Part shown: positions 1 through 64,000 of the stretch, in pieces
How the letters are laid out: the number at the start of each line of letters is the position of its first letter
How positions within the stretch are numbered: position 1 is the stretch's first letter
Source of the DNA: an uncultured Flavobacteriaceae bacterium
GTDB taxonomy: Bacteria > Bacteroidota > Bacteroidia > Flavobacteriales > Flavobacteriaceae
DNA: 64,000 nt
Direction of reading: 5' to 3'
NCBI GenBank assembly: GCA_947497245.1
Contig: CANMFO010000002.1
Coordinates: 372,001 to 436,000, forward strand
The notes under the pieces: model-generated
What the model was told of the DNA's origin: nothing
Seen by the model: only the letters and a program-made list of their open reading frames with translations
Databases searched by the model: none
Made by a program: the position numbers and the translations under genes

Positions 1-2283
1 TTCACCTATACCACCAATACAGCGGTGGCCCCTTGTACCAATGCATCCTCCACGGTTACGATCGTGGTTTCCGACTGTGATCCCTGTGTGGCAGGGGATG
101 CCCCTCCGGCGCTGGTGCCCGATGTTCCTACTGTATTTTGTGATGATATTGATGTTAGCCTGAACGACTATACCAACAGTACGCCACCTGCCGGGACCGC
201 CTTGGTATGGACGACCAATCAGGCGGACCCCACCGATACGAATGCACACTTGACCCCGACCGAAATAGCGGACCCCTTACCGGGAACCTATTACGGCGTG
301 TTCTACGATGCACTGAACGATTGTGCAAGTCCGTCGCTGCAAGTGCAGTTGACTCTTAATACTACGCCGGAGAATGTACAGGGGACCCCGGGTGAACGCT
401 GTGGTCTGGGCCCGGTAGATCTTTCGGCCACTTCCTCCACCGCGAATGTGACTTTTAATTGGTACAATAGCCTGACGGGGAATGACCTGGCGGGAACAGG
501 GGCCAACTTTAGCCCGAACCTTTCCGCGACGACCACTTTTTACCTGGAAGCCACTAGGAACGGCTGTGCTACCTCACCCAGGATACCCATTACCGCAACC
601 ATATTTCCTGAGCAGACCACAGGGACGGCAACTTTGAACTCTTCCGCCTGCAGCGATGCCAGCAATGGCCCCACGATAGTTGATCTGGACGATTTGATTA
701 GCGGGGAGAGCCCTGGGATCTGGACCACCTTTAGCGGGCTGGCCATATCCAACGACAACATCGTCAATTTTGAAGGGGCCGACGATGGAAATTATGTATT
801 CACCTATACTACGACCGATGCCCAGGACCCCCCCTGCCAAAATGTATCGGTAGATATTACCATTTCGGTGAACGACTGTGATGTCGATTCCGATTTGGAC
901 GGCTTGTTCGATGGTCCCGAGGCCATTCTGGGAACCAATCCCAACAATCCGGACACCGACGGTGATGGTATCAATGACGGGGATGAGGTGGGAAGTGATG
1001 TGGCCAATCCATTGGACTCGGACATTGGTGCGCCCGATGGGATTATCGATGCCCTGGATTCCAATATTCTGGACGAGGACAACGATGGCGTGGTGGATCA
1101 ATTGGATCCAGCAAACACCAACCCATGCCTTCCCGACAATACGAACAACCTTTGCGATACGGACGGGGACGGTATTTCAGACGGACAGGAAATTGCCGAT
1201 GGAACGGATCCACTGGATGCCTGTGATCCGAATCTGACGCCAGATTGTGAACCGGCCCCCATCGACCTGGAAATAACCAAGGTTGTTGACAATGAAAATG
1301 GGGTTGTGGGGGAGCAAGTCTTTTTTACTGTTACCGCCAACAATTTGTCCGACAGCAAGATCTTGGGGATAAAAATTGCCGAACTGTTGGAGAGCGGGTT
1401 CGAATACGTATCCCATGAGGCTTCCCTCGGCAGTTACAACGTGGAGGCGGGGCAATGGGAGATTTTTGAAATGACGGCATTGCAAAGTGCCACCTTGAAC
1501 ATCACGGTAAACATCGTGGAAGGGGGCGTCTATACGAACACCGCCGAATTGCTGGAATCATTTCCGGTAGATGGTACCCCGGCCAACGACTCGGCAACGG
1601 TTACCGTCAATGTTGACCTTCCGGAAGGTGTGGATCTGGTATTGGAAAAAAGTGCGTTGAGCGCCCGTCCGTTGATAGGGGATGAGGTGGTCTTCACCAT
1701 AAAGGTAACGAACAAGTCGATCGAGGATACGGTCTCCCAAATTCAGATACGTGATGTGATTTCCGAGGATGGCGGTTTTGTATATCGGACCCACGAGACT
1801 GCTTTGGGCACCTATGATCCGACCACGGGAATTTGGATCGTTCCGGAATTGGTGAAGGACCAAGAGGCCCTATTGACCCTTACGGTCCAAGTGCCCAACG
1901 AGGGAACCTTTACCAATACGGCCAAACTGATCCGCTCTTCCCCAGTGGATGGGAATCCCGCCAATAATGAAGCTACGGCCGAGGTCAGGGTAAGCCTTCC
2001 CACCCCTGCCGAAGATGGTTTTGTCTTTAACCAGTTTTCGCCCAATAACGACGGTACCAACGATTTTTTAAAGATCAAGGGTATTGGCACCTTTGGGAAT
2101 ACCTCCATAGAAATATTCAACCGTTACGGCAATAGGGTCTTTGAGGATAGGAATATGACCGATGACAATGTATGGGATGGCACATGGGAGAACAAGGAAG
2201 TGCCCGACGGTACCTATTATTACCTACTGGATTTAGGGGATGGTACCGAAATCAGAAAAGGCTGGATACAGCTGATAAGATGA
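1..2283 (+). CDS. Secreted DUF11-repeat protein with gliding-motility (type IX secretion) C-terminal domain, 5' partial
   Basis: The frame is open from the first base, so the gene starts left of the window. The product is a large, cysteine-containing extracellular protein. The visible part holds Ig-like segments, then an Asp-rich thrombospondin type 3-like calcium-binding stretch around 880-1230 (repeated DxDxDGxxD patterns). Two DUF11-type beta-sandwich repeats follow, starting near 1260 (DLEITKVVDN) and 1630 (DLVLEKSALS). The last about 85 residues (FNQFSPNNDGTNDFLKI ... GWIQLIR) are a typical gliding motility-associated C-terminal domain, which is a type IX secretion signal for export to the cell surface. 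It overlaps the following porP/sprF-like gene by an ATGA junction. Such large adhesins paired with PorP/SprF proteins are common in Flavobacteriia, so a surface or adhesion role is likely, but the ligand is unknown. Confidence 0.88.
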   Translation, partial: FTYTTNTAVAPCTNASSTVTIVVSDCDPCVAGDAPPALVPDVPTVFCDDIDVSLNDYTNSTPPAGTALVWTTNQADPTDTNAHLTPTEIADPLPGTYYGVFYDALNDCASPSLQVQLTLNTTPENVQGTPGERCGLGPVDLSATSSTANVTFNWYNSLTGNDLAGTGANFSPNLSATTTFYLEATRNGCATSPRIPITATIFPEQTTGTATLNSSACSDASNGPTIVDLDDLISGESPGIWTTFSGLAISNDNIVNFEGADDGNYVFTYTTTDAQDPPCQNVSVDITISVNDCDVDSDLDGLFDGPEAILGTNPNNPDTDGDGINDGDEVGSDVANPLDSDIGAPDGIIDALDSNILDEDNDGVVDQLDPANTNPCLPDNTNNLCDTDGDGISDGQEIADGTDPLDACDPNLTPDCEPAPIDLEITKVVDNENGVVGEQVFFTVTANNLSDSKILGIKIAELLESGFEYVSHEASLGSYNVEAGQWEIFEMTALQSATLNITVNIVEGGVYTNTAELLESFPVDGTPANDSATVTVNVDLPEGVDLVLEKSALSARPLIGDEVVFTIKVTNKSIEDTVSQIQIRDVISEDGGFVYRTHETALGTYDPTTGIWIVPELVKDQEALLTLTVQVPNEGTFTNTAKLIRSSPVDGNPANNEATAEVRVSLPTPAEDGFVFNQFSPNNDGTNDFLKIKGIGTFGNTSIEIFNRYGNRVFEDRNMTDDNVWDGTWENKEVPDGTYYYLLDLGDGTEIRKGWIQLIR

Positions 2284-3281
2284 TACAACGAATGGCATAC
2301 AAAAAGGACACCACAATATATAAACATATTCTGCTTCTAACAGCGTGGGTCTTGGGCTCTGTTTTCTCGGTCCAGGCCCAGAAAGAGCCCCAATACACCC
2401 AATATATGTACAATATTGGGAGTTTTAACCCTGCATATGTGGGCTCAACCGAAACGCCGGAAATTACCACCATGTACCGGGCACAATGGTTGGACATTCC
2501 CGGGGCGCCAAGGACCATTCGGTTGGGGACGAACATTCCTTTTGCCAATAAAAGGAACGGACTTGGGTTGAATGTGATCAACGACCAGTTGGGACCGGTG
2601 TCCCAAACCTATATAGATATGGCCTATAGTTACCAGTTCAATGTTTCGGAAAATACCAAATTGTCCTTTGGTATGGATGTCGGGGGAACCTCGTTGAATG
2701 TTGATTTCGCCAAGGGAACCTTTGAAAACCCGGGAGAGCCCATATTGGATCGTGAGACCATCAATAAATTTTATTTGAGCATCGGAGCCGGAATGTTCCT
2801 ATACCAGGACAATTGGTACCTTGGTGCATCGATCCCCAATTTCCTGACCGACGGGGTCTATAACGAAGACGTGGCCACGGTGGTGGAAGATAAGGTACAG
2901 TTCAATTTTATTGGTGGATACGTTTTTGAGCTTTCGGAGGGCCTTAAGTTCAAACCTGCCTTTCTGGCCAACTATATCAGCGGAGCTCCGGTAAACGTAA
3001 ACGTTTCGGCCAATTTTTTGATCAATGACAGATTTACCCTGGGCGCCTCATACAGGTTCGGCAACGCCCTTAGTGCCCTGGCCGGGTTCCAAATAGGGAA
3101 CCCTGTGTTTTTTGGCGTATCTTACGATTATGACACCAATGGATTGGGCCAGTATAACAACGGTACCCCCGAATTTGTGTTGAAATTTAATCTGGGAAGG
3201 AAAAAGGAAAGTAAGAGCGGTGGAAAGTCCAAGAATATGAAGGGAAAGCCAAAACAGGTAGATTCCCCAAGATTTTTCTAA
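2280..3281 (+). CDS. PorP/SprF family type IX secretion membrane protein
   Basis: A 333-residue outer-membrane protein of the PorP/SprF family. Relatives work with the PorK/L/M/N machinery, and SprF-like copies are needed to secrete the large protein encoded beside them. The sequence starts with a signal peptide ending near VQAQ, followed by the family hallmark QYTQYMYNIGSFNPAYVGS and many aromatic-rich beta strands, with a basic tail. I chose the ATG at 2280, which overlaps the upstream stop as ATGA and suggests translational coupling; ATG 2292 is an alternative. The next gene, an OmpA/PD40 protein, begins 13 bases downstream, giving the usual adhesin-SprF-OmpA trio. The family assignment is firm; that the partner is the upstream protein is inferred from position. 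Confidence 0.92.
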   Translation: MIQRMAYKKDTTIYKHILLLTAWVLGSVFSVQAQKEPQYTQYMYNIGSFNPAYVGSTETPEITTMYRAQWLDIPGAPRTIRLGTNIPFANKRNGLGLNVINDQLGPVSQTYIDMAYSYQFNVSENTKLSFGMDVGGTSLNVDFAKGTFENPGEPILDRETINKFYLSIGAGMFLYQDNWYLGASIPNFLTDGVYNEDVATVVEDKVQFNFIGGYVFELSEGLKFKPAFLANYISGAPVNVNVSANFLINDRFTLGASYRFGNALSALAGFQIGNPVFFGVSYDYDTNGLGQYNNGTPEFVLKFNLGRKKESKSGGKSKNMKGKPKQVDSPRFF

Positions 3282-3294
3282 CTTAGTTTGTGAT

Positions 3295-5232
3295 ATGAGG
3301 ATCAACGTTTTCATAGTATTGCTTTTAACCGTCACTGTGTGGTCTCCCGCCCAGGACATAGCGACGAATGGGGACAAGTATTTCTACGGATACGCGTATC
3401 GGGATGCGGTTCGGGAATACCAAAAGCAAATGCAAAAGGGGGAGGCAATGACCAACCACCAATTGTTGAACCTTGCCGATTCGTATTTCAAAATAGGCGA
3501 TTTCAAAAAGGCGTCCAAACTCTATTTGGACATCCATAAGAACGATACGATCATGTCGATCAATCGCTTCAACAATATGTTGCAAAGTTTGGCAAAAACG
3601 TCCGAGCCCGAACGTGTCCGGGCCTTTCTAAAATCGAAGAGTGCTTCCCTATCCACTGAATTGTTGGAAAACGCCAGTTTTAACTATGAACTGTTGGAAT
3701 CGAATTTGGGCGGTAGCTCGGATTTTTCGTTGTACAACCTGGGCGTAAACAGCGCACAGGCCGATTTTTCCCCTACATTTTACAAAGACAAACTGCTTTT
3801 TAGCAGCAGCAGGGGACAAAAATCCAAAAAAGTATACGGTCCCTCTGGGGAATCGTACCTCGATATCTATTTGGCGAGGATAACGGATGACGGCTCGGTA
3901 ATCAATCCCAACCCTTTTTTGAGGATTCCCGGATCTGAATATCACGAATCCACCCCGTATTACTCCGAAACCCTAGGTCGTATTTTCTATGTGCTTTCCA
4001 ATGAGGAGAACGGGGAACTCTCGTTTGATGATAAGGGAAAAAACGCCCTTTCCATTGGGATGGTACAGCAAAATGGAAGCTTTCAGTACGTGCTCAAAGA
4101 TCTGAGCACCTCATTTTACTATCCCTTTTTTGATGATGCTTCCGATAAATTGTATTTTGCCGCAAATTATCCAGATGGTTACGGGGGCACGGACATCTAT
4201 TACGTGCATACCACCAATTCACAGGTGATGTCCGAACCCATTAATCTAGGTCCGCGGATCAATACGCCCGGGAATGAGATCGCGCCTTTTTTCTTCGATG
4301 GCGGACTTTATTTTTCCTCGGATATTTTTTACGGTTTGGGCGGAATGGACATCTATAGGACCAATGTGCAAGCGGATGGCGGTTTCAGTATTCCGGTAAA
4401 CCTGGGCAAAAATGTTAATTCGATTTCGGACGATTTTGGGTTTATCATAAAGAATGCGGGTTCTGGCGGATTCGTTGGCTATTTTTCTTCCAACAGAAGC
4501 GGCGGAAAAGGGAACGACGACATCTACGGGTTTAGGGTCGAGGGCAAACCAGGGTTGAAGACCCTGATATTCAAGGGCAATGTGGTCCAACCAAAAACAA
4601 AAAGGGGCATTGCCGATGCATCGATACATTTGATGGATGTTGGAGGGAACAGTATCAAAGAGGTTTTTAGCAAGGCCGATGGAAGCTACCAACTGGAAGT
4701 CCCCTGGAAGAAAGATGTCTCCCTTCGGATTTCAAAGCCGGGACATTCGGGTTTCTACAAAAAATACAGCGAGGCGGAGGCGGACGCACTTCAAGGCACG
4801 GTCATGGAAATACCCCTGACAGCGATAAACGATCTGGTCAAAGAGCAGGAAGGTAAGACGGTGTTGAAGCTGGAGAGCTTTGTCTTTGACAGGGGCAAAA
4901 GCGATATCTCGCCTGCCATCGCACAGGAACTGAACAAGGTCATGGATTTGGTCCGGGCATTTCCCCAAATAAAAATGCGAATTGAGACCCATACGGATAG
5001 TAGGGGCAGTACGTTGTCCAACAAAAGACTTTCCCAAAAAAGGGCAGATATGATGAAGTCTTATCTACGTGGTATCGGTGTAGCCGATACCAATCTGTCC
5101 ACGGCCATAGGGTATGGGGAAGAAAGAATTTTGAACGATTGTACCAATGGGGTGTACTGCCTCGAATTCCTGCACAATCAAAATGTGCGTACCCTTATCG
5201 AAGTACTCAATTTCGACGAACTCGATCGGTAG
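3295..5232 (+). CDS. OmpA family protein with TPR, PD40 propeller and OmpA peptidoglycan-binding domain
   Basis: A 645-residue periplasmic/outer-membrane protein, third gene of the gliding-type trio. After a short signal peptide (VTVWSPAQD) come TPR-like helices (about 25-90), then PD40/WD40-like propeller blades (about 140-410) with repeated (L/I)(Y/F)FSS or YFSSNRSGGKGNDDIYGF-like motifs. A carboxypeptidase-regulatory-like beta domain covers about 425-510. The C-terminal OmpA domain starts with FVFDRGKSDISP and contains the peptidoglycan-contact region THTDSRGS and LSQKRADMMKSYL. This layout matches proteins of the PorE type that anchor type IX components to peptidoglycan. The ATG at 3295 follows the previous stop closely. 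There is no clear terminator after it; the following Nramp-like gene runs convergently. Confidence 0.9.
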   Translation: MRINVFIVLLLTVTVWSPAQDIATNGDKYFYGYAYRDAVREYQKQMQKGEAMTNHQLLNLADSYFKIGDFKKASKLYLDIHKNDTIMSINRFNNMLQSLAKTSEPERVRAFLKSKSASLSTELLENASFNYELLESNLGGSSDFSLYNLGVNSAQADFSPTFYKDKLLFSSSRGQKSKKVYGPSGESYLDIYLARITDDGSVINPNPFLRIPGSEYHESTPYYSETLGRIFYVLSNEENGELSFDDKGKNALSIGMVQQNGSFQYVLKDLSTSFYYPFFDDASDKLYFAANYPDGYGGTDIYYVHTTNSQVMSEPINLGPRINTPGNEIAPFFFDGGLYFSSDIFYGLGGMDIYRTNVQADGGFSIPVNLGKNVNSISDDFGFIIKNAGSGGFVGYFSSNRSGGKGNDDIYGFRVEGKPGLKTLIFKGNVVQPKTKRGIADASIHLMDVGGNSIKEVFSKADGSYQLEVPWKKDVSLRISKPGHSGFYKKYSEAEADALQGTVMEIPLTAINDLVKEQEGKTVLKLESFVFDRGKSDISPAIAQELNKVMDLVRAFPQIKMRIETHTDSRGSTLSNKRLSQKRADMMKSYLRGIGVADTNLSTAIGYGEERILNDCTNGVYCLEFLHNQNVRTLIEVLNFDELDR

Positions 5233-5320
5233 AGGTCGCGGTTTTGGTTCCGCCCTGTTCGAGAAAACGGCACAGGTGTTCCACATCGGTAAGCGGTAAC
5301 CCAATCTTTTCCAACACGGT

Positions 5321-6574
5321 TTAGAAAATCACCATCCAAAAATAGAGTAGGGAAAAGAAGGAGAGAAAGACAATTCCCGCATAGGTGAGTAGCTGCAATC
5401 CTCTACTGGGGCGGTGGGCCGCCGGCAAGTCGGCGCTCATAACGTTTTTCAGGTTCATATATCCTATGATGGGGGCGAACACAAAGGAAACACCGGTCGC
5501 CAAGGCCACCAACTCGCCCATATTGGCTGCAAAGGCGGCAATGACCACAAAATTTACCAGGGCAAGAACCACTACGGCAAGTGCAAAAACACCCTTTCTC
5601 CCCGTCAATACCGTTTTTGGCGATAGCAGGTCCAAGATATCCAGGCTTACGCGGGCAACCGCATCATGTGCGGTCATACAGGTGCTGAACATTGTGGCAA
5701 ATGCAGAAACGGCTATGAAAACGTATGCCCAGCTTCCAATATGCGTGGTGAAAAGGCTGACCACTTGATCGGCAAAGGTTACGGCATTGCCGCTCAGTTG
5801 GGTATTGGTGCCGTACAGGGTCATCCAGCCTATAATCAAAAAGAAAATGGCCAATAGGGCCGTAAGGAAGTACCCCGTGTTGAACTCTTGGAGCGATTGC
5901 TTCAAAGTGGGCTTTCCCGCTTTGTTCTTCCATTTTTCGATGCTCCATAGACTTACCCAGCTAGAGGCCTCTACGGTGGTGGGCATCCATCCCATTAAAC
6001 CGATCAGGAACAAAATGCCGGCCTCATTGAAAATAGGTGTTGGGCTGAAGTTTTCAACCTCTTCTACCTGCCCCCTAAGGATAACCAGGGCGGTTGTTGC
6101 GATAAGGGCAATGAATAAGATGGATACGACAAATTTCAAGGAGTTCTCCAAGAACCGGTACCTCCCGACAATCAACAACGAGCTGATGAGCACAAATAAT
6201 CCCAGGGCGACATGGGCAATTGAAATGTCCGATATCTTGAACAGATTGATAAAGAGCCCGGCGGTAACGGTATACAATGCTGCCAGAATTGTGAACGTGG
6301 TCACCAGTGTAATACTGGCATAGAACCAAAGATAGCCCTTTCCCCGATTGCGATACCCCTCTATCAGGGTCTTATTGGTAAGGTGCGTATAGCGCACCCC
6401 AAACTCAAAAAACGGGTATTTGAATATATTGGCCAATATGATGGGAATCACCATGATCCAACCGTATTGTGCCCCCGCCTTGGTCGAGAGGACCAAATGC
6501 GAAGTACCTATCGCCATACTGGCGAACAGCAGGCCTGGCCCCAGGTTTTTGATAAAGGTTTTGGTCTTCGACAT
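5321..6574 (-). CDS. Divergent Nramp-family membrane transporter
   Basis: A 417-residue inner-membrane protein with about 11 transmembrane segments and the Nramp fold: it opens with KNLGPGLLFASMAIGTSHLVLSTKAGAQYG, the TM1 region of the family. The usual metal-binding DPGN in TM1 is replaced here by AIGT, and the TM6 region reads MGWMPTTVEASSW where canonical members have MPH. Related Nramp-like proteins with altered TM1 occur in Bacteroidota, but their substrate is not established, so I do not call it a manganese or iron importer. I chose ATG 6574 (MSKTKTFIK) over the longer start at 6604 because the extra residues precede the conserved region without similarity. It lies 101 bases after the SanA-like gene on the same strand. 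Confidence 0.8.
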   Translation of the reverse strand: MSKTKTFIKNLGPGLLFASMAIGTSHLVLSTKAGAQYGWIMVIPIILANIFKYPFFEFGVRYTHLTNKTLIEGYRNRGKGYLWFYASITLVTTFTILAALYTVTAGLFINLFKISDISIAHVALGLFVLISSLLIVGRYRFLENSLKFVVSILFIALIATTALVILRGQVEEVENFSPTPIFNEAGILFLIGLMGWMPTTVEASSWVSLWSIEKWKNKAGKPTLKQSLQEFNTGYFLTALLAIFFLIIGWMTLYGTNTQLSGNAVTFADQVVSLFTTHIGSWAYVFIAVSAFATMFSTCMTAHDAVARVSLDILDLLSPKTVLTGRKGVFALAVVVLALVNFVVIAAFAANMGELVALATGVSFVFAPIIGYMNLKNVMSADLPAAHRPSRGLQLLTYAGIVFLSFFSLLYFWMVIF

Positions 6575-6675
6575 CTCAGTTGGCAATTGTTCCCAAATTA
6601 GCAAATTTTTTAATGGTCCCCGCCATTTTGTACAAGCTGCCCGAACAACTTGGGATCAGTGTTCTTTTGGAAACC

Positions 6676-7311
6676 TCATTGGATCTCAACCATTTCCCCG
6701 AAAAATTTGGGCTGGGTGTTGAACATCAAATCCAAAAACACCTTCACCCGGGCGAAATATTCCCTGAACCGCACTTTAAAGCCCTGTTTGCCCTCAACAT
6801 CCCTGGCATTATAGCCGATGGCAGAGAGTCCCTTTTTCTCCGCCAGGTATATGGCCCTCTCGTTGTGGAATTTTTGCGAAATGACCGTTACCTTGTCCAG
6901 TCCAAATACTTCTTTGGCCCTTACCATGGAATCCAAGGTCCGAAAACCGGCATAGTCCAGAAATATTTTTTCTTCGGGAACGCCGCCCTTTATGAGGTCT
7001 TTTTTAATAGTGGTGGGTTCGTTGTAGTATATGGTGCCATTGTCCCCGCTGACCAGAACGAACTCTATTTTTCCGGCTTTGTACAATGCCACGGTGGCAT
7101 TGATTCGGAAGGTGTAATACGGGTTGGGGTGTCCACTGACCAACTTTTTGGAAGTGCCCAGAACCAGGCCCACTCGATTTTTTGGGATGTTGCCGAGGTC
7201 GAAAAAGGTCTTTCCCACAGCGGCACTGTTGATGGTATGGTTGCATAACAAGATCAGTAAAAAGGGAACGCCCAAGAGCAAGGCTAAAATCTTGAAATGT
7301 TTTTTTTTCAT
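6676..7311 (-). CDS. SanA/YdcF-like (DUF218) envelope protein
   Basis: A 211-residue protein starting MKKKHFKILALLLGVPFLLILL, a single N-terminal membrane anchor, followed by a Rossmann-like DUF218 domain. Recognisable pieces are VGLVLGTSKKL, YTFRINATVALYKAGKIEFVLVSGDNG, YNEPTTIKKDLIKGGVPEEKIFLDYAGFRTLDSMVRAKEVFG and VTVISQKFHNERAIYLA, which match the SanA/vancomycin-exclusion branch. The role of this family is in envelope integrity, but the reaction is not known. ATG 7311 is preferred over the upstream in-frame start at 7413, whose extra residues are Cys/Phe-rich and unlikely. A possible promoter upstream (TTTG, 19 bases, TATCCCTG) is only a partial match to the Bacteroidota consensus. Confidence 0.85.
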   Translation of the reverse strand: MKKKHFKILALLLGVPFLLILLCNHTINSAAVGKTFFDLGNIPKNRVGLVLGTSKKLVSGHPNPYYTFRINATVALYKAGKIEFVLVSGDNGTIYYNEPTTIKKDLIKGGVPEEKIFLDYAGFRTLDSMVRAKEVFGLDKVTVISQKFHNERAIYLAEKKGLSAIGYNARDVEGKQGFKVRFREYFARVKVFLDLMFNTQPKFFGEMVEIQ

Positions 7312-7492
7312 ATGCCCTTTAAAGGTAAGCAAATAACAGGGATACCCTAGGTAAACTTTAAAACAAAAAAGGCAATTTCGGCAAAACAAAAAGCTCGATA
7401 CCTTTTTTGGCACCTAGGTCTATCAACACATGGCCGGGGCAGGGAGGCCTTCTCGATTCCGAGTTCTTAGAGGGGCATCGTTTCCAAAGCGG

Positions 7493-9064
7493 TCATTTGA
7501 GCTCTATTTTTTCGGTTTTGTTGTACCCCTTGCCTCGAATGGCCTCAAAACTGGCGATCATCTCCCTTAACTTCTCGGGATGCGTCTCGGCCAAATTGGT
7601 GCTTTGACCAATATCATCTTTCAAGTTGTACAACTGGTAGGTTTCAGAGTTGCCCAGTTCAATATTCACCTGTTTTGCCACCGCAGGACCTTCAAATGGA
7701 GGGATCATGGCCCAATCACCCTTTCTAAAGGCGGTCCTTGTCGTGGCTTCCAAAATAAGTTCCTCCCTTCCTTGGGAGCTCTCGCCCAGGAAAACACCCA
7801 GCAATTCTTCACTGTCCTTTCCCCGTTCCCCACTTCCCACAAGAACTGCCAGGGAAGAAAGCAGATCCACTTGGCTAACCATGGCATCCGATTGGCCCGG
7901 TTGGATCTTGCCTTTCCAATAGGTAAAGAAAGGCACGCGGGTACCCGCTTCGAACAGACTGTATTTGCCCCCTCTCAACGGGCCCCTTGGCGTATGGTCC
8001 CCTATTTTTTCCACGGCTTCGTCATAATAACCATCGTTCAGGACAGGCCCGTTGTCACTCGAAAAAATAATCAGGGTGTTTTCCAGGAGCCCCTCTTTTT
8101 CAAGGGTCTTTACGAACTCGCCAAGTGCCCAGTCCGCCTCAACAATGACATCGCCCCGATCTCCCAGGCCCGATTTGCCCTTGAACCTCGGATGGGGCGT
8201 GCGCGGTACATGGGGCTGCTGCATGGCATAATAAAGGAAGAAGGGTTCATCTTTGTGCTGGGTGACATAGTTTTGTGCACCCTTCAAGAATGTATCGGCC
8301 ATATCCTCATCGATCCACTTTGCTCCTTCGCCCCCTTTCATAAACCCGATACGGGGTATACCGTTCACAATGCTGTTATTGTGCCCATGGTGCCATTTGA
8401 GTTTCAACAGTTCGGGGTTGTCCTTGCCGGTGGGCTCACCCTCAAAGTTCCGATCATAATCAATTTCAATGGGATCGTTCGGGTCCAATCCTACCACATG
8501 GCCATTTTCGATGTATACCGTGGGCACCCGGTCCTGGGTCGCCGCCATGATAAAGGAATGGTCGAACCCAACTTCGTTGGGGCCTGGGCTTACCCTTTCG
8601 TTCCAGTTCACATCTCCATCCCCTAGTCCCAAATGCCATTTTCCAACTATTCCGGTATGGTACCCCTCCTTTTTGAGCATCTTTGGGATGGTCATTTGTT
8701 CTGTTCCGATGAGCAAAGGGGCCGTTCCCGGAAGTATTTTGGCATCCTTTTCCCGCCATGGGTAAACTCCTGTCAAGAGGGCATATCTACTGGGTGTACA
8801 GGTAGCGGAAGAGGCATACCCCTTGGTAAAACGTAGTCCGCCCATGGCCAACTTGTCCATGTTTGGGGTTTTGAGTACCGTGGAGCCATTGAAACCTACA
8901 TCACCAAAACCAAGGTCATCCATATAGATGATCACGATATTCGGTTTCTTTTCAGGTTCTTGGGCGATTTCCTTTTTTTCGTTCTTGCAATTCGTCAGGA
9001 CTCCAAGGCTAAGGGCCAAAATGCCCATAAACTTGGCGTTCCCAAATCCAAATCTTTTTTTCAT
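7493..9064 (-). CDS. Sulfatase, S1 family, lipoprotein (CTPSR)
   Basis: A 523-residue formylglycine-dependent sulfatase that removes sulfate esters from glycans, probably facing the periplasm or cell surface. A lipoprotein signal ends in VLTNC (Cys26). The metal-binding start IVIIYMDDLGFGD is followed by the sulfatase signature with Cys89 in ATCTPSRYALLTG, where Cys89 would be converted to formylglycine by a formylglycine-generating or anaerobic sulfatase-maturating enzyme not seen here. GKWHLG, SSDNGP and a Lys/Arg-rich FEAGTRVPFFTYWKG complete the active site. The overall pattern is arylsulfatase A-like; I cannot fix the S1 subfamily or sugar. It is divergent from the sulfatase at 9530, with a 465-base spacer, and may be cotranscribed with the SanA-like gene. 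Confidence 0.93.
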   Translation of the reverse strand: MKKRFGFGNAKFMGILALSLGVLTNCKNEKKEIAQEPEKKPNIVIIYMDDLGFGDVGFNGSTVLKTPNMDKLAMGGLRFTKGYASSATCTPSRYALLTGVYPWREKDAKILPGTAPLLIGTEQMTIPKMLKKEGYHTGIVGKWHLGLGDGDVNWNERVSPGPNEVGFDHSFIMAATQDRVPTVYIENGHVVGLDPNDPIEIDYDRNFEGEPTGKDNPELLKLKWHHGHNNSIVNGIPRIGFMKGGEGAKWIDEDMADTFLKGAQNYVTQHKDEPFFLYYAMQQPHVPRTPHPRFKGKSGLGDRGDVIVEADWALGEFVKTLEKEGLLENTLIIFSSDNGPVLNDGYYDEAVEKIGDHTPRGPLRGGKYSLFEAGTRVPFFTYWKGKIQPGQSDAMVSQVDLLSSLAVLVGSGERGKDSEELLGVFLGESSQGREELILEATTRTAFRKGDWAMIPPFEGPAVAKQVNIELGNSETYQLYNLKDDIGQSTNLAETHPEKLREMIASFEAIRGKGYNKTEKIELK

Positions 9065-9529
9065 GCTATGGAGTTTGATGGTTTTAGGGATGGGTTCATG
9101 TTGTGCCTACCCTTCCAAGATCGCAATTTTGTTTATTTTGCCGATGGACCGGTGCACGATTCAATTTGGGTTGCCTATGGTCTGTCCGATGCCATTTCTT
9201 CCCCGCATAAAGTTAGTATTAAAATCCAATTGGAAGGCGCAAACGGTATTTGAACCAATATCCATATAAAGAAAGACCTCCGAGCTATGGAAAGAAGGCA
9301 ATGCCTTAGGAAAATATTTCTCGGCAACCTATTAAATTGTTTACATTTATCAAATCAGACGGATTCTATGTCCACAAAACCAATTCCAAAGGATATGGAA
9401 TGACAATTTGATCCTTGCGGGAATGGGCGAAACGGAGCGCGGTTTGTCCATATGGGAATCCCCGGCGCGTGCGGCAAACGATTTAAAAAGACGGGTAAAA
9501 TCTCGGAAATATGGTTAATACAGGTCCTT
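9065..9529. other. Divergent intergenic region between two sulfatase genes
   Basis: This 465-base stretch separates two sulfatase genes that point away from each other, so it should hold both promoters. I found no open frame with coding character and no exact TAnnTTTG box. An AT-rich segment around 9330-9360 (ATTAAATTGTTTACATTTATC) is the most promoter-like part. No inverted repeat long enough to be called an operator was seen. Confidence 0.5.
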
Positions 9530-11338
9530 ATGAAACAAATTTTTAAGAAAGCGTTGCTATGTGCCTCAGTGGTGTTTATTACTATGGCCTGCAAAGAGGA
9601 AAAACCCAAGGGGACCACGGAAGTTTCCCGACCGAATGTTATCGTGATCATGACCGATGACCAGGGCTATGGTGATTTGGGGTGCCACGGCAATCCCTAT
9701 ATGAAAACACCCAATCTGGACCAGTTTGCAGCGGAAGCCCTCGAACTGACCAACTTTCATGTTGGAACCACCTGTTCCCCGACCCGCGCAGGATTGATGA
9801 CCGGAAGAAATGCCAACAGGAACAATGCCTGGCATACCATTGCTGGCTGCTCCATACTGCTCGGGGACGAGGAGACCATGGCGGAGGTTTTTGCTAGAAA
9901 CGGATACGGGACGGCGATGTTCGGTAAATGGCATTTGGGCGATAACTATCCCTATCGTCCACAGGATAGGGGTTTTCAACAAACCGTATACCATGGTGGT
10001 GGGGGCGTCGGCCAAACCCCCGACCTATGGAACAACAATTATTTTGATGACTTCTATTTCCGAAATGGGAAACCCGAAAAGTTTAGTGGATATTGCACCG
10101 ATGTCTGGTTTGATGAAGCATTGGACTTTTTACGGAAAAAGGACGATAGTCCGTTCTTCATGTATTTGGCGACCAATGCGGCCCATGGTCCTTTTAATGT
10201 TCCCGAGGAGTACGCCAAGATGTACGAATCCGCCCCTTTGACCGACATCCAAAAGCGGTTCTACGGTATGGTGACCAACATCGATGATAACTTTGGGCGA
10301 TTGGTGGGCTATCTGAAGAAAGAAGGACTTTTCGACAATACCATTTTGATTTTTACCACGGACAATGGTACCGCAAGGGGAATTACCTATTTAAAAGAGG
10401 AAGACAAGCATCTGGGATACAATTCGGGTCTAAGGGGAATCAAGGGAAGTCACTATGATGGTGGCCACAAGGTGCCCTTTTTCATAAGCTGGCCCAAAGG
10501 AGAGATTTTACAAAAGGCCAAAAGCAACGAATTGGTCGCCCATGTTGATCTGTTGCCGACCTTGGCGGCACTTTCTGGAATATCCCATCAACCGAAAAAA
10601 CTGTTGGACGGTACCGACATGACCGATGTATTGAAGGGTGAAGGCGAACGGTCGGAACGGATGTTGGTCGTGGATACACAACGCAACCAATGGCCGGAAA
10701 AAGGGCGTAACAGTTGCGTGATGTCCGGAGCGTGGCGATTGGTCAACGGTTCAGAACTGTACAATACGGAGCAAGACCCAGGTCAGGAATCCGATCTGGC
10801 GACGGAGCACCCCGATAGGGTCGAAAAAATGAGAGTGTTTTACGACCAGTGGTGGACAAGCCTAGAACCCGATATCCGATATGCCGAAATTCCAGTGGGA
10901 GATCCCGGTGCGAATCCGGTGACCATTACGATCCATGACATGCATACCACGGAGAGCCTGCCTTGGAACCAAGTGCAGGTCCGCAAGGGCGAATTTGCAC
11001 CCGATGGCTTTTATAGCGTTAAGATTGTCGAAGAAGGTACGTATCGGTTCAAGCTCTACCGCTACCCGCCCGAATCCGGTATACCAATGAACGGAACCGC
11101 CGGGGAAGTGCAGGGGACTTCCTTTGTCGACGGCCTGCCACAGGGGCGGTCCTTGAACCCTAAAAAGGCCGAGATTGAATTTGGTGGCCGGGCCTTTCAA
11201 GCAATTGTGGATGACGATCAAACTTTTGTGGTTTTGGAAGGAACGTTGGAGCAGGGCAGCTATCAGCTCAAAAGTAATTTTGTCACCGCGGACGGAAAAC
11301 GAATCCCATCGTACTATACACAAATTGAAAAACTCTGA
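9530..11338 (+). CDS. Sulfatase, S1 family, lipoprotein (CSPTR) with C-terminal extension
   Basis: A 602-residue sulfatase. The lipoprotein signal ends in ITMAC (Cys21). VIVIMTDDQGYGDLGCHGNPYMKTPNLD carries the metal-binding Asp pair, and Cys82 in TTCSPTRAGLMTGR is the formylglycine precursor. GKWHLGDNYP, TTDNGT and GGHKVPFFISWP are further active-site landmarks. About 130 residues after the catalytic domain (from around 475, ITIHDMHTTESLPWNQ) form a beta-rich extension seen in some arylsulfatase A-like bacterial enzymes. I chose ATG 9530 because it opens the signal peptide; the frame extends further upstream without similarity. The next sulfatase begins 4 bases after the stop, so the two are translated from one message. 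Substrate not known. Confidence 0.93.
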   Translation: MKQIFKKALLCASVVFITMACKEEKPKGTTEVSRPNVIVIMTDDQGYGDLGCHGNPYMKTPNLDQFAAEALELTNFHVGTTCSPTRAGLMTGRNANRNNAWHTIAGCSILLGDEETMAEVFARNGYGTAMFGKWHLGDNYPYRPQDRGFQQTVYHGGGGVGQTPDLWNNNYFDDFYFRNGKPEKFSGYCTDVWFDEALDFLRKKDDSPFFMYLATNAAHGPFNVPEEYAKMYESAPLTDIQKRFYGMVTNIDDNFGRLVGYLKKEGLFDNTILIFTTDNGTARGITYLKEEDKHLGYNSGLRGIKGSHYDGGHKVPFFISWPKGEILQKAKSNELVAHVDLLPTLAALSGISHQPKKLLDGTDMTDVLKGEGERSERMLVVDTQRNQWPEKGRNSCVMSGAWRLVNGSELYNTEQDPGQESDLATEHPDRVEKMRVFYDQWWTSLEPDIRYAEIPVGDPGANPVTITIHDMHTTESLPWNQVQVRKGEFAPDGFYSVKIVEEGTYRFKLYRYPPESGIPMNGTAGEVQGTSFVDGLPQGRSLNPKKAEIEFGGRAFQAIVDDDQTFVVLEGTLEQGSYQLKSNFVTADGKRIPSYYTQIEKL

Positions 11339-11342
11339 TCCC

Positions 11343-12857
11343 ATGAAAAAACTAATGCTGGTTTCCCTATTGTTCCTTGCCTTTGGATGCCAATCAAAAA
11401 AAAAGGAAACCCCTCCCAAACCCAATATCGTCTTCGTTTTTGCAGATGACATGACCTACACGGCAATCCACGCCTTGGGGAATACCGAGATACAGACCCC
11501 GAACTTGGACAAACTGGTCGAAAATGGGACCACTTTTACCCATGCCTATAATATGGGGGCCTGGAACGGGGCGGTTTGCGTGGCTTCCCGAGCCATGATC
11601 ATTTCAGGGCGCAGTGTTTGGGATGCCAATGATTTTAGGCAAAACTGGATCAATGGAAATGATTTCGACAAAACCTGGGGCCAATTAATGGAAAGTGCCG
11701 GCTACGATACCTATATGACAGGGAAATGGCATGTTGATGCGCCGGCAGATAGCGTGTTTGGAAATGTGGTGCACATTCGTCCGGGCATGCCCAGCGATTC
11801 TTGGAACCATGGGGGAAGAATCCAGTTGTTCAACGGGTTGTTGGAACAGGGGATGTCCGAATCCGAGCTGCGGTCCATCGGGTACAACCGGCCTCTGAGC
11901 GAAAACGACACCACCTGGTCGCCCACCGACGAGAAATTTGGGGGATTTTGGCTAGGGGGCAAACATTGGAGCGAGGTGTTAAAGGATGATGCCCTTGGCT
12001 TCATCGAAAACACCAAGAAAAGCGACAAGCCCTTTTTTATGTACCTGGCCTTCAACGCGCCACATGATCCACGACAGGCACCCCAGGAATATTTGGACAA
12101 ATATCCACTGGAAAATATTAGCCTCCCAAAAAGTTGGATGCCGGAATATCCATATAAGGACAGTATTGGAAACGGTCCGGGCCTTCGGGATGAGGCGTTG
12201 GCCCCCTTCCCACGAACGGAATACGCCACCAAGGTACATATCAGGGAATACTATGCACTGATCACCCATTTGGACGATCAAATCGGAAAGATTTTGGACG
12301 GGCTCAGGGCGGCAGGGAAAATGGACAATACCTACGTCATTTTTACCGCCGACCACGGACTGGCCATTGGCCGCCACGGACTATTGGGAAAACAGACCCA
12401 GTTCGATCACAGCGTGCGCCCCCCTTTTATGATGGTGGGCCCCGATATTGCCAAAGGCGGGAAGATCCACGCTGATATCTACCTCCAGGATGCCATGGCG
12501 ACCAGTTTGGACCTTGCCGGGGTGGAAAAGCCCGATTATGTTTTCTTCAACAGTCTTCTACCCTTTCTTAGGGAAGGTCGGAAAAAAAGCAATTATAAGG
12601 CCATTTACGGGGCCTACGTGGATTCCCAGCGGATGATCCGCCAAGGCGGGTTCAAGCTATTGGTCTATCCCAAATTGAACAAAGTCTTGCTATTCGATTT
12701 GGAAAAAGACCCCGAGGAAATGAACGATTTGGCCGAAGATCCCGAGTACGCAGATAAGGTGACCGACATGTTCGAGGATTTATTGCTGTTGCAAAAGGAG
12801 ATGAATGATCCCTTGGACATAGCATCGGTACTTCCAAAATCACCTGAACCGAAATAA
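11343..12857 (+). CDS. Sulfatase, S1 family, lipoprotein (CVASR variant signature)
   Basis: A 504-residue sulfatase with a lipoprotein signal ending LAFGC (Cys16). FVFADDMTYTAIHALGN provides the first metal ligands, and Cys79 in GAVCVASRAMIISGR is the formylglycine precursor. The third signature position is Ala rather than Pro, an accepted variant of C-x-(P/A)-x-R. GKWHVD and FTADHGLAIGRHGLLGKQ follow; the latter resembles choline-sulfatase/iduronate-sulfatase-like enzymes rather than arylsulfatase A. ATG 11343 lies 4 bases after the upstream stop and begins the signal peptide. Downstream, a Gfo/Idh/MocA oxidoreductase starts 82 bases later. The different signature from its neighbour suggests the pair remove sulfate from different positions of one glycan (inference). 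Confidence 0.92.
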   Translation: MKKLMLVSLLFLAFGCQSKKKETPPKPNIVFVFADDMTYTAIHALGNTEIQTPNLDKLVENGTTFTHAYNMGAWNGAVCVASRAMIISGRSVWDANDFRQNWINGNDFDKTWGQLMESAGYDTYMTGKWHVDAPADSVFGNVVHIRPGMPSDSWNHGGRIQLFNGLLEQGMSESELRSIGYNRPLSENDTTWSPTDEKFGGFWLGGKHWSEVLKDDALGFIENTKKSDKPFFMYLAFNAPHDPRQAPQEYLDKYPLENISLPKSWMPEYPYKDSIGNGPGLRDEALAPFPRTEYATKVHIREYYALITHLDDQIGKILDGLRAAGKMDNTYVIFTADHGLAIGRHGLLGKQTQFDHSVRPPFMMVGPDIAKGGKIHADIYLQDAMATSLDLAGVEKPDYVFFNSLLPFLREGRKKSNYKAIYGAYVDSQRMIRQGGFKLLVYPKLNKVLLFDLEKDPEEMNDLAEDPEYADKVTDMFEDLLLLQKEMNDPLDIASVLPKSPEPK

Positions 12858-12938
12858 GGGTCGGGACCGGTTTGGGCATTTCGCGTGCTCGCGCAACGAA
12901 AACAGGGAGACGTTGTACTTTTAGAAAATCCAAGAAAA

Positions 12939-14267
12939 ATGAAAAAAACGAAAACAACGATCAAAGAAACGGAGAAACCCCGTTCAACAGTTACACGAAG
13001 AGGGTTTTTGGGAAAGACCGCCCTTGCCTTAGGGGCCGTAACCATAGTGCCCCGCCAGGTATTGGGTAGGGGTTTTGTCGCTCCCAGTGATAAGATCAAC
13101 CTGGGGTTTATTGGTTTGGGAAGACAGAGCAACGGCCTGGCAGCTAGGTTCATAAAAAGTACCAGCGCCCAGATCATCTCGGGCAGCGATGTTTGGACCA
13201 CCAAAATGGACTGGTTTCAGAACCACGTGCAAAGCGTATATGCCGCGGAACGAAGCAAGGATACCTACAAGGGGATTACCATGTACAGGGATTACGAAGA
13301 ACTGTTGGGCGAATCCGAGCTCGATGCCGTGGTAATCGCCACTCCGGACCATTGGCACGCCACAATGGCCATTGGCGCTTTGAATTCCGGCAAAGATGTG
13401 TATCTGGAAAAGCCCTTGACCCATAGGATTTCCGAGGGCATGGCCCTGGTCGATACGGTCAGGGAAACCGGGAAGATACTGCAAACGGGCAGCATGCAAC
13501 GTTCCCAGAAGAATTTTAGAAGAGCTTGCGAACTGGTCCGAAACGGATATATTGGTGAGATTACCAAGGTATTGGTCAATGTTGGTGATCCGGCCAGAGC
13601 GTATGATCTGAATGAAGAAGAACTGCCAAAGGAGGTCGATTGGAACAAATGGTGTGGCCCGGCACCCTTGTTGGCCTACAACCATCGGTTGGCACCTGCC
13701 ACAAACGACGTTGATTTTTGGCCCGACTGGCGTAAGTTCCGGGAAACAGGGGGAGGGATCCTATGCGACTGGGGTGCCCATATGTTCGATATCGCCCAAT
13801 GGGCCCTGGGAATGGACCGTTCCGGGCCAGTAAGGTACCTTCCGCCAAAAGACCCTGCCGCTGTGCGCGGGCTGCGCATGTTTTACGAAAATGGAATTGA
13901 AATGGTACATGAGGACTTCGGTCGCGGATGGGGAGTCCGTTTTATCGGAAGCGAGGGAACACTGGATGTGAGCCGAAGTTATTTGGAGACCGACCCCGAA
14001 AATGTATTGTCCGCGAAACTAGGGGATGCCGATACCCGCTTGTACAATTCAAACGGCAACCATTATCAAGATTGGTTGGATGCGGTTAAAAACCGGACGA
14101 ACCCTATTTGCGATGTGGAAACCGGGCATCGCTCCGCATCGATTTGCAATATCGCGAACATTGCCTATCAACTTGGGCAAGATCTTGATTGGGACCCGGT
14201 CGAAGAACATTTTATGGGCAACACGCAGGCAAACGCCCTTCGAAGTCGGATCGATCGAACTTTTTGA
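12939..14267 (+). CDS. Tat-exported Gfo/Idh/MocA family oxidoreductase
   Basis: A 442-residue NAD(P)-dependent sugar oxidoreductase. The N-terminus carries a twin-arginine motif (TRRGFLGKTALALGA), so the folded, cofactor-loaded enzyme is likely exported to the periplasm. The Rossmann fold starts with INLGFIGLGRQSNGLA, and the family Lys lies in YLEKPLTHRISEG. ATPDHWHA and DWGAHMFDIAQWAL are typical of the subgroup common in Planctomycetota and Bacteroidota. Members of the family oxidise or reduce glycosides at C3 or act as glycosidases through tightly bound NAD; which applies here is unknown. ATG 12939 begins the Tat peptide. It follows two sulfatase genes and meets the AraC gene convergently, with one base between the stops. 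Confidence 0.9.
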   Translation: MKKTKTTIKETEKPRSTVTRRGFLGKTALALGAVTIVPRQVLGRGFVAPSDKINLGFIGLGRQSNGLAARFIKSTSAQIISGSDVWTTKMDWFQNHVQSVYAAERSKDTYKGITMYRDYEELLGESELDAVVIATPDHWHATMAIGALNSGKDVYLEKPLTHRISEGMALVDTVRETGKILQTGSMQRSQKNFRRACELVRNGYIGEITKVLVNVGDPARAYDLNEEELPKEVDWNKWCGPAPLLAYNHRLAPATNDVDFWPDWRKFRETGGGILCDWGAHMFDIAQWALGMDRSGPVRYLPPKDPAAVRGLRMFYENGIEMVHEDFGRGWGVRFIGSEGTLDVSRSYLETDPENVLSAKLGDADTRLYNSNGNHYQDWLDAVKNRTNPICDVETGHRSASICNIANIAYQLGQDLDWDPVEEHFMGNTQANALRSRIDRTF

Positions 14268-14268
14268 T

Positions 14269-15132
14269 CTACACGGCCAACCGCTCTTTGCGGAACATCC
14301 CCGGGGTTTTGCCCGTAGTTTTCTTAAAGATACGGGTGTAATATGAGGTATTGGCCCATCCCGTTTTTTCGGCAATTTCATCGATGGTATTGTTGGTGGT
14401 CAGCAACAAGGTCTGTGACCGCTCGATACGCGTGGCCTGAATATATTTACTGGGGCGCATACCAAATTTTTGTTGGAATACCCTTGAAAAATGATCGGCG
14501 CTCAAATGATAATGCGCGGCCAAACTGGCCACGGTCAATTCTTGGTGCAGGTGTTCCTTGATGTAGCTCAGCACATCGTCAAAATCACTCCTGGTATTGA
14601 TCTTGTTGCTGTTCGTATTTTGTATGAACCGGGAAAACAGCAATTGCAGAAGCCCCTGCGTTTCTAAAAAGGCAGAAGTGGACAGGTCCTCATTGTTTTT
14701 TTCAAAATTCAGCAAGGTAGGTCTATTGTCGTACACTTCGGGGTCATCGTTCTTAAGATCTCGATTGGGGTTCAGTTCAAGCAATCGGCGAAAATGTAGC
14801 GCATCGGCTTCGGTGGCTTCGGTTGTATACCGAAAGTCCTTCAAGTTAAAAATGGAAAGTCCATTGCCCACTTCTTCCAGAAAACTGATGTAATACTGTT
14901 CATGGTAGGCATCGCATTGGTATCGGCTGTAGGTGAAGCTGGGCACCAGGTACAATCGGCCAGCTTCCATGTTGAACTCGGAATAGCTGTGGTATACCTT
15001 GGCCGTTCCCTTGGTAACGTAGTACAGGCGCGAAAAAGGACTGATCACATTGTTGTAGTCCCAAGAGGTATCCAGTTCGGCATACCCCACGTTGAGCAGG
15101 GTCAGTTTTAAGGATTGAAGTATTCGATTCAT
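14269..15132 (-). CDS. AraC family transcriptional regulator
   Basis: A 287-residue regulator with an N-terminal cupin-like sensor domain (about 1-150; GTAKVYHSYSEFNMEAGRLYLVPS) and a C-terminal double helix-turn-helix AraC domain (about 185-287; LTVASLAAHYHLSADHFSRVFQQKFGMRPSKYIQATRIERSQTL ends the first HTH, IDEIAEKTGWANTSYYTRIFKKTTGKTP forms the second). Such proteins bind sugars and activate nearby promoters. It is transcribed away from the DUF1553/DUF1501 genes, and the 231-base gap contains a repeated GTRCTAAAA motif, so it probably controls both itself and the plus-strand genes. Confidence 0.92.
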   Translation of the reverse strand: MNRILQSLKLTLLNVGYAELDTSWDYNNVISPFSRLYYVTKGTAKVYHSYSEFNMEAGRLYLVPSFTYSRYQCDAYHEQYYISFLEEVGNGLSIFNLKDFRYTTEATEADALHFRRLLELNPNRDLKNDDPEVYDNRPTLLNFEKNNEDLSTSAFLETQGLLQLLFSRFIQNTNSNKINTRSDFDDVLSYIKEHLHQELTVASLAAHYHLSADHFSRVFQQKFGMRPSKYIQATRIERSQTLLLTTNNTIDEIAEKTGWANTSYYTRIFKKTTGKTPGMFRKERLAV

Positions 15133-15134
15133 TG

Positions 15135-15245
15135 TTTTAGCACATGAATTATCGGATTTGAAACAGTACTAAAATACGGCATTTCGCACTAAAAAAAGCT
15201 AGTAAGTCTATATTTTAAGGGACTTTCAGGTAGTTTGTGCTAAAA
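15135..15245. promoter_or_regulatory. Four copies of a GTRCTAAAA-like motif, candidate AraC operator
   Basis: Between the AraC gene and the DUF1553 gene the motif occurs as TTTTAGCAC (15135-15143, inverted), GTACTAAAA (15166-15174), GCACTAAAA (15186-15194) and GTGCTAAAA (15237-15245). The two inner copies start 20 bases apart, about two helical turns, as for AraC half sites. The outermost pair is a perfect inverted repeat. The motif is seen directly; its use by the adjacent AraC protein is inferred. Confidence 0.5.
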
Positions 15246-15301
15246 GAGAGCTGGAAATCTTAAAATTTTAAAACATCGGAAATAGGCAAGGCATTGTCTG
15301 A

Positions 15302-15339
15302 TTTGGACAAGAATACGCAAAAACAAAAGGGTAATTTTG
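15302..15339 (+). promoter_or_regulatory. Candidate promoter for the DUF1553 gene
   Basis: TAATTTTG at 15332-15339 is an exact match to the Bacteroidota -7 box TAnnTTTG, 24 bases before the chosen ATG at 15364. TTTG at 15302-15305 could be the -33 element, but the spacing (26 instead of about 19) is long, which fits a promoter needing an activator. The box also argues against the TTG start at 15337, which it overlaps. Confidence 0.4.
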
Positions 15340-15363
15340 GGTTCATTCGAAATCTTAGGTCTT

Positions 15364-18300
15364 ATGATGTTTAAACCCGGCGGAATGATTGCCCTTCTTG
15401 GATTGTTGCTGACAGTGGGGTGTGGGGGACCTGATCTCCCGGATGCGGTAATGGTGGCGTACGGGAAACTTCCGGAAAAAATCGATTTCAACCAAGATGT
15501 AAAGCCCATACTTTCGGACAAGTGTTTTCTGTGCCACGGGCCGGACAAGAATAAAATATCCGCCGGCCTACAATTGCACCTGCCCGAATTGGCATACACC
15601 GAATTGCCCAATTCCCCTGGAAAATATGCCGTGGTGCCCGGAAATGTGAAACGAAGTGAAATGATACGGCGTATTCTGACCGATGATCCCGAGCTGATTA
15701 TGCCGGAACCCGAATCGCACCTTTCACTTTCGGCCCATGAAAAGGCCATGCTGGTCAAATGGATAGATGAAGGAGCCGAATATGAGGACCATTGGGCTTT
15801 CCTTCCACCAAAAAAGAGGGAACCCCCAAAAGTTCGGATGGCCGAAAGGGTGGCGAACCCCGTTGACAATTTCGTGCTGTCCAAACTGGAGGTGGAAAAT
15901 GTGCAATCGAACCCTAGGGCGGACAAGGAAACTCTCTTGAGGAGGGTCAGTTTTGATCTGACCGGACTTCCACCCAGCTTGGACGAGTTGGATGCCTTTT
16001 TACGGGATGATTCCCCTGATGCCTATGAGAAACAGGTGGACCGTTTGTTGGCATCGCCCCACTACGGGGAACAGATGGCATTGGATTGGATGGACCTCGC
16101 CCGTTATGCCGATACCCATGGATATACGGTAGATCGGTACCGGGATGTTTCTGTATGGCGCGATTGGGTCATTAAATCCTTTAACGAAAATATGCCCTAT
16201 GACCAGTTCATTCGCTGGCAAATAGCGGGGGATATGATGCCGAACGCCTCCAAGGAACAGATTTTGGCGACCACCTTTAATCGCTTGCATCCACAGAATT
16301 TGGAAGGGGGCATCGTCGATGAGGAATTCCGTTCGGAATATGTATCGGACCGTACCAACGTTCTGGGCGAGGGGATGATGGGACTTACCATGGCCTGTGC
16401 GAAATGCCACGATCACAAATACGACCCCATTTCGCAGAAGAACTATTATGAAATGTACAGTTTCTTCAACAATGTGAACGAATCGGGGCAGATTCCCTGG
16501 GATTGGTCCATGCCCGTACCCAATATGTTGATGCCCACCGAGGAACAGGAAAAATTCAAGGAATATGTAGAGCGGCTGATCGGTGAAAAGGAAAGAACGG
16601 TGGGGACGATTGCCCAAAAGGAAAATCCGGAAATGGAAAAATGGATTTCCACCGGGCAATATAAAAGTGCCCTCGGGAGCGCTTTGCCAAATGGACTGAT
16701 CGCCAAAATAAATTTTGACAACGGTACGATAAACAATACGATGGCCCCTTATCACAAGGGCGAAATGAAACAGCAGTTCGCGGCCGACCAAAAGGCCAAT
16801 TTTGTGGACGGATATACAGGGAAGGGCCTGGCGTTTGATGGCGATACCTGGCTTGACATGGGCAAACTGGCCATTTTTAGGCGCAGTGACGCCTTCAGTA
16901 TAGGAATACAGGTATTCATTCCCAAGGATCTGCAGGCCGGGGTGATCTTCCATAAGCAAAATTCCACCCAACTACACAGTTACAGGGGATACCATTTATC
17001 GCTAAGGGAAAACAAAATCGAAGTGCTTTTGGCCCATGTTTGGCCCGACAACGCCATAGTGGAGAGGTCTTTGGAGGACATTCCCAAGGACAAATGGGTG
17101 CAATTGACCATGACCTACGACGGTTCCAGCAAGGCTTCAGGGGTTAAAATATTTAGGGATGGAATGGAATTGGAGACCGAAGTAGTTAATGACAATCTCT
17201 ACAAGGACATCATTTTTAACAGTTATGAAGACTATATCCATAAAAACCCAATTGAACCAGGCCTGCAGATCGGTGCCATTTGGAGGGGCAAGGGCATTGG
17301 GGGCGGAAAGGCCGACGATATCCTGGTCTTCAACAGGGAATTGACCCCGCTGGAAGCATTGCAATTGGGAAGCCCGGAACACTTTAAAAACATACGGGAA
17401 AAATCTCCGGACAACCTATCTGCGGATGAGCGATCGGCCTTGATGGCCTATTACCTGTCCAACAAATCAACCCAATACCAAAATTCCCTGACCGAACTGA
17501 AAAAAGCACGCACCGTAGCGGCCGATAGTGCGGAGCAGGTAAGGGAGATCATGGTCATGAAAGAGATGCCGGAACCACGGGAAACCTTTGTTTTGGAACG
17601 GGGGCAGTACGATGTATACGGAGAACAGGTATTTCCAAATACCCCGGAAAAAATATTTGCTTTTCCCGATAGCCTGCCCAAAAACAGATTGGGGTTGGCA
17701 AGTTGGCTTACCGATAGAAAACATCCCCTTACCGCCCGGGTGGCCGTCAATCGTTATTGGCAAAATATCTTTGGAACGGGTATCGTACGTACTGCGGAGG
17801 ATTTTGGGAACCAGGGAGAAATGCCCAGCCATCCGGCTTTGCTGGATTGGTTGGCCATCGAATTTATGGAATCGGGCTGGAACGTGAAAGCGCTGCACAA
17901 ATTAATGGTGATGTCGAATACCTATCAACAGTCTTCCTTGGCCAGTAGCGAATTGATGGCCATCGATGCCAAGAACAGGCTGCTGGCCCGCGGGCCATCA
18001 AAAAGATTGACCGGTGAAATGCTCCGAAACAATGTCCTGACCGCTTCGGGCCTACTCAATACAACCATTGGGGGCCCCAGCGTAAAACCCTATCAACCGG
18101 AGGGCCTTTGGAGGATCAACGGTACCGCTTATGAAGAGGACAAAGGGGAAAAACTGTACAGAAAAAGTATGTATACCATTTGGAAACGCACCGTTCCACA
18201 TCCTACCCTGGCCACTTTTGATGCCCCGGAACGTTCTTTTTGTTCCGTGCGCAGACAGGAGACCAATACCCCCTTGCAGGCACTGGTACTTTTGAACGAC

Positions 18301-18609
18301 CCCACCTATGTCGAGGCATCCCGGGTACTGGGAAAGAGCATGCTTGCCTATTCCGACCCAAAGGAAGGCATTGCGGTGGTGTTCAGGAAATTGACGGGAA
18401 GAAACGCCCGACCTGGAGAATTGCAGCTTCTGGACGAACTCCGATTGGAGGAATATGAAAAGTTTAGGGAAAACGGGAAAAAGGCCGAAGGATGGCTGCA
18501 TTCGGGGGAATTCCGTATTTCCAAAGCCGATGATGGTGCTTTGATTGCGGCCAATGCCGTGGTAGCGAGTACCATTTTGAATTCGGACGCAACAATAACA
18601 AAACGTTAA
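15364..18609 (+). CDS. DUF1549/DUF1553 lipoprotein with cytochrome c-like motifs and LamG insert
   Basis: A 1081-residue lipoprotein (LLTVGC, Cys20). A planctomycete-type cytochrome C domain follows, with CFLCH (Cys54, Cys57, His58) as a haem c site. DUF1549 covers about 163-370 and holds a second CxxCH (Cys345, Cys348, His349 in CAKCHDHKYDP). A LamG/concanavalin-like domain spans about 443-669 (GLAFDGDTWLDMG ... DILVFNRELTPLEA), and DUF1553 about 760-1020 (LASWLTDRKHPLTARVAVNRYWQ). The family is abundant in Planctomycetota, is nearly always followed by a DUF1501 gene as here, and clusters with sulfatases; no reaction has been established. LamG suggests glycan binding and the haem sites suggest electron transfer at the surface (inference). 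ATG 15364 is preferred over TTG 15337. Confidence 0.9.
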   Translation: MMFKPGGMIALLGLLLTVGCGGPDLPDAVMVAYGKLPEKIDFNQDVKPILSDKCFLCHGPDKNKISAGLQLHLPELAYTELPNSPGKYAVVPGNVKRSEMIRRILTDDPELIMPEPESHLSLSAHEKAMLVKWIDEGAEYEDHWAFLPPKKREPPKVRMAERVANPVDNFVLSKLEVENVQSNPRADKETLLRRVSFDLTGLPPSLDELDAFLRDDSPDAYEKQVDRLLASPHYGEQMALDWMDLARYADTHGYTVDRYRDVSVWRDWVIKSFNENMPYDQFIRWQIAGDMMPNASKEQILATTFNRLHPQNLEGGIVDEEFRSEYVSDRTNVLGEGMMGLTMACAKCHDHKYDPISQKNYYEMYSFFNNVNESGQIPWDWSMPVPNMLMPTEEQEKFKEYVERLIGEKERTVGTIAQKENPEMEKWISTGQYKSALGSALPNGLIAKINFDNGTINNTMAPYHKGEMKQQFAADQKANFVDGYTGKGLAFDGDTWLDMGKLAIFRRSDAFSIGIQVFIPKDLQAGVIFHKQNSTQLHSYRGYHLSLRENKIEVLLAHVWPDNAIVERSLEDIPKDKWVQLTMTYDGSSKASGVKIFRDGMELETEVVNDNLYKDIIFNSYEDYIHKNPIEPGLQIGAIWRGKGIGGGKADDILVFNRELTPLEALQLGSPEHFKNIREKSPDNLSADERSALMAYYLSNKSTQYQNSLTELKKARTVAADSAEQVREIMVMKEMPEPRETFVLERGQYDVYGEQVFPNTPEKIFAFPDSLPKNRLGLASWLTDRKHPLTARVAVNRYWQNIFGTGIVRTAEDFGNQGEMPSHPALLDWLAIEFMESGWNVKALHKLMVMSNTYQQSSLASSELMAIDAKNRLLARGPSKRLTGEMLRNNVLTASGLLNTTIGGPSVKPYQPEGLWRINGTAYEEDKGEKLYRKSMYTIWKRTVPHPTLATFDAPERSFCSVRRQETNTPLQALVLLNDPTYVEASRVLGKSMLAYSDPKEGIAVVFRKLTGRNARPGELQLLDELRLEEYEKFRENGKKAEGWLHSGEFRISKADDGALIAANAVVASTILNSDATITKR

Positions 18610-18683
18610 AACAAAATCCCATGTGCCAAAACCACAAGATTTTAAGATCCACGAACCGGGACCTACAGCAAGTCGAGAGACAA

Positions 18684-20141
18684 ATGGACAGGCGGAACTT
18701 TTTGACCAAAAGTTCTTTAGGGCTTGGTGCGATTGCATTGGGTTCCTTATTGAACACCGATTCTGTTTTTGGTTCTGTAAAGGGCCGGGTCAATCCGCAA
18801 AATGCGGAAGCCTTTTTAGCATCGTACAACAAAAATCGATTGGGGCTGCCCCACCACCTTCCCAAGGCGAAACGGATTGTGTACCTGTTCCAAAGTGGGG
18901 GACCCTCCCAATTGGATATGTGGGACTACAAACCAAAATTGAAGAACATGTTCGGTACGGATCTGCCGCCATCGGTTCGCCAGGGACAACGGTTGACGGC
19001 CATGAGTGCGGAACAGACCGTCTTTCCGATTGCCCCCTCCATAATGGATTTTAAGCAATATGGCGAATCGCGGACTTGGGTCAGTGAACTGATGCCGTAT
19101 ACCGCGGAAATCGTGGATGACCTTTGTTTTATAAAATCGATGCAGACCGATGCCATCAACCACGACCCAGCCATTACCTTCCTACAAACTGGGAACCAAT
19201 TGCCGGGTCGTCCGTCCATTGGGGCATGGCTGAGCTATGGACTGGGCTCCGACAATGATAACCTGCCCACTTTTATTACCCTGATCACCAAAAATATGGG
19301 CGGGCAGCCCTTGTATTCCAGACTTTGGGGGAATGGTTTTTTGCCCACGGAGCACCAAGGGGTGCAGTTCCGTTCCGGGAAGGATCCCGTACTCTATCTG
19401 AGCGACCCCGAAAACTACGATGGCAACGACCGACGTCAAATGCTGGATTACCTGGGCAAACTCAATGGCATCCAACACGATGTTTACGGCGACCCCGAGA
19501 TCAACGCTCGGATGACACAGTATGAAATGGCCTTCCGGATGCAGACCTCCGTGCCCGAAGTAACCGATATGTCGGACGAACCCGACTACATTTTTGAAAT
19601 GTACGGAAAGGACAGCAGAGATCCAGGCACCTATGCTGCCAACTGCCTCATGGCCAGAAAATTACTGGAAAAAGACGTGAAGTTTGTGCAATTGTACCAT
19701 CAGGGATGGGATCAGCATATCGGTTGCCCAGGAGGGGTCCGCAACCAGTGCAAGCTTACCGATCAGGCAAACGCGGCCTTGGTCAAAGATTTGAAACAAA
19801 GGGGCATGTTAGAGGATACCCTGGTCATCTGGGGAGGCGAATTTGGACGCACGGTGTATTCCCAGGGACAATTGACCGCCAAGGATTATGGCCGTGACCA
19901 TCACCCGAAGGCCTTTACGATGTGGATGGCCGGTGCCGGGGTGAAACCCGGATTCACCTATGGGGAGACCGATGATTTTAGCTATAATGTGGTCAAAGAC
20001 CCTGTGCACGTACATGATTTTCACGCCACCTTGATGCATTTGTTCGGGATAGACCATGAACGCCTTATCTTTAAGCACCAAGGGCGTCGCTACCGCCTGA
20101 CCGATGTGCACGGACATGTAGTGAAAGATTTACTGAGCTAG
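18684..20141 (+). CDS. DUF1501 family protein, Tat signal
   Basis: A 485-residue protein of DUF1501, a branch of the alkaline phosphatase/sulfatase superfamily lacking the formylglycine signature. The N-terminus (MDRRNFLTKSSLGLGAIALG) is a twin-arginine signal. Likely metal-binding motifs are HQGWDQH, IWGGEFGRT, GRDHHP and HVHDFHAT. An in-frame ATG at 18621 would put 21 residues before the Tat motif, so 18684 is preferred. It follows the DUF1549/1553 gene directly and is its usual partner; the pair is thought to act together on glycans, but no activity is proven. The NHL propeller gene is 52 bases downstream on the same strand. Confidence 0.88.
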   Translation: MDRRNFLTKSSLGLGAIALGSLLNTDSVFGSVKGRVNPQNAEAFLASYNKNRLGLPHHLPKAKRIVYLFQSGGPSQLDMWDYKPKLKNMFGTDLPPSVRQGQRLTAMSAEQTVFPIAPSIMDFKQYGESRTWVSELMPYTAEIVDDLCFIKSMQTDAINHDPAITFLQTGNQLPGRPSIGAWLSYGLGSDNDNLPTFITLITKNMGGQPLYSRLWGNGFLPTEHQGVQFRSGKDPVLYLSDPENYDGNDRRQMLDYLGKLNGIQHDVYGDPEINARMTQYEMAFRMQTSVPEVTDMSDEPDYIFEMYGKDSRDPGTYAANCLMARKLLEKDVKFVQLYHQGWDQHIGCPGGVRNQCKLTDQANAALVKDLKQRGMLEDTLVIWGGEFGRTVYSQGQLTAKDYGRDHHPKAFTMWMAGAGVKPGFTYGETDDFSYNVVKDPVHVHDFHATLMHLFGIDHERLIFKHQGRRYRLTDVHGHVVKDLLS

Positions 20142-20193
20142 GGGCCATGCGATTGAAGGGAGAAGCACCAAGAACAATTTTGAAATAACCACC

Positions 20194-21300
20194 ATGGACA
20201 ACAGAAGAAGCTTTATCAAAAAAACCGCTTTTGCGGGAGCGGCATTGGCCTCAGCCCCCGCTTTTGGTTTTCACATTCTTAAAAAACCATTACAGGAGGA
20301 CGAGATCATCGGCCAGGGTAATTTTAGGTATAAGGTCAAAAGAGATTGGGCCAAGATGACCGTTGGGCACAATCCCATTCTGAATTGCCACGAGATGCAA
20401 ATGGACAGCAAAGGCCGACTGATCATGCTCGGGGACCATACCGACAACAATATTCTGGTTTTTGACAAATCGGGGAAGTTGCTCGATTATTGGGGCACGC
20501 GCTATCCCGGGGGTCATGGTTTGACCTTGCACGATGAAGGGGGCGAGGACGTGCTCTACATAGTCGATTGCGGTTGGTTCCAGGACCGGACCGGTAAATG
20601 GACTAAACAAGCGGGGACGGTGAGCAAAACCACGATAGATGGTCGATTGTTGTTTATGCTTCCCGATCCGCATACCATTGGGGTCTATAAGGCCGATGAG
20701 GACTATCTGCCGACCGAGACCGCCGTGGGCCCCAACGGTGATATCTATGTTGCGGATGGGTATGGGTCGGATTACGTCTTGCAGTTCAGTCCCAAGGGCG
20801 AGTTTATCCGGAAATGGGGAGGCCACAACAATGCGGACCAAAATTACAACCTTCGGAACGCGCATGGGGTCGCGGTGGATTATCGGAACAAGGAAAATCC
20901 GGTTTTGATCATCACCTCCAGGGCCACCAATAGTTTTAAGTTCTTTACACTCGATGGGAAATATATCAAAACGGTTGAACTACCGGGGGCCTTTGTCTGT
21001 AGGCCGGTTCTGGACGATCGGAACATCTATTCCGGAGTTTGTTGGTCCCAGACCCGGGAGGGCAAGGACTATGTTAGGGATACCGGCTTTGTGACCATTT
21101 TGGACGCCGAAAACAAGGTGGTCTCCAATCCGGGCGGGGAAGCGCCAAAATATGAAAAGGGAAAGCTTCAAAAAATGTACCAGGCCAAAAGGCCCGTGTT
21201 CAACCACGGGCACGACGTCTGTGTCGACGAGGACAAAAATGTATATGTCTGCCAATGGAACGCCCATCATACACCACCGGTCAAATTGGAACGCGTGTAG
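20194..21300 (+). CDS. NHL-repeat six-bladed beta-propeller protein, Tat signal
   Basis: A 368-residue exported protein. MDNRRSFIKKTAFAGAALASAPAFG is a twin-arginine signal with an AxA-like cleavage site. The remainder is a six-bladed propeller of NHL type with blades such as GRLIMLGDHTDNNILVFDKSGKLLDYWG, GPNGDIYVADGYGSDYVLQFSPKGEFIRKWG and DKNVYVCQWNAHHTPPVKLE. Similar propellers, some peptidylglycine lyase-like, accompany DUF1501/DUF1553 pairs in Planctomycetota. His residues in HDVCVDE and GHGLTLHDEGG may bind metal. A binding or lyase role in the same surface system is plausible but unproven. Confidence 0.83.
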   Translation: MDNRRSFIKKTAFAGAALASAPAFGFHILKKPLQEDEIIGQGNFRYKVKRDWAKMTVGHNPILNCHEMQMDSKGRLIMLGDHTDNNILVFDKSGKLLDYWGTRYPGGHGLTLHDEGGEDVLYIVDCGWFQDRTGKWTKQAGTVSKTTIDGRLLFMLPDPHTIGVYKADEDYLPTETAVGPNGDIYVADGYGSDYVLQFSPKGEFIRKWGGHNNADQNYNLRNAHGVAVDYRNKENPVLIITSRATNSFKFFTLDGKYIKTVELPGAFVCRPVLDDRNIYSGVCWSQTREGKDYVRDTGFVTILDAENKVVSNPGGEAPKYEKGKLQKMYQAKRPVFNHGHDVCVDEDKNVYVCQWNAHHTPPVKLERV

Positions 21301-21383
21301 CCCTATGCTGACCATTTGTGGTAAACAAAAACCAGGGCATTTCCATCAAATGGGGTTGGAATACGTATTTTTAGAAAGCTAAA

Positions 21384-23069
21384 ATGTGTACTATGTCATG
21401 CTCTTCAAGCAAAGTATTTATTGCCCTATTCACTTTTTTGGCACTTCAAGCCTGTCAGGAAAAGATGGAGGTTTCAGAAAAGCCGCCCAATATCATTTAT
21501 ATCATGTCCGATGATCATACCACCCAGGGTTTTGGAATTTATGGCAGTCGATTGGCTTCTTTGAACCCGACCCCGACCTTGGACAAAATTGCCCGGGAGG
21601 GGATGATCTTTGAAAACTGTTTTGTCAATAATTCCATTTGCACCCCGAGTCGGGCAGCGATCATTACGGGTCAACGGGCGCAGACCAATGGGGTTCTTGA
21701 CCTTGACGGTAGAATAGAGGCGGCGCGGCAATTCCTCCCCATCGAAATGAAAAAATTGGGCTATCAGACCGCGCTGGTGGGCAAGTGGCATTTGAAAGAA
21801 GAACCGGCCGCTTTCGATTATTATCAGGTACTGCCCGGTCAGGGGAAGTACTTCGACCCGGAGTTCAGGGTAAGGGGCGACAAGCCTTGGCCGGAAAACA
21901 TCGTCCAGACCAATGGGCATTCGTCCGATATGATCATGGACATCACACTCGATTGGTTCAAGACCAAACGTGACCCCGACAAGCCCTTCTTTCTGATGCA
22001 CCAATTCAAGGCCCCTCACGACGATTTTGAAAATGCCCCAAGATATGAGGACTACCTGAAAGACACTTTTATCCCAGAACCGGAAAGTCTCTACGATAAC
22101 CAAAATAACGGTTCGTTGGGTACTCGCGGTAAGAACGATTCCTTGACACGGATCATTGGTTCCTCCGTCTCCCGAAGAAACCTGGTGCGCAACCAGGCGA
22201 TGAATATCTATGTGGATAGCGCGATACACCGAAGTTATCGCGAAGCGGGGGATATCCGACCTGAGGAGTACGTGAAATGGGAAATGACACCCGGTGAAAA
22301 AGCGTATGCAAGCAGGGTATACCAAGATTATCTCAAAAAATACCTCAGGTGTGTGAAAGGGGTCGATGACAATGTGAAACGCTTAATGGATTATTTGGAG
22401 GCGGAAGGATTGTTGGAAAATACGATTATCATCTATACCGGTGACCAGGGTTTTATGTTGGGCGAACACGACTATATCGATAAGCGATGGATGTACGAGG
22501 AGTCCATGCGCATGCCGTTCTTCGTGCGTTATCCCAAGGCCATCAAGCCGGGTTCGCGAACGGATGCCATTATTGGCAATACCGATTTTGCACCCACAAT
22601 GATCGAACTCGCCGGGGGCCGGGTACCCGACTATATGCAGGGAAAAAGTTTTAAGACCATCTTGGAAACGGGCCGGGAACCTGAAGATTGGCAAAAAGCG
22701 GCCTACTATCGTTATTGGATGCATATGGCACACAAACATGCCAATCCCGCCCATTTCGGCATTCGGACCAAAGACTATAAACTGATATTCTTTTACGGAA
22801 GATACTATGTCGATACCGATGATCCAAATGCCAGCTGGGACACAAAGAATTGGGGCAACGATTTCACCCGTCATACCCCTGCCGCTTGGGAATTTTATGA
22901 CCTGAAAAAGGACCCCAAGGAAATGAACAATGCCTATGGCGATCCAGCCAACAAGCAGATAATTGCCGATTTGAAGCAACAATTGGCCCAATTGCGTGAA
23001 GGTTTGAACGAGACCGATGCCCACTATCCCCATATCCAAAAGGTGATCGATACCCACTGGGACGATTGA
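21384..23069 (+). CDS. Sulfatase, S1 family, lipoprotein (CTPSR)
   Basis: A 561-residue sulfatase with a lipoprotein signal ending LQAC (Cys24). IIYIMSDDHTTQGFGIYGSRL begins the catalytic domain, and Cys86 in SICTPSRAAIITGQ is the formylglycine precursor. GKWHLKEEP, YTGDQGFMLGEHDYIDKRWMYEESMRMPF and the C-terminal WEFYDLKKDPKEMNNAYGD resemble N-acetylglucosamine-6-sulfatase-like enzymes (the group containing exo-6-O-sulfatases), but I cannot fix the subfamily by eye. It lies at the end of the plus-strand sulfatase region and faces the FucP-type permease gene, with a strong hairpin between them. A 6-O-sulfatase would fit release of L-galactose from porphyran-like chains (inference). Confidence 0.92.
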   Translation: MCTMSCSSSKVFIALFTFLALQACQEKMEVSEKPPNIIYIMSDDHTTQGFGIYGSRLASLNPTPTLDKIAREGMIFENCFVNNSICTPSRAAIITGQRAQTNGVLDLDGRIEAARQFLPIEMKKLGYQTALVGKWHLKEEPAAFDYYQVLPGQGKYFDPEFRVRGDKPWPENIVQTNGHSSDMIMDITLDWFKTKRDPDKPFFLMHQFKAPHDDFENAPRYEDYLKDTFIPEPESLYDNQNNGSLGTRGKNDSLTRIIGSSVSRRNLVRNQAMNIYVDSAIHRSYREAGDIRPEEYVKWEMTPGEKAYASRVYQDYLKKYLRCVKGVDDNVKRLMDYLEAEGLLENTIIIYTGDQGFMLGEHDYIDKRWMYEESMRMPFFVRYPKAIKPGSRTDAIIGNTDFAPTMIELAGGRVPDYMQGKSFKTILETGREPEDWQKAAYYRYWMHMAHKHANPAHFGIRTKDYKLIFFYGRYYVDTDDPNASWDTKNWGNDFTRHTPAAWEFYDLKKDPKEMNNAYGDPANKQIIADLKQQLAQLREGLNETDAHYPHIQKVIDTHWDD

Positions 23070-23245
23070 ACCCAAAGGCGCTGAAATCCAAAAGAACCTG
23101 GAGGCATACTTGCCCTCAAATATGGGATTGGGGATCAATGCGGCGTGCGTCGGAATTTTACGCCGAAAACCCCAAATCTGGACAAGCTGGGAAAATAACA
23201 GGTTCAATTTACCTTAATCCATGTGGTACATCGCATATATTGACC

Positions 23246-23269
23246 GTCCGGGACAGGAATGTCCCGGAC
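23246..23269. terminator. Perfect hairpin between convergent genes
   Basis: GTCCGGGACA and TGTCCCGGAC form a perfect 10-base-pair stem closed by a GGAA loop. It sits in the 282-base gap between the sulfatase stop and the permease stop, so it may end transcription from both sides. There is no T-run on either strand, so termination is not certain. The rest of the gap shows no coding frame. Confidence 0.5.
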
Positions 23270-23351
23270 AAAGATCGATTGGTGGCCCGAAGTGCTTTGG
23301 CTGCCTGCGATTCCCATGGCCATACTTCAAACCTGCTCCTACAAAGCGGTC

Positions 23352-24668
23352 TTAGCTGTGGTGTATTTTGTAGGCCCGGAAACCATAGATTCCCACCACC
23401 AAAAAGCACAGGAGCGGCAGTGCAAAGGAAAAATTAACCTCTGGAACCCCAAGGATCAGTATATCGGTATATCCGGAGCCCCCGAAATCCAAAATGGCCC
23501 CTTGGAGAACGGGCATAACGGCACCGCCCACTATGGCCATTACCAAAAAAGCCGCCCCAAATTTGGCATCTTCCCCAACACCTTCCAATGCAATACCATA
23601 AATGGTCGGGAACATGATCGACATGCAAAGGGAAATGCCGACCAGGGAATACAGTCCGGTCATACCCTGGATAAAAATGGCCCCTAAGGTAAACAGGGTA
23701 CAGCCCAGTGCAAAATACATCAACAGTTTCCCGGAGCTTATGAATTTTAACAGGTATGTGCCTATCCAACGTCCTATCAAAAATAAGATTAGGGCCCAAT
23801 ACGCATAGGTAACGGCACTTCTGTTATCTATTCCCAAAGTTTCGGCATATTGATAAATATAGGTCCAGCACATGATCTGGGCCCCGACATAGAACATCTG
23901 GGCAATGACCCCTTCCACAAACTTTTTATTTTTGAACAACCGCTTCACGGCACTCCCCACGGAATCATTGGCCTCTTCTTTCTTTTCGGGCATTTTTACC
24001 AGGGCGATCAGCACCAGCATGAAAAGGACAAACAGGCCGAGAATGACATAGGGGTTTCGGACCACCATTAAATCTGATGTCCGCACGGCCGTTTTGGCCG
24101 TTTCGGAAAGGGTGTCGTAGATTGCGTTTCCCTGGGCATCCACATCGTCGGATTGCAAGGATCCCAAAATGAAGGTTTGGGCTATAAAGAGGCCCGTCAG
24201 CGCACCGATCGGGTTAAATGCCTGTGCAAGATTCAATCTTCTCGTGGCCGTTTTTTCATGGCCCATTGACAGAATAAATGGATTTGCGGTCGTTTCAAGA
24301 AAAGCCAGTCCGAAAGTAAGGATGTACAGGGCGGCCAGAAAAAAACCGAATTCTTCATAAGCGGCAGCGGGGTAAAATAACAAAGCGCCCACGGCATAGA
24401 GTACAAGGCCCAAAAGGATCCCTTTTTTATAGGTATATTTTTTAACGAACATCGCCGCGGGGAAGGCCATGGTAAAATAGCCGCCGTAAAAGGCCATTTG
24501 TACCCATGAAGCTTGGGTATTGTTCAATTCCAAAATCTTTTTGAAGGCGGAGACCATGGGATTGGTGATGTCGTTGGCAAACCCCCATAGTGCAAACAAG
24601 GAGGTGATCAAAATAAAAGGGAGCAATACCTGTTTAGAAACGACTGGAATGTGCTTTGTGTTTTCCAT
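23352..24668 (-). CDS. fucP: Sugar MFS permease, FucP (L-fucose:H+ symporter) family
   Basis: A 438-residue inner-membrane protein with about 12 transmembrane helices. LPFILITSLFALWGFANDITNPMVSAFKKIL is the typical FucP/GlcP start, and NPFILSMGHEKTATRRLNLAQAFNPIGALTGLF is a second family landmark. FucP of Escherichia coli carries L-fucose and also L-galactose with protons. Here it is the last gene of an operon with an SDR, a lactonase, UxaB, UxaA and a Zn-dehydrogenase, 17 bases after the SDR stop, so import of L-galactose or L-fucose is the best reading. ATG 24668 (MENTKHIPVV) is chosen; the frame extends upstream only through the preceding SDR gene. Confidence 0.88.
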   Translation of the reverse strand: MENTKHIPVVSKQVLLPFILITSLFALWGFANDITNPMVSAFKKILELNNTQASWVQMAFYGGYFTMAFPAAMFVKKYTYKKGILLGLVLYAVGALLFYPAAAYEEFGFFLAALYILTFGLAFLETTANPFILSMGHEKTATRRLNLAQAFNPIGALTGLFIAQTFILGSLQSDDVDAQGNAIYDTLSETAKTAVRTSDLMVVRNPYVILGLFVLFMLVLIALVKMPEKKEEANDSVGSAVKRLFKNKKFVEGVIAQMFYVGAQIMCWTYIYQYAETLGIDNRSAVTYAYWALILFLIGRWIGTYLLKFISSGKLLMYFALGCTLFTLGAIFIQGMTGLYSLVGISLCMSIMFPTIYGIALEGVGEDAKFGAAFLVMAIVGGAVMPVLQGAILDFGGSGYTDILILGVPEVNFSFALPLLCFLVVGIYGFRAYKIHHS

Positions 24669-24685
24669 AATATGGGCGATTGGTT

Positions 24686-25486
24686 TTAGTTGTTGTCTTT
24701 GGTCAATAACGACCGGTCGAGATGCACATATCCTCCGTCCACGAATATGAACTGCCCTGTGGTATGGGACGATTTTTCGGAAATGGTGAAGAGGCATATA
24801 TTGGCTATTTCCTCAGGAGTGGTCATTCGGTTCTCCAAAGGAATTTTTTTGACGATCGATTTTAATTTTTCAGCCCCGTTCTCCAAGGTCTTTATCCAGG
24901 TATCGTAAGAGGGGGTCCAGCTTTCCGCAATGATAATGGCATTTGAGCGGATACCAAATTGGACCAGGTCCACGGCCCATTCCCGGGTAAGCCCAAGGAC
25001 ACCTCCCTTGGAAGCGGCATAACCGGAAGTTCTACCCTGGCCGGTAAGTGCGACCTTGGAACCGATGTTCAAAATGTTTCCCTTCGATTTTTTTAACCAG
25101 GGCAAGGCATGTTTTACCACAAGGAAATAACTTACCATGTTTAGTTTAAGGGAGTCCATAAACTCCTCATAGGAGGCATCCAGTCCAACACCGTCGTTTA
25201 CGCCCACATTGTTGAGCACCACATCGATCCTTCCGTATTTGTTGGTGATGGTCTCCATTGCATTTTTGACCTGTTCGGGATCGGTCACATCCGTTTGGCA
25301 GAAAATGGCGTCGGTTCCCTGGTCCTGTATTTTCTCCACATATCCAAAACCCCTGGCATTCCGATCGATCACTGCTGGTATGGCGCCTTCAGCGGCCAAA
25401 TATCTCAAAATCGTCTCGCCAATACTACCTTCCCTACCGGCCGCACCACTGATTACCACTACTTTTCCCTTTAAACCTAAATCCAT
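24686..25486 (-). CDS. SDR family dehydrogenase, candidate L-galactose/L-fucose 1-dehydrogenase
   Basis: A 266-residue short-chain dehydrogenase. VVVISGAAGREGSIGETI is the dinucleotide-binding glycine region, LNNVGVNDG follows the NNAG position, and the catalytic set is Ser in NIGSKVAL with YAASK. In Bacteroidota and Campylobacter, SDRs next to FucP and an amidohydrolase-type lactonase oxidise L-fucose or L-galactose to the 1,5-lactone. The position between the lactonase and permease genes supports that reaction. Which sugar is preferred cannot be told from sequence. A generic reductase role is possible but less likely given the neighbours. Confidence 0.75.
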   Translation of the reverse strand: MDLGLKGKVVVISGAAGREGSIGETILRYLAAEGAIPAVIDRNARGFGYVEKIQDQGTDAIFCQTDVTDPEQVKNAMETITNKYGRIDVVLNNVGVNDGVGLDASYEEFMDSLKLNMVSYFLVVKHALPWLKKSKGNILNIGSKVALTGQGRTSGYAASKGGVLGLTREWAVDLVQFGIRSNAIIIAESWTPSYDTWIKTLENGAEKLKSIVKKIPLENRMTTPEEIANICLFTISEKSSHTTGQFIFVDGGYVHLDRSLLTKDNN

Positions 25487-25601
25487 TTGCTTCTATTTTT
25501 TAATGTTATTACCCTGGTCCGCACGGCACATGGGCGAACTGCCCCAATGTTTTGGATCGAACACTGTCTTTTTAATACCCTTGAACGCCATTTGGCCGAT
25601 C

Positions 25602-26432
25602 TTACTTTAGACTATAAAATGTGGTGGCGTTCCCGCCCATAATGGCATCCTGCTCACTGGCAGCAAGGTCTGCTATGAAATCCGTGACCAAAGATTTCAC
25701 CTGTCCGTAATTCCCGGCTACGAGGCAAACCGGCCAATCGGACCCGAACATGACCCTATCCGCGCCAAAGGCTCCCAGTACTACTTCCATATAGGGGATG
25801 ATCTGACGGGAGCTCCAAGCGTTGTAGTCCGCTTCCGTAATCATTCCCGACAATTTACAAAACACATTTTCCTGTTTTGCAATTTCGGTCATCAAAACGG
25901 CCCAACCATCATAGAAGCTATCCTTGATATAGGGCTTGGCCATATGGTCGATCACAAATTTCTGGTGGGGAAACTGTTTTACAAACTCAAGTGTGGCGCC
26001 CAATTGGTGCGGAAAGATAAGGATGTCGTACGTATATCCATATTTTTCTAAATAGGAAATGCCCCTTAGAAAGTTGGGACGGAGCAAAAAATTATGGTCC
26101 GACTCACCTTGTACGATATGTCTAAAGCCCTTCACTTTTTTAAAACGATGGTACTTTTCCAATACCTCGTCAACATTGGGGTCCCGTAGGTCTACCCAGC
26201 CGACAACGCCTTTTATGAAGTTGTTTTCATGGGACAGTTGTAGGAGAAAATCGGTCTCCTCCAAGGTCTGATCGGCTTGCACGGCCACGCAACCGTCCAT
26301 ATCGTGCTCTTTGTAGACCTGATGTAGGTCTGCAGGCATAAAATCCTTTCGGATAACGGCCATTTCGTCGTCTATCCAACTGTGCTTTACGGGTTCGTAC
26401 TTCCAAAAATGTTGATGGGAATCGATGGTCAT
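25602..26432 (-). CDS. Amidohydrolase family lactonase (L-fuconolactonase-like)
   Basis: A 276-residue TIM-barrel hydrolase of the amidohydrolase-2 family. TIDSHQHFWKYEP is the metal-binding N-terminus, GFRHIVQGE, FVIDHMAKPYIK and CKLSGMITEADYNAW are core strands, and MFGSDWPVCLV carries the conserved Asp. This combination is characteristic of L-fuconolactonase and L-rhamnono/galactonolactonase relatives (cog3618), which open sugar-acid lactones. It would act after the SDR and give L-galactonate or L-fuconate. A 214-base gap separates it from uxaB upstream; this gap shows no convincing gene. Confidence 0.8.
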   Translation of the reverse strand: MTIDSHQHFWKYEPVKHSWIDDEMAVIRKDFMPADLHQVYKEHDMDGCVAVQADQTLEETDFLLQLSHENNFIKGVVGWVDLRDPNVDEVLEKYHRFKKVKGFRHIVQGESDHNFLLRPNFLRGISYLEKYGYTYDILIFPHQLGATLEFVKQFPHQKFVIDHMAKPYIKDSFYDGWAVLMTEIAKQENVFCKLSGMITEADYNAWSSRQIIPYMEVVLGAFGADRVMFGSDWPVCLVAGNYGQVKSLVTDFIADLAASEQDAIMGGNATTFYSLK

Positions 26433-26646
26433 GTCAATACAATTAGCGTTTTTTTGTTCATTTTTAAACCTATGGCACGTTCAGTGGAATGTTGTTTTGG
26501 AGCATGGGAAGGAAAGATCGGTGATGGGCCACATGACCCTAGTCCATTTCGCTTTTTTCCCAGACACAAACCCCATAGGGCTGCGGGGACCGTTGATGTA
26601 ATTTTGTATGTGCTCATGATCGGATTTCGGTGATTGGATTAGTGGG

Positions 26647-28098
26647 CTATGTCATTTCTTCGAGTGCTTGTCGGATTCCCACGGTACCAATGGCTTCGAT
26701 ACTCTTGGCCACGCTATGGGTCAATCCGTGGATTTGGGTCAGATCTTCGCCCCAAACGGAAGTGTTTTCCAGTATTTCCTTTGTGAAATCGGTCCGTGAC
26801 AGTTGGCCGGAATCCAGTTTTTTCCAAAGAATCCGAAAAAATTCCAGTGTACTGGGATCATCCCTTAGGTCTATTTCCGCTCCGGCCCATGTTCCCCGGT
26901 ACAGTACGATCATGGCAGCTAGCCCAAAAACAATCCGTTCGGGAAGTTGTCCATGGGCACTGTGATAGTCCTTCAAGGTTGGCAATAGCCGGGCGACGAA
27001 TTTAGAAGTACTGTTCAAAGCAATGCTGATGAGCTGGTGCCTCAATAGGGGGTTTCGAAACCTGTCCAACACATCCTGTACGAACCGATGCTTTACCGAA
27101 TCGGGAAAATTCAATGTCTTGGCCGCTTCTTCAAGCAACAATGTTTCCACAAAATGGCCCACAATATCGTCCTCCATCACATCTTTCACAAAGCGTATTC
27201 CCGCCAAATACCCTACCGGTACCATGGAAGTATGTGCCCCGTTGAGGATCCGAACCTTCATTTCCCTGTAGGGGGCAAGGTCGTCAACAAAGCTTACGTT
27301 TAAGCCGGTCTTTGCAAAGGGAAGTTCGTCCCGTAGTATTTCGGGTCCCTGAATGACCCAACTGTGGTAGTACTCCCCGGCCACCAGAAGCCCGTCCTGG
27401 TAACCTAGGGCATTTTGGATGCTTTCGGCCCGATCATTGGGGTACCCAGATACAATACGATCGACCAAAGTACTGCAAAAGTGGTTGGCGGTTTTGATCC
27501 AGTGGGTAAAGGCCTCCTCCAGTTTCCAGTGGTCTGCATATTGCAGTACCGCCTTCTTTAGTGCCTCCCCGTTGTTTTCGATAAGCTCGCATGGCAATAA
27601 TATACATCCCTTATCTGGGCTTCCCTTAAAATACAGAAACCGATGGTAGAGCCAGTATGTCAGTTTTGCGGGAAATTCCTTGGGCGGGGCATCGCCCTTA
27701 GTATCTTGTGGATTGAACTTAATGCCTGCCTCAGTGGTATTGGAAACGATGAAACGGATGGTTTCGCTCTTGGCGAGATCCAAATACGCCTGCCATTCGC
27801 TATAGCAGTTGATTACTTCCTGAACCGCGGCTACCTGCTTTTTTTCCGCAATCAACTTCCCTTCACTAATGCCATCCAGGACCACGGTAAAAAGTCCTTC
27901 CTGGGATTTCAATTCGCTGTAATCCCCTCGTTCCGTTGGTTTGATGATGGCAATGCCCCCTTGAAAACCTGTTTCTTCGTTCAAGACCTGCACCATCCAG
28001 TCCACGAAGGCCCGCAAAAAATTCCCGCCTCCAAATTGCATTACTTTCAAGGGCAAGACTTTCGGTTGGCCAGTATGGGTTCGGTTCAGTTGCTGCAT
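26647..28098 (-). CDS. uxaB: Tagaturonate reductase
   Basis: A 483-residue polyol dehydrogenase of the mannitol dehydrogenase family. VMQFGGGNFLRAFVDWMVQ is the NAD-binding region and family start, FIVSNTTEAGI and CILLPCELIENNG are typical of UxaB, and KVRILNGAHTSMVPVGYLAG carries the catalytic Lys/Asn/His region. It reduces D-tagaturonate to D-altronate with NADH. The next step, altronate dehydratase, is encoded directly upstream. I chose the ATG at 28098, 5 bases after the uxaA stop; an in-frame ATG at 28128 would overlap uxaA by 25 bases. Confidence 0.9.
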   Translation of the reverse strand: MQQLNRTHTGQPKVLPLKVMQFGGGNFLRAFVDWMVQVLNEETGFQGGIAIIKPTERGDYSELKSQEGLFTVVLDGISEGKLIAEKKQVAAVQEVINCYSEWQAYLDLAKSETIRFIVSNTTEAGIKFNPQDTKGDAPPKEFPAKLTYWLYHRFLYFKGSPDKGCILLPCELIENNGEALKKAVLQYADHWKLEEAFTHWIKTANHFCSTLVDRIVSGYPNDRAESIQNALGYQDGLLVAGEYYHSWVIQGPEILRDELPFAKTGLNVSFVDDLAPYREMKVRILNGAHTSMVPVGYLAGIRFVKDVMEDDIVGHFVETLLLEEAAKTLNFPDSVKHRFVQDVLDRFRNPLLRHQLISIALNSTSKFVARLLPTLKDYHSAHGQLPERIVFGLAAMIVLYRGTWAGAEIDLRDDPSTLEFFRILWKKLDSGQLSRTDFTKEILENTSVWGEDLTQIHGLTHSVAKSIEAIGTVGIRQALEEMT

Positions 28099-28103
28099 TT
28101 TTC

Positions 28104-29756
28104 CTATAATGAGATTCCCCTTTTCCATGGGATAAAGTCTTCTTGTCCCAAACGGACCGCCGCAGGCACGATCGATCCGCTGGCCACTTGGATAATATGG
28201 TCCAGAAGTTCCTCTCCCTTGGATTCTATCGTATCCTCCCCGGTAATTATACTACCGGTATTGAAGTCAATAATATCCTTCATCCGGTGGGTAAGCGCAT
28301 TGTTGCTCGACATTTTGATAACGGGGGCTATGGGATTTCCGGTCGGAGTTCCCAATCCAGTGGTGAAGGCGATGATATTGCAACCCGAACCTGCAAGCCC
28401 TGTTGTGCTTTCCACGTCGTTTCCGGGGGTACAGAGCAGGTTCAGGCCTTTTTTGGTGGCCTTTTCCGTATACTCCAATACATCGGTGACCGGTGACGTA
28501 CCTCCTTTTTTGGCGGCCCCTGCCGATTTCATGGCGTCGGTAATGAGTCCGTCCTTGATATTCCCAGGTGAGGGGTTGTTCGCAAAAGCAGATCCCAAAG
28601 CTACCGCCCTGGCCGAATAGGTATCCATCAATTGGGCAAATTTTTCGGCCTCCGCCTTGGAAGTACAGCGGTTGATCAGTTCCTGCTCCACGCCGTTGAG
28701 TTCCGGAAATTCCGAGAGTACGGTCGTTCCCCCCAAGGCCACGAGCAGATCGGATGCGTGGCCCAAGGCCGGATTGGCGGAAATTCCGGAGAATCCGTCC
28801 GAACCACCACATTCCAGTCCCAACGTCAGCTGGCTCAAGGGCGCAGGCCGGCGCTCTGTTCTATTGGCTTCGATCAGTCCCAAAAAGGTCTTTTTGACAG
28901 CTTCCTCAATAAAATGGCGTTCACTTTTGCTCTTGTGCTGTTCCAGTATGTACAACGGTTTTGAGAAGTTGGGATCGCGTTTTTTGATGCCTTCCTCCAA
29001 AATTTTCACCTCGGCATTCTGACACCCAAGGCTCAGGATCGTCGCCCCGGCCACGTTGGGGTTGGTAATGTAGCCAGCGAACAGGTTGCAAAGGGTATCC
29101 GAATCGAGCCGGAAACCGCCACATCCCCCTTCATGTGTGAGGAATTTGATGCCGTCTACATTGGGGAACGTCCTGTTCCGCTTGATTTCCTCCGGAGTGC
29201 GTATGATTTCCGAGTTCAACAGTTCATCGGCACTGGCACCATTTTTATACTGTTGGATCAAGCTGTCCGTGTCGACCACAAAATCTGTGGTGGTATGATA
29301 GCCCAAAGCTTTTGACAATGCCGATTTTAAGACCTCGACATTCCTATTCTCGCAAAAGACCATTGGAATTACGAGCCAGTGGTTGCCCGTGCCGACACTT
29401 CCATCTGCACGATGGTAGCCCATGAAGGTTTTGTTTTTCCATTTGTCCACCTTCGGGGCCTGCCAAGCTATTTTTTCTTTTCCAACCGCATATTCCGAGG
29501 AAGCGTGCACCACATTTTCGGTAGTTATCGCTTCCCCTTTCGCAATGGCTTGTGTGGCCTTTCCCACCAGGGTCCCATACATTATTATTTCATCGCCAGG
29601 GGTGAAGGCCTTCAATGTAAATTTGTGTTTGGCCTTGGTGTCCCCGACCAAGGTAACATAACTTCCGTTGTGTGATACGGATGTTCCTTTTGGGATATCG
29701 ATGAGAGCGGCCAGAACATTGTCCCGAGGATGTATCTGCAAAAATTGTTTCGACAT
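28104..29756 (-). CDS. uxaA: Altronate dehydratase
   Basis: A 550-residue UxaA protein holding both the N-terminal SAF domain (IHPRDNVLAALIDIPKG) and the large C-terminal catalytic domain. HEGGCGG, SLGCQNAEV, LGLECGGSDGFSGISANPALG and LLCTPGNDVESTTGLAGSGCN are family hallmarks with the Cys residues expected to bind iron. It dehydrates D-altronate to 2-keto-3-deoxy-D-gluconate. Relatives can also dehydrate L-fuconate, so a role in an L-fucose route cannot be excluded. It is flanked by the Zn-dehydrogenase (65 bases upstream) and uxaB (5 bases downstream), all on one strand. Confidence 0.9.
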   Translation of the reverse strand: MSKQFLQIHPRDNVLAALIDIPKGTSVSHNGSYVTLVGDTKAKHKFTLKAFTPGDEIIMYGTLVGKATQAIAKGEAITTENVVHASSEYAVGKEKIAWQAPKVDKWKNKTFMGYHRADGSVGTGNHWLVIPMVFCENRNVEVLKSALSKALGYHTTTDFVVDTDSLIQQYKNGASADELLNSEIIRTPEEIKRNRTFPNVDGIKFLTHEGGCGGFRLDSDTLCNLFAGYITNPNVAGATILSLGCQNAEVKILEEGIKKRDPNFSKPLYILEQHKSKSERHFIEEAVKKTFLGLIEANRTERRPAPLSQLTLGLECGGSDGFSGISANPALGHASDLLVALGGTTVLSEFPELNGVEQELINRCTSKAEAEKFAQLMDTYSARAVALGSAFANNPSPGNIKDGLITDAMKSAGAAKKGGTSPVTDVLEYTEKATKKGLNLLCTPGNDVESTTGLAGSGCNIIAFTTGLGTPTGNPIAPVIKMSSNNALTHRMKDIIDFNTGSIITGEDTIESKGEELLDHIIQVASGSIVPAAVRLGQEDFIPWKRGISL

Positions 29757-29820
29757 TGATCTTTATTTAAACCATGCGTTTAAAGGTATTAATTCTTTAT
29801 CTTTTGATTTGGGAATCTTG

Positions 29821-30837
29821 CTAAAAATCGACCGTAGCCTTGATAACACCGTTTTTGGGGTCGAGCCAGCCATCGAAATGGTCGATCATGTCGGTATAGC
29901 GCACGGAGTGTGTGATAAAGGAGTCAATGGGAAAATCGCCTTTCTCCAAGATTGCGATTACGTGTTCAAAATCTTCCAAGGTAGCATTCCTACTGCACAT
30001 CAGCGTGGTCTCCTTGGCATGAATTGCCGGATGGTGAAAGTTCAGTTCCCCTTTGGAGAGTCCTACTAAAACGTACTTGCCGCCGTGGGACATGAAATCG
30101 ACCCCTGTCTCAAGGGCTCCTTTATGGCCCGTGGCATCGAATACTGCAGTGGCCATATCACCGTTGGTGATATGCGATACCTTGTCAACAGCTTCAGTCC
30201 CTCCCATCACGGCATGGGCCACGCCTATTTTTTCTCTGGCGTAATCCAAGCGTTGTTGGTTCATATCTATGGCAATTACCTTTGCACCGGCGATTTGGGC
30301 CAGTTTCATGATGCCAATCCCTATGGGGCCGCAACCCACTACGACCATGGTCTCCCCTTTTTGGACCTGTGCCCTACGAAGGGCATGTGCTCCAATGGCC
30401 AGGGGTTCGACAATCGCCATTTCCGCGTTCCCAAGTTTTTTTGCAGGGATGAGGAGGTCGACGGGGACCGAGATCTGTTGTTGCATTCCGCCATCGGTAT
30501 GTATGCCCAATACCTTCAGACTGGTACAACAGTTGGTTTTTCCACTGCGGCAGGAGATGCATGTACCGCAGCTCAGATAGGGCATGACCACCACGTGGTC
30601 TCCCACCTCGATTCCCTTGTCATTGGAATCCACCGCTATCACTTCGGTGGCCAGTTCATGCCCCAGAATTCGGGGATAGGTAAAAAAGGCCTGATTTCCG
30701 GTGTAGGCATGTAGGTCGGTACCGCATATGCCCACTTTATTTACTTTTAACAGGGCTTCTCCCCTGCCTTTTGTTGGTCCTTCCTTTTCCTTCAATTGAA
30801 AATTACCGGGTTGTTCACAAACTATGTATTTCATCAT
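29821..30837 (-). CDS. Zn-dependent dehydrogenase, candidate L-galactonate 5-dehydrogenase
   Basis: A 338-residue medium-chain dehydrogenase. VGICGTDLHAYTG and GHELATEVI provide the catalytic zinc ligands. MPYLSCGTCISCRSGKTNCC gives the four structural-zinc cysteines, and VVVGCGPIGIGIMKLAQ is the NAD-binding motif. It resembles the LgoD/YjjN group, which oxidises L-galactonate to D-tagaturonate; sorbitol- or threonine-dehydrogenase-like activity is the alternative. As first gene of the operon with uxaA and uxaB, a product of tagaturonate fits exactly. Start is MMKYIVCEQPGNFQ at 30837 or the next codon. Upstream lies a repeated ATGGGGYATT motif. Confidence 0.8.
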   Translation of the reverse strand: MMKYIVCEQPGNFQLKEKEGPTKGRGEALLKVNKVGICGTDLHAYTGNQAFFTYPRILGHELATEVIAVDSNDKGIEVGDHVVVMPYLSCGTCISCRSGKTNCCTSLKVLGIHTDGGMQQQISVPVDLLIPAKKLGNAEMAIVEPLAIGAHALRRAQVQKGETMVVVGCGPIGIGIMKLAQIAGAKVIAIDMNQQRLDYAREKIGVAHAVMGGTEAVDKVSHITNGDMATAVFDATGHKGALETGVDFMSHGGKYVLVGLSKGELNFHHPAIHAKETTLMCSRNATLEDFEHVIAILEKGDFPIDSFITHSVRYTDMIDHFDGWLDPKNGVIKATVDF

Positions 30838-30912
30838 GCCACTAATTTACAATTTTGCAAAGGCGCACCAAATTATAGGATGGGCTTTCTACCAAAAAAG
30901 AAATCGACTTAA

Positions 30913-30939
30913 ATGGGGCATTCACCAAGATGGGGTATT
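30913..30939. promoter_or_regulatory. Direct repeats upstream of the uxaA/uxaB/fucP operon
   Basis: ATGGGGCATT (30913-30922) and ATGGGGTATT (30930-30939) are direct repeats 17 bases apart, about 75-100 bases before the operon's first codon. A TATAAT sequence on the minus strand lies near 30870. The repeats resemble the core ATAGGGTATC found beside two other units of this locus. Binding by the adjacent AraC protein is inferred. Confidence 0.4.
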
Positions 30940-30957
30940 GCCGAAGGGCCCCATGGG

Positions 30958-31821
30958 CTATTCCACGAAGGCCCGTCGATATTTTTGTCGATAGGCCAAT
31001 GGGGAACAACCCATAAATTTGTTGAACTGTCGGTAGAAGAACGGCAAACTCTCATAGCCACTTTGGAACGCTATCTCGGTTACCTGTTGGTCGGACTCGA
31101 TCAGCAGCTTGCACGCCAACTTTATTTTGTATTCGTTGAGGAAAGTAAAGAATGTTTTATTGAAAGTTCTTTTGAAAAACCGACAGAAGGTCTCTTCACC
31201 CATATTGACAAGATCGGATATCTGGGCCAGGCTGATCGAATGCTGATAGTTTTTCCCTACAAAATCGTGAATTAGGTTAATGCGCTGATTTGCCCTGTGG
31301 TTCAACTTCGCGCTGAAGTTATCTCCCGATAGGAATTTGCAATTCGGGTCTTTGGAAAGGATATGGAGCACATTCAATAGGGACAGTATTTTGTCGAAAG
31401 GTGCCTGACGGTCCATTGCATGCATCAAGGCAAGCACATTATCTACATTCTCCGGGCCAAATTGTAGCCCACGGGAAGCGGATACCAATAGCTTTTGGAT
31501 TCCCTTGAACTCATTTTTATCAAGCCACCCTGTTCCCAGGAGTTCTTCCTTCCATTGAACCACTATGGATTTGGCAAGTGCATCGCTTGCGCCCGTGCTT
31601 TTCCAACAATGTGGCAGGTTGGCTCCCAGAAGTACAAGATCACCGGCTTCGAACTCCATAACGCTGTCACCTACGTAACGAATACCGCCTCCACTTACGA
31701 TATGGGTCAGTTCGAACTCCGGATGGAAATGCCAGGGTGCGTCAAATTCTTTATTTTCGTAGTGAAACATCTTGAACGACCCCTGCGGTGGACTGGTAAT
31801 TTTTTCTAATCGGGCTTTCAT
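30958..31821 (-). CDS. AraC family transcriptional regulator with cupin sensor domain
   Basis: A 287-residue regulator. The N-terminal cupin (about 15-90) shows FDAPWHFHPEFELTHIVSGGGIRYVGDSVMEFEAGDLVLLGANLPHCW, with His residues that may bind metal or ligand. The C-terminal AraC domain has ISLAQISDLVNMGEETFCRFFKRTFNKTFFTFLNEYKIKLACKLL followed by the second HTH ending YRQFNKFMGCSPLAYRQKYR. ATG 31821 (MKARLEKITSPP) fits the cupin start; the upstream frame to 31905 is unlikely and runs over a candidate operator. It lies between the L-sugar operon and the divergent Zn-dehydrogenase gene and probably controls both. Confidence 0.9.
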   Translation of the reverse strand: MKARLEKITSPPQGSFKMFHYENKEFDAPWHFHPEFELTHIVSGGGIRYVGDSVMEFEAGDLVLLGANLPHCWKSTGASDALAKSIVVQWKEELLGTGWLDKNEFKGIQKLLVSASRGLQFGPENVDNVLALMHAMDRQAPFDKILSLLNVLHILSKDPNCKFLSGDNFSAKLNHRANQRINLIHDFVGKNYQHSISLAQISDLVNMGEETFCRFFKRTFNKTFFTFLNEYKIKLACKLLIESDQQVTEIAFQSGYESLPFFYRQFNKFMGCSPLAYRQKYRRAFVE

Positions 31822-31890
31822 CGGAAGTGTATAGTCCTTAAATATATGCCATATTTTACCGATAGGCCGCGGAATGTTGAAGTTATGGGC

Positions 31891-31952
31891 AAAATAGGGT
31901 AGCAATCGGCCGATTTAGGCTAAACGGATGTTTTAAAAAAAAACTAGTTTTG
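31891..31952 (+). promoter_or_regulatory. AAAATAGGGTAGCAA motif and -7 box in the divergent AraC/dehydrogenase spacer
   Basis: AAAATAGGGTAGCAA occupies 31891-31905, and TAGTTTTG at 31945-31952 exactly matches the Bacteroidota -7 box, 35 bases before the ATG at 31988. No -33 element is apparent, consistent with a promoter needing an activator bound at the upstream motif. The same motif occurs twice before the PhyH gene. Confidence 0.5.
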
Positions 31953-31987
31953 GGTTTCACACACGATCAACAACTAACACCAAGAAT

Positions 31988-33106
31988 ATGCCATTGGAAA
32001 GTCTTGCTGCCATAGCTACGGGAAATGGTGATTTCCGAATTGATACCGTTCACGTCGGGGAACCACGGCCCGATGAAGTACTTGTGGCCGTCAAATCCGC
32101 AGGGCTCTGCCATACCGATCACGATTCGCTGCATTGGGGAAAACAGATCGTTCTAGGTCATGAGGGGTCCGGTATCGTGAAGGCAATAGGGAGCAATGTG
32201 AAAAATGTAAAGGTAGGGGATTCGGTAATCCTGAATTGGGCGACCCCTTGCAGACAATGCTTTCAGTGCATCCGTGGCAATGAGCACATCTGCGAGAATA
32301 ACTCCCCTGTAGTGGCGGGAAGCAACGGTTACACCGCGGGGCATGCCCATTTAGAGGGCACCACTTACCATGGGAGACCCATTGGACGCTCCTTCAATAT
32401 AGGAACCTTATCGGAGTATACGTTGGTCAAGGCTTCGGCGGTGGTAAAGAATCCGTCCAAGAACATGTCTTTTCCCGCAGCCAGTATCATTAGCTGTGGC
32501 GTGATGACCGGTTATGGCTCCGTTGTGAACTCCGCAAAAGTGTCACCGGGCAGTTCGGTAGTGGTCCTGGGTACGGGAGGGGTCGGATTGAGTGTGATAC
32601 AAGGTGCCAAAATCAGCGGGGCCGGCAAGATCATGGCTATCGATATAAATGAAGGCCGATTGGCCATGGCCATGACCTTTGGGGCCACCCATTCCATCAA
32701 GGCGGACAAGGCGGACAAGGGTTTACTGGATGCTGCCGAAAAGGTAAAAACCTTGACCGATGGGAGAGGGGCCGATTATGCCTTTGAATGTACGGCCGTT
32801 CCCGAACTGGGCGCCGCCCCCTTGGCCATGGTGCGAAATGCGGGTACCGCGGTTCAGGTGAGTGGAATTGAGCAGGAAATTACGGTTGATATGAATCTGT
32901 TTGAATGGGACAAAGTGTATATCAATCCATTGTACGGGGGATGCAATCCGGAAAGGGACTTCTTAAAATTAGTGGGGCATTTTGAATCCGGAGCGCTAAA
33001 GCTGGAAGAAATGATCACAAACCAATATCCCCTAGGTCAATTGGATCGCGCATTTGGGGACATGCTCTCTGGTAAAAACGCCAAGGGCGTTATCGTATTT
33101 GAATAA
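31988..33106 (+). CDS. Zn-dependent alcohol dehydrogenase (class III-like)
   Basis: A 372-residue medium-chain dehydrogenase. SAGLCHTDHDSLHWG and LGHEGSGIV hold catalytic-zinc ligands, and ATPCRQCFQCIRGNEHIC provides the four structural-zinc cysteines. VVLGTGGVGLSVIQGAK binds NAD. The arrangement (long insert with TTYHGRPIG) is that of glutathione-dependent formaldehyde/aldehyde dehydrogenases, and an esterase follows it 18 bases downstream, reminiscent of FrmA-FrmB pairs. Within this sugar locus it could instead oxidise lactaldehyde or a similar product. The substrate cannot be decided from sequence. Confidence 0.82.
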   Translation: MPLESLAAIATGNGDFRIDTVHVGEPRPDEVLVAVKSAGLCHTDHDSLHWGKQIVLGHEGSGIVKAIGSNVKNVKVGDSVILNWATPCRQCFQCIRGNEHICENNSPVVAGSNGYTAGHAHLEGTTYHGRPIGRSFNIGTLSEYTLVKASAVVKNPSKNMSFPAASIISCGVMTGYGSVVNSAKVSPGSSVVVLGTGGVGLSVIQGAKISGAGKIMAIDINEGRLAMAMTFGATHSIKADKADKGLLDAAEKVKTLTDGRGADYAFECTAVPELGAAPLAMVRNAGTAVQVSGIEQEITVDMNLFEWDKVYINPLYGGCNPERDFLKLVGHFESGALKLEEMITNQYPLGQLDRAFGDMLSGKNAKGVIVFE

Positions 33107-33124
33107 GGAAATGTACAATTGAAG

Positions 33125-33937
33125 ATGAATTCGATGTTCAGGACAACGGCCCTATCCGATCCGAAATTTGAAGGAGACGGCAATTTGAGGTTTATCACCG
33201 TGAAAACCCCAAATTTAAAGGGAAGGGGCGATATTTGCGTCTTTGTACCTCCCGTGGAAAATGTGCGGGACCTTCCCTTGGCGATCCTACTCCATGGGGT
33301 ATACGGCAGTGCCTGGGAGTGGACCTTAAAGGGCGGGGTGCACATGACCGCCTTGGAAATGATCCAAAAGGGAACAATTGCGCCCATGGTCATCGCAATG
33401 CCATCGGACGGTCTTTGGGGAGATGGCTCGGCCTATGTGCCCCACAATGGATTTGACTTTGAAAAATGGATCGTCGAAGATGTACCGAATGCGGTCAAAC
33501 AGAATATTCCATTGGTAACCGAAAAGTCAGATCTGTTTATTTCCGGGTTGTCCATGGGCGGTTTTGGAGCTTTGCGCCTAGGAATAAAGTACGCCAAAAA
33601 AATCAAGGCCATATCGGCCCATTCCGCTATTACGGCACTTGACCAAATGCCCTTGTTCGTTGAAGAACCGGTGCAAGGGTATTTTCAAGCGGATGAAAGG
33701 GAGCACTCGGTATGGGGAATGGCACAGCATTCAAAGCACCGATCGGATGCCCTACCAAAAATCAGGTTTGACTGTGGTACGGATGATTTGCTAATAGAAC
33801 ATAACCGCATCCTGCACGGGCAGCTGTCGGAAGCGAATATCGACCATGTTTATGAAGAATTTCCCGGGAAACACGAATGGGCGTATTGGCAAGAGCACAT
33901 CAAGGAAAGCCTCTTGTTTTTCGATATGCAAACCTAG
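33125..33937 (+). CDS. Alpha/beta hydrolase of the esterase D / FrmB-like family
   Basis: A 270-residue cytoplasmic hydrolase without signal peptide. LPLAILLHGVYGSAWEW provides the oxyanion region, FISGLSMGGFGALRLG contains the nucleophile Ser in GLSMGG, and GKHEWAYWQEH carries the probable catalytic His; the Asp is likely in DCGTDDLL. Family members hydrolyse S-formylglutathione or carboxylic esters. Following a class III-like dehydrogenase suggests either an aldehyde detoxification pair or removal of acetyl or other ester groups from sugars. ATG 33125 was chosen over the TTG at 33119; a 3-codon open frame (33111-33122) ends just before it. Confidence 0.82.
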   Translation: MNSMFRTTALSDPKFEGDGNLRFITVKTPNLKGRGDICVFVPPVENVRDLPLAILLHGVYGSAWEWTLKGGVHMTALEMIQKGTIAPMVIAMPSDGLWGDGSAYVPHNGFDFEKWIVEDVPNAVKQNIPLVTEKSDLFISGLSMGGFGALRLGIKYAKKIKAISAHSAITALDQMPLFVEEPVQGYFQADEREHSVWGMAQHSKHRSDALPKIRFDCGTDDLLIEHNRILHGQLSEANIDHVYEEFPGKHEWAYWQEHIKESLLFFDMQT

Positions 33938-34000
33938 AACCGCATTGCATTTTTAAAATCAATATTAACATAATTATACATATTATTTAATAAATGAGTC

Positions 34001-34062
34001 AAAATAGGGTATCAAATGAGCAAAATCGACAAAAGAAAATAGGGTGTCAATCTCTAATTTTG
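34001..34062 (+). promoter_or_regulatory. Direct repeats AAAATAGGGTRTCAA and -7 box before the PhyH gene
   Basis: AAAATAGGGTATCAA (34001-34015) and AAAATAGGGTGTCAA (34036-34050) differ at one base and start 35 bases apart. TAATTTTG at 34055-34062 is an exact -7 box directly after the second repeat, 30 bases before the ATG at 34092. A regulator bound at the proximal repeat would take the place of the -33 element. The upstream 33945-34000 is very AT-rich. Confidence 0.55.
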
Positions 34063-34091
34063 ATTTCAGGAACAATATAAATTCTAGGAAT

Positions 34092-34973
34092 ATGACAGCT
34101 ATAAAGGACTTGGCGGATTACCATGGGATGGTCTCGGAACTTTTTTCCTATCCAAAATCTGCGGAAGAATGGGAACAATATCGATTAAGTGACGAGCAGG
34201 TGGCGCACTTTCATGAATACGGTTATGTCTCGGGCATCAAATTGTTGGAAGAGCCCCAGATCGAGGTTTTGCGCCGGGAACTCGACCAGATTATCAAACC
34301 CGACCATCCGGCACATCATCTCTTCTATGAATTCCATAGCAACGAATCGGAAGATCCGAATTCGGTGCTGTTCCATTCCCTTGGGCACTGGCGAATGACC
34401 CCGGGTTTCCACGATGTCATCTGGAATCCGGCCTTCGTTATGGCGGCCCATCAATTGCTCGAAAACAAACCCGTACGGTTCTGGCACGATCAATTGTTCT
34501 GCAAACCGGCGAAACATGGCGGGGTGGTAGCCTGGCACCAAGATTATTCGTACTGGACCCGGACCATCGCCATGCAACATCTTACCTGTTGGACCGGCCT
34601 CGACGATGCCACCACCAAAAATGGATGCCTTCATTATATTCCAAAGAGCCACAAATGGGGGTTGTTGGATGCACCCTCCCTTGCAGGGGATATGGATGGA
34701 CTTATGGCATATCTTACCAAAGCGCAAAAAGAGGAATTTATACCGGTGGCCATAGAGCTGGAAAAGGGGTATGGCACCTTTCACCACCCATTAATGGTCC
34801 ATGGGTCTTATGAAAATAAATCCGAGATAAGTCGTAGGGCCTTTGTCCTCAACGTCTTTGCAGACGGTACGGTCAGCAATACGGATGATGAATTGTTGGC
34901 CGGGGTGCCCAGTATCCCGAAGGGCCATAAAATGGAAGGTAAATTCTTCCCTTTGATCTATCCCCTGAACTAA
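34092..34973 (+). CDS. Phytanoyl-CoA dioxygenase (PhyH) family protein
   Basis: A 293-residue Fe(II)/2-oxoglutarate-dependent oxygenase. VVAWHQDYSYW gives the first two iron ligands (His149, Asp151), and FHHPLMVHGSYENKSEISRRAF gives the distal His237 and the Arg that binds 2-oxoglutarate. There is no export signal. In Bacteroidota, PhyH proteins occur next to glycan and uronate genes, and some bacterial members hydroxylate or demethylate small molecules; the substrate here is unknown. ATG 34092 is supported by the promoter-like box upstream; the frame to 34044 lies inside the promoter region. Confidence 0.87.
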   Translation: MTAIKDLADYHGMVSELFSYPKSAEEWEQYRLSDEQVAHFHEYGYVSGIKLLEEPQIEVLRRELDQIIKPDHPAHHLFYEFHSNESEDPNSVLFHSLGHWRMTPGFHDVIWNPAFVMAAHQLLENKPVRFWHDQLFCKPAKHGGVVAWHQDYSYWTRTIAMQHLTCWTGLDDATTKNGCLHYIPKSHKWGLLDAPSLAGDMDGLMAYLTKAQKEEFIPVAIELEKGYGTFHHPLMVHGSYENKSEISRRAFVLNVFADGTVSNTDDELLAGVPSIPKGHKMEGKFFPLIYPLN

Positions 34974-34989
34974 GGAAAAAGGGTTTTGT

Positions 34990-34997
34990 TATCTTTG
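34990..34997 (+). promoter_or_regulatory. Possible -7 box before the sulfatase at 35017
   Basis: TATCTTTG exactly matches TAnnTTTG, but it lies only 20 bases before the start codon and no -33 element is at the usual distance. It may be a weak internal promoter or chance. Confidence 0.25.
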
Positions 34998-35016
34998 GGC
35001 AACACCATTGCAAAGG

Positions 35017-36693
35017 ATGAAAATGAAAAGATGCCTTCCTATTGCCCTTTTGTTGTTTTTGATCTGTTGGCCCGGAATATATGGTCAGGAGAAGCCCAAT
35101 TTCATATTTATATTGACCGATGACCAATCGTATGGTCTTATGGGCTGTACGGGAAACGGAATTGTAGGGACGCCGAATTTGGACCGACTCGCCCAAGATG
35201 GTATTCTTTTTACCAACGCCCATATCACCAGTGCCATCTGCACCCCCAGCCGTATGTCCATTTTGTTGAGTCAGTTCGAACGTCGACATGGGGTGAACTT
35301 CAATTCGGGAACCAGTGCTTCCAAAGAGGCCTGGACACAATCGTACCCAATGGTCATGCGAAATGCGGGTTACTTTACCGGGTGGATCGGTAAAAACCAC
35401 GCTCCCGTTGGTCCAGGAGGTTATGATAGCGGTCTGATGGAGAAAAGCTTCGATTATTGGTATGCCGGCCACGGACACCTTACCTTCTATCCGAAGGAAC
35501 GTCATGAAATCTTCAAAAATGCCCGGTCCGATACCCAGATAGAGATCATAGGGGAGGGCCTGAACGATTTTTTGGATACCAATGGGCAGCGATTGAAAGG
35601 TGCCCTGCGTTTTTTGGAGGCCCGACCCAAGGGGCGGCCCTTTATGCTGTCCCTCAACTTCAACCTGCCGCATACAGCGGGAACAAGTTCGATGGAACAA
35701 AGGGAAGGTGATGACGAAATCTATAAATCATACTATCGCGACCGACAATTGCCCTTGCCCGAGAACTACGTGGCCAAAAAAGACATTTCCACTCCAAAAT
35801 TGCCCGGAAACCTTTTGATGGTCGAAAACAGGCAGTCGAGCTATGCATATGTGGATACCCCCGAAAAAGTGAGGGAAATATACACCCGTCAGCTCCAGGC
35901 GATGACCGGAATCGATCGTTTGGTGGGCGATTTGCGGCAAAAATTGAAAACCTTGGAGCTTGAAAAGAACACCATTATCATCTTCACTTCCGATCATGGG
36001 CTGTTCATGGGCGAACAGGGCTTGGGCGGAAAGGCCCTGTGCTACGAAAAAACGACCCATGTACCGCTGATCCTTATGGACCCCCGTCTACCCAAAAGAG
36101 CAAGGGGCAAACGAACCGACGCTTTGGTCCAAAGTATTGACATAGCACCAACCATGTTGACCATGGCCGATATTCCGATACCGGATACATTTCAGGGCAA
36201 GAGTTTGTCGAGCCTGATCCATGGGGGCAAAAAAGAGTTGCGGGATTTTATCTTTACGGAGAACTTATGGTCCACCCACTTTGGGAACCCTAGGTGTGAA
36301 GCCGTTCAGGACAAGGAATGGAAGTACATCCGGTACTACAAAAACAACAATTTCCAGGTTTCCAAGAAAATGGAATTGGCCAAACAATTGGGCCTCGATT
36401 CCAGTAAGTTCCTGTACGGCGTACACGATTCCGATATGCTGGTCTATCGCGACTATATCGAATCTCCCTTGCAGGGAGAACCGCCCGTCCACGAAGAACT
36501 TTACAACCTGAGGGAAGACCCTGGGGAGTTGCACAATAAGGCGGGCAGGCCGGAATACGCCGAAATCCTTCAGAAGCTAAGAGCTGCCTGGGCCCTGGCC
36601 ATACGGGAAGCCCGGGGAACGGGCGACCCACAGGTGTTGCGCTATACTGTGGAAAGCCGGCTGGAGGCCAAGGGTGCCATGACCCCAAAATAA
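35017..36693 (+). CDS. Sulfatase, S1 family, secreted (CTPSR)
   Basis: A 558-residue sulfatase with a type I signal peptide (LLLFLICWPGIYG) rather than a lipobox, so probably soluble in the periplasm. FIFILTDDQSYGLMGCTGNG begins the domain, and Cys75 in SAICTPSRMSILLSQ is the formylglycine precursor. GWIGKNHAPVGPGGYDSG replaces the common GKWHLG (His retained in KNH), and FTSDHGLFMGEQGLGGKALCYEKTTHVP holds later metal and sulfate contacts. The C-terminus has the frequent ELYNLREDPGELHN motif. It precedes a GH31 glycosidase by 53 bases, and the two may act in turn on the same oligosaccharide (inference). Sulfatase family is firm; substrate unknown. Confidence 0.92.
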   Translation: MKMKRCLPIALLLFLICWPGIYGQEKPNFIFILTDDQSYGLMGCTGNGIVGTPNLDRLAQDGILFTNAHITSAICTPSRMSILLSQFERRHGVNFNSGTSASKEAWTQSYPMVMRNAGYFTGWIGKNHAPVGPGGYDSGLMEKSFDYWYAGHGHLTFYPKERHEIFKNARSDTQIEIIGEGLNDFLDTNGQRLKGALRFLEARPKGRPFMLSLNFNLPHTAGTSSMEQREGDDEIYKSYYRDRQLPLPENYVAKKDISTPKLPGNLLMVENRQSSYAYVDTPEKVREIYTRQLQAMTGIDRLVGDLRQKLKTLELEKNTIIIFTSDHGLFMGEQGLGGKALCYEKTTHVPLILMDPRLPKRARGKRTDALVQSIDIAPTMLTMADIPIPDTFQGKSLSSLIHGGKKELRDFIFTENLWSTHFGNPRCEAVQDKEWKYIRYYKNNNFQVSKKMELAKQLGLDSSKFLYGVHDSDMLVYRDYIESPLQGEPPVHEELYNLREDPGELHNKAGRPEYAEILQKLRAAWALAIREARGTGDPQVLRYTVESRLEAKGAMTPK

Positions 36694-36746
36694 AGACAGG
36701 ACGTACAGGAAAAAATGGTATTTCGAAACAAAAAAACCGCAAAAAT

Positions 36747-38891
36747 ATGAACATGAAAAACCTCCTCACCCTCCTAATATTGTTTTCACTGGGATATGCG
36801 TGCAAGGAGGAAAAAACAAGGGCGAATATCGGAGATTGGGAAGAAATGGCCCATGGTGTTTGGAAACGCTCCATAGGAGAGAAAGAAGGCATTGATCTTC
36901 TTGGTGCCGCAAAGATTCGCCCCAAGTTGGACAAGTTGAACGAGCATGCCTTGATGGAATTTCCCATGGACCAAGATCGAATCGTGGTGAGCCGCGAAAA
37001 AAACAAGCTATTACTGCGGTTTCCATTGGACAGGGAGGAGCAGATTTACGGTCTAGGACTCCATTTCAAGACCGTAAACCGAAGAGGGAACGTGTACGAT
37101 CTACATGTGGACCACTATGGGGGAAGGGATGACGGCAGAACCCACGCTCCCGTTCCCTTTTATGTTTCTAGCAAGGGCTATGGCGTACTCATCAATTCTG
37201 CACGTTACCTGACCGTTTATGTTGGGACCACGGTACGTACCGATAGCCCTGATCAACCCGTGGCAAGAGATCGCAATACCGATGAAGACTGGAATCCCAG
37301 GCCGCTATCGGACATGGTCGAGGTAGTGGTTCCGGATACGAATGCGGAAATAGTGGTGTTCAATGGGGATTCCCCGTTGGACGTGGTTCGAAAATATAAC
37401 CTCTATTCCGGTGGAGGTTACCTGCCGCCCAAATGGGGCCTAGGCTTTACCTATAGGGCGCACACCCTGTTTTCGGCCAATGAGGTATTGGACCTTACCA
37501 CTGCTTTTGAAGAAAAAGGATTTCCACTCGATTATATCGGATTGGAACCCGGCTGGATGAACAGATCCTATCCCTGTTCCTACGAATGGGACCCAGTTAG
37601 GTTCCCCGAACCAAAAAAATTCGTCAAAGCGCTTCTGGACAAAGGGATAAGGACCAACTTATGGATGAACCCCTATATCGCTCCCAAAGCCGAATTGTAT
37701 GATGCCATGCTTCCACTTTCGGGTTCGCACAGTGTATGGTCGGGGATTGTTCCCGACTATACACTAGGGGAAACTAAAAAAGTGTTTTCCGAATTTTATA
37801 AAAAGAACCAGCTCGATATCGGGGTATCCGGTCTGAAGATCGACGAGGTGGATGGATACGACTTCTGGTTATGGCCCGATACGGCAACATTCCCATCGGG
37901 CGTTGATGCCGAACAAATGCGACAGGTATATGGCCTGTTGCTCCAGGAAATGGTAGCCGAACTGTACCACGACAAAAATGAAAGGACCTATGGCTTGGTA
38001 CGGGCCTCAAATGCCGGAGGATCGCGTTTTCCATTTGTAATTTATAACGACTACTACAAGCATGAGGACTTCATCACCGCGCTGATCAACTCAGGTTTCT
38101 CGGGGCTTTTATGGACGCCCGAGGTGCGCAGTTCGAAAACCGGGGAAGAATGGCTAAGGCGGATGCAGTCGGTTTGTTTTTCCCCTATGGCGATGATCAA
38201 TGCATGGTCGAGCGGTACTTTGCCCTGGTCCTATCCGGAAGTATACGACGAGGTCAGGGAGATAGCCCTACTGCGCATGCGACTGCTGCCCTATATCTAT
38301 TCCACTTTTGCCGAATACCATTTCAACGGTACGCCCCCTGTGCGGCCGATGCAATTGGTGGAGGGCTTTGTTTCCCAGGCCCAGTTTATCGAAGGGGCCC
38401 TTGATGATACGAAAAACCCTTATAAAATGGCGACACAAAGGGAATTGTTGGATCAATTCATGTTCGGCGAAAATCTTTTGGTGGCCCCGGTATTTGCAGG
38501 ACAACGCTCCAGGGAAGTCGTTTTGCCAAAGGGAGATTGGTACGATTTTTATACCGGGGAATATGTAGGGGCCGGTGAAATCATCCAAATTGAGGCGAAG
38601 CTGGAGGAAATCCCACTTTTTGTAAGGGATGGTGGGATTATCCCCCTGATCCCGGCAGGGTTGCGCAGTCCAAGAAATGGAGAAAAATCACCTTTGGAAA
38701 TTCGCCATTACGGCAAGGCCGAAGGCAATTTCATGCTTTATGACGATGATGGGGAAACCTTCGACTATGAGAAGGGAATGTTCTCCTGGACAAGATTGAG
38801 TACCGATGTGGGGTTCAAGGGAAATGTGGAAAGGGAACAAGGCGACATTTTCAATTACGAGGGGATTTCCTGGAGGTTTATGTCCAAGTAG
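36747..38891 (+). CDS. Glycoside hydrolase family 31 lipoprotein
   Basis: A 714-residue GH31 enzyme with a lipoprotein signal ending GYAC (Cys19). An N-terminal beta domain (about 30-230) is followed by the TIM barrel. DYIGLEPGWM and GIRTNLWMNPYIAPKA are barrel strands, and the likely nucleophile is Asp366 in GVSGLKIDEVDGYD. The acid/base region is probably around RFPFVIYNDYYKHEDF, where Asp follows Asn instead of the usual Gly. A beta-sandwich C-terminus (FVRDGGIIPLIPAG ... FMLYDDDGETFDYEKG) is standard. GH31 enzymes hydrolyse alpha-glucosides, alpha-xylosides, alpha-galactosides or sulfoquinovosides; specificity is not evident. It is the only recognisable glycosidase in the window. Confidence 0.9.
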   Translation: MNMKNLLTLLILFSLGYACKEEKTRANIGDWEEMAHGVWKRSIGEKEGIDLLGAAKIRPKLDKLNEHALMEFPMDQDRIVVSREKNKLLLRFPLDREEQIYGLGLHFKTVNRRGNVYDLHVDHYGGRDDGRTHAPVPFYVSSKGYGVLINSARYLTVYVGTTVRTDSPDQPVARDRNTDEDWNPRPLSDMVEVVVPDTNAEIVVFNGDSPLDVVRKYNLYSGGGYLPPKWGLGFTYRAHTLFSANEVLDLTTAFEEKGFPLDYIGLEPGWMNRSYPCSYEWDPVRFPEPKKFVKALLDKGIRTNLWMNPYIAPKAELYDAMLPLSGSHSVWSGIVPDYTLGETKKVFSEFYKKNQLDIGVSGLKIDEVDGYDFWLWPDTATFPSGVDAEQMRQVYGLLLQEMVAELYHDKNERTYGLVRASNAGGSRFPFVIYNDYYKHEDFITALINSGFSGLLWTPEVRSSKTGEEWLRRMQSVCFSPMAMINAWSSGTLPWSYPEVYDEVREIALLRMRLLPYIYSTFAEYHFNGTPPVRPMQLVEGFVSQAQFIEGALDDTKNPYKMATQRELLDQFMFGENLLVAPVFAGQRSREVVLPKGDWYDFYTGEYVGAGEIIQIEAKLEEIPLFVRDGGIIPLIPAGLRSPRNGEKSPLEIRHYGKAEGNFMLYDDDGETFDYEKGMFSWTRLSTDVGFKGNVEREQGDIFNYEGISWRFMSK

Positions 38892-38967
38892 ACCAACACC
38901 CGTACGCGACGGCCCTGTTCCATTTTGAGGGGGAACCTGGGTCATTTGCCAATTGCGGGGACCTAAA

Positions 38968-39001
38968 TTTGTTAAAATGTTGAACAGCTTCGCTATCTTT
39001 G
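38968..39001 (+). promoter_or_regulatory. Candidate promoter for the kdgK leader
   Basis: TATCTTTG at 38994-39001 exactly matches the Bacteroidota -7 box, with TTTG at 38968-38971 as a possible -33 element (22 bases between, slightly more than usual). Transcription would start near 39008 and leave a 5' leader of about 125 bases before kdgK. Confidence 0.45.
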
Positions 39002-39004
39002 GCC

Positions 39005-39103
39005 ATGGCCATGGGCAAGGTCAGCGCAGGGCAAAGGGCGAAAGGATGCTGGGAAACCGCTTCGGCGGCTTTTGATGGGACCGATCGTTTTGATCGGGGC
39101 CAT
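39005..39103 (+). ncRNA. Candidate structured 5' leader RNA upstream of kdgK
   Basis: ATGGCC (39005-39010) can pair with GGCCAT (39098-39103), closing a domain of about 100 bases. Inside it are CAGC/GCTG (39022-39025 area and 39048-39051 area), a CCGC-TTCG-GCGG hairpin with UUCG loop followed by CTTTT (39057-39072), and CCGATC-GTTTT-GATCGG (39081-39097), which stacks against the closing stem. I do not recognise a known riboswitch family. It could be an attenuator, a new ligand-binding leader, or two stacked terminators for the GH31 gene. Pairing was done by eye. Confidence 0.35.
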
Positions 39104-39135
39104 TTTGGTTTAGGATATTCAAATACCGTATCGGA

Positions 39136-40158
39136 ATGAAAAATAAGATAACCGCTTATGGCGAGCTCCTAATGAGGTTGACCCCGGCACAACATGGTAA
39201 CCTTATAGAACAATCGGACGCTCTGGAGATGTCGTTTGCAGGTGCAGAGGCCAATATTCTGGCCGACTTGTCCTTGCTGGGGCACCGAACCGGTTTTGTA
39301 ACGGCCCTTCCCCAAAATCCATTGGGGCGCAAGGCCGAGCAATTCCTTCGGGGTTTTGGGATCGATACGGACGCCGTGGTTTGGGATGGTGGAAGGTTGG
39401 GGACCTATTATATAGAACATGGTTTTTCCATACGCGGAACGCGGGTGACGTACGACCGAAAGGATTCATCGGTCTCGAATGCCAAGCTATCGGAAAATAA
39501 TTGGGAGACAATACTTGATAAGACTGCCTTTTTCGTACTTACCGGGGTAACTCCCGCACTTTCGCAGACTTGTCGCGATAATGTGGATTTGGCATTGAGG
39601 ATAGCAAAGGACAAAGGGATAAAAGTGTTGTTCGATTTGAACTATCGGCGATCCCTGTGGACAAAGCAGGAGGCCAGAAGTGCTTTCGAGATCATTTTGC
39701 CCTATGTGGATGTACTTTTGGGCAATGTGGGGTCGGCTTACGATGTTTTTGATATCCAGACGCCCCCGATCGAGGATTATCCAAGCCTGAAGATAGCCAC
39801 CCAGATGGCTACGGATGCCCTGGAACGTTTGGGTGATTTCGAATGGATGGCAATGACCATGCGATTGCAAAGCGATGCCAATAACAACGTTCTTGGGGGG
39901 ATGGTCAAAAAAGCAGGTCAGCACCATTTCAGTCGCGCACTCCAAACCCGGATAGTGGATCGGCTGGGAGGAGGAGATGCCTTTGCCGCGGCAATACTCC
40001 ACGGTATCTTAAAAGATTGGAAAGCCGGGGCCATTGTGGATTTGGCCGCGGCGGCCTTTGCCGTAACCCAGACCCTCCAGGGTGATATCAACTACCTGAC
40101 GGAACAGGAACTTTTGGATATGGCATCGGGGAACGTACGGGGGCATGTCCGTAGATAA
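39136..40158 (+). CDS. kdgK: 2-keto-3-deoxygluconate kinase (PfkB family)
   Basis: A 340-residue ribokinase-like sugar-acid kinase. It begins ITAYGELLMRLTPA, with FAGAEANILADLSLLGHRTGFVTALPQNPLGRKA as the substrate-binding region, VLFDLNYRRSLW as the KDG-kinase type motif, and VDRLGGGDAFAAAILHG with the catalytic Asp near the C-terminus. It phosphorylates 2-keto-3-deoxygluconate to KDPG using ATP. The KDPG aldolase gene starts 11 bases after its stop, and the genes that make KDG (uxaA, kduD) lie in the same locus. A closely related 2-keto-3-deoxygalactonate specificity cannot be excluded. Confidence 0.9.
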   Translation: MKNKITAYGELLMRLTPAQHGNLIEQSDALEMSFAGAEANILADLSLLGHRTGFVTALPQNPLGRKAEQFLRGFGIDTDAVVWDGGRLGTYYIEHGFSIRGTRVTYDRKDSSVSNAKLSENNWETILDKTAFFVLTGVTPALSQTCRDNVDLALRIAKDKGIKVLFDLNYRRSLWTKQEARSAFEIILPYVDVLLGNVGSAYDVFDIQTPPIEDYPSLKIATQMATDALERLGDFEWMAMTMRLQSDANNNVLGGMVKKAGQHHFSRALQTRIVDRLGGGDAFAAAILHGILKDWKAGAIVDLAAAAFAVTQTLQGDINYLTEQELLDMASGNVRGHVRR

Positions 40159-40169
40159 GTACTGATATA

Positions 40170-40805
40170 ATGACTAGAGAGACTATTTTACATCAACTTC
40201 TGGAAACGAAAATTGTAGCGATTATCCGGCTACGGCGACCTGGCAATGTGATAAGGGTGGCAGAGGCACTGTTGGATGGGGGGGTTAACGCCATCGAAAT
40301 TACCATGGGAACGCCGCATGTATTTCAGGAATTGGAAAAGTTGGCTGGATTACCGGGGATACTTCCCGGAGTAGGTTCGGTCATCGACGCCGCCTCTGCG
40401 CGCCAGGCCATATCCGTCGGTGCCGAATTTGTGGTGACCCCGGTGAGCAAACTGGAAGTGATCTCTGAGGCGCATGCCCATGGAAAACCCGTACTCTCCG
40501 GAGCATTGACCCCAACTGAAATGGTCCAGGCCCATGAATGGGGGGCGGATGTGGTAAAACTGTTTCCCGCCGCCTCTTTCGGATTGTCCTATTTTAAGGC
40601 GGTCAAGGCGCCCTTGCCTCAAATCCCTATTATGCCCACGGGAGGTGTGACCGTTGAAAACGCTTCTGAATGGATAAGAAATGGAGCCGTATGTCTGGGG
40701 ATCGGGGGGTCAATTGTTAACGACAAAAGGGTGGAAGAAGAAGATTTCGAAACCATAACGCGGCTTGCAAGAAGTATGAGGGAAGCGGTCGATCATGCGG
40801 ATTAG
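40170..40805 (+). CDS. kdgA: KDPG aldolase (2-dehydro-3-deoxyphosphogluconate aldolase)
   Basis: A 211-residue class I aldolase. IVAIIRLRRPGNVIRVAEALLDGGVNAIEITM begins the barrel with Glu43 as general base, LPGVGSVIDAASARQAISVGAEFVVTP follows, and Lys130 in ADVVKLFPAASFG forms the Schiff base. IPIMPTGGVTVENASEWI binds phosphate. It splits KDPG to pyruvate and glyceraldehyde-3-phosphate. It is 11 bases downstream of kdgK and forms the end of the pathway fed by both the L-sugar operon and KduD. Confidence 0.92.
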   Translation: MTRETILHQLLETKIVAIIRLRRPGNVIRVAEALLDGGVNAIEITMGTPHVFQELEKLAGLPGILPGVGSVIDAASARQAISVGAEFVVTPVSKLEVISEAHAHGKPVLSGALTPTEMVQAHEWGADVVKLFPAASFGLSYFKAVKAPLPQIPIMPTGGVTVENASEWIRNGAVCLGIGGSIVNDKRVEEEDFETITRLARSMREAVDHAD

Positions 40806-40846
40806 GGAAGCAATGGCGAACCTTGAAGGCCACCAACGAAAGTCCT

Positions 40847-40877
40847 GAAGTGGATACTTGCAATGCGCATCCACTTC
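40847..40877. repeat. Inverted repeat between kdgA and a sulfatase gene
   Basis: GAAGTGGAT (40847-40855) and ATCCACTTC (40869-40877) are perfect inverted repeats with a 13-base loop, followed by GGCAAGTTTT. It could be a weak terminator after kdgA, an mRNA-processing hairpin, or an operator for the downstream sulfatase. Nothing decides between these. Confidence 0.45.
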
Positions 40878-40913
40878 GGCAAGTTTTAAATGCATAGGCA
40901 AAAGAAAGACAAA

Positions 40914-42824
40914 ATGGAAACGGAAGTAATACACAGGAAATCTAGATTCATTTTTTATTCAAGGTCACTTTGGCTTTTTGTCCTGATGCTTCTATTGGGC
41001 ATGCTAAAGCTACCTTCCCAGTCCGCTCCAGACCTCCCCAATATCCTTTGGTTGGTCACAGAGGATAATTCCAAACATTTCTTGAAATTATACGAAGAAG
41101 GGGGTGCCCCAATGCCCAATATCGAAGCATTGGCAAAAAAAGGAATCGTTTTCAACAATGCCTTTTCCAATTCTCCCGTCTGCTCTGTTGCGCGCAGTAC
41201 CTTGATATCCGGTTGTTACGCCCCAAGGGTGGGGGCACAATATCACCGGCGAATGCAATTGGCACCCATGCCCAACGACCTGCAAATGTTTCCGCACTAT
41301 CTCAGACAGCGTGGGTACCGCACGTCGAACAACGCCAAAGAAGATTATAATTTCGTTAAATCCGATTTGGTGTGGGACGATTCTTCGCGAAAGGCCACAT
41401 ACCGCGATCGAAAGCCCGGCCAACCGTTCTTCCATGTTCAGAATTTTGGCACCACCCATGAGGGACAACTACATTTCAGCCAAGAGGAAATGCAAAATAC
41501 GGCCACCACGACCCCGGTAAATGAGGTTCCTTTATTTCCATACCATCCGGATACCCCGACCTATAGATATACAAATGCCCGTTACCGGGATCTGCATCGG
41601 AAGGTAGACCGGGAAATCGGAGCATTTTTAGAACAAATGAAGGGGGATGGACTTATGGAGAACACCATCATCTTTTATTATGGTGACCATGGTGGGGCGC
41701 TTCCCAGAAGCAAGGGATACATTTACGAAAGTGGTTTAAACGTTCCCTTGGTAGTGTACGTGCCCGACAAATGGAAACATCTGGCACCAGTGGAAATGGG
41801 AACTAGCAGTGATGCCTTTGTACAGTTTATAGACTTTGCTCCCACGGTGTTGAATTTGGCAGGTATTGCCGTTCCCGACCAAATGGATGGAAAACCTTTT
41901 TTGGGAAAAGGGGTCACTTCGAAAAATTTGGACCAACGAAACACCACCTTTGGCCATGCCGACAGGTTCGACGAAAAATATGATTTAGTGCGGTCGTTGC
42001 GGAAAGGGAAGTACAAGTATATTCGAAACTACCAACCCTTCAACATAGATGCGCTTTTCAATTTTTATCGATATAAAATGCTGGCATATAAAGAATGGCA
42101 AGAACGGTTTGAAAACGGGAAATTGACCGAGGTACAACGACAGTTTTTCGAAACGCGGGGCTCGGAGGCACTTTATGATATTGATCAAGATCCCCATGAA
42201 ATTCATAATTTGGCCAAAGACCCTTCCTTTCAAATGGTATTGAAGGAACTTAGGTCCGAGTTGCAGGGGCAGGTAAAATCCATGCCCGACCTGAGTTTTT
42301 ATCCCGAACCGTACTTTTTGAAAAAGGGGCTGTCCGATCCGGTCGATTTCGGACAACGGTATAAAACCAGGATCGGGCGTTTGGTGACGATTGCGGATTT
42401 GGGCCTCGTACCGTTCAAAGAGGCCGAAAAAGGACTTGAAATTGCACTGAAATCGGCCGGCCCCTGGGAGAGGTACTGGGCATTGATCACATGCAGCACT
42501 TTTGGCAGGCAGGCGGAGACGTTTTTTAAGGAAGCCGCAAATATGGCGAAAAATGACAAGGAAAATCTGGTGCGGTTAAGGGCTGTCGAGTTTTTGGCCC
42601 TTAATGATCGTCCCGTTGAGGCGAACATGCTACTTGAGATAATGGAAAATGCAACATCGGAAGCTGAGGCCAATTTGATCTTGAACAGTATCGCCCTGAT
42701 CAAAATGGTCAAACACGATTTCAAAATGAAGATTCCTAGAAACATATTTCCGTCGGATTGGCTAAAAAAAGAAGGAGATTTGGTAAACAGACGTATTGAA
42801 TTCATAAATTCGGACCCGAAGTGA
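40914..42824 (+). CDS. Sulfatase-like protein with unusual CSVAR signature
   Basis: A 636-residue S1-type sulfatase with an N-terminal hydrophobic signal (LWLFVLMLLLGMLKLPSQSAP). The metal-binding start reads ILWLVTEDNSKHF (Glu-Asp instead of Asp-Asp), and the signature is Cys90 in SPVCSVARSTLISGCYAPRVGAQYHR, so the third position is Val where C-x-(P/A)-x-R is expected. YYGDHGGALPRSKGYIYESGLNVPLVVY keeps the later active site. The C-terminal 170 residues (about 465-636) are helical and HEAT-like. The domain order resembles the S1 group with long C-termini found in marine Bacteroidota. ATG 40914 is preferred over 40890 because it is closest to the signal. Formylglycine formation is likely but should not be assumed. 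Confidence 0.87.
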   Translation: METEVIHRKSRFIFYSRSLWLFVLMLLLGMLKLPSQSAPDLPNILWLVTEDNSKHFLKLYEEGGAPMPNIEALAKKGIVFNNAFSNSPVCSVARSTLISGCYAPRVGAQYHRRMQLAPMPNDLQMFPHYLRQRGYRTSNNAKEDYNFVKSDLVWDDSSRKATYRDRKPGQPFFHVQNFGTTHEGQLHFSQEEMQNTATTTPVNEVPLFPYHPDTPTYRYTNARYRDLHRKVDREIGAFLEQMKGDGLMENTIIFYYGDHGGALPRSKGYIYESGLNVPLVVYVPDKWKHLAPVEMGTSSDAFVQFIDFAPTVLNLAGIAVPDQMDGKPFLGKGVTSKNLDQRNTTFGHADRFDEKYDLVRSLRKGKYKYIRNYQPFNIDALFNFYRYKMLAYKEWQERFENGKLTEVQRQFFETRGSEALYDIDQDPHEIHNLAKDPSFQMVLKELRSELQGQVKSMPDLSFYPEPYFLKKGLSDPVDFGQRYKTRIGRLVTIADLGLVPFKEAEKGLEIALKSAGPWERYWALITCSTFGRQAETFFKEAANMAKNDKENLVRLRAVEFLALNDRPVEANMLLEIMENATSEAEANLILNSIALIKMVKHDFKMKIPRNIFPSDWLKKEGDLVNRRIEFINSDPK

Positions 42825-42921
42825 GTGGGTTACAAAATGGCGCTCAGGGCTTTGTTGGGGCTTTTCGATTTGACGGACAATTTATAACCAAGGGAACACC
42901 ACAAGAATAAATGAATAACAG

Positions 42922-43938
42922 TTGAAAGCAACGGTATACAAAGGGAACAAGACCTTTTCGGTCATTGAAAAAGATAGGGAACAGCCGGCCAGGGGAGAGG
43001 TAAGGATCAAAGTCGCCTATGCGGGTGTCTGCGGTACGGATATGCACATCTACCACGGGATGATGGACCAGCGTGTGGACATCCCCACGACCATTGGCCA
43101 CGAAATGTCGGGGGTCATCGATGCATTGGGGGAAGGGGTATCTGGATTTGAAATTGGCGAGAAAGTGGTCGTTCGTCCCCTGGATGACCGTGGCGTAAAA
43201 CCTTCGGACAAGGGATTCAACCATATTTGCGAAGATTTAAAGTTTATTGGTATCGATAGCCCGGGTTGCATGCAACAGTATTGGAACGTGCCGGCATTTA
43301 CCCTGCATAAACTAAAAGCTAAGACCGATTTGAAATTGGCGGCCTTGGTCGAACCACTGTCCGTTGCGGTCCATGATGTCCGACTCAGCGGGTTGGAAGC
43401 CCACGAAACGGCCCTGGTCCTGGGTGGAGGCCCAATAGGTCTCCTGGTCGCCATGGTCGCTAAGGAAACAGGTGCCCAGGTTATCGTTTCCGAAATCAAT
43501 CAAAATAGGGTCGCAAAAGCAAGGGAACTGGGCTTGGACGTGGTCGACCCAACAAAGGTTGATTTGGTCGAGCATGTGAAAGGCCGCACCGATGGCAGAC
43601 GGGCAGATGTGGTCTTTGAAGTTGCAGGGGTACAGGCCACCTTGGATATCATGACCGAAGTGGCGGGCATCCGTGGGCGGATTTTGATGGTGGCCATCCA
43701 TGGACAGAAAAAAGAGGTCGATCTCTTCAAATTCTTTTGGAAAGAGCTGAGGTTGATCGGAGCAAGGGTATATGAAAAGGAAGACTATGAACGGGCAATC
43801 GAATTGGTTTCGGCCAATGAATTGCCATTCGAAGGTTTGATTACGGATATACGGCCCTTGAGCAGCATTCAGCGGGTGTTTGAGAATATAGACGGGCATC
43901 CCGACGGTATGAAGGTACTGATGGATTGTCAGATATAG
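42922..43938 (+). CDS. Medium-chain dehydrogenase lacking the structural-zinc cysteines
   Basis: A 338-residue sorbitol/threonine-dehydrogenase-like enzyme. YAGVCGTDMHIYHG and TIGHEMSGVI hold the catalytic-zinc ligands, and ALVLGGGPIGLLVAMVAKETG binds NAD(P). The lobe that normally carries four zinc cysteines (position about 90-115) has only one, in FNHICEDLKFIG, so the structural zinc is probably absent. The start is TTG at 42922 (M)KATVYKGN: an in-frame stop immediately precedes it and the family usually begins MKA. A 4-codon frame ATG AAT AAC AGT TGA at 42911 overlaps the TTG and may couple translation. It precedes kduD and is likely to act on a uronate-derived keto acid or polyol. Confidence 0.8.
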   Translation: MKATVYKGNKTFSVIEKDREQPARGEVRIKVAYAGVCGTDMHIYHGMMDQRVDIPTTIGHEMSGVIDALGEGVSGFEIGEKVVVRPLDDRGVKPSDKGFNHICEDLKFIGIDSPGCMQQYWNVPAFTLHKLKAKTDLKLAALVEPLSVAVHDVRLSGLEAHETALVLGGGPIGLLVAMVAKETGAQVIVSEINQNRVAKARELGLDVVDPTKVDLVEHVKGRTDGRRADVVFEVAGVQATLDIMTEVAGIRGRILMVAIHGQKKEVDLFKFFWKELRLIGARVYEKEDYERAIELVSANELPFEGLITDIRPLSSIQRVFENIDGHPDGMKVLMDCQI

Positions 43939-44032
43939 GGAGGATAGGTACGTGCTGATGTATGGCAGCGCACGGCGTAAACCAACAAAGTGTGATTTCA
44001 AAAAATAGGGACAATCCTAAACACGGCAATAA

Positions 44033-44803
44033 ATGAGCGTATTGAAGAATTTCAGTCTAAAGGGAAAAACCGCTTTGGTGACCGGCTGCAAACGGGGAAT
44101 AGGAAAGGCAATGGCCGTGGGTCTGGCGGAGGCGGGAGCCGACATCATCGGCGTCAGTGCCTCCTTGGAAAAGCAAGGCAGCGGGGTGGAGCAGGAAGTG
44201 CTTGGCCTCGGTAGGAACTTCAAGGCCTATACTTGTGATTTCAGTGATAGGAAGGCCCTGTACGAATTTATAAGTAGGGTCAAGGGAGATTTTCCGAAAA
44301 TTGATATTTTGATCAATAATGCAGGGACCATCCTACGAGCCCCTGCCGCAGAACATTCCGATGCGTATTGGGATAAGGTCATTGAGGTAAACCAGACCGC
44401 ACAATTTGTGCTCACCCGGGAAATTGGAAAGGAAATGGTGGACAGAGGAGAGGGCAAAATTGTATTTACCGCCTCCCTGTTGACTTTCCAGGGTGGTATT
44501 ACCGTTCCGGGCTATGCAGCAAGCAAAGGGGCCATCGGACAGATGACCATGGCCTTTGCCAATGAATGGGCCGGAAAGGGCATAAACGTGAACGCCATTG
44601 CGCCCGGATATATCAGTACCGATAATACCGAAGCCCTCCGCAACGACCCCGCAAGGGCAGAATCGATCCTAGCGAGGATTCCTGCCGGGAGATGGGGCCA
44701 GCCAGATGATTTCAAGGGACCAGTGGTTTTTCTTTGCTCCAGGGCATCTTCCTATATGAATGGTGAAACCATGCTTGTCGATGGAGGGTGGATGGGAAGA
44801 TAG
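44033..44803 (+). CDS. kduD: 2-dehydro-3-deoxy-D-gluconate 5-dehydrogenase
   Basis: A 256-residue SDR. FSLKGKTALVTGCKRGIGKAMAVGLAEAGADI is the cofactor motif and NNAGTILRAPAAEHSDAYWDKVIEVN is typical of KduD. The catalytic Ser/Tyr/Lys are in FTASLLTFQGGITVPGYAASKGA. It reduces 3-deoxy-D-glycero-2,5-hexodiulosonate, formed from unsaturated uronates, to KDG, which feeds kdgK/kdgA 4 kb upstream on the same strand. The partner isomerase kduI is not in the window. This suggests the locus also handles uronic-acid-containing glycans such as ulvan or alginate products. Confidence 0.88.
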   Translation: MSVLKNFSLKGKTALVTGCKRGIGKAMAVGLAEAGADIIGVSASLEKQGSGVEQEVLGLGRNFKAYTCDFSDRKALYEFISRVKGDFPKIDILINNAGTILRAPAAEHSDAYWDKVIEVNQTAQFVLTREIGKEMVDRGEGKIVFTASLLTFQGGITVPGYAASKGAIGQMTMAFANEWAGKGINVNAIAPGYISTDNTEALRNDPARAESILARIPAGRWGQPDDFKGPVVFLCSRASSYMNGETMLVDGGWMGR

Positions 44804-44834
44804 TTAAGGGGTTCACCACGTATCCGGGCCAACC

Positions 44835-45290
44835 CTATTTTTGGACAAACTCTCCCAAGCGGTCAAAGACAGAGCCCCAGCCATTATAAAAGCCCATTTT
44901 CTCTTGTTGTTGGCAATATGCTTCCGTGGCGTGGACGCAATTAAAGGTAAAATGGGTCCTATCCCCATCTTCTTCGAACAGGGCCTGTATTTCCACCCCT
45001 TCGGTCATCGGTTTGAAGTCGGCGGAGGAAACGATTTTTTCGAACTCAACAATGGCCTGGTACACCCCTTCACTGATGAACTCGCTCCCATCGGGCATGG
45101 CCATGGCATATTTCCAGCTGCCCCCAACCTCAAAGTTATGCTCGATTACTGTGGTCTTCATGCCCTTGGGCCCCCACCATTGGGCAATATGTTCGGACTG
45201 TGTCCAGGCTTCCCAGACCAGTTCGATGGGCGCGTTGAAGGTCCTTTTTAGGGTCAATGTGCGATTGCTCAGGTCACTTGTGTTGCTCAT
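44835..45290 (-). CDS. SRPBCC/AHSA1-like ligand-binding protein
   Basis: A 151-residue START-fold protein: TLKRTFNAPIELVWEAWTQSEHIAQWWGPKGM is the usual AHSA1-type start and AYCQQQEKMGFYNGWGSVFDRLGEFV the usual end. The family binds hydrophobic small molecules in a cavity, but no specific function is known. Its start overlaps the upstream ArsR gene by 17 bases, so the two are cotranscribed. ArsR-SRPBCC pairs are common in Bacteroidota, where the ArsR protein represses both. Confidence 0.88.
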   Translation of the reverse strand: MSNTSDLSNRTLTLKRTFNAPIELVWEAWTQSEHIAQWWGPKGMKTTVIEHNFEVGGSWKYAMAMPDGSEFISEGVYQAIVEFEKIVSSADFKPMTEGVEIQALFEEDGDRTHFTFNCVHATEAYCQQQEKMGFYNGWGSVFDRLGEFVQK

Positions 45291-45633
45291 TTTTTTTGTT
45301 TTTGGCCTGTACCTCGGACAGGCGGGTTTGTAATTCGTTTAAATAGTTTTCGAAGGCATCCAATTTGTCCTCCCAAAGGCTTCGATATTGATCGATCCAC
45401 AGGAAGGCGGGAATCAGTTTTTTGGGTTGGATCTGACAAAAGCGCTCCCGTCCCTGCTGTGTGATTTCAATGATTTCGCACTCCCTAAGGATTTTCAAAT
45501 GTTTTGAAATGGCGGGACGGCTGACCTCAAATTTTTCGGCCACCGCATTGACCGTTAAGGTCTTTTCGGCCAAAAGGCTGATGATATCCCTTCTGACCGG
45601 ATCGGCTATGGCCTGAAAAACGTCTCTTCGCAT
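45274..45633 (-). CDS. ArsR family transcriptional repressor
   Basis: A 119-residue winged-helix protein: RRDVFQAIADPVRRDIISLLAEKTLTVNAVAEKFEVSRPAISKHLKILRECEII is the ArsR DNA-binding domain, followed by FCQIQPKKL and a helical tail rich in charged residues. It lacks the usual metal-binding Cys pair, so it likely senses something other than metals, or acts with its SRPBCC partner. ATG 45633 is used instead of the longer frame to 45687, because the latter would run through the operator. It sits next to a double dyad (45637-45688). Confidence 0.9.
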   Translation of the reverse strand: MRRDVFQAIADPVRRDIISLLAEKTLTVNAVAEKFEVSRPAISKHLKILRECEIIEITQQGRERFCQIQPKKLIPAFLWIDQYRSLWEDKLDAFENYLNELQTRLSEVQAKNKKNEQHK

Positions 45634-45636
45634 CTT

Positions 45637-45688
45637 TTTGCGTAACTGATTGGTTACAAATATAAACGTAATCATTCGGTTACGCAAA
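45637..45688. promoter_or_regulatory. Double dyad operator in front of the ArsR/SRPBCC genes
   Basis: GTAAC-N6-GTTAC at 45642-45657 and GTAAT-N6-GTTAC at 45668-45683 are two dyads starting 26 bases apart. An outer perfect 10-base inverted repeat, TTTGCGTAAC and GTTACGCAAA, spans 45637-45688. The pair lies immediately before the ArsR start, as expected for autoregulation. Seen directly; binding is inferred. Confidence 0.6.
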
Positions 45689-45805
45689 TAATTCCATGAA
45701 ATTGTTGGTCACCTATCCGATCGGCTACCATTTCATATGGCGCCATGCCGTGCCCTTTGATTTAATTTGACCGGGGACCTCCATTCCTTTATGGAAACAG
45801 GAGGC

Positions 45806-46141
45806 TTACATTTGCTCAAAAATATTGGTTCCAAACTCCCCTGGCCGGGAGGTCCATTGGAAATGTTCGATCAACCTTATTTTCCCAGAATCACTTCGGG
45901 TAAGTTCGGCAGTGGAGGTGCCATTGTCCATCTCGCCGTCAATTTGCAGCTGACAGTAACTGAATTCAAGAAGGGTCCCCTTAATTTGCCCTACCAAAAA
46001 TCCATTTTCAATTTTTCCCCCGGCGTACCGTGCCCAGACCGAATGCTTGTTTTGCCTGAAACGGAAGATCGTGCCCTTACCCACGACTCCCTTGTCAGCG
46101 GTCTTTACTACGTTCATCTTAACCTTGTCCAGATGTATCAT
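45806..46141 (-). CDS. Conserved small protein of the family often mislabelled N-acetylglutamate synthase
   Basis: A 111-residue protein, MIHLDKVKMNVVKTADKG ... IRLIEHFQWTSRPGEFGTNIFEQM. It matches a small beta-rich Bacteroidota family with conserved GTIFRFRQ, VWARYAGGKIENGFLVGQI and IRLIEHFQW features. The family often carries an N-acetylglutamate synthase label for which I see no catalytic basis: there is no acetyltransferase fold or acetyl-CoA motif. Function unknown. ATG 46141 is preferred because the frame upstream to 46315 has no family similarity. Confidence 0.72.
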   Translation of the reverse strand: MIHLDKVKMNVVKTADKGVVGKGTIFRFRQNKHSVWARYAGGKIENGFLVGQIKGTLLEFSYCQLQIDGEMDNGTSTAELTRSDSGKIRLIEHFQWTSRPGEFGTNIFEQM

Positions 46142-46322
46142 ATTCGTCTTCCTTAATTCTGGTTGGGACAATACGGGATAGTGCTTAGCGGCTGAACCGC
46201 TTTTGTAAAGTATAAATGTATAAAAAAAGCGCGGGCCATTTTTGACCCGCGCTAAGATTGCCCTGGATACCACGGGCCATGGTGCAAACCGGTAACCGGT
46301 GTCGACCATTCCCACAGCTCCG

Positions 46323-47444
46323 TTACGCTAGCAACTTCTCGCCCGTAAAGGCATATTGGTTCCATTTGGGCAATGGATGGAAAGCTGCTGCCTGTACATC
46401 CCGAAATATCCTTTCGAGCTCGTTCTTTTTATAAAAGCTTTGCCCCCCGATGCTTTCCATGGCATCACCCACCGTTTGTTTACAGGCCTCGGCCACGTTG
46501 GTTTTGAGGCTGAGCATCAGGGCCGAATTATCTTGCTCCAGGTCAAATTCAAATTCATTGGTAAGGGTGTACATGGCTCTCCATTGGGTTTGGGCCGCGA
46601 CCAAATGGTTGTTCAGTTTGCCAATGCAGAATTTCAAATGCTCCTGTTTGCGCGCATTGCTTTTTCCCTTGGCAATGACCAATTCCATGGCGCGTTCCGC
46701 AAGGCCGACATATACCGACATGATCAAGGGCATGGCAACGGTCAAGACCACATTCCAGACCGGATGGAATTCATCCCTGTTCCGTTCCAGGGCAATGGCG
46801 GTATCCGGTACAAAAACATGCTCAAACACAATCCCTTGAGAACCTGTTCCGCGCATACCCATTACATCCCAATCATCCATAAGGGATACCCCCTCGGCGT
46901 TCAGGGGAACGGGAAAATGCAGTACTTTCCAATCTCCTTTTTCATTTAAATAGGGTGCGCTGGTGATGGCAATGTCCCCTACCACCGACTGACTGGCAAA
47001 ATGTTTTTGGGCCGACAGGCGATAACCGCCCTCGGTCTGTTTTAGCTCCCCATTGGAGCCTAGCCAATCCCTAGCGCCCGTGCTGACGAGTACGAGTTGG
47101 TTCTCCGCAACTTTTCTAAGGGTGGCCTCGCCAACTCCTTTGTGTTTGTATTTCCAGACCGCGGCCGCGACCAAATGCTGGTGCATGGAAAAGGCCAATG
47201 CGGTGGAGCCACAGGAATGGGCCATGGCCCGTACAAGCTGGCACATTTCCGAGTAGGGCATGCCCAGTCCACCAAATTCTTTGGGAATCAGCGCTGAGAA
47301 CAGCCGGTGCGTTTTTAGGTCTTTGTAATTTTCACTTACAAAGCTCCCCTCGCGATCTGCCTCGGAGGCACGCTTTTTAAATGAGGCCAGCAAGGTTTCC
47401 GTGAAGGTCGATCGATCTGTATTTGGGCGTGTTAAGGTTTTCAT
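46323..47444 (-). CDS. Acyl-CoA dehydrogenase family protein
   Basis: A 373-residue flavoprotein. Recognisable regions are LIPKEFGGLGMPYSEMCQLVRAMAHSCGSTALAFSMHQH at the N-terminal helical domain, VMGMRGTGSQGIVFEHVFVPD in the beta domain, and the C-terminal four-helix bundle with GKLNNHLVAAQTQWRAMYTLTNE. Members of this subgroup include flavin-dependent monooxygenases and dibenzothiophene desulfurisation-like enzymes as well as true acyl-CoA dehydrogenases, so the substrate is open. A small protein of 84 residues is encoded 26 bases upstream and may belong to the same transcript. ATG 47444 (MKTLTRPNTD) was selected; an in-frame start at 47474 adds 10 residues. Confidence 0.85.
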   Translation of the reverse strand: MKTLTRPNTDRSTFTETLLASFKKRASEADREGSFVSENYKDLKTHRLFSALIPKEFGGLGMPYSEMCQLVRAMAHSCGSTALAFSMHQHLVAAAVWKYKHKGVGEATLRKVAENQLVLVSTGARDWLGSNGELKQTEGGYRLSAQKHFASQSVVGDIAITSAPYLNEKGDWKVLHFPVPLNAEGVSLMDDWDVMGMRGTGSQGIVFEHVFVPDTAIALERNRDEFHPVWNVVLTVAMPLIMSVYVGLAERAMELVIAKGKSNARKQEHLKFCIGKLNNHLVAAQTQWRAMYTLTNEFEFDLEQDNSALMLSLKTNVAEACKQTVGDAMESIGGQSFYKKNELERIFRDVQAAAFHPLPKWNQYAFTGEKLLA

Positions 47445-47470
47445 GTTTATTTTTTTATGTTCTCCTTTTA

Positions 47471-47725
47471 TCAATCAAAGCGGTTGCCACTGGAATAGAG
47501 GAACTCATTCAGCTCCGATTCGTTCAGGCCCAGGCCTTGGAACGCGTCATTGAAATCTTCCTTTGAAAAGAAGATGTTCTGATAATGTAGTTTTCGAAAG
47601 AATCCAAAAAGGGATCTACCACCTTGGTCTTTTTTTTCAAAGCGCTTGATTTTTTGGCCCTTTGGGGTGAATGGATTTTGGAAGAGCGTCTCCCGGCCGG
47701 CAGTTGTCGTTTTGTTCGGTATCAT
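47471..47725 (-). CDS. Small hypothetical protein upstream of the acyl-CoA dehydrogenase gene
   Basis: An 84-residue basic protein, MIPNKTTTAGRETLFQNPFTP ... NRFD, with a Lys-rich middle (PKGQKIKRFEKKDQGG) and an acidic, helical C-terminus (SKEDFNDAFQGLGLNESELNEFLYSSG). I do not recognise the family. Support is its position 26 bases before the dehydrogenase start on the same strand and amino-acid-like composition. There is no signal peptide. The longer frame to 47845 overlaps the AraC stop and is not used. Confidence 0.45.
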   Translation of the reverse strand: MIPNKTTTAGRETLFQNPFTPKGQKIKRFEKKDQGGRSLFGFFRKLHYQNIFFSKEDFNDAFQGLGLNESELNEFLYSSGNRFD

Positions 47726-47844
47726 TGCAATAGGTTTTAAGGTTACCTTGCAAAGGTCTGGTAAAGAGACGGATAGGAGTTTGCTCAGAAGTTCAAATAA
47801 TAGACTCGGAAGTCCATATCGACCTGCAGCGGGAGTACGGTGCA

Positions 47845-48714
47845 CTAAACATTGATCTGGGATGCCTTAAACTGATTGGGGGGAAGTGCGTAGGTGCTTT
47901 TGAATGTTCGGATGAAGTGTGATGGATTTTTAAAACCGCTTTCGTAGCAGACTTCGTTGATGCTAAGGTCCGACCCCAATAGAAGTGTCTTGGCATATTC
48001 CAATCGCTTTTTTATCAGCCATTTGGAAGGTGTAGTGCCGAAATGGGTCTTGAAGTCCCGCTTAAAACTCGACAGGCTCCTTCCGCACAATTTGGCAAAA
48101 TCCCCAAGGTGCAGATCGTATCGGAAGTGCTGCAACATTACTTTTTCCAAATCGCTTTTGGCCGACTGCTGTATCGATTGGAAGAAATGGAGCAACGCCC
48201 TGTTTTTGGGGTTCAGAACAATGTTGTAGAGTAGTTCCTTGAATTTGAGTTCCACCAGTTTTTGCGGAATCTCCTGGGTTTTGTTCAAATAGTGAAGGAC
48301 GCTTTGGGTCAGGGAACCAAATGAGGCATCGGTATTGATTTCATAAATACTTTCCAATTCGGTCATCGGAGTTTCCGATCTTTTGGGAAATGGGTTTTCT
48401 TCAATAAAATTCCGAATAAAGGAATCGTTCAGAAAAAAAAGCAGCACACAGTAATCCACCTCAAAGTATTGTTTGGTGGTATACACCCCTTTTCGAACAA
48501 AAATGGCATCCCCGGCGGTGAGCTCACAGGTTTTATCGGCGGCTATCCAATCTTTTTTTCCACTGATAACATAGGTGATCAGATGCGATTCCGTAAAAAG
48601 TTGGAAGTTGTCAATATCCAGCGGGCAATTGAATTCCAAGCACACGTAGTCGTTCCCAATGACTTTGTTGAATCTTGGATGCTCCTTAAACAATTTGTAG
48701 ACATCGACGATCAT
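47845..48714 (-). CDS. AraC family transcriptional regulator
   Basis: A 289-residue regulator with a cupin-like sensor (about 20-110; SHLITYVISGKKDWIAADKTCELTAGDAIFVRKGVYTT) and a C-terminal AraC domain (about 190-285; LHLGDFAKLCGRSLSSFKRDFKTHFGTTPSKWLIKKRLEYAKTLLL and INEVCYESGFKNPSHFIRTFKSTYALPP). It precedes the small protein and acyl-CoA dehydrogenase genes on the same strand and may activate them. ATG 48714 is preferred over 48771. A perfect 18-base palindrome lies about 130 bases upstream. Confidence 0.9.
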   Translation of the reverse strand: MIVDVYKLFKEHPRFNKVIGNDYVCLEFNCPLDIDNFQLFTESHLITYVISGKKDWIAADKTCELTAGDAIFVRKGVYTTKQYFEVDYCVLLFFLNDSFIRNFIEENPFPKRSETPMTELESIYEINTDASFGSLTQSVLHYLNKTQEIPQKLVELKFKELLYNIVLNPKNRALLHFFQSIQQSAKSDLEKVMLQHFRYDLHLGDFAKLCGRSLSSFKRDFKTHFGTTPSKWLIKKRLEYAKTLLLGSDLSINEVCYESGFKNPSHFIRTFKSTYALPPNQFKASQINV

Positions 48715-48800
48715 CTTGTATGGACATTTGGCTCGGGTTCCGATCGAAATGCTGATTTGCCAATCAAGCACAGGGGAAGTGCCCTAATCCTATGCCAAAA

Positions 48801-48832
48801 CCACTGACCAATCGAATGATCGGTTCGGTGGC
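48801..48832. terminator. Bidirectional terminator-like hairpin
   Basis: CCACTGACCAATC, loop GAAT, then GATCGGTTCGGTGG pairs nearly completely (one mismatch, one bulge, one G-T pair). CTCTTTTGA follows on the plus strand and TTTTGG on the minus strand. It lies about 150 bases past the S41 peptidase stop and would end that minus-strand message before the AraC gene. Confidence 0.45.
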
Positions 48833-48845
48833 TCTTTTGATAAAG

Positions 48846-48863
48846 ATAAGGAAGTTTCCTTAT
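48846..48863. promoter_or_regulatory. 18-base palindrome upstream of the AraC gene
   Basis: ATAAGGAA-GT-TTCCTTAT is a perfect palindrome located 132 bases before the AraC start at 48714. A second, GC-rich palindrome, GGCCAT-TT-ATGGCC, sits at 48878-48891. Either could be an operator; no gene has been tied to them. The remainder of the gap 48715-48984 shows no gene. Confidence 0.35.
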
Positions 48864-48984
48864 GGATTTCAAGGCCCGGCCATTTATGGCCAATAGTGGT
48901 AGGTTCCGGACCATGTGGAATCGAAGATTCCCAGCTCTCCCTGTGCTTTGTGAATGGGCAGGGTGTTCGTTTGTCGATCGCTGT

Positions 48985-51096
48985 TTATTCCTGCTCGATT
49001 TGATGCAAAAGATCCAAAGCGGCGGCGTTTGCCGGGTCCAATTCAAGGGCTTTTCCCAGATTGTGGAACGCCCGCTCCCGGTTTCCCATGGTATGATAGA
49101 TTTCCGCCAAACTGAAGAACGACCGGGAAGAAGGATGGGTGCGCACGCTGTATTGAAAGATATCCAGCGCAATTTCCAACGAATTGCGTCGCACAAAATG
49201 ATATCCCCAATCGTTGAGGTCCATTTCATTGGGCCTCCTAAAGTTAAAACCATGCTCGGCGGCCCGCTGCAAACCCTGGTCGATATAGTGTATCGCATCT
49301 ATTTTGGCAGGATTGACCGGGGTTATGGGTTTTTTGATTCCGAACCAACTGAAAAAAAGGCGATCGTCTTTCCGAATCAAAAAAACATCCTTTATATCGG
49401 TACTGAACGAGTCTATGGCAATGGGATACAATGCGGAATGGACGTCCGCAAAACTCCCTGGAGTGAAATCATATACCGAAAACTGCAATCGTTTTTTGTT
49501 TCCCGGATGTTGGATGCTGAGCAATTTGGAATCGCTAAAATGATAAATGCCCGTGGGAACGGGGCCTAAACTGTCGTTCGATGTCGGCTGGGGCCTTGGT
49601 TTGGCCCGATAGTCAAGTATGGCGGCGATCGCAGGGTCGGTGCCGTCCAGGAAATCCCCAACGGTATAGGGCGTCGGGATGTCGGGTTCGATGCCTTCCC
49701 GGGGATCTTCGGCAATGCTGTTCTGCCAATACAGGGTGCTCAGTAGCAATTGTATGTTCGAGTTGGGCAAAAAATTGTCGGGGGTATCCCCGTAAAAGTT
49801 TGGAGTGGCACCTCCCACTTCACCTACAAAAAGGGTTTTGGTCTGATTTTCCAACGCTTGTGCAAAATTGAGCGCGGCCGAAAAGGTATGCCTGCCGATG
49901 ATGGTGAACAACCTATCGGATCGGTTGATCTTTGCATTTTCCCGGATTACCTTGATCAAAGGGGCCAAAAGCCGGTTGTCTCCCCCATTGTTGTTTCGGA
50001 TATCAATAATGAACCGATCAAAATCGGTCCTTTTGGAAAACGCGTCCAAGCGCGCACTGAAAGCCACGATGGACTCCCCAAAGAATAACTTATCGAACAC
50101 GATGTTGAACTGTACATAAATGGTCTTGCTTGCGGGCCAATATTCGAACCAATAAAAATCACTTCGGACATTCTTGAAGACAGGGGAGCTGTTCCTCGGT
50201 TTTAAATTTATCATGGACCAAAACATCCAAAGATCGGTGGATATCGCTTGCTGTGCGATCCGATGTTGGGTCCCGTCGGCGGTCTGAAGCTCCAGCTCGA
50301 GCACATCGGTCGATGCAATGGCCCCTTCGGCCTGCAATACCTCTGCAATGGTAGCGTACATGGTAAACCGGACCTTTTTTCCCATTTCATTCTCGGCTCC
50401 GGTAATCTTGCGTATCCGGGTGTATAGTTCATCTACAGACATAGAACCGATTTGAATCACCTTGGCGCCAACGAACCGTTCGTTGCCCCGTTCTGTGGCA
50501 ATGACATATAACCCATCGTCAAAGAAGTAAAATTGAACTGGAAAACTGTGGGAATTTATGGGATCGAAACCGGGCCAAATGGATGAATGGCCATCATTTA
50601 AAAGGGCGATGAGCTTGTTGAACCCCACGATTTTTTCATTCACGGACATGTTGGGGAGCTGGGAGCGATATTGCTTTACCTTGCTGTTAAATTCCACCGT
50701 GTCCCTTTCGAGCGGGCCATGGGGGTGTCGTAGCCGGATTTGGTCCACCAAATGGTCAAGATCTTCATGCCAATGTTTTTCGGTCAGGTCAACTAGTTTC
50801 GGATTCCAAAAATCGAGATGCAGCAGCGAGAGCATCCCGATGGAAACCAAGATCAAAACGCCCCCTCCGGTCAAATAGGCGATGATTCTTTTGAGAAGGT
50901 ATTTCGATCGGGCGTATTTGGCCAGAACCAACCCCAAAAGCAACAGCGCACTACACCCCAATAGCCATACCACGGTCCAGAAATAGGTCCCTAACGGGAT
51001 GTCGGATAAGACGACCACCCATGTTCCCGTGGTCAGGATCAGTACGATCGAGATTAGCACGGCCGATTTAAAACGGTACTTGGGGAATTTGCCCAT
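48985..51096 (-). CDS. S41 family peptidase-like membrane protein with C-terminal TPR
   Basis: A 703-residue protein. Three N-terminal membrane helices (about 11-32, 37-58, 71-93) precede a periplasmic S41/tail-specific protease-like domain. FDRFIIDIRNNNGGDNRLLAPLIK is the family glycine-rich turn, GRHTFSAALNFAQAL carries the likely catalytic Ser406, and GEVGGATPNFYGD the downstream loop. The C-terminal region (about 620-700) has TPR-like repeats (EIALDIFQYSVRTHPSSRSFFSLAEIYHTMGNRERAFHNLGKALELDPAN). The usual catalytic Lys position is not obvious, so it could have lost protease activity. The following 7TM AraC-type gene is 69 bases upstream on the same strand. Confidence 0.82.
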   Translation of the reverse strand: MGKFPKYRFKSAVLISIVLILTTGTWVVVLSDIPLGTYFWTVVWLLGCSALLLLGLVLAKYARSKYLLKRIIAYLTGGGVLILVSIGMLSLLHLDFWNPKLVDLTEKHWHEDLDHLVDQIRLRHPHGPLERDTVEFNSKVKQYRSQLPNMSVNEKIVGFNKLIALLNDGHSSIWPGFDPINSHSFPVQFYFFDDGLYVIATERGNERFVGAKVIQIGSMSVDELYTRIRKITGAENEMGKKVRFTMYATIAEVLQAEGAIASTDVLELELQTADGTQHRIAQQAISTDLWMFWSMINLKPRNSSPVFKNVRSDFYWFEYWPASKTIYVQFNIVFDKLFFGESIVAFSARLDAFSKRTDFDRFIIDIRNNNGGDNRLLAPLIKVIRENAKINRSDRLFTIIGRHTFSAALNFAQALENQTKTLFVGEVGGATPNFYGDTPDNFLPNSNIQLLLSTLYWQNSIAEDPREGIEPDIPTPYTVGDFLDGTDPAIAAILDYRAKPRPQPTSNDSLGPVPTGIYHFSDSKLLSIQHPGNKKRLQFSVYDFTPGSFADVHSALYPIAIDSFSTDIKDVFLIRKDDRLFFSWFGIKKPITPVNPAKIDAIHYIDQGLQRAAEHGFNFRRPNEMDLNDWGYHFVRRNSLEIALDIFQYSVRTHPSSRSFFSLAEIYHTMGNRERAFHNLGKALELDPANAAALDLLHQIEQE

Positions 51097-51165
51097 GGTA
51101 TTTTAACTTTCCGACAAAGCAAGCGTAGCCCGGGAGGATTATCGACCCATTTTGCAAAGTGGGAC

Positions 51166-52284
51166 CTATCGCTTCATTTTTTTGTACGCATTGGGGGTCA
51201 TTTGGGTAAGGGACTTGAAAATTCGGTTGAACGAAGATTTGCTCGCAAAACCCGATTCAAGGGCAATCCCCAAGATGGTTTTGTGATCGTGCATCCCGTT
51301 GGAAATCCGTGCTTTGAACTCTTCCACACGATATCCGTTGACAAAATCATTGAACGACCTTTTGTGAAGCTGATTAATGCTCTGTGAAAGATGGTGCACC
51401 GGTATTTGCAGTTTTTCCGCCAAGGACTCAATGGTCAGGGATTCGTTCAAATAGGGCTTGTTGGTTTCCATCTCTTTTTTGGCCAGATCCAATATCCTTA
51501 GCATATCCGATTCGCGAAGGGGGGAGGTTCGGTATTTTGGAGATCTTTTGAAAACCAAGACTTCCTCTTCCTTGGATACCGATAGGGGGAAGCGTATGGC
51601 CATATACGCTATGGAATAGACTACAAGGACCAGCAGCGCCACGACGTAGATCGGTTCCCCATCGATGATGTCCGTGGAGAAAAACTTGGCCCAAATAAAG
51701 AACAGGAGCGACCCCAAGACCGTGAGCATAAAAAGTACGAGCAGGAATCCCAACCATCGAACCACGGACATCGAATTGCCTTGAAATAGGATGTTCCCTG
51801 CTTTCGGAAGATGGAACAACAGCGAGGCGGTCAGTGCCATATAGGTGATAATGTGCACTGTTTTTATCCCTTCAATGAGGTAAACAAAAGTTGGGGAACC
51901 GATGGCTGCCACGGCAGTAATTTTTCCGTATACGAGCTCCATGGTGGCCAGGACAAAAAGGAGTAGAAAATAGGGTAGAAAATGCCAGACCGATAATTTC
52001 CAATTCCGTTTTCCAGGCACCAAATACGATTTGACAAAAAGAAAAAAAGACGGGCCTATCAGAGCACCAATGGCGATCGAGTTTATTTTGAGAATGGATT
52101 TGAAGAAATGGAATCCATCAAAATTCTCCAGGAGCGCATACAGAAAATAAGAGGTAATGGCGTACAACAGAATGGCAAGGTTGCCATGGCCCATGCGGTT
52201 TGTGCCCTTTTTTCCCAATAGGGCGAAAATCAGAAAGGTACCCTGCGCGGTCCCCAGTAGCAATATGATGGTTAATGGGTTCAA
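51166..52284 (-). CDS. Membrane-anchored AraC-type regulator
   Basis: A 372-residue protein with about seven transmembrane segments over the first 230 residues (for example IILLLGTAQGTFLIFALLGKKG and WLGFLLVLFMLTVLGSLLFFIW) and a cytoplasmic AraC domain at the C-terminus. MLRILDLAKKEMETNKPYLNESLTIESLAEKLQIPVHHLSQSINQ is the linker and first HTH; ARISNGMHDHKTILGIALESGFASKSSFNRIFKSLTQMTPNAYKK is the second. This architecture is common in Bacteroidota, where the ligand of the membrane part is usually unknown. It is followed by the PanE-like gene 10 bases upstream. Confidence 0.9.
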   Translation of the reverse strand: MNPLTIILLLGTAQGTFLIFALLGKKGTNRMGHGNLAILLYAITSYFLYALLENFDGFHFFKSILKINSIAIGALIGPSFFLFVKSYLVPGKRNWKLSVWHFLPYFLLLFVLATMELVYGKITAVAAIGSPTFVYLIEGIKTVHIITYMALTASLLFHLPKAGNILFQGNSMSVVRWLGFLLVLFMLTVLGSLLFFIWAKFFSTDIIDGEPIYVVALLVLVVYSIAYMAIRFPLSVSKEEEVLVFKRSPKYRTSPLRESDMLRILDLAKKEMETNKPYLNESLTIESLAEKLQIPVHHLSQSINQLHKRSFNDFVNGYRVEEFKARISNGMHDHKTILGIALESGFASKSSFNRIFKSLTQMTPNAYKKMKR

Positions 52285-52294
52285 TTTAAATGCA

Positions 52295-53230
52295 TTAAGG
52301 ACTATTTTTAAGACCGTTGTAGAGTGCTTTGTAGGTAGGGGCGGGGATGCCCAATGTAGCCCCTTCCTTGACGACGTACCCCGTCAATGCTTCCAATTCG
52401 GTTTGCTGCCTTTTGTTTTTAAAATCACTGTGCATGGAGGAGGTGTTTTCAAACGGCAAGGACCTCAATTTTTCCAAAACTTTCGTTTCGATATCGGGAT
52501 CGATCTCCACCTTTTTGGTCAGGGCCACCTGCCGGACTTCCCGAATCAATTTTATGAGGGTTTGTTCGTTTTTTAGAAGCAGCTCGCCAATGCTGCGGTC
52601 AAAAAAGGAAGTGGCCGTGGCGACAGAGGAAATAAAGATGTATTTTTCCCAGATAGCGGTCTCGATCTCGTCGGTTAGGGTAACTTCTATGCCGGCATCT
52701 TTCAAGATGTCGTGGAACAGTTGGGGGCGTTCATCGGTTCGAACGTCCAGACCAAAATGGAACTGCTGAATATTGCCCAGATTCTCCACGACACCCGCTG
52801 TCATCAAACGTGCGATAATGTACACACAGCCCTTCCATACGGTAGCGCCAGGGTAGATGCGGGATATCCTTTCCGGGGCATCCACGCCGTTCAAAAGTGG
52901 CAAAAGCACCGTGTTCGGACCGATGTTGGGGGCAAGTCCGGCAAGGGCGTTTTCGAGATCGAAATTTTTGGTACAGAGGAGTATATAGTCGGCGATTCCC
53001 AAAGAGACTGTCTTTTCCACGGCCCGGTCGGGCCTTACGACGAATTTGGACGCGCCATGTACTACTTTAAGGCCGATTTCCCGGATCTGTTGTAAATGCT
53101 CCCCCCGGGCAACGAAGCACAGCTCGACGGTATCGCCACCGCTGTACTTTTTGGCCAACAAACCACCGAAATACCCACCGACACCACCGATGCCTACGAT
53201 CACTATTCTTATTTTTTTTCCATAGCTCAC
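52295..53230 (-). CDS. 2-dehydropantoate 2-reductase family protein
   Basis: A 311-residue ApbA/PanE-type reductase. IRIVIVGIGGVGGYFGGLLAK is the NADP-binding GxGxxG region, DYILLCTKNFDLENALAGLAPNIGPNTVLLPLLNGVDAPERI is the central segment, and WEKYIFISSVATATSFF begins the C-terminal helical domain. PanE makes pantoate for coenzyme A, but several paralogues in Bacteroidota lie in unrelated operons and act on other keto acids. Its position with a membrane AraC-type regulator and a quinone-oxidoreductase-like protein argues for a paralogue. Confidence 0.85.
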   Translation of the reverse strand: MSYGKKIRIVIVGIGGVGGYFGGLLAKKYSGGDTVELCFVARGEHLQQIREIGLKVVHGASKFVVRPDRAVEKTVSLGIADYILLCTKNFDLENALAGLAPNIGPNTVLLPLLNGVDAPERISRIYPGATVWKGCVYIIARLMTAGVVENLGNIQQFHFGLDVRTDERPQLFHDILKDAGIEVTLTDEIETAIWEKYIFISSVATATSFFDRSIGELLLKNEQTLIKLIREVRQVALTKKVEIDPDIETKVLEKLRSLPFENTSSMHSDFKNKRQQTELEALTGYVVKEGATLGIPAPTYKALYNGLKNSP

Positions 53231-53239
53231 AAGGTCCGC

Positions 53240-53938
53240 TTATGTTCTTTTTTTGATTTCTTTGAAAATCCAGATTCCCATAGCGATTCTGACCGAGGGC
53301 TGCAGATACGGATAGATATATTCGTACCACCCGTCCACCAAGGTGTTGAGCGAACGTAGCCCCAAATAATACCGGGCAAATGAGAAAAGACTAAAAACGC
53401 CGATGAACAGGAGGGCCGCCCCGATCCATTTCGGCCACCCAATTTCTTGAATAAATGCCAGGCCGTACATCAAAGATCCCAGGCCAAAACCATAAATAAC
53501 GACAAAATACTTGCTGTCCGAAATACCATTTGCCGTTTTGATCAGGGTCATAAACATATTTTTGGTCTCCCCATTGCCCGCTTCGAGATATCCCGGTCTC
53601 CAAATTTGATTGAGGCTATCGATCAGTAAGGCTTGTTGGGATATTTCGGTAAAGGCCCATAGAAGCAGGAACAGGGTGCCAACAAAGATCTGTAAAGGAT
53701 ACTTTTTGTACAAGAGCAGTGCAATTCCAAGGCTTGCCAATATATTGACCTGGGGGTGGATAAATAGGATCCATAGCTTGCCCATGTAGAGCCCATTGGC
53801 ATGCAAAAGAGCCCTCGCCTCAAAATCCACCGCCTCCGGATTGGGGAGGAAGAGCAACAAAATGGTGGTCAAGGCACCAAGGAATGAGCAAATCGCAGTA
53901 AGCTTTAAAAAGGTATTGAAGTTGTTCGTTGTATTCAT
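53240..53938 (-). CDS. Uncharacterised multi-pass membrane protein
   Basis: A 232-residue protein with five or six predicted transmembrane segments: LTAICSFLGALTTILLLFLP, ILASLGIALLLYKK, IFVGTLFLLLWAFTEISQQAL, YFVVIYGFGLGSLMYGLAFIQ and WIGAALLFIGVFSLFSFARYYLGL. I do not recognise the family with confidence. It lies 9 bases upstream of the PanE-like gene on the same strand, and the quinone-oxidoreductase-like gene starts the run. A small carrier or an integral-membrane sensor is possible, but nothing in the sequence decides. Confidence 0.72.
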   Translation of the reverse strand: MNTTNNFNTFLKLTAICSFLGALTTILLLFLPNPEAVDFEARALLHANGLYMGKLWILFIHPQVNILASLGIALLLYKKYPLQIFVGTLFLLLWAFTEISQQALLIDSLNQIWRPGYLEAGNGETKNMFMTLIKTANGISDSKYFVVIYGFGLGSLMYGLAFIQEIGWPKWIGAALLFIGVFSLFSFARYYLGLRSLNTLVDGWYEYIYPYLQPSVRIAMGIWIFKEIKKRT

Positions 53939-53974
53939 GGGAAAGACTACTATTTTCAGATGGACATGACGGGC

Positions 53975-54976
53975 TTACTTCATTTTTAGGACTATTTTCC
54001 CTTTGGCTCGACCCGATTTTTGGTACAGCAGGGCATCTATGGCCTCTCGGAACAAAAATGTCCGATCTACCACGGGTCTGATCAATCCGGATGTCACCAG
54101 TTCTTTTATTTCATCCAATTGGGGGCCATTGGGCTGCATGATCATCAATTTATAATAGGCCGATTTGTCCTTCATAAGTTTTGTGATCTGTTTCCGTTTC
54201 AAAGCCAAGAGAAAACGTATGATTCCGCCCAGCTTCAGCTCTTTTGCCGTTTCCGCATCTACTTCTCCGGCAAGGCTGATCACTTTACCTCCTTTTTTGA
54301 TGATGGAAAAGGCGTCCGTAGTGTACTTTCCGCCCAGTGTATCGAACACAATATCCATATCGGTCAGGGTTTCCAGATAGTTTTCCGTCCTGTAATCGAT
54401 GACCCTATCCGCTCCCAGTTCTTTTACCCAAGACACGTTTTTGGTACTCGTAGTGGTAAACACCTGGGCGCCTTTGCTCTTGGCGTATTGGATCGCGAAA
54501 GTACCGACCCCACCTGAACCGGCATGGATCAGCACCTTGTCCCCGGCCTTTAAGCCTGCCTTGCCGAACGACTGGATCGTGGTAAGCCCGACCAATGGCA
54601 GGCCCGCCGCCTGTGCAAAGTCCAGATTGGAAGGTTTTTGACGAACCACCCCACCGTCCACGGCTATGTATTCCGCAAATGTACCGGGAGATTCCGATGG
54701 AACCCTGGAATAGACTTCATCCCCAATGCTCAGATGATCAATATCGGGACCTTTTTCGACCACAATTCCGGCTACATCAAAACCGATCCGTGCGGGAAAG
54801 GTCAATTTCTGCATTTTCTTTAGGACGCCTTCTACCATTTTATAATCGATGGGGTTGACACCGGCGGCATGCACCTCGATCAACACCTGGCCCGCTGCAA
54901 TAGTCGGTTTTTCCAATTCAGCGAACGACAGATTGCCTTCAATGGGGCCATACCCTTTTATTTGCAGTACATTCAT
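53975..54976 (-). CDS. NADP-dependent quinone oxidoreductase-like protein
   Basis: A 333-residue zinc-independent member of the medium-chain family. VLIEVHAAGVNPIDYKMVEG and GFDVAGIVVEKG form the catalytic domain, without Cys/His zinc ligands, and VLIHAGSGGVGTFAIQYAKSKGAQVFTTTS is the nucleotide-binding motif. Homologues reduce quinones or enones with NADPH. It is the first gene of the run that includes the membrane protein and PanE-like gene. The 392 bases upstream carry its promoter, but no exact box was seen. Confidence 0.87.
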   Translation of the reverse strand: MNVLQIKGYGPIEGNLSFAELEKPTIAAGQVLIEVHAAGVNPIDYKMVEGVLKKMQKLTFPARIGFDVAGIVVEKGPDIDHLSIGDEVYSRVPSESPGTFAEYIAVDGGVVRQKPSNLDFAQAAGLPLVGLTTIQSFGKAGLKAGDKVLIHAGSGGVGTFAIQYAKSKGAQVFTTTSTKNVSWVKELGADRVIDYRTENYLETLTDMDIVFDTLGGKYTTDAFSIIKKGGKVISLAGEVDAETAKELKLGGIIRFLLALKRKQITKLMKDKSAYYKLMIMQPNGPQLDEIKELVTSGLIRPVVDRTFLFREAIDALLYQKSGRAKGKIVLKMK

Positions 54977-55368
54977 GGTTTGTTGGATTTTAGTTCATTG
55001 CGGTCCATGTTTTACATAAAATGTGTTTATGGGGATACTTGGGCGCACCGGAAACCGTCCCGTCTCGCTTCCAGCCGATCGAGCTGTCTAAAAGTAATGA
55101 TTTTCAACTTAGGTGGGAAGTGGCAATTGATCATTGTCGGGGTCGCATGTACCCTTGCCGTTCCAATTTTGCCAAAGGCAAAGGAATTTGCAATGTCAAC
55201 GGATGCTGCCCTTTTTCGAAGGGTGAAAAGGGAAGCTCCTATAGGAACGGACAACCGACCAATTGGGTTTCAAGTCCAACTGATGATTGTCCGTTTCTGA
55301 ATTTTAAATTCTCCAACAATAGGGAATTTGGGGTCAAAGCAGTTCCAGGGCAATTGTGCAGATCGCCT
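54977..55368. other. Intergenic region with one weak short open frame
   Basis: This 392-base stretch lies upstream of the quinone-oxidoreductase-like gene (minus) and after the DUF1080 gene stop (minus). A plus-strand frame from ATG 55100 to about 55300 would give a 67-residue peptide with one hydrophobic stretch (LIIVGVACTLAVPILP). It has no recognised relative and no nearby partner, so I do not call it a gene. No terminator-like hairpin was seen. Confidence 0.4.
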
Positions 55369-58300
55369 TTACGGGTTTAGTTTCTTAATTCGTATGTTCC
55401 TGAGCTTTATTTCCGATCCGTGCCCCAAAAAGGCAATATATCCCGTATGTCTGTCCAGGCCCGGGTGGGCCACTTTGTCCAAGGTTCCATTTGCTGAGGC
55501 TTCCCTGAGATTTCCATCTACGATTACCTGACCGTTCAAGGTTATTTTTACAGCATCTCCCTGTACCGAGATTTCCTGGCTGTTCCAAGTTCCCAAGGGG
55601 TTTAAATGTCCTCTTTTCGGTGCGAGGACCCCATAAACGGCCCCATTGTATTGATAGGCTTTCAGCTTGGCATAAATGGCGGCGGTATCATCTAAAATCT
55701 GGACTTCTTTTGCCACATATGCTGGATCTCCCTCTGGAGGCATATGAAATCCCAATCCATTGTTCGCTCCTGGGGTAAGTAGGTATTCGAAGCGAAGGAC
55801 AAAATCCGAATACACTTCATTTGTGGTTAAATTGGAGTAATTTCCCTCCTTTGCAGGGAGTACGGTCAATTCATTGTTTTCGATGTGGTAATCGTTTTCG
55901 TTTCCGGTCCAATTTTCAAGGTTTTTACCATTAAAGAGGGGAACGAACCCAGCAGCCACTTCCTCGTCGTCCAGAACTACCTTGTTTGGCGTAATTTCAC
56001 GGACATAGACATTCCTGAAACCGAGATTTTCGCCATGGGCCTGCAACTCAATCGCCTCTTTGGTAAATATGGGTTGTGTCCGGTCCCAATAATTTTCCAA
56101 AGAAACCTTATCGGTCACAAGAACACCGTTCAAATGAACCGTCACCTTTTCCCCGACCATTTTTATTCGGAAGGTGTTCCATTCGTCCACCGGATTGTCC
56201 GCTACGGTCAGGGGCTTGCTCATGTTGATCTGGTTGTTGTATAGGCCCCCACTTCCTATCTGGGCGCCTTCTTGCCCTGGGTCTGTGTCCCAAATTTGGA
56301 CCTGTGGGGTGCCCCTTAGGTAAATTCCACTGTCCCCTCCTTTGGTGATTTTCCAATCTACCAATAGTTCAAAATCGCCATAATCCTTAATGGTGCAGAT
56401 ATTGTTATAGCCCTCCCCTTTAAACATTATTACGCCATCTTTTACGAACCAATCTTTTTGCATTTGGGCATTCGCCTTTTGTTGCGCCCGTCGTAGCGCG
56501 TTTTTCGACATTTTTTCCCTTGTGATCGGATCTTTGACCAGGCCTTCCCAACCGCTCAGATCCTTGCCATTAAAAATGGGTACAAATCCTTTCTCTTTTG
56601 GCATATTGTCCAAAAACTCCTGCACATCAATTTTTGCATACTGGCTTTCCGGGCCTTCCAAGTTTCCAACACTTTTGGTTATGGCTTCGCGAACGACCTC
56701 ACCGCTTAGGCCATCATTGCCAATGGGGGTGGGCAGGGCTATTCGTATAATGGCATTGGAAGCGGTGGCCACGGTCGTGCCCTTACCCTCCAGATAATCG
56801 GAGACAAAGACCAAGGACAAAAAGGTTTTGATGGTTGCGGCGGCATTGATGATTTGATCGGTCTGATCGTCGGTTGCACTGAGCGGCACCATTTTTTGTA
56901 TCAACAATAATTTTTGATCGTCAGGATGGTCGGAGCGTACCACCTTGGTCAGATAATTTTTAAATGCCTTTGATCGGATACGCTCCCCTTGCGAGCCATT
57001 TACTGCTTGAAACAAATAGGGCAGCGCGGCATTGTCTTTCCAATTGGCCAGAACATCCAAAGCGACCATTCCGTCTTCTTCATGGCCCGAACCCAAAAGC
57101 TTATGGATACGTTCCAAACCTTGTTGATTGCCCAATAATGCCAATAAAGGGGCAATTTTTTGTTTTTGGTCCGCACGGTCATAGCTATCATATATCATCG
57201 TGGCGGTTGTTCCGGATGCACTGGCCAGTAACGGCGCTATGGCCTTTTGGACAGCGGTAACGTTTTGGTCGCTTTGGGCGCTGCCAAGTAGTTCCAGGAG
57301 GTTTGAAAGCTTATCCGCTGATGCCAATTGTGGCAAGGCTGCATAGATCGTGCGGTTTAGATCGGGGTTTTTGGAGTCGATTAGGGCAACAACGGCATCG
57401 TATTGTGCCGTGGCCCTTCGTGCCGCTAAAACATTTATAAGCGTTTGCTTCCCTTTTGCGTTCATTTCATTGAGGGAAGTGGTGAGCTTACTAAGGTCGT
57501 CGGCACCGCATACCCTTAGCAAGGTTTCTTCAACGGCCCGGTACGTCCTGCTGTCCTGGGCTCCCTTCAGTGTCGTGAGCAAAACAGGGAGTGCCGTGGA
57601 TTTTTCCTGAAATGCCAAAGTTTTGATACCCGCGATTTTAACGTCCAAATCGGCATCTGCAAGGGCCGGAATAATGCATTTTTCATAAACGGACGGCCAG
57701 CTTCCCCTCTGCAACATGCGAAGAAGGTGAGGTTTTATCCCTTTTGGAGCTTTTTTGTAGAATTTCACCCATCTAGGCGCATTGTTCGCATTTAGGTTTT
57801 GCGCTGCGATATCCACTACGGCGGCACTGTATTCCGGATTCGCGTTTTGCGCTTCCTTTATCAAAGTTTTTGTGAAACGGTCTTGTTTCAAGGAATTTAG
57901 CAACGCTATTCCTGCTATTCTAAAATGCAATTGCTCTTGGGAGACACAATTTTTAATAATGGCGTGCCCTACTTGGGCGGCCAGGTCGGTATTCCCGTTT
58001 TTGGCCAAGCTTTTTCCATAATCGATATAAGCCAAGATGGCCTTGGAACCGTCCAGTGAATAATTGGCCTCCTTTGCGGAATTGCCCAAGATGGTATGGG
58101 AACTCACATCACCGATATTGGCAAGGGCCATCAGCGACTTTTGCTTTAGGGATTTGGAGGATTTCGCCACCAGATCGTGAAGAAATGCGGTAGCTGATTT
58201 GGCGGCCAGTGTCCCTAAGGCTTCCACCAATGCGGGCAGTATATTGTCGTTGGCCCCCTTTGCGGCATCAAGAATCGCTTTTTCCGAATTTGGGGTACCA

Positions 58301-58779
58301 ATGGTGACCAAAACATCCAATGCGCTGGCATATACGGCTTCATCGGTTAAAAGCCCCCCCAGCAAAGGAATACTCTCCTCTGTTCCGCAAAACTGCAGGC
58401 GGGCTATCAAAAAGCGCTTTGTTTCGTTGTCCGAAGCGTTTTGAATTGCCTTTAGCAAGGAGGTCTCTACCAGATTGTTTTTTTCCGCATTTCCAGTCCC
58501 GCCACTGTATACTGCCAGACTTTGTAAGGCGTAGCGGGCGTTTCGATCATCCCCTGAGCCCAAGGGGACCAACATGTCACAAAATTGCAGAATGCCCTCG
58601 CCGCCCAGACCGATCATGTCTTCCATTAGGTTGTTGGCATGATCAAGGTCGTTGGTTGGAAATTTTGCTAGGATATCCGCAACTTTGGTTTCTAGGGTCC
58701 TGTTGATCTGGCCGGTCAGTACCGGGGATGCCAACAGGAATATAACAAATACCAATATTTTGTTTCGAAATGTCATCAT
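55369..58779 (-). CDS. HEAT-repeat protein with two DUF1080 (3-keto-glycoside lyase/hydratase-like) domains
   Basis: A 1136-residue exported protein with a signal peptide (LVFVIFLLASPVLTGQ). Residues about 30-700 are HEAT-like helical repeats (SIPLLGGLLTDEAVYASALDVLVTIG and many similar). The first DUF1080 domain begins near 726 (FVPIFNGKDLSGWEG) and the second near 941 (FVPLFNGKNLENWTG), both with the concanavalin-like beta fold. DUF1080 enzymes have been shown to cleave or hydrate 3-keto-glycosides made by Gfo/Idh/MocA dehydrogenases, and such a dehydrogenase is encoded 11 bases upstream. Two domains in one chain may provide successive steps (lyase plus hydratase), which is inference. The stop lies near 55369. 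Confidence 0.85.
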   Translation of the reverse strand: MMTFRNKILVFVIFLLASPVLTGQINRTLETKVADILAKFPTNDLDHANNLMEDMIGLGGEGILQFCDMLVPLGSGDDRNARYALQSLAVYSGGTGNAEKNNLVETSLLKAIQNASDNETKRFLIARLQFCGTEESIPLLGGLLTDEAVYASALDVLVTIGTPNSEKAILDAAKGANDNILPALVEALGTLAAKSATAFLHDLVAKSSKSLKQKSLMALANIGDVSSHTILGNSAKEANYSLDGSKAILAYIDYGKSLAKNGNTDLAAQVGHAIIKNCVSQEQLHFRIAGIALLNSLKQDRFTKTLIKEAQNANPEYSAAVVDIAAQNLNANNAPRWVKFYKKAPKGIKPHLLRMLQRGSWPSVYEKCIIPALADADLDVKIAGIKTLAFQEKSTALPVLLTTLKGAQDSRTYRAVEETLLRVCGADDLSKLTTSLNEMNAKGKQTLINVLAARRATAQYDAVVALIDSKNPDLNRTIYAALPQLASADKLSNLLELLGSAQSDQNVTAVQKAIAPLLASASGTTATMIYDSYDRADQKQKIAPLLALLGNQQGLERIHKLLGSGHEEDGMVALDVLANWKDNAALPYLFQAVNGSQGERIRSKAFKNYLTKVVRSDHPDDQKLLLIQKMVPLSATDDQTDQIINAAATIKTFLSLVFVSDYLEGKGTTVATASNAIIRIALPTPIGNDGLSGEVVREAITKSVGNLEGPESQYAKIDVQEFLDNMPKEKGFVPIFNGKDLSGWEGLVKDPITREKMSKNALRRAQQKANAQMQKDWFVKDGVIMFKGEGYNNICTIKDYGDFELLVDWKITKGGDSGIYLRGTPQVQIWDTDPGQEGAQIGSGGLYNNQINMSKPLTVADNPVDEWNTFRIKMVGEKVTVHLNGVLVTDKVSLENYWDRTQPIFTKEAIELQAHGENLGFRNVYVREITPNKVVLDDEEVAAGFVPLFNGKNLENWTGNENDYHIENNELTVLPAKEGNYSNLTTNEVYSDFVLRFEYLLTPGANNGLGFHMPPEGDPAYVAKEVQILDDTAAIYAKLKAYQYNGAVYGVLAPKRGHLNPLGTWNSQEISVQGDAVKITLNGQVIVDGNLREASANGTLDKVAHPGLDRHTGYIAFLGHGSEIKLRNIRIKKLNP

Positions 58780-58790
58780 CTTAATTGTGT

Positions 58791-60059
58791 TTAGGAAGAC
58801 CAAGTGCCCCTCATGGGCTGTTCGATCAATCTGTTTGCTTCTTCATCGTTTATGAATTCTTGCCCAAGAGGGTCAAAATCTAGGTTGCGCCCTAGACGGA
58901 GGGCCACTATTCCCATATTGACAATGGTTGCCGAGCGATGTCCGTTCTCCTCGTTCAAGGCAAATTTTTGACGTGTTTTCACGGACTGTGAAAAAGTTCC
59001 AATTTGTTCCTCGGGATCGGGAATGCTATCGATAAGATCCTCAATATGGGGAATGGTCGATTTAAAGTCCTTAAAGATCTTCCCGTCCGGGCCTTCAATA
59101 TATGCGGCATCCTTATTTTTATTTTCACCATCCAGGATTATTTGACATCCATCGGCATACGTAAACACGATTTTCCTCCAGGTGCCGATGGCATCGTAAT
59201 GCTGCTGGGGCGCATCTATTTCAACTTTTATGGGACTGGTATGGTCCTTACCCAAAAAGTACTGGACCGGGTCGATATAATGTTGTCCCATATCCCCGAG
59301 TCCCCCGCCATCATAATCCCAATACCCCCTAAAGGTTTGGTGCACTCTGTGCGGGTGATAGGGTTTTTCCGGGGCCGGTCCCAGCCACATGTTGTAGTCC
59401 AGGTTTTCGGGAACCGCTTGTGGGGCCAAATTTTCCTTTCCGACCCAATAGAATTTCCAGTTAAATCCGGTGATGCCGCTAATGGTGACCTTTAAGGGCC
59501 ATCCCAGGGCCCCACTGTCGACCACCTTTTTAATTTTTTTGACGGGTATGCCCATGCCATAGAAATTATCCTTGAAACGGAACCATGTGTTCAAACGGAA
59601 CATTTTTCCATGCGTTTTCATGGCTTCCACAACCCGCTTACCTTCGCCTATGGTTCGGGTCATGGGCTTCTCACACCAGACATCCTTTCCGGCCTGGGCC
59701 GCCATAATGGACATAAGGCCGTGCCAATGGGGAGGAGTGGCGATATGGACAATATCGATGTCAGGGCGAAGCAGGACTTCCCTAAAATCCCGATAGGCCT
59801 TTACACCCTTGTCCACTTTCTGAAGTGTGGAAGCAAGGTGTTTTGTGTCGGCATCGCAAATGGCCAAAAGCTTGGTGTTTTCATAATTTAAATGATTCTG
59901 TCCCATGGCCCCGACCCCTATTACAGCCTTGGTAAGCTGGTCACTGGGAGCGATAAAATTGCCCCCGCCCATTACATGTCTAGGAATAATGACGATACCT
60001 CCCGCTGCTAGTGCGGACTTCTTAATGAAGTTTCTTCGGTTTGTTGATCGATGTTTCAT
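58791..60059 (-). CDS. Tat-exported Gfo/Idh/MocA family oxidoreductase
   Basis: A 422-residue oxidoreductase with a twin-arginine signal (NRRNFIKKSALAAGGIVIIP). The cofactor region reads KAVIGVGAMGQNHLNYENTKLLAICDAD. The family Lys lies in VWCEKPMTRTIGEG, and the preceding VHIATPPHWHGLMSIMAAQAGKD and the GGGLGDMGQHYIDPVQYFLG segment are characteristic. It is most likely the 3-dehydrogenase of a keto-glycoside pathway with the adjacent DUF1080 protein. Start 60059 (MKHRSTNRRNF) is preferred over 60092. It differs from the first Gfo/Idh/MocA gene (12939) in most loops and should act on a different glycoside. Confidence 0.9.
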   Translation of the reverse strand: MKHRSTNRRNFIKKSALAAGGIVIIPRHVMGGGNFIAPSDQLTKAVIGVGAMGQNHLNYENTKLLAICDADTKHLASTLQKVDKGVKAYRDFREVLLRPDIDIVHIATPPHWHGLMSIMAAQAGKDVWCEKPMTRTIGEGKRVVEAMKTHGKMFRLNTWFRFKDNFYGMGIPVKKIKKVVDSGALGWPLKVTISGITGFNWKFYWVGKENLAPQAVPENLDYNMWLGPAPEKPYHPHRVHQTFRGYWDYDGGGLGDMGQHYIDPVQYFLGKDHTSPIKVEIDAPQQHYDAIGTWRKIVFTYADGCQIILDGENKNKDAAYIEGPDGKIFKDFKSTIPHIEDLIDSIPDPEEQIGTFSQSVKTRQKFALNEENGHRSATIVNMGIVALRLGRNLDFDPLGQEFINDEEANRLIEQPMRGTWSS

Positions 60060-60197
60060 CTGGATGCTCTTTGCGGTTAATTTGAAGGACAAAGAAATAG
60101 GTTATTGTGTAAGAAGAGGGGTAATAAATGGGGTAACACCATCTTTTTTTTTGATTTTGTTGCCAGTTGAAAGAAATGACGGGGAATTGGGAACCCC

Positions 60198-62549
60198 CTA
60201 ACGATGTGGTGGATACTCCGAGACGATATCCTCGAAGGAAATGGTATAGGGCGCCATGTACAGTTTTTGGTACAGTTTGGCAAAATTGCCATGTACGGCA
60301 TGGGCCAAACGCAATTTTCCCTGTTGCACCAGCACCTGAAGCTTTAGGCGCAGCGCGGCCTCGTTGAGATCATCGTATAGGTAGATTACCTCGGCAAGTT
60401 GAAAGAGCAGATCCCCATGGACACGGGGGTCCAGCATTTTTGAATACCGTATGCATTGTCCGATGACCAAGTTGCTGAATTTCTCAATGAACGGATCCAA
60501 CCAGGAATTACCGCTGTTTGCCAGGAACCGCCCCGCTTGTAAAACGGCCAATAGCGTTGGCAATTCCTTTTCCAATAGCTGGGGAGAAGCCAGCTGGCTT
60601 GCGAAACGGTCGATATAGGTAAGACAGGTCCTGTAGTCAAAATAACAACCCTTCCCCATTTCGATACGCCAACACTTGTTGACAAAGTTCAGGTTGATAT
60701 TGGGGCAGGAGGCAAGAAGCGACCTGAGGTTTTGGATATTGGTGCCTCTGGTGTTTTTAGCACTTTGGCTCGTCATTCCCGGCCATAACAGTTCGGTAAG
60801 ATGTTTTGTAGAAATGCCCTTCCCATTTTCCAGACTGTGCAGGAGAATGACAAGGAATATTTCTTTTAGCTTGGGCGATAGCTTTTTGGCAAGGTCGGTC
60901 CCTTCCTGATCGTAAATTTTGAGCCCTCCAAAACAAAGTATTTGCTCTTTGTGGACTTTGTGGTTCAACTCCGGGACGTCTTTTGGGGACGCGGACAGAG
61001 CATTTTCGCGATCGGGATGGGTTTCGGCCCCAATTTTTCGTGGTCCGGACTTCCACCAAATAAAAAACGATAACAGGAACAACAGCCCAATTGCGCCCGC
61101 AACAAAGAATCGATCGATGGTCAATGCCCTGGATGGGTTGGATTGCTGTTGGTACTGTGACAATATTTCACTGGCATTGAGTTCCCGCTCCCAGATTTTT
61201 ATTTCCCCCAGATACCCCACAAAGAATTCCTCCCACAGATTGCTTCCGATCAAAATATTGTAATTCGATGGTTCGTAGTCTGATATCAGTGGTATCCGAT
61301 CCGTTTCCTTTCCATTTATATAAAACAATAGGATGTTGTCTATTTTTGAGTAGACCAGGGCAATATGCGACCATTGGTTCAGGGGAACCGGAGAGGGTCG
61401 GGAAATATAGTCTTTGATCCCCGCCATGGTAAAGGTTAAAAACCCATCGTGTATTTTTAGAACAAAACCGTCCCCTTTTCCCAAAATACTGTTGTTTAGG
61501 TCCAATACCGTGGGCTTGGCCCAGGCCGTGATGGTAAAGTTGGACTGAAGGGCCTCCTTGCTTTTTAGACCTGCATCGATATAGGCCCTGTTCTCAAAAA
61601 AGCCCACACGGCCCAATAGACTATCCGGTTTAATGTCCACATTATTGGTCAGTATTTCCGCTGAGTTTTTCCGAACGGTATTTTGAATGGTTTTTTCAAA
61701 GGTAAAATGCTCCGTCAACCCAAAATTGATGTCGAGGTGAAATGCGGTAAAATCTTTAAGGTTGTCCTGGTTTTCCGGAGAGGTATAAATGATGTCCGGG
61801 GAAAATCGGTACCCGGCCTTATATGGAATTAGGATGGGAAGGGTTTCTTCATCGGTCAAAATGGGAAAAGAGAAAAAACCGGATATGGTGCTGTTCCTAA
61901 AGTTTTTGAGCGTTACGTCCGAAAGCATGCCACTTTCGGTACGCACCATTCCAAATACCTTTGGCATGGCATTGATGGCCGTTGTCAAACTATCGATTTT
62001 AAAAAGGGTACTTTCGGAAGCTTCGATGAAATTGGGCAGTTTTCCGGTACGGTTCCAAAGTGCCATGCATTGCCTTGCGAATGACATATTGTTTTTTGAA
62101 TTACGGACCAGGAGCATTTTCCCACCTTCCCCGATTCCGGATAGGCCGGGTTTCAACGAATCTTTCAAAACAATGGTACGTACCTGGGTATACGGAATTT
62201 CCACAGTTGGAATGCGCTCCAAAATGTACGAGGGCACCTTGCGATCCGTAAACACCACCAGCGAATCGTTGTATCTCCCATAAATTTTTAGAAAGTAAAG
62301 ATTGCTCGTCTTTTTTTCGGAAAGCGATACGGCGATAGGGGTCTGTTTTTCAATAAGGGGCAAGAGCTTGTCCAGGGAAACGCTGTCCAAATCAATAAAA
62401 ACATGGGATTGCCTGTCGATAGGAGGTCCAAGGTCGTGCAGGGCGGTTTCCTGGTTTTGGGCATTCCCGCAATGAACCATACCGATCAATAAAATCAAGC
62501 AAGAACAATAGCCAAGTAATTTTACCAAAACACGTGCCTTAAGAAACAA
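60198..62549 (-). CDS. Membrane-spanning LamG sensor with cytoplasmic SARP/BTAD-like DNA-binding region
   Basis: A 783-residue protein. A hydrophobic N-terminus (VLVKLLGYCSCLILLIGMV) would put the first half outside. An uncharacterised beta region (about 40-300) precedes a LamG/concanavalin-like domain (about 330-453; TITAWAKPTVLDLNNSILGKG ... GYLGEIKIWERELNASEIL). A transmembrane helix follows (about 478-500; FFVAGAIGLLFLLSFFIWW). The cytoplasmic part starts with a winged-helix segment (about 536-620; LCFGGLKIYD ... LSPKLKEIFLVILLHSLENGKGISTKHLTELLWPGMTSQSAKN) and ends in a BTAD-like helical array (about 636-775). This resembles SARP regulators, which are normally soluble. The start is uncertain: the TTG at 62549 overlaps a -7-like TAAATTTG, and an in-frame stop precedes it. 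Confidence 0.78.
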   Translation of the reverse strand: MFLKARVLVKLLGYCSCLILLIGMVHCGNAQNQETALHDLGPPIDRQSHVFIDLDSVSLDKLLPLIEKQTPIAVSLSEKKTSNLYFLKIYGRYNDSLVVFTDRKVPSYILERIPTVEIPYTQVRTIVLKDSLKPGLSGIGEGGKMLLVRNSKNNMSFARQCMALWNRTGKLPNFIEASESTLFKIDSLTTAINAMPKVFGMVRTESGMLSDVTLKNFRNSTISGFFSFPILTDEETLPILIPYKAGYRFSPDIIYTSPENQDNLKDFTAFHLDINFGLTEHFTFEKTIQNTVRKNSAEILTNNVDIKPDSLLGRVGFFENRAYIDAGLKSKEALQSNFTITAWAKPTVLDLNNSILGKGDGFVLKIHDGFLTFTMAGIKDYISRPSPVPLNQWSHIALVYSKIDNILLFYINGKETDRIPLISDYEPSNYNILIGSNLWEEFFVGYLGEIKIWERELNASEILSQYQQQSNPSRALTIDRFFVAGAIGLLFLLSFFIWWKSGPRKIGAETHPDRENALSASPKDVPELNHKVHKEQILCFGGLKIYDQEGTDLAKKLSPKLKEIFLVILLHSLENGKGISTKHLTELLWPGMTSQSAKNTRGTNIQNLRSLLASCPNINLNFVNKCWRIEMGKGCYFDYRTCLTYIDRFASQLASPQLLEKELPTLLAVLQAGRFLANSGNSWLDPFIEKFSNLVIGQCIRYSKMLDPRVHGDLLFQLAEVIYLYDDLNEAALRLKLQVLVQQGKLRLAHAVHGNFAKLYQKLYMAPYTISFEDIVSEYPPHR

Positions 62550-62784
62550 ATTTAGGAAATAACGGCTTTATAAATTGAAGTTTATGTCGGTTTCCCTCTT
62601 TTAACAGGGGAGCGGTAAAGGGTAGGGTATTATTTTTTAGGGATTTCACCAAAACGATGACGGGATATCCAAGATAGCAGTGGGAAGTCTTTTTCAAGAA
62701 ATGCTATGTACGGGATACGTCCAACGGGATGCATGGATACCTTGGAATGAATTTTGTAAGGACGCCCCCTAACCAATGCCCGGA

Positions 62785-62815
62785 ACAAAAAAACCATAGC
62801 CTTTGCTATGGTTTT
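62785..62815 (-). terminator. Terminator after the tRNA-Leu gene
   Basis: AACCATAGC-CTTT-GCTATGGTT forms a strong hairpin at 62792-62813. On the minus strand it is followed by a run of T residues (complement of AAAAAAA). It lies about 45 bases past the 3' end of tRNA-Leu. The rest of the gap 62550-62784 holds no gene. Confidence 0.75.
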
Positions 62816-62856
62816 CTATTCATCTGTACCGCGTGCACCGGAGCGCTGCGAAGGTG

Positions 62857-62940
62857 TACTCGAGGCGGGACTTGAACCCGCACGGCCTAATGGCCATTGG
62901 ATTTTAAGTCCAACGTGTCTACCAATTCCACCACTCGAGC
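62857..62940 (-). tRNA. tRNA-Leu (anticodon TAA)
   Basis: The minus strand reads GCTCGAGTGGTGG at the 5' end and CTCGAGT plus A at the 3' end, giving a closed acceptor stem with one G-U pair. The anticodon arm TTGGA-CTTAAAA-TCCAA contains TAA. The variable arm is long, as for leucine tRNAs, and the T arm has GGGTTCAAGTCCC. CCA is not encoded. Length 84 bases. Confidence 0.95.
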
Positions 62941-62964
62941 CAATGGTCAAAAAAGCTATTGGAA

Positions 62965-62990
62965 CAAAAAAACGCCGGCAAGCGGCGTTC
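62965..62990 (-). terminator. Terminator between tRNA-Gly and tRNA-Leu
   Basis: On the minus strand AACGCC-GCTTGCC-GGCGTT is followed by TTTTTTG, a standard intrinsic terminator just after tRNA-Gly. Downstream of it, as after the tRNA-Leu terminator, lies the same GTTCC sequence. Confidence 0.7.
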
Positions 62991-62993
62991 GCA

Positions 62994-63069
62994 TGGAGCG
63001 AAAAACGGGATTCGAACCCGCGACCTCCACCTTGGCAAGGTGGCGCTCTACCAACTGAGCTATTTTCGC
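62994..63069 (-). tRNA. tRNA-Gly (anticodon GCC)
   Basis: The minus strand begins GCGAAAATAGCTCAGTTGG, and the acceptor stem closes with TTTTCGC. The anticodon arm CCACC-TTGCCAA-GGTGG contains GCC, and the T arm has GGGTTCGAATCCC. The discriminator is T and the CCA end is encoded (62994-62996). Confidence 0.96.
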
Positions 63070-63189
63070 ATGATGATGAACTTCGCATCGATGGGTGATG
63101 CGGATGCAAATTTAATACAATTCTGTAAAAGGCAAAGAAAATTTTGACAAAAGAACCAAAGGCGCAAAGGACCCTACAAAGCTACAAAT

Positions 63190-64000
63190 TCAAGAGCTGG
63201 CTTTCTTGTTTTTCGTAAGCAGGCGTTTAATTTCGTTAAGCTTCATCAGGGCTTCCACGGGGGTAAGGGTGTTGATGTCCAAATGGGTTATTTCCTCCTT
63301 GATCTGTTCCAAAAGGGGATCGTCCAGGTTGAAGAAGCTCAGCTGCATTTCATTTTGGACGGAATGTAGCTTGTCGGTAAGTTCCTCGCTGGAATGTGAT
63401 TTTTCGAGTTTTTTGAGAATTTTATTGGCCTTGTGGATGACTTGTTGGGGCATGCCGGCCATTTTTGCCACATGGATTCCGAAGCTGTGCTCACTTCCCC
63501 CTGGACTTAATTTTCGCAGAAAGAGTACGTTGTCCTTGAGCTCTTTGACCGAGACGTTGAAGTTTTTGATACGTTCAAAAGTGGTCGCCATCTCGTTCAG
63601 TTCATGGTAGTGGGTGGCGAACAGTGTCTTGGCCCGGGCGGGATGCTCGTGAAGGTATTCGGAAATGGCCCATGCTATCGAAATACCGTCATAGGTGCTG
63701 GTACCGCGCCCGATCTCATCGAGCAATACCAAGCTCCGTTCGCTGAGGTTGTTCAGGATGGAGGCCGTTTCGTTCATCTCGACCATAAAGGTCGATTCGC
63801 CCATGGAAATATTGTCACTGGCCCCGACCCGGGTGAAGATTTTGTCAACACAGCCAATATTGGCCGATTCGGCGGGAATAAAACTGCCCATCTGCGCCAG
63901 GAGCACGATCAGGGCCGTTTGCCGGAGTATGGCAGACTTACCGCTCATATTGGGTCCGGTGATCATAATGATCTGTTGGTCTTCCCGGTTGAGCAGAACA
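63190..64000 (-). CDS. mutS: DNA mismatch repair protein MutS, C-terminal part (5' truncated by window edge)
   Basis: The open frame runs off the right edge; the visible 270 residues are the ATPase and helix-turn-helix end of Mut[36 protein letters not shown] has the Walker A motif, [16 protein letters not shown] the family signature, [24 protein letters not shown] the Walker B region, and FATHYHEL the following His. The C-terminal dimerisation helices end in [12 protein letters not shown]. MutS recognises DNA mismatches and starts repair with MutL. Nothing is unusual in the visible part. Confidence 0.97.

Follow-up and report, generated by a model that had tools for sequence, protein, structure and literature searches.

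A predicted membrane-anchored SARP-like regulator with an outer LamG domain adjoins a conserved tandem repeat and a Gfo/Idh/MocA–DUF1080 gene pair in Bacteroidota

Organization of the locus

The window, that is, the whole 64,000-nucleotide stretch of DNA analyzed here, carries on its minus strand (60198–62549) an open reading frame that runs without a stop for 783 amino acids from its first possible start, a TTG at 62549. We interpret its product as a membrane-anchored SARP-like one-component regulator. The frame is the sole match in its own 5.25-Mb genome, where no second regulator of the LamG/Kelch-SARP-like family was found. The protein begins with a hydrophobic stretch closing in GNAQ, its homologues having similar N termini, and on the basis of this stretch and a modeled helix at residues 2–27, with no signal-peptide program, we assign residues of about 1–31 (62457–62549) to a signal peptide. 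There follow an α/β ectodomain of no assigned fold at residues of about 43–200 (61950–62423; AF2 model mf63f5b270bf7), a LamG or ConA-like lectin domain at residues 335–462 (61164–61547; PF13385), a single transmembrane helix at residues 481–499 (61053–61109), an OmpR/SARP-type winged helix at residues 535–631 (60657–60947; AF2 model me93e0794656e), and a BTAD-like helical array at residues 638–776 (60222–60638; helices at 104–242 of the C-terminal model), all on the minus strand. The initial annotation had proposed this order from LamG domain to BTAD-like array, and it is borne out by Pfam for the LamG domain, by hydropathy, flanking charges, and the homologues for the transmembrane helix, and by AF2 and Foldseek for the C terminus.

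Of the 54 untruncated homologous loci, 32 have TTG as the earliest start codon available to the regulator gene and 22 have ATG, and this codon is often followed immediately by a good signal peptide. A TTG start could mean a low level of expression.

Behind the regulator gene on the same strand lie a Gfo/Idh/MocA oxidoreductase gene (58791–60059; PF01408 and PF19051) with a Tat-type start and a gene for a HEAT-repeat protein (55369–58803; HEAT_2, PF13646) with 3-keto-disaccharide hydrolase (DUF1080) domains (PF06439, E 1.4e-78). Pfam thus confirms the Gfo/Idh/MocA–DUF1080 pair that had been named downstream of the regulator; the two are its predicted targets. The Gfo gene probably starts with the ATG at 60059 rather than with the TTG at 60092, because the latter falls in the predicted −7 box described below and the relatives are also about 422 residues long. 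Twin-arginine-type (RR) starts are present in 45 of 49 members of the Gfo cluster. PF06439 proteins, BT2157 among them, are known or proposed 3-keto-glycoside hydrolases according to the accessible part of the source (PMC9007349). These starts and this hydrolase family make it probable that the controlled pathway runs in the periplasm, the compartment in which the LamG part would encounter substrates or products.

Topology and outer domains

For comparison, we used a homologue set of 55 loci from a scan of genome contigs and omitted the truncated L108 from the protein counts. The window protein has one strong transmembrane segment, at residues 481–499, with a charge bias that favors an N-out/C-in orientation. 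In 54 of 55 proteins (the 54 homologues plus the window protein), the 15 residues flanking the helix on the inner side are more positive than those on the outer side, with totals of 312 Lys/Arg and 47 Asp/Glu inside and 108 Lys/Arg and 165 Asp/Glu outside. The initial annotation would have been refuted by homologues with a periplasmic C terminus; this bias instead favors a cytoplasmic one. Homologues of the same order had also been called for, and all 54 untruncated relatives carry a hydrophobic helix before the winged helix and LamG or Kelch outside. Across these proteins and that of the window, the helix ends 24–50 residues ahead of the winged-helix match; the linker in the window protein is 36 residues long.

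When the full-length regulator was compared with Pfam at E ≤ 1, Laminin_G_3 was the only match (residues 335–462, 77.4 bits against a curated cut-off of 27.6, E 1.7e-21), and no kinase, receiver, AraC, sigma, or anti-sigma domain was found. This agrees with the earlier view that the protein is not a Bacteroidota regulator of the hybrid two-component or ECF type. At E ≤ 0.01, 50 of the 55 proteins match LamG and five match Kelch (PF24681). Judged by these sequence matches, the regulator belongs to a family with a variable outer part, either LamG or Kelch.

The AF2 model of the ectodomain, built from 26 LamG-type rows, has a mean pLDDT of 86.2 and runs from the α/β domain (about 43–200) through strands up to residue 300 to the LamG jelly roll. 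Its best fold match in the PDB is domain 4 of the GH43 arabinanase AbnA (5hon, E 1e-12), which a profile search also finds (E 3.1e-5). The fold list came without query ranges, and the lengths of its rows mostly fit the LamG part. We rejected a toxin-related meaning for this list, as the clostridial binding domains in it reflect a generic lectin-like jelly roll. The end of the α/β domain and the strands that follow (about 165–300) are well conserved among the 26 relatives.

A SARP-like fold in the C-terminal domain

The initial annotation was to be abandoned if structure prediction failed to place a winged helix after the transmembrane segment. The AF2 model of residues 535–783 does place one there, with a pLDDT of 94.5, and continues into a BTAD-like helical array: two strands, three main helices, and two further strands precede the array. 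Its input was an alignment (A6) of 31 C termini, obtained from a 39-row alignment (A3) by removing the eight most distant rows. In a Foldseek search, the six best PDB folds are all SARPs, from AfsR (8hvr, 8k60) and EmbR (2fez, 2ff4), with E values of 5.9e-6 to 3.2e-4 and query TM scores of 0.58–0.65; the seventh match has an E value of 0.05. The AfsR and EmbR alignments span about 250–265 columns against 249 query residues.

Structure and profiles were needed for this domain because Pfam is blind to the BTAD region of the window protein, which its BTAD model does not recognize. The 39-row profile, which includes the distant rows, matches AfsR with an E value of 1.1e-10 over profile positions 22–221. 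AfsR ranks third among the PDB matches of this profile, after two designed TPR proteins whose match is to the helical part; ToxR (E 0.015) and CadC (E 0.86) are weak matches. The 31-row profile alone finds PhoB-type winged helices at 3e-4 and AfsR merely at 0.13. Pfam BTAD is reached at E ≤ 0.01 by four of the 55 full-length relatives, and PF03704 at E ≤ 0.1 by 13 of the 39 single C termini, which come from the window's own phylum. That SARPs are normally actinobacterial, as the initial annotation put it, therefore holds only with the qualification that BTAD-like domains also occur in Bacteroidota. The literature returned by one SARP-related query was actinobacterial work, as far as titles and the opening lines of abstracts tell. 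On the strength of the model and its fold matches, we conclude that the C-terminal part has a predicted SARP fold, in which a BTAD helical domain comes after an OmpR-type DNA-binding domain.

Distribution of the family and linkage to the gene pair

A three-sequence profile was used to find relatives in genomes of the same family and in a draw across the phylum. Relatives of the regulator are present in 23 of 299 family genomes and in 19 of 296 phylum-draw genomes, of which six are strong (E < 1e-30, including the window's own genome) and 13 weak; some of the 13 weak sequences match Pfam BTAD. Matches to the LamG part alone were rejected as homologues: 24 of 99 genomes match, with coverage of the C terminus only in L002, L003, and the window's own genome. 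The 55 loci of the homologue set include 17 from Arenibacter, together with Polaribacter, Lutibacter, Sunxiuqinia, Draconibacterium, Sinomicrobium, Zhouia, Cellulophaga, Salegentibacter, Roseivirga, and others.

In 40 of the 55 loci, spanning 19 genus-level labels and including all 17 from Arenibacter, the regulator, the Gfo/Idh/MocA gene, and the DUF1080 gene follow one another on one strand. Among the remaining 15, the DUF1080 gene comes first in three, one gene intervenes in two, seven are arranged otherwise, and three are of a Roseivirga type, in which a planctomycete-type cytochrome/DUF1553 gene follows the regulator. The HEAT part of the DUF1080 protein is found in 10 of 299 family genomes, nine of which also hold the regulator, as against 23 of 299 overall (Fisher 1.7e-10); by coordinates, the regulator stands just upstream of the HEAT-DUF1080 gene in those nine. 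The Fisher tests given here and below count related genomes as independent, and Arenibacter accounts for 17 of the 55 loci.

Several further observations concern the surroundings of these genes. One genome (G176, locus L144, G176:C6:20000-36000) holds a Gfo–DUF1080 pair 94% and 67% identical to the Arenibacter proteins without regulator or operator. It sits behind a SusC/SusD-like pair, recognized by weak similarity and by reading with no Pfam test, and apparently represents the same enzymes under rewired control. In a second regulator subfamily, the gene begins 34 bp past a 5S rRNA (G029; L145:9973-10115), and the corresponding distances are 119 bp in Zhouia (L126, 174–401) and 152 bp in Sinomicrobium (L138, 181–441). 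The contigs of L128, L134, L137, L139, and L141 start within about 310 bp upstream of the regulator; these starts could be the same rRNA break, which has not been shown. Within the window, three genes at 15337–21300 cluster (clusters 19–21) with genes behind the Kelch-type regulator in Roseivirga, where the partner protein carries PSCyt1, PSCyt2, and PSD1 domains by Pfam. Six open reading frames of a single cluster (cluster 14) lie at 7493–42824. We take them to be probable sulfatases from a motif in a related open reading frame, which suggests a sulfated-polysaccharide island in the same window.

A tandem repeat in front of the target genes

The gap between the regulator and Gfo genes contains the predicted operator (60106–60136, minus strand), a tandem repeat consisting of TTACCCC (60136–60130), a 5-nt spacer, TTACCCC (60124–60118), another 5-nt spacer, and TTACACA (60112–60106). 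The direct repeat TTACCCC-N5-TTACCCC is present with at most two mismatches in all 40 regulator–Gfo gaps (39 loci and the window), with 32 exact copies, seven with one mismatch, and one with two, whereas shuffled sequences reach this level in 4 of 2000 cases. At the same tolerance, a period of 12 fits all 40 gaps, 24 fits 29, and 13 and 14 fit five each, while periods of 10, 11, and 22 fit none of the 40. The period of 24 corresponds to the first and third copies, the third being weaker.

Over both strands of 56 loci (1,060,924 bases), there are 46 sites with at most one mismatch, a single one in each of 46 loci: 43 before Gfo, two before the DUF1080 gene (L089, L125), and one before an unidentified gene (L115). 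In L089, L129, L131, and L132, the target lies 0.9–3.9 kb from the regulator and the site accompanies the target. We rejected the idea that the motif is a feature of the regulator's 3′ end or a terminator, since in these four loci it lies away from the regulator and before the target. Autoregulation through the same site was likewise set aside, as each of the 46 loci has a single site with at most one mismatch, never before the regulator. Of the ten loci that lack a site with at most one mismatch, L110 and L122 have GTACCCC twice at the 12-bp period, and the three Roseivirga loci with Kelch-type regulators have TTAACCC-N5-TTAACCC, also at 12 bp. In five of the 56 loci (L111, L116, L118, L123, L133), a search of the 400 bases past the regulator gave no related tandem. 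In L135, L142, and L143, the change of half-site from TTACCCC to TTAACCC accompanies a Thr-to-Val change in the putative recognition helix (KNNRGV.. against KN.R.T..), and the two changes are probably one evolutionary event. L123 and L133 also carry the Val in this helix, with no site found there.

The exact two-copy pattern occurs once in the window's own genome, at 60118–60136 of the window, and a reversed control pattern also occurs once. With the third repeat included and up to three mismatches allowed, there are five further genomic sites, all with three mismatches, against 18 for the reversed control. Among the 299 family genomes, the exact pattern is found in 18: 10 of the 23 with the regulator and 8 of the 276 without it (Fisher 2.6e-8), so that it is missing from 13 of the regulator-positive genomes. 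Ten of the 11 exact sites in regulator-positive genomes stand directly behind the regulator. Of the nine stray exact sites (eight in regulator-less genomes and one extra in G141), six lie inside open reading frames. In the phylum draw, a longer pattern is found in 4 of 292 genomes, the window's own included; the others (G591, G463, G449) are not regulator positive. The regulator-less G176 operon has no operator site, its best match having three mismatches. The reversed control matches clearly more family genomes than the real pattern and matches once in the window's own genome, so a chance background exists, and the operator argument rests on position and on the contrast with regulator-positive genomes, not on rarity. 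The initial annotation had proposed the Gfo–DUF1080 pair as the target; gene order in 40 of 55 loci, co-occurrence, and an operator-like tandem repeat before the pair all lend this support.

Promoter geometry

Eight nucleotides past the third repeat, we predict the −7 box of the Gfo promoter, TTTCTTTG (60090–60097, minus strand), from its conserved spacing and the Flavobacteriaceae consensus TAnnTTTG, which is the −7 consensus given for Flavobacterium psychrophilum in the portion of the report available to us (PMC9723704). With sites weighted by 26 genus-level labels, conservation is seen in the −7-like box and in the partial third repeat, with its T at +25 and its A at +26. In 42 of 47 sites, the best TAnnTTTG match between +30 and +60 starts at one of two distances from the first repeat, 39 nt in 29 sites and 40 nt in 13, which puts the box 8 or 9 nt past the third repeat. 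When the downstream flanks were shuffled 500 times, the same spacing was reached on average by 3.6 of the 47 and by no more than 10. The fit to TAnnTTTG is complete in three of the 47 boxes; the other 44 depart from it, 28 being TTnnTTTG-like, as would be expected of an activator-dependent promoter.

Discussion

The architecture, fold, topology bias, gene linkage, conserved site, and promoter spacing described above are computed results. The reading that we consider likely is that they belong to a SARP-like one-component activator, tethered to the membrane, whose one principal target is a periplasmic 3-keto-glycoside operon. With no data on binding, expression, or ligand, three points are inferences: recognition of the site by the protein, activation upon binding, and the carbohydrate nature of the ligand. 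The regulator would be a single-pass inner-membrane protein, with the α/β and LamG domains in the periplasm and the winged helix and BTAD-like array in the cytoplasm. Its outer part may sense a substrate or product of the periplasmic oxidize-then-cleave pathway and thereby switch on the inner part, in a signal chain that would involve no kinase, receiver, or anti-sigma domain. The cytoplasmic part is predicted to bind TTACCCC-N5-TTACCCC-N5-TTAC over the −33 region of the promoter that immediately follows the regulator gene. Once bound, it would recruit RNA polymerase, leading to transcription of the genes for the Tat-exported Gfo/Idh/MocA protein and the secreted HEAT/3-keto-disaccharide hydrolase.

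The tandem repeat might instead be bound by a different, unlinked regulator, the membrane protein being a neighbor with another role. The absence of binding data and the exact site in 8 of 276 regulator-less genomes leave room for this. We regard it as improbable, given that the regulator-less G176 operon lacks the site, that six of the nine stray sites fall inside open reading frames, and that the half-site changes along with the regulator subfamily in Roseivirga. We think it quite unlikely, too, that the protein is a repressor that sits over the −33 region and blocks the promoter until a ligand releases it. The site does cover the would-be −33 element, which alone does not tell activation from repression, but SARPs with direct repeats so placed are activators in the sections of the literature at hand (PMC10936776, PMC10972967), and the departure of the −7 box from consensus in 44 of 47 sites, 28 of them TTnnTTTG-like, resembles an activator-dependent promoter.

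How the signal would cross the membrane, and what it is, leave more room for alternatives. Proteolytic control of membrane regulators is known, and the 36-residue linker between the transmembrane helix and the winged helix could hold a cleavage site, so that the SARP-like part might be active only once cut from the membrane by regulated proteolysis, and not while tethered. Little speaks against this; the target adjoins the regulator gene in 40 of 55 loci, an arrangement that suits a tethered protein, and we hold proteolytic release to be rather unlikely without excluding it. A little less doubtful is the possibility that the LamG domain, as a protein–protein or structural module, tracks the exported enzymes or an outer-membrane transporter and not a sugar. 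LamG-type jelly rolls bind many kinds of ligand, and some family members carry Kelch repeats in its place. Against it stand the best match in both fold and sequence, which is to a LamG-type domain from an arabinanase, and the family assignment of the linked genes to glycoside enzymes. We retain a tethered activator with a carbohydrate-sensing outer domain as the preferred reading.

If this reading is true, SARPs would extend from soluble antibiotic regulators to membrane-tethered nutrient switches, and the Gfo/Idh/MocA–DUF1080 pathway for 3-keto-glycosides would gain a dedicated sensor. The predicted 31-bp operator and its promoter are precise and directly testable. The joint occurrence of regulator, operator, and target in many Bacteroidota would also allow regulons to be predicted from sequence alone. 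We lean, with less assurance than for the single protein, toward an undescribed class of one-component regulators that have SARP domains on the inner face and exchangeable periplasmic sensors (LamG, Kelch), each using a 12-bp tandem operator to control in essence a single adjacent promoter, and that together would give Bacteroidota a kinase-free route to sense and use glycosides by the 3-keto (oxidize-then-cleave) pathway. The conserved TTACCCC direct repeat before Gfo and its spacing from the −7 box are new here. We found no earlier description of a membrane-anchored SARP or a Bacteroidota LamG-SARP protein; subscription journals were not covered and the other sources were available only in part, and this absence is weakly supported.

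The proposed regulator can be set beside three known kinds of system. Hybrid two-component systems and ECF/anti-sigma pairs of Bacteroidota couple carbohydrate sensing by a membrane protein to glycan genes, according to the excerpted source (PMC10766802). The same coupling is proposed for the regulator, which differs in that Pfam detects no kinase, receiver, AraC, sigma, or anti-sigma domain in it. With ToxR and CadC, it shares an OmpR-type winged helix, one transmembrane helix, and a periplasmic sensor in a single chain. In those proteins, the winged helix is N-terminal and cytoplasmic and the sensor C-terminal and periplasmic; here the order is inverted: the sensor comes first and lies outside, and the DNA-binding part comes last and lies inside, with a BTAD-like array in addition. 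The regulator is thus neither a ToxR/CadC member, given this inverted order, nor a hybrid two-component system.

The closest likeness is to the SARP activators AfsR and EmbR and those of the DnrI/ActII-ORF4 type, whose winged-helix and BTAD fold the model reproduces. As far as the available text goes, SARP promoters have direct repeats with an 11- or 22-bp spacing and the 3′ copy 8 bp from the −10 element (PMC10936776), and SARP sites are heptamers with 4–15-nt spacers, some in three copies, that overlap the −35 region (PMC10972967). The predicted operator resembles them in its heptamer direct repeats over the −35/−33 region, its last repeat 8–9 nt from the −10/−7 box, and its 5-nt spacer, which is within the published range (PMC10972967). 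It differs in its period of 12 bp in place of 11 or 22 (PMC10936776), and the regulator differs in not reaching the Pfam BTAD score, in being anchored in the membrane behind an N-terminal sensor, in its occurrence in Bacteroidota, and in its linkage to a glycoside operon. Because the 11-bp period and the Pfam BTAD score are missed despite the fold and the promoter placement, we file the regulator not as a canonical SARP but as a membrane-bound variant that works like one.
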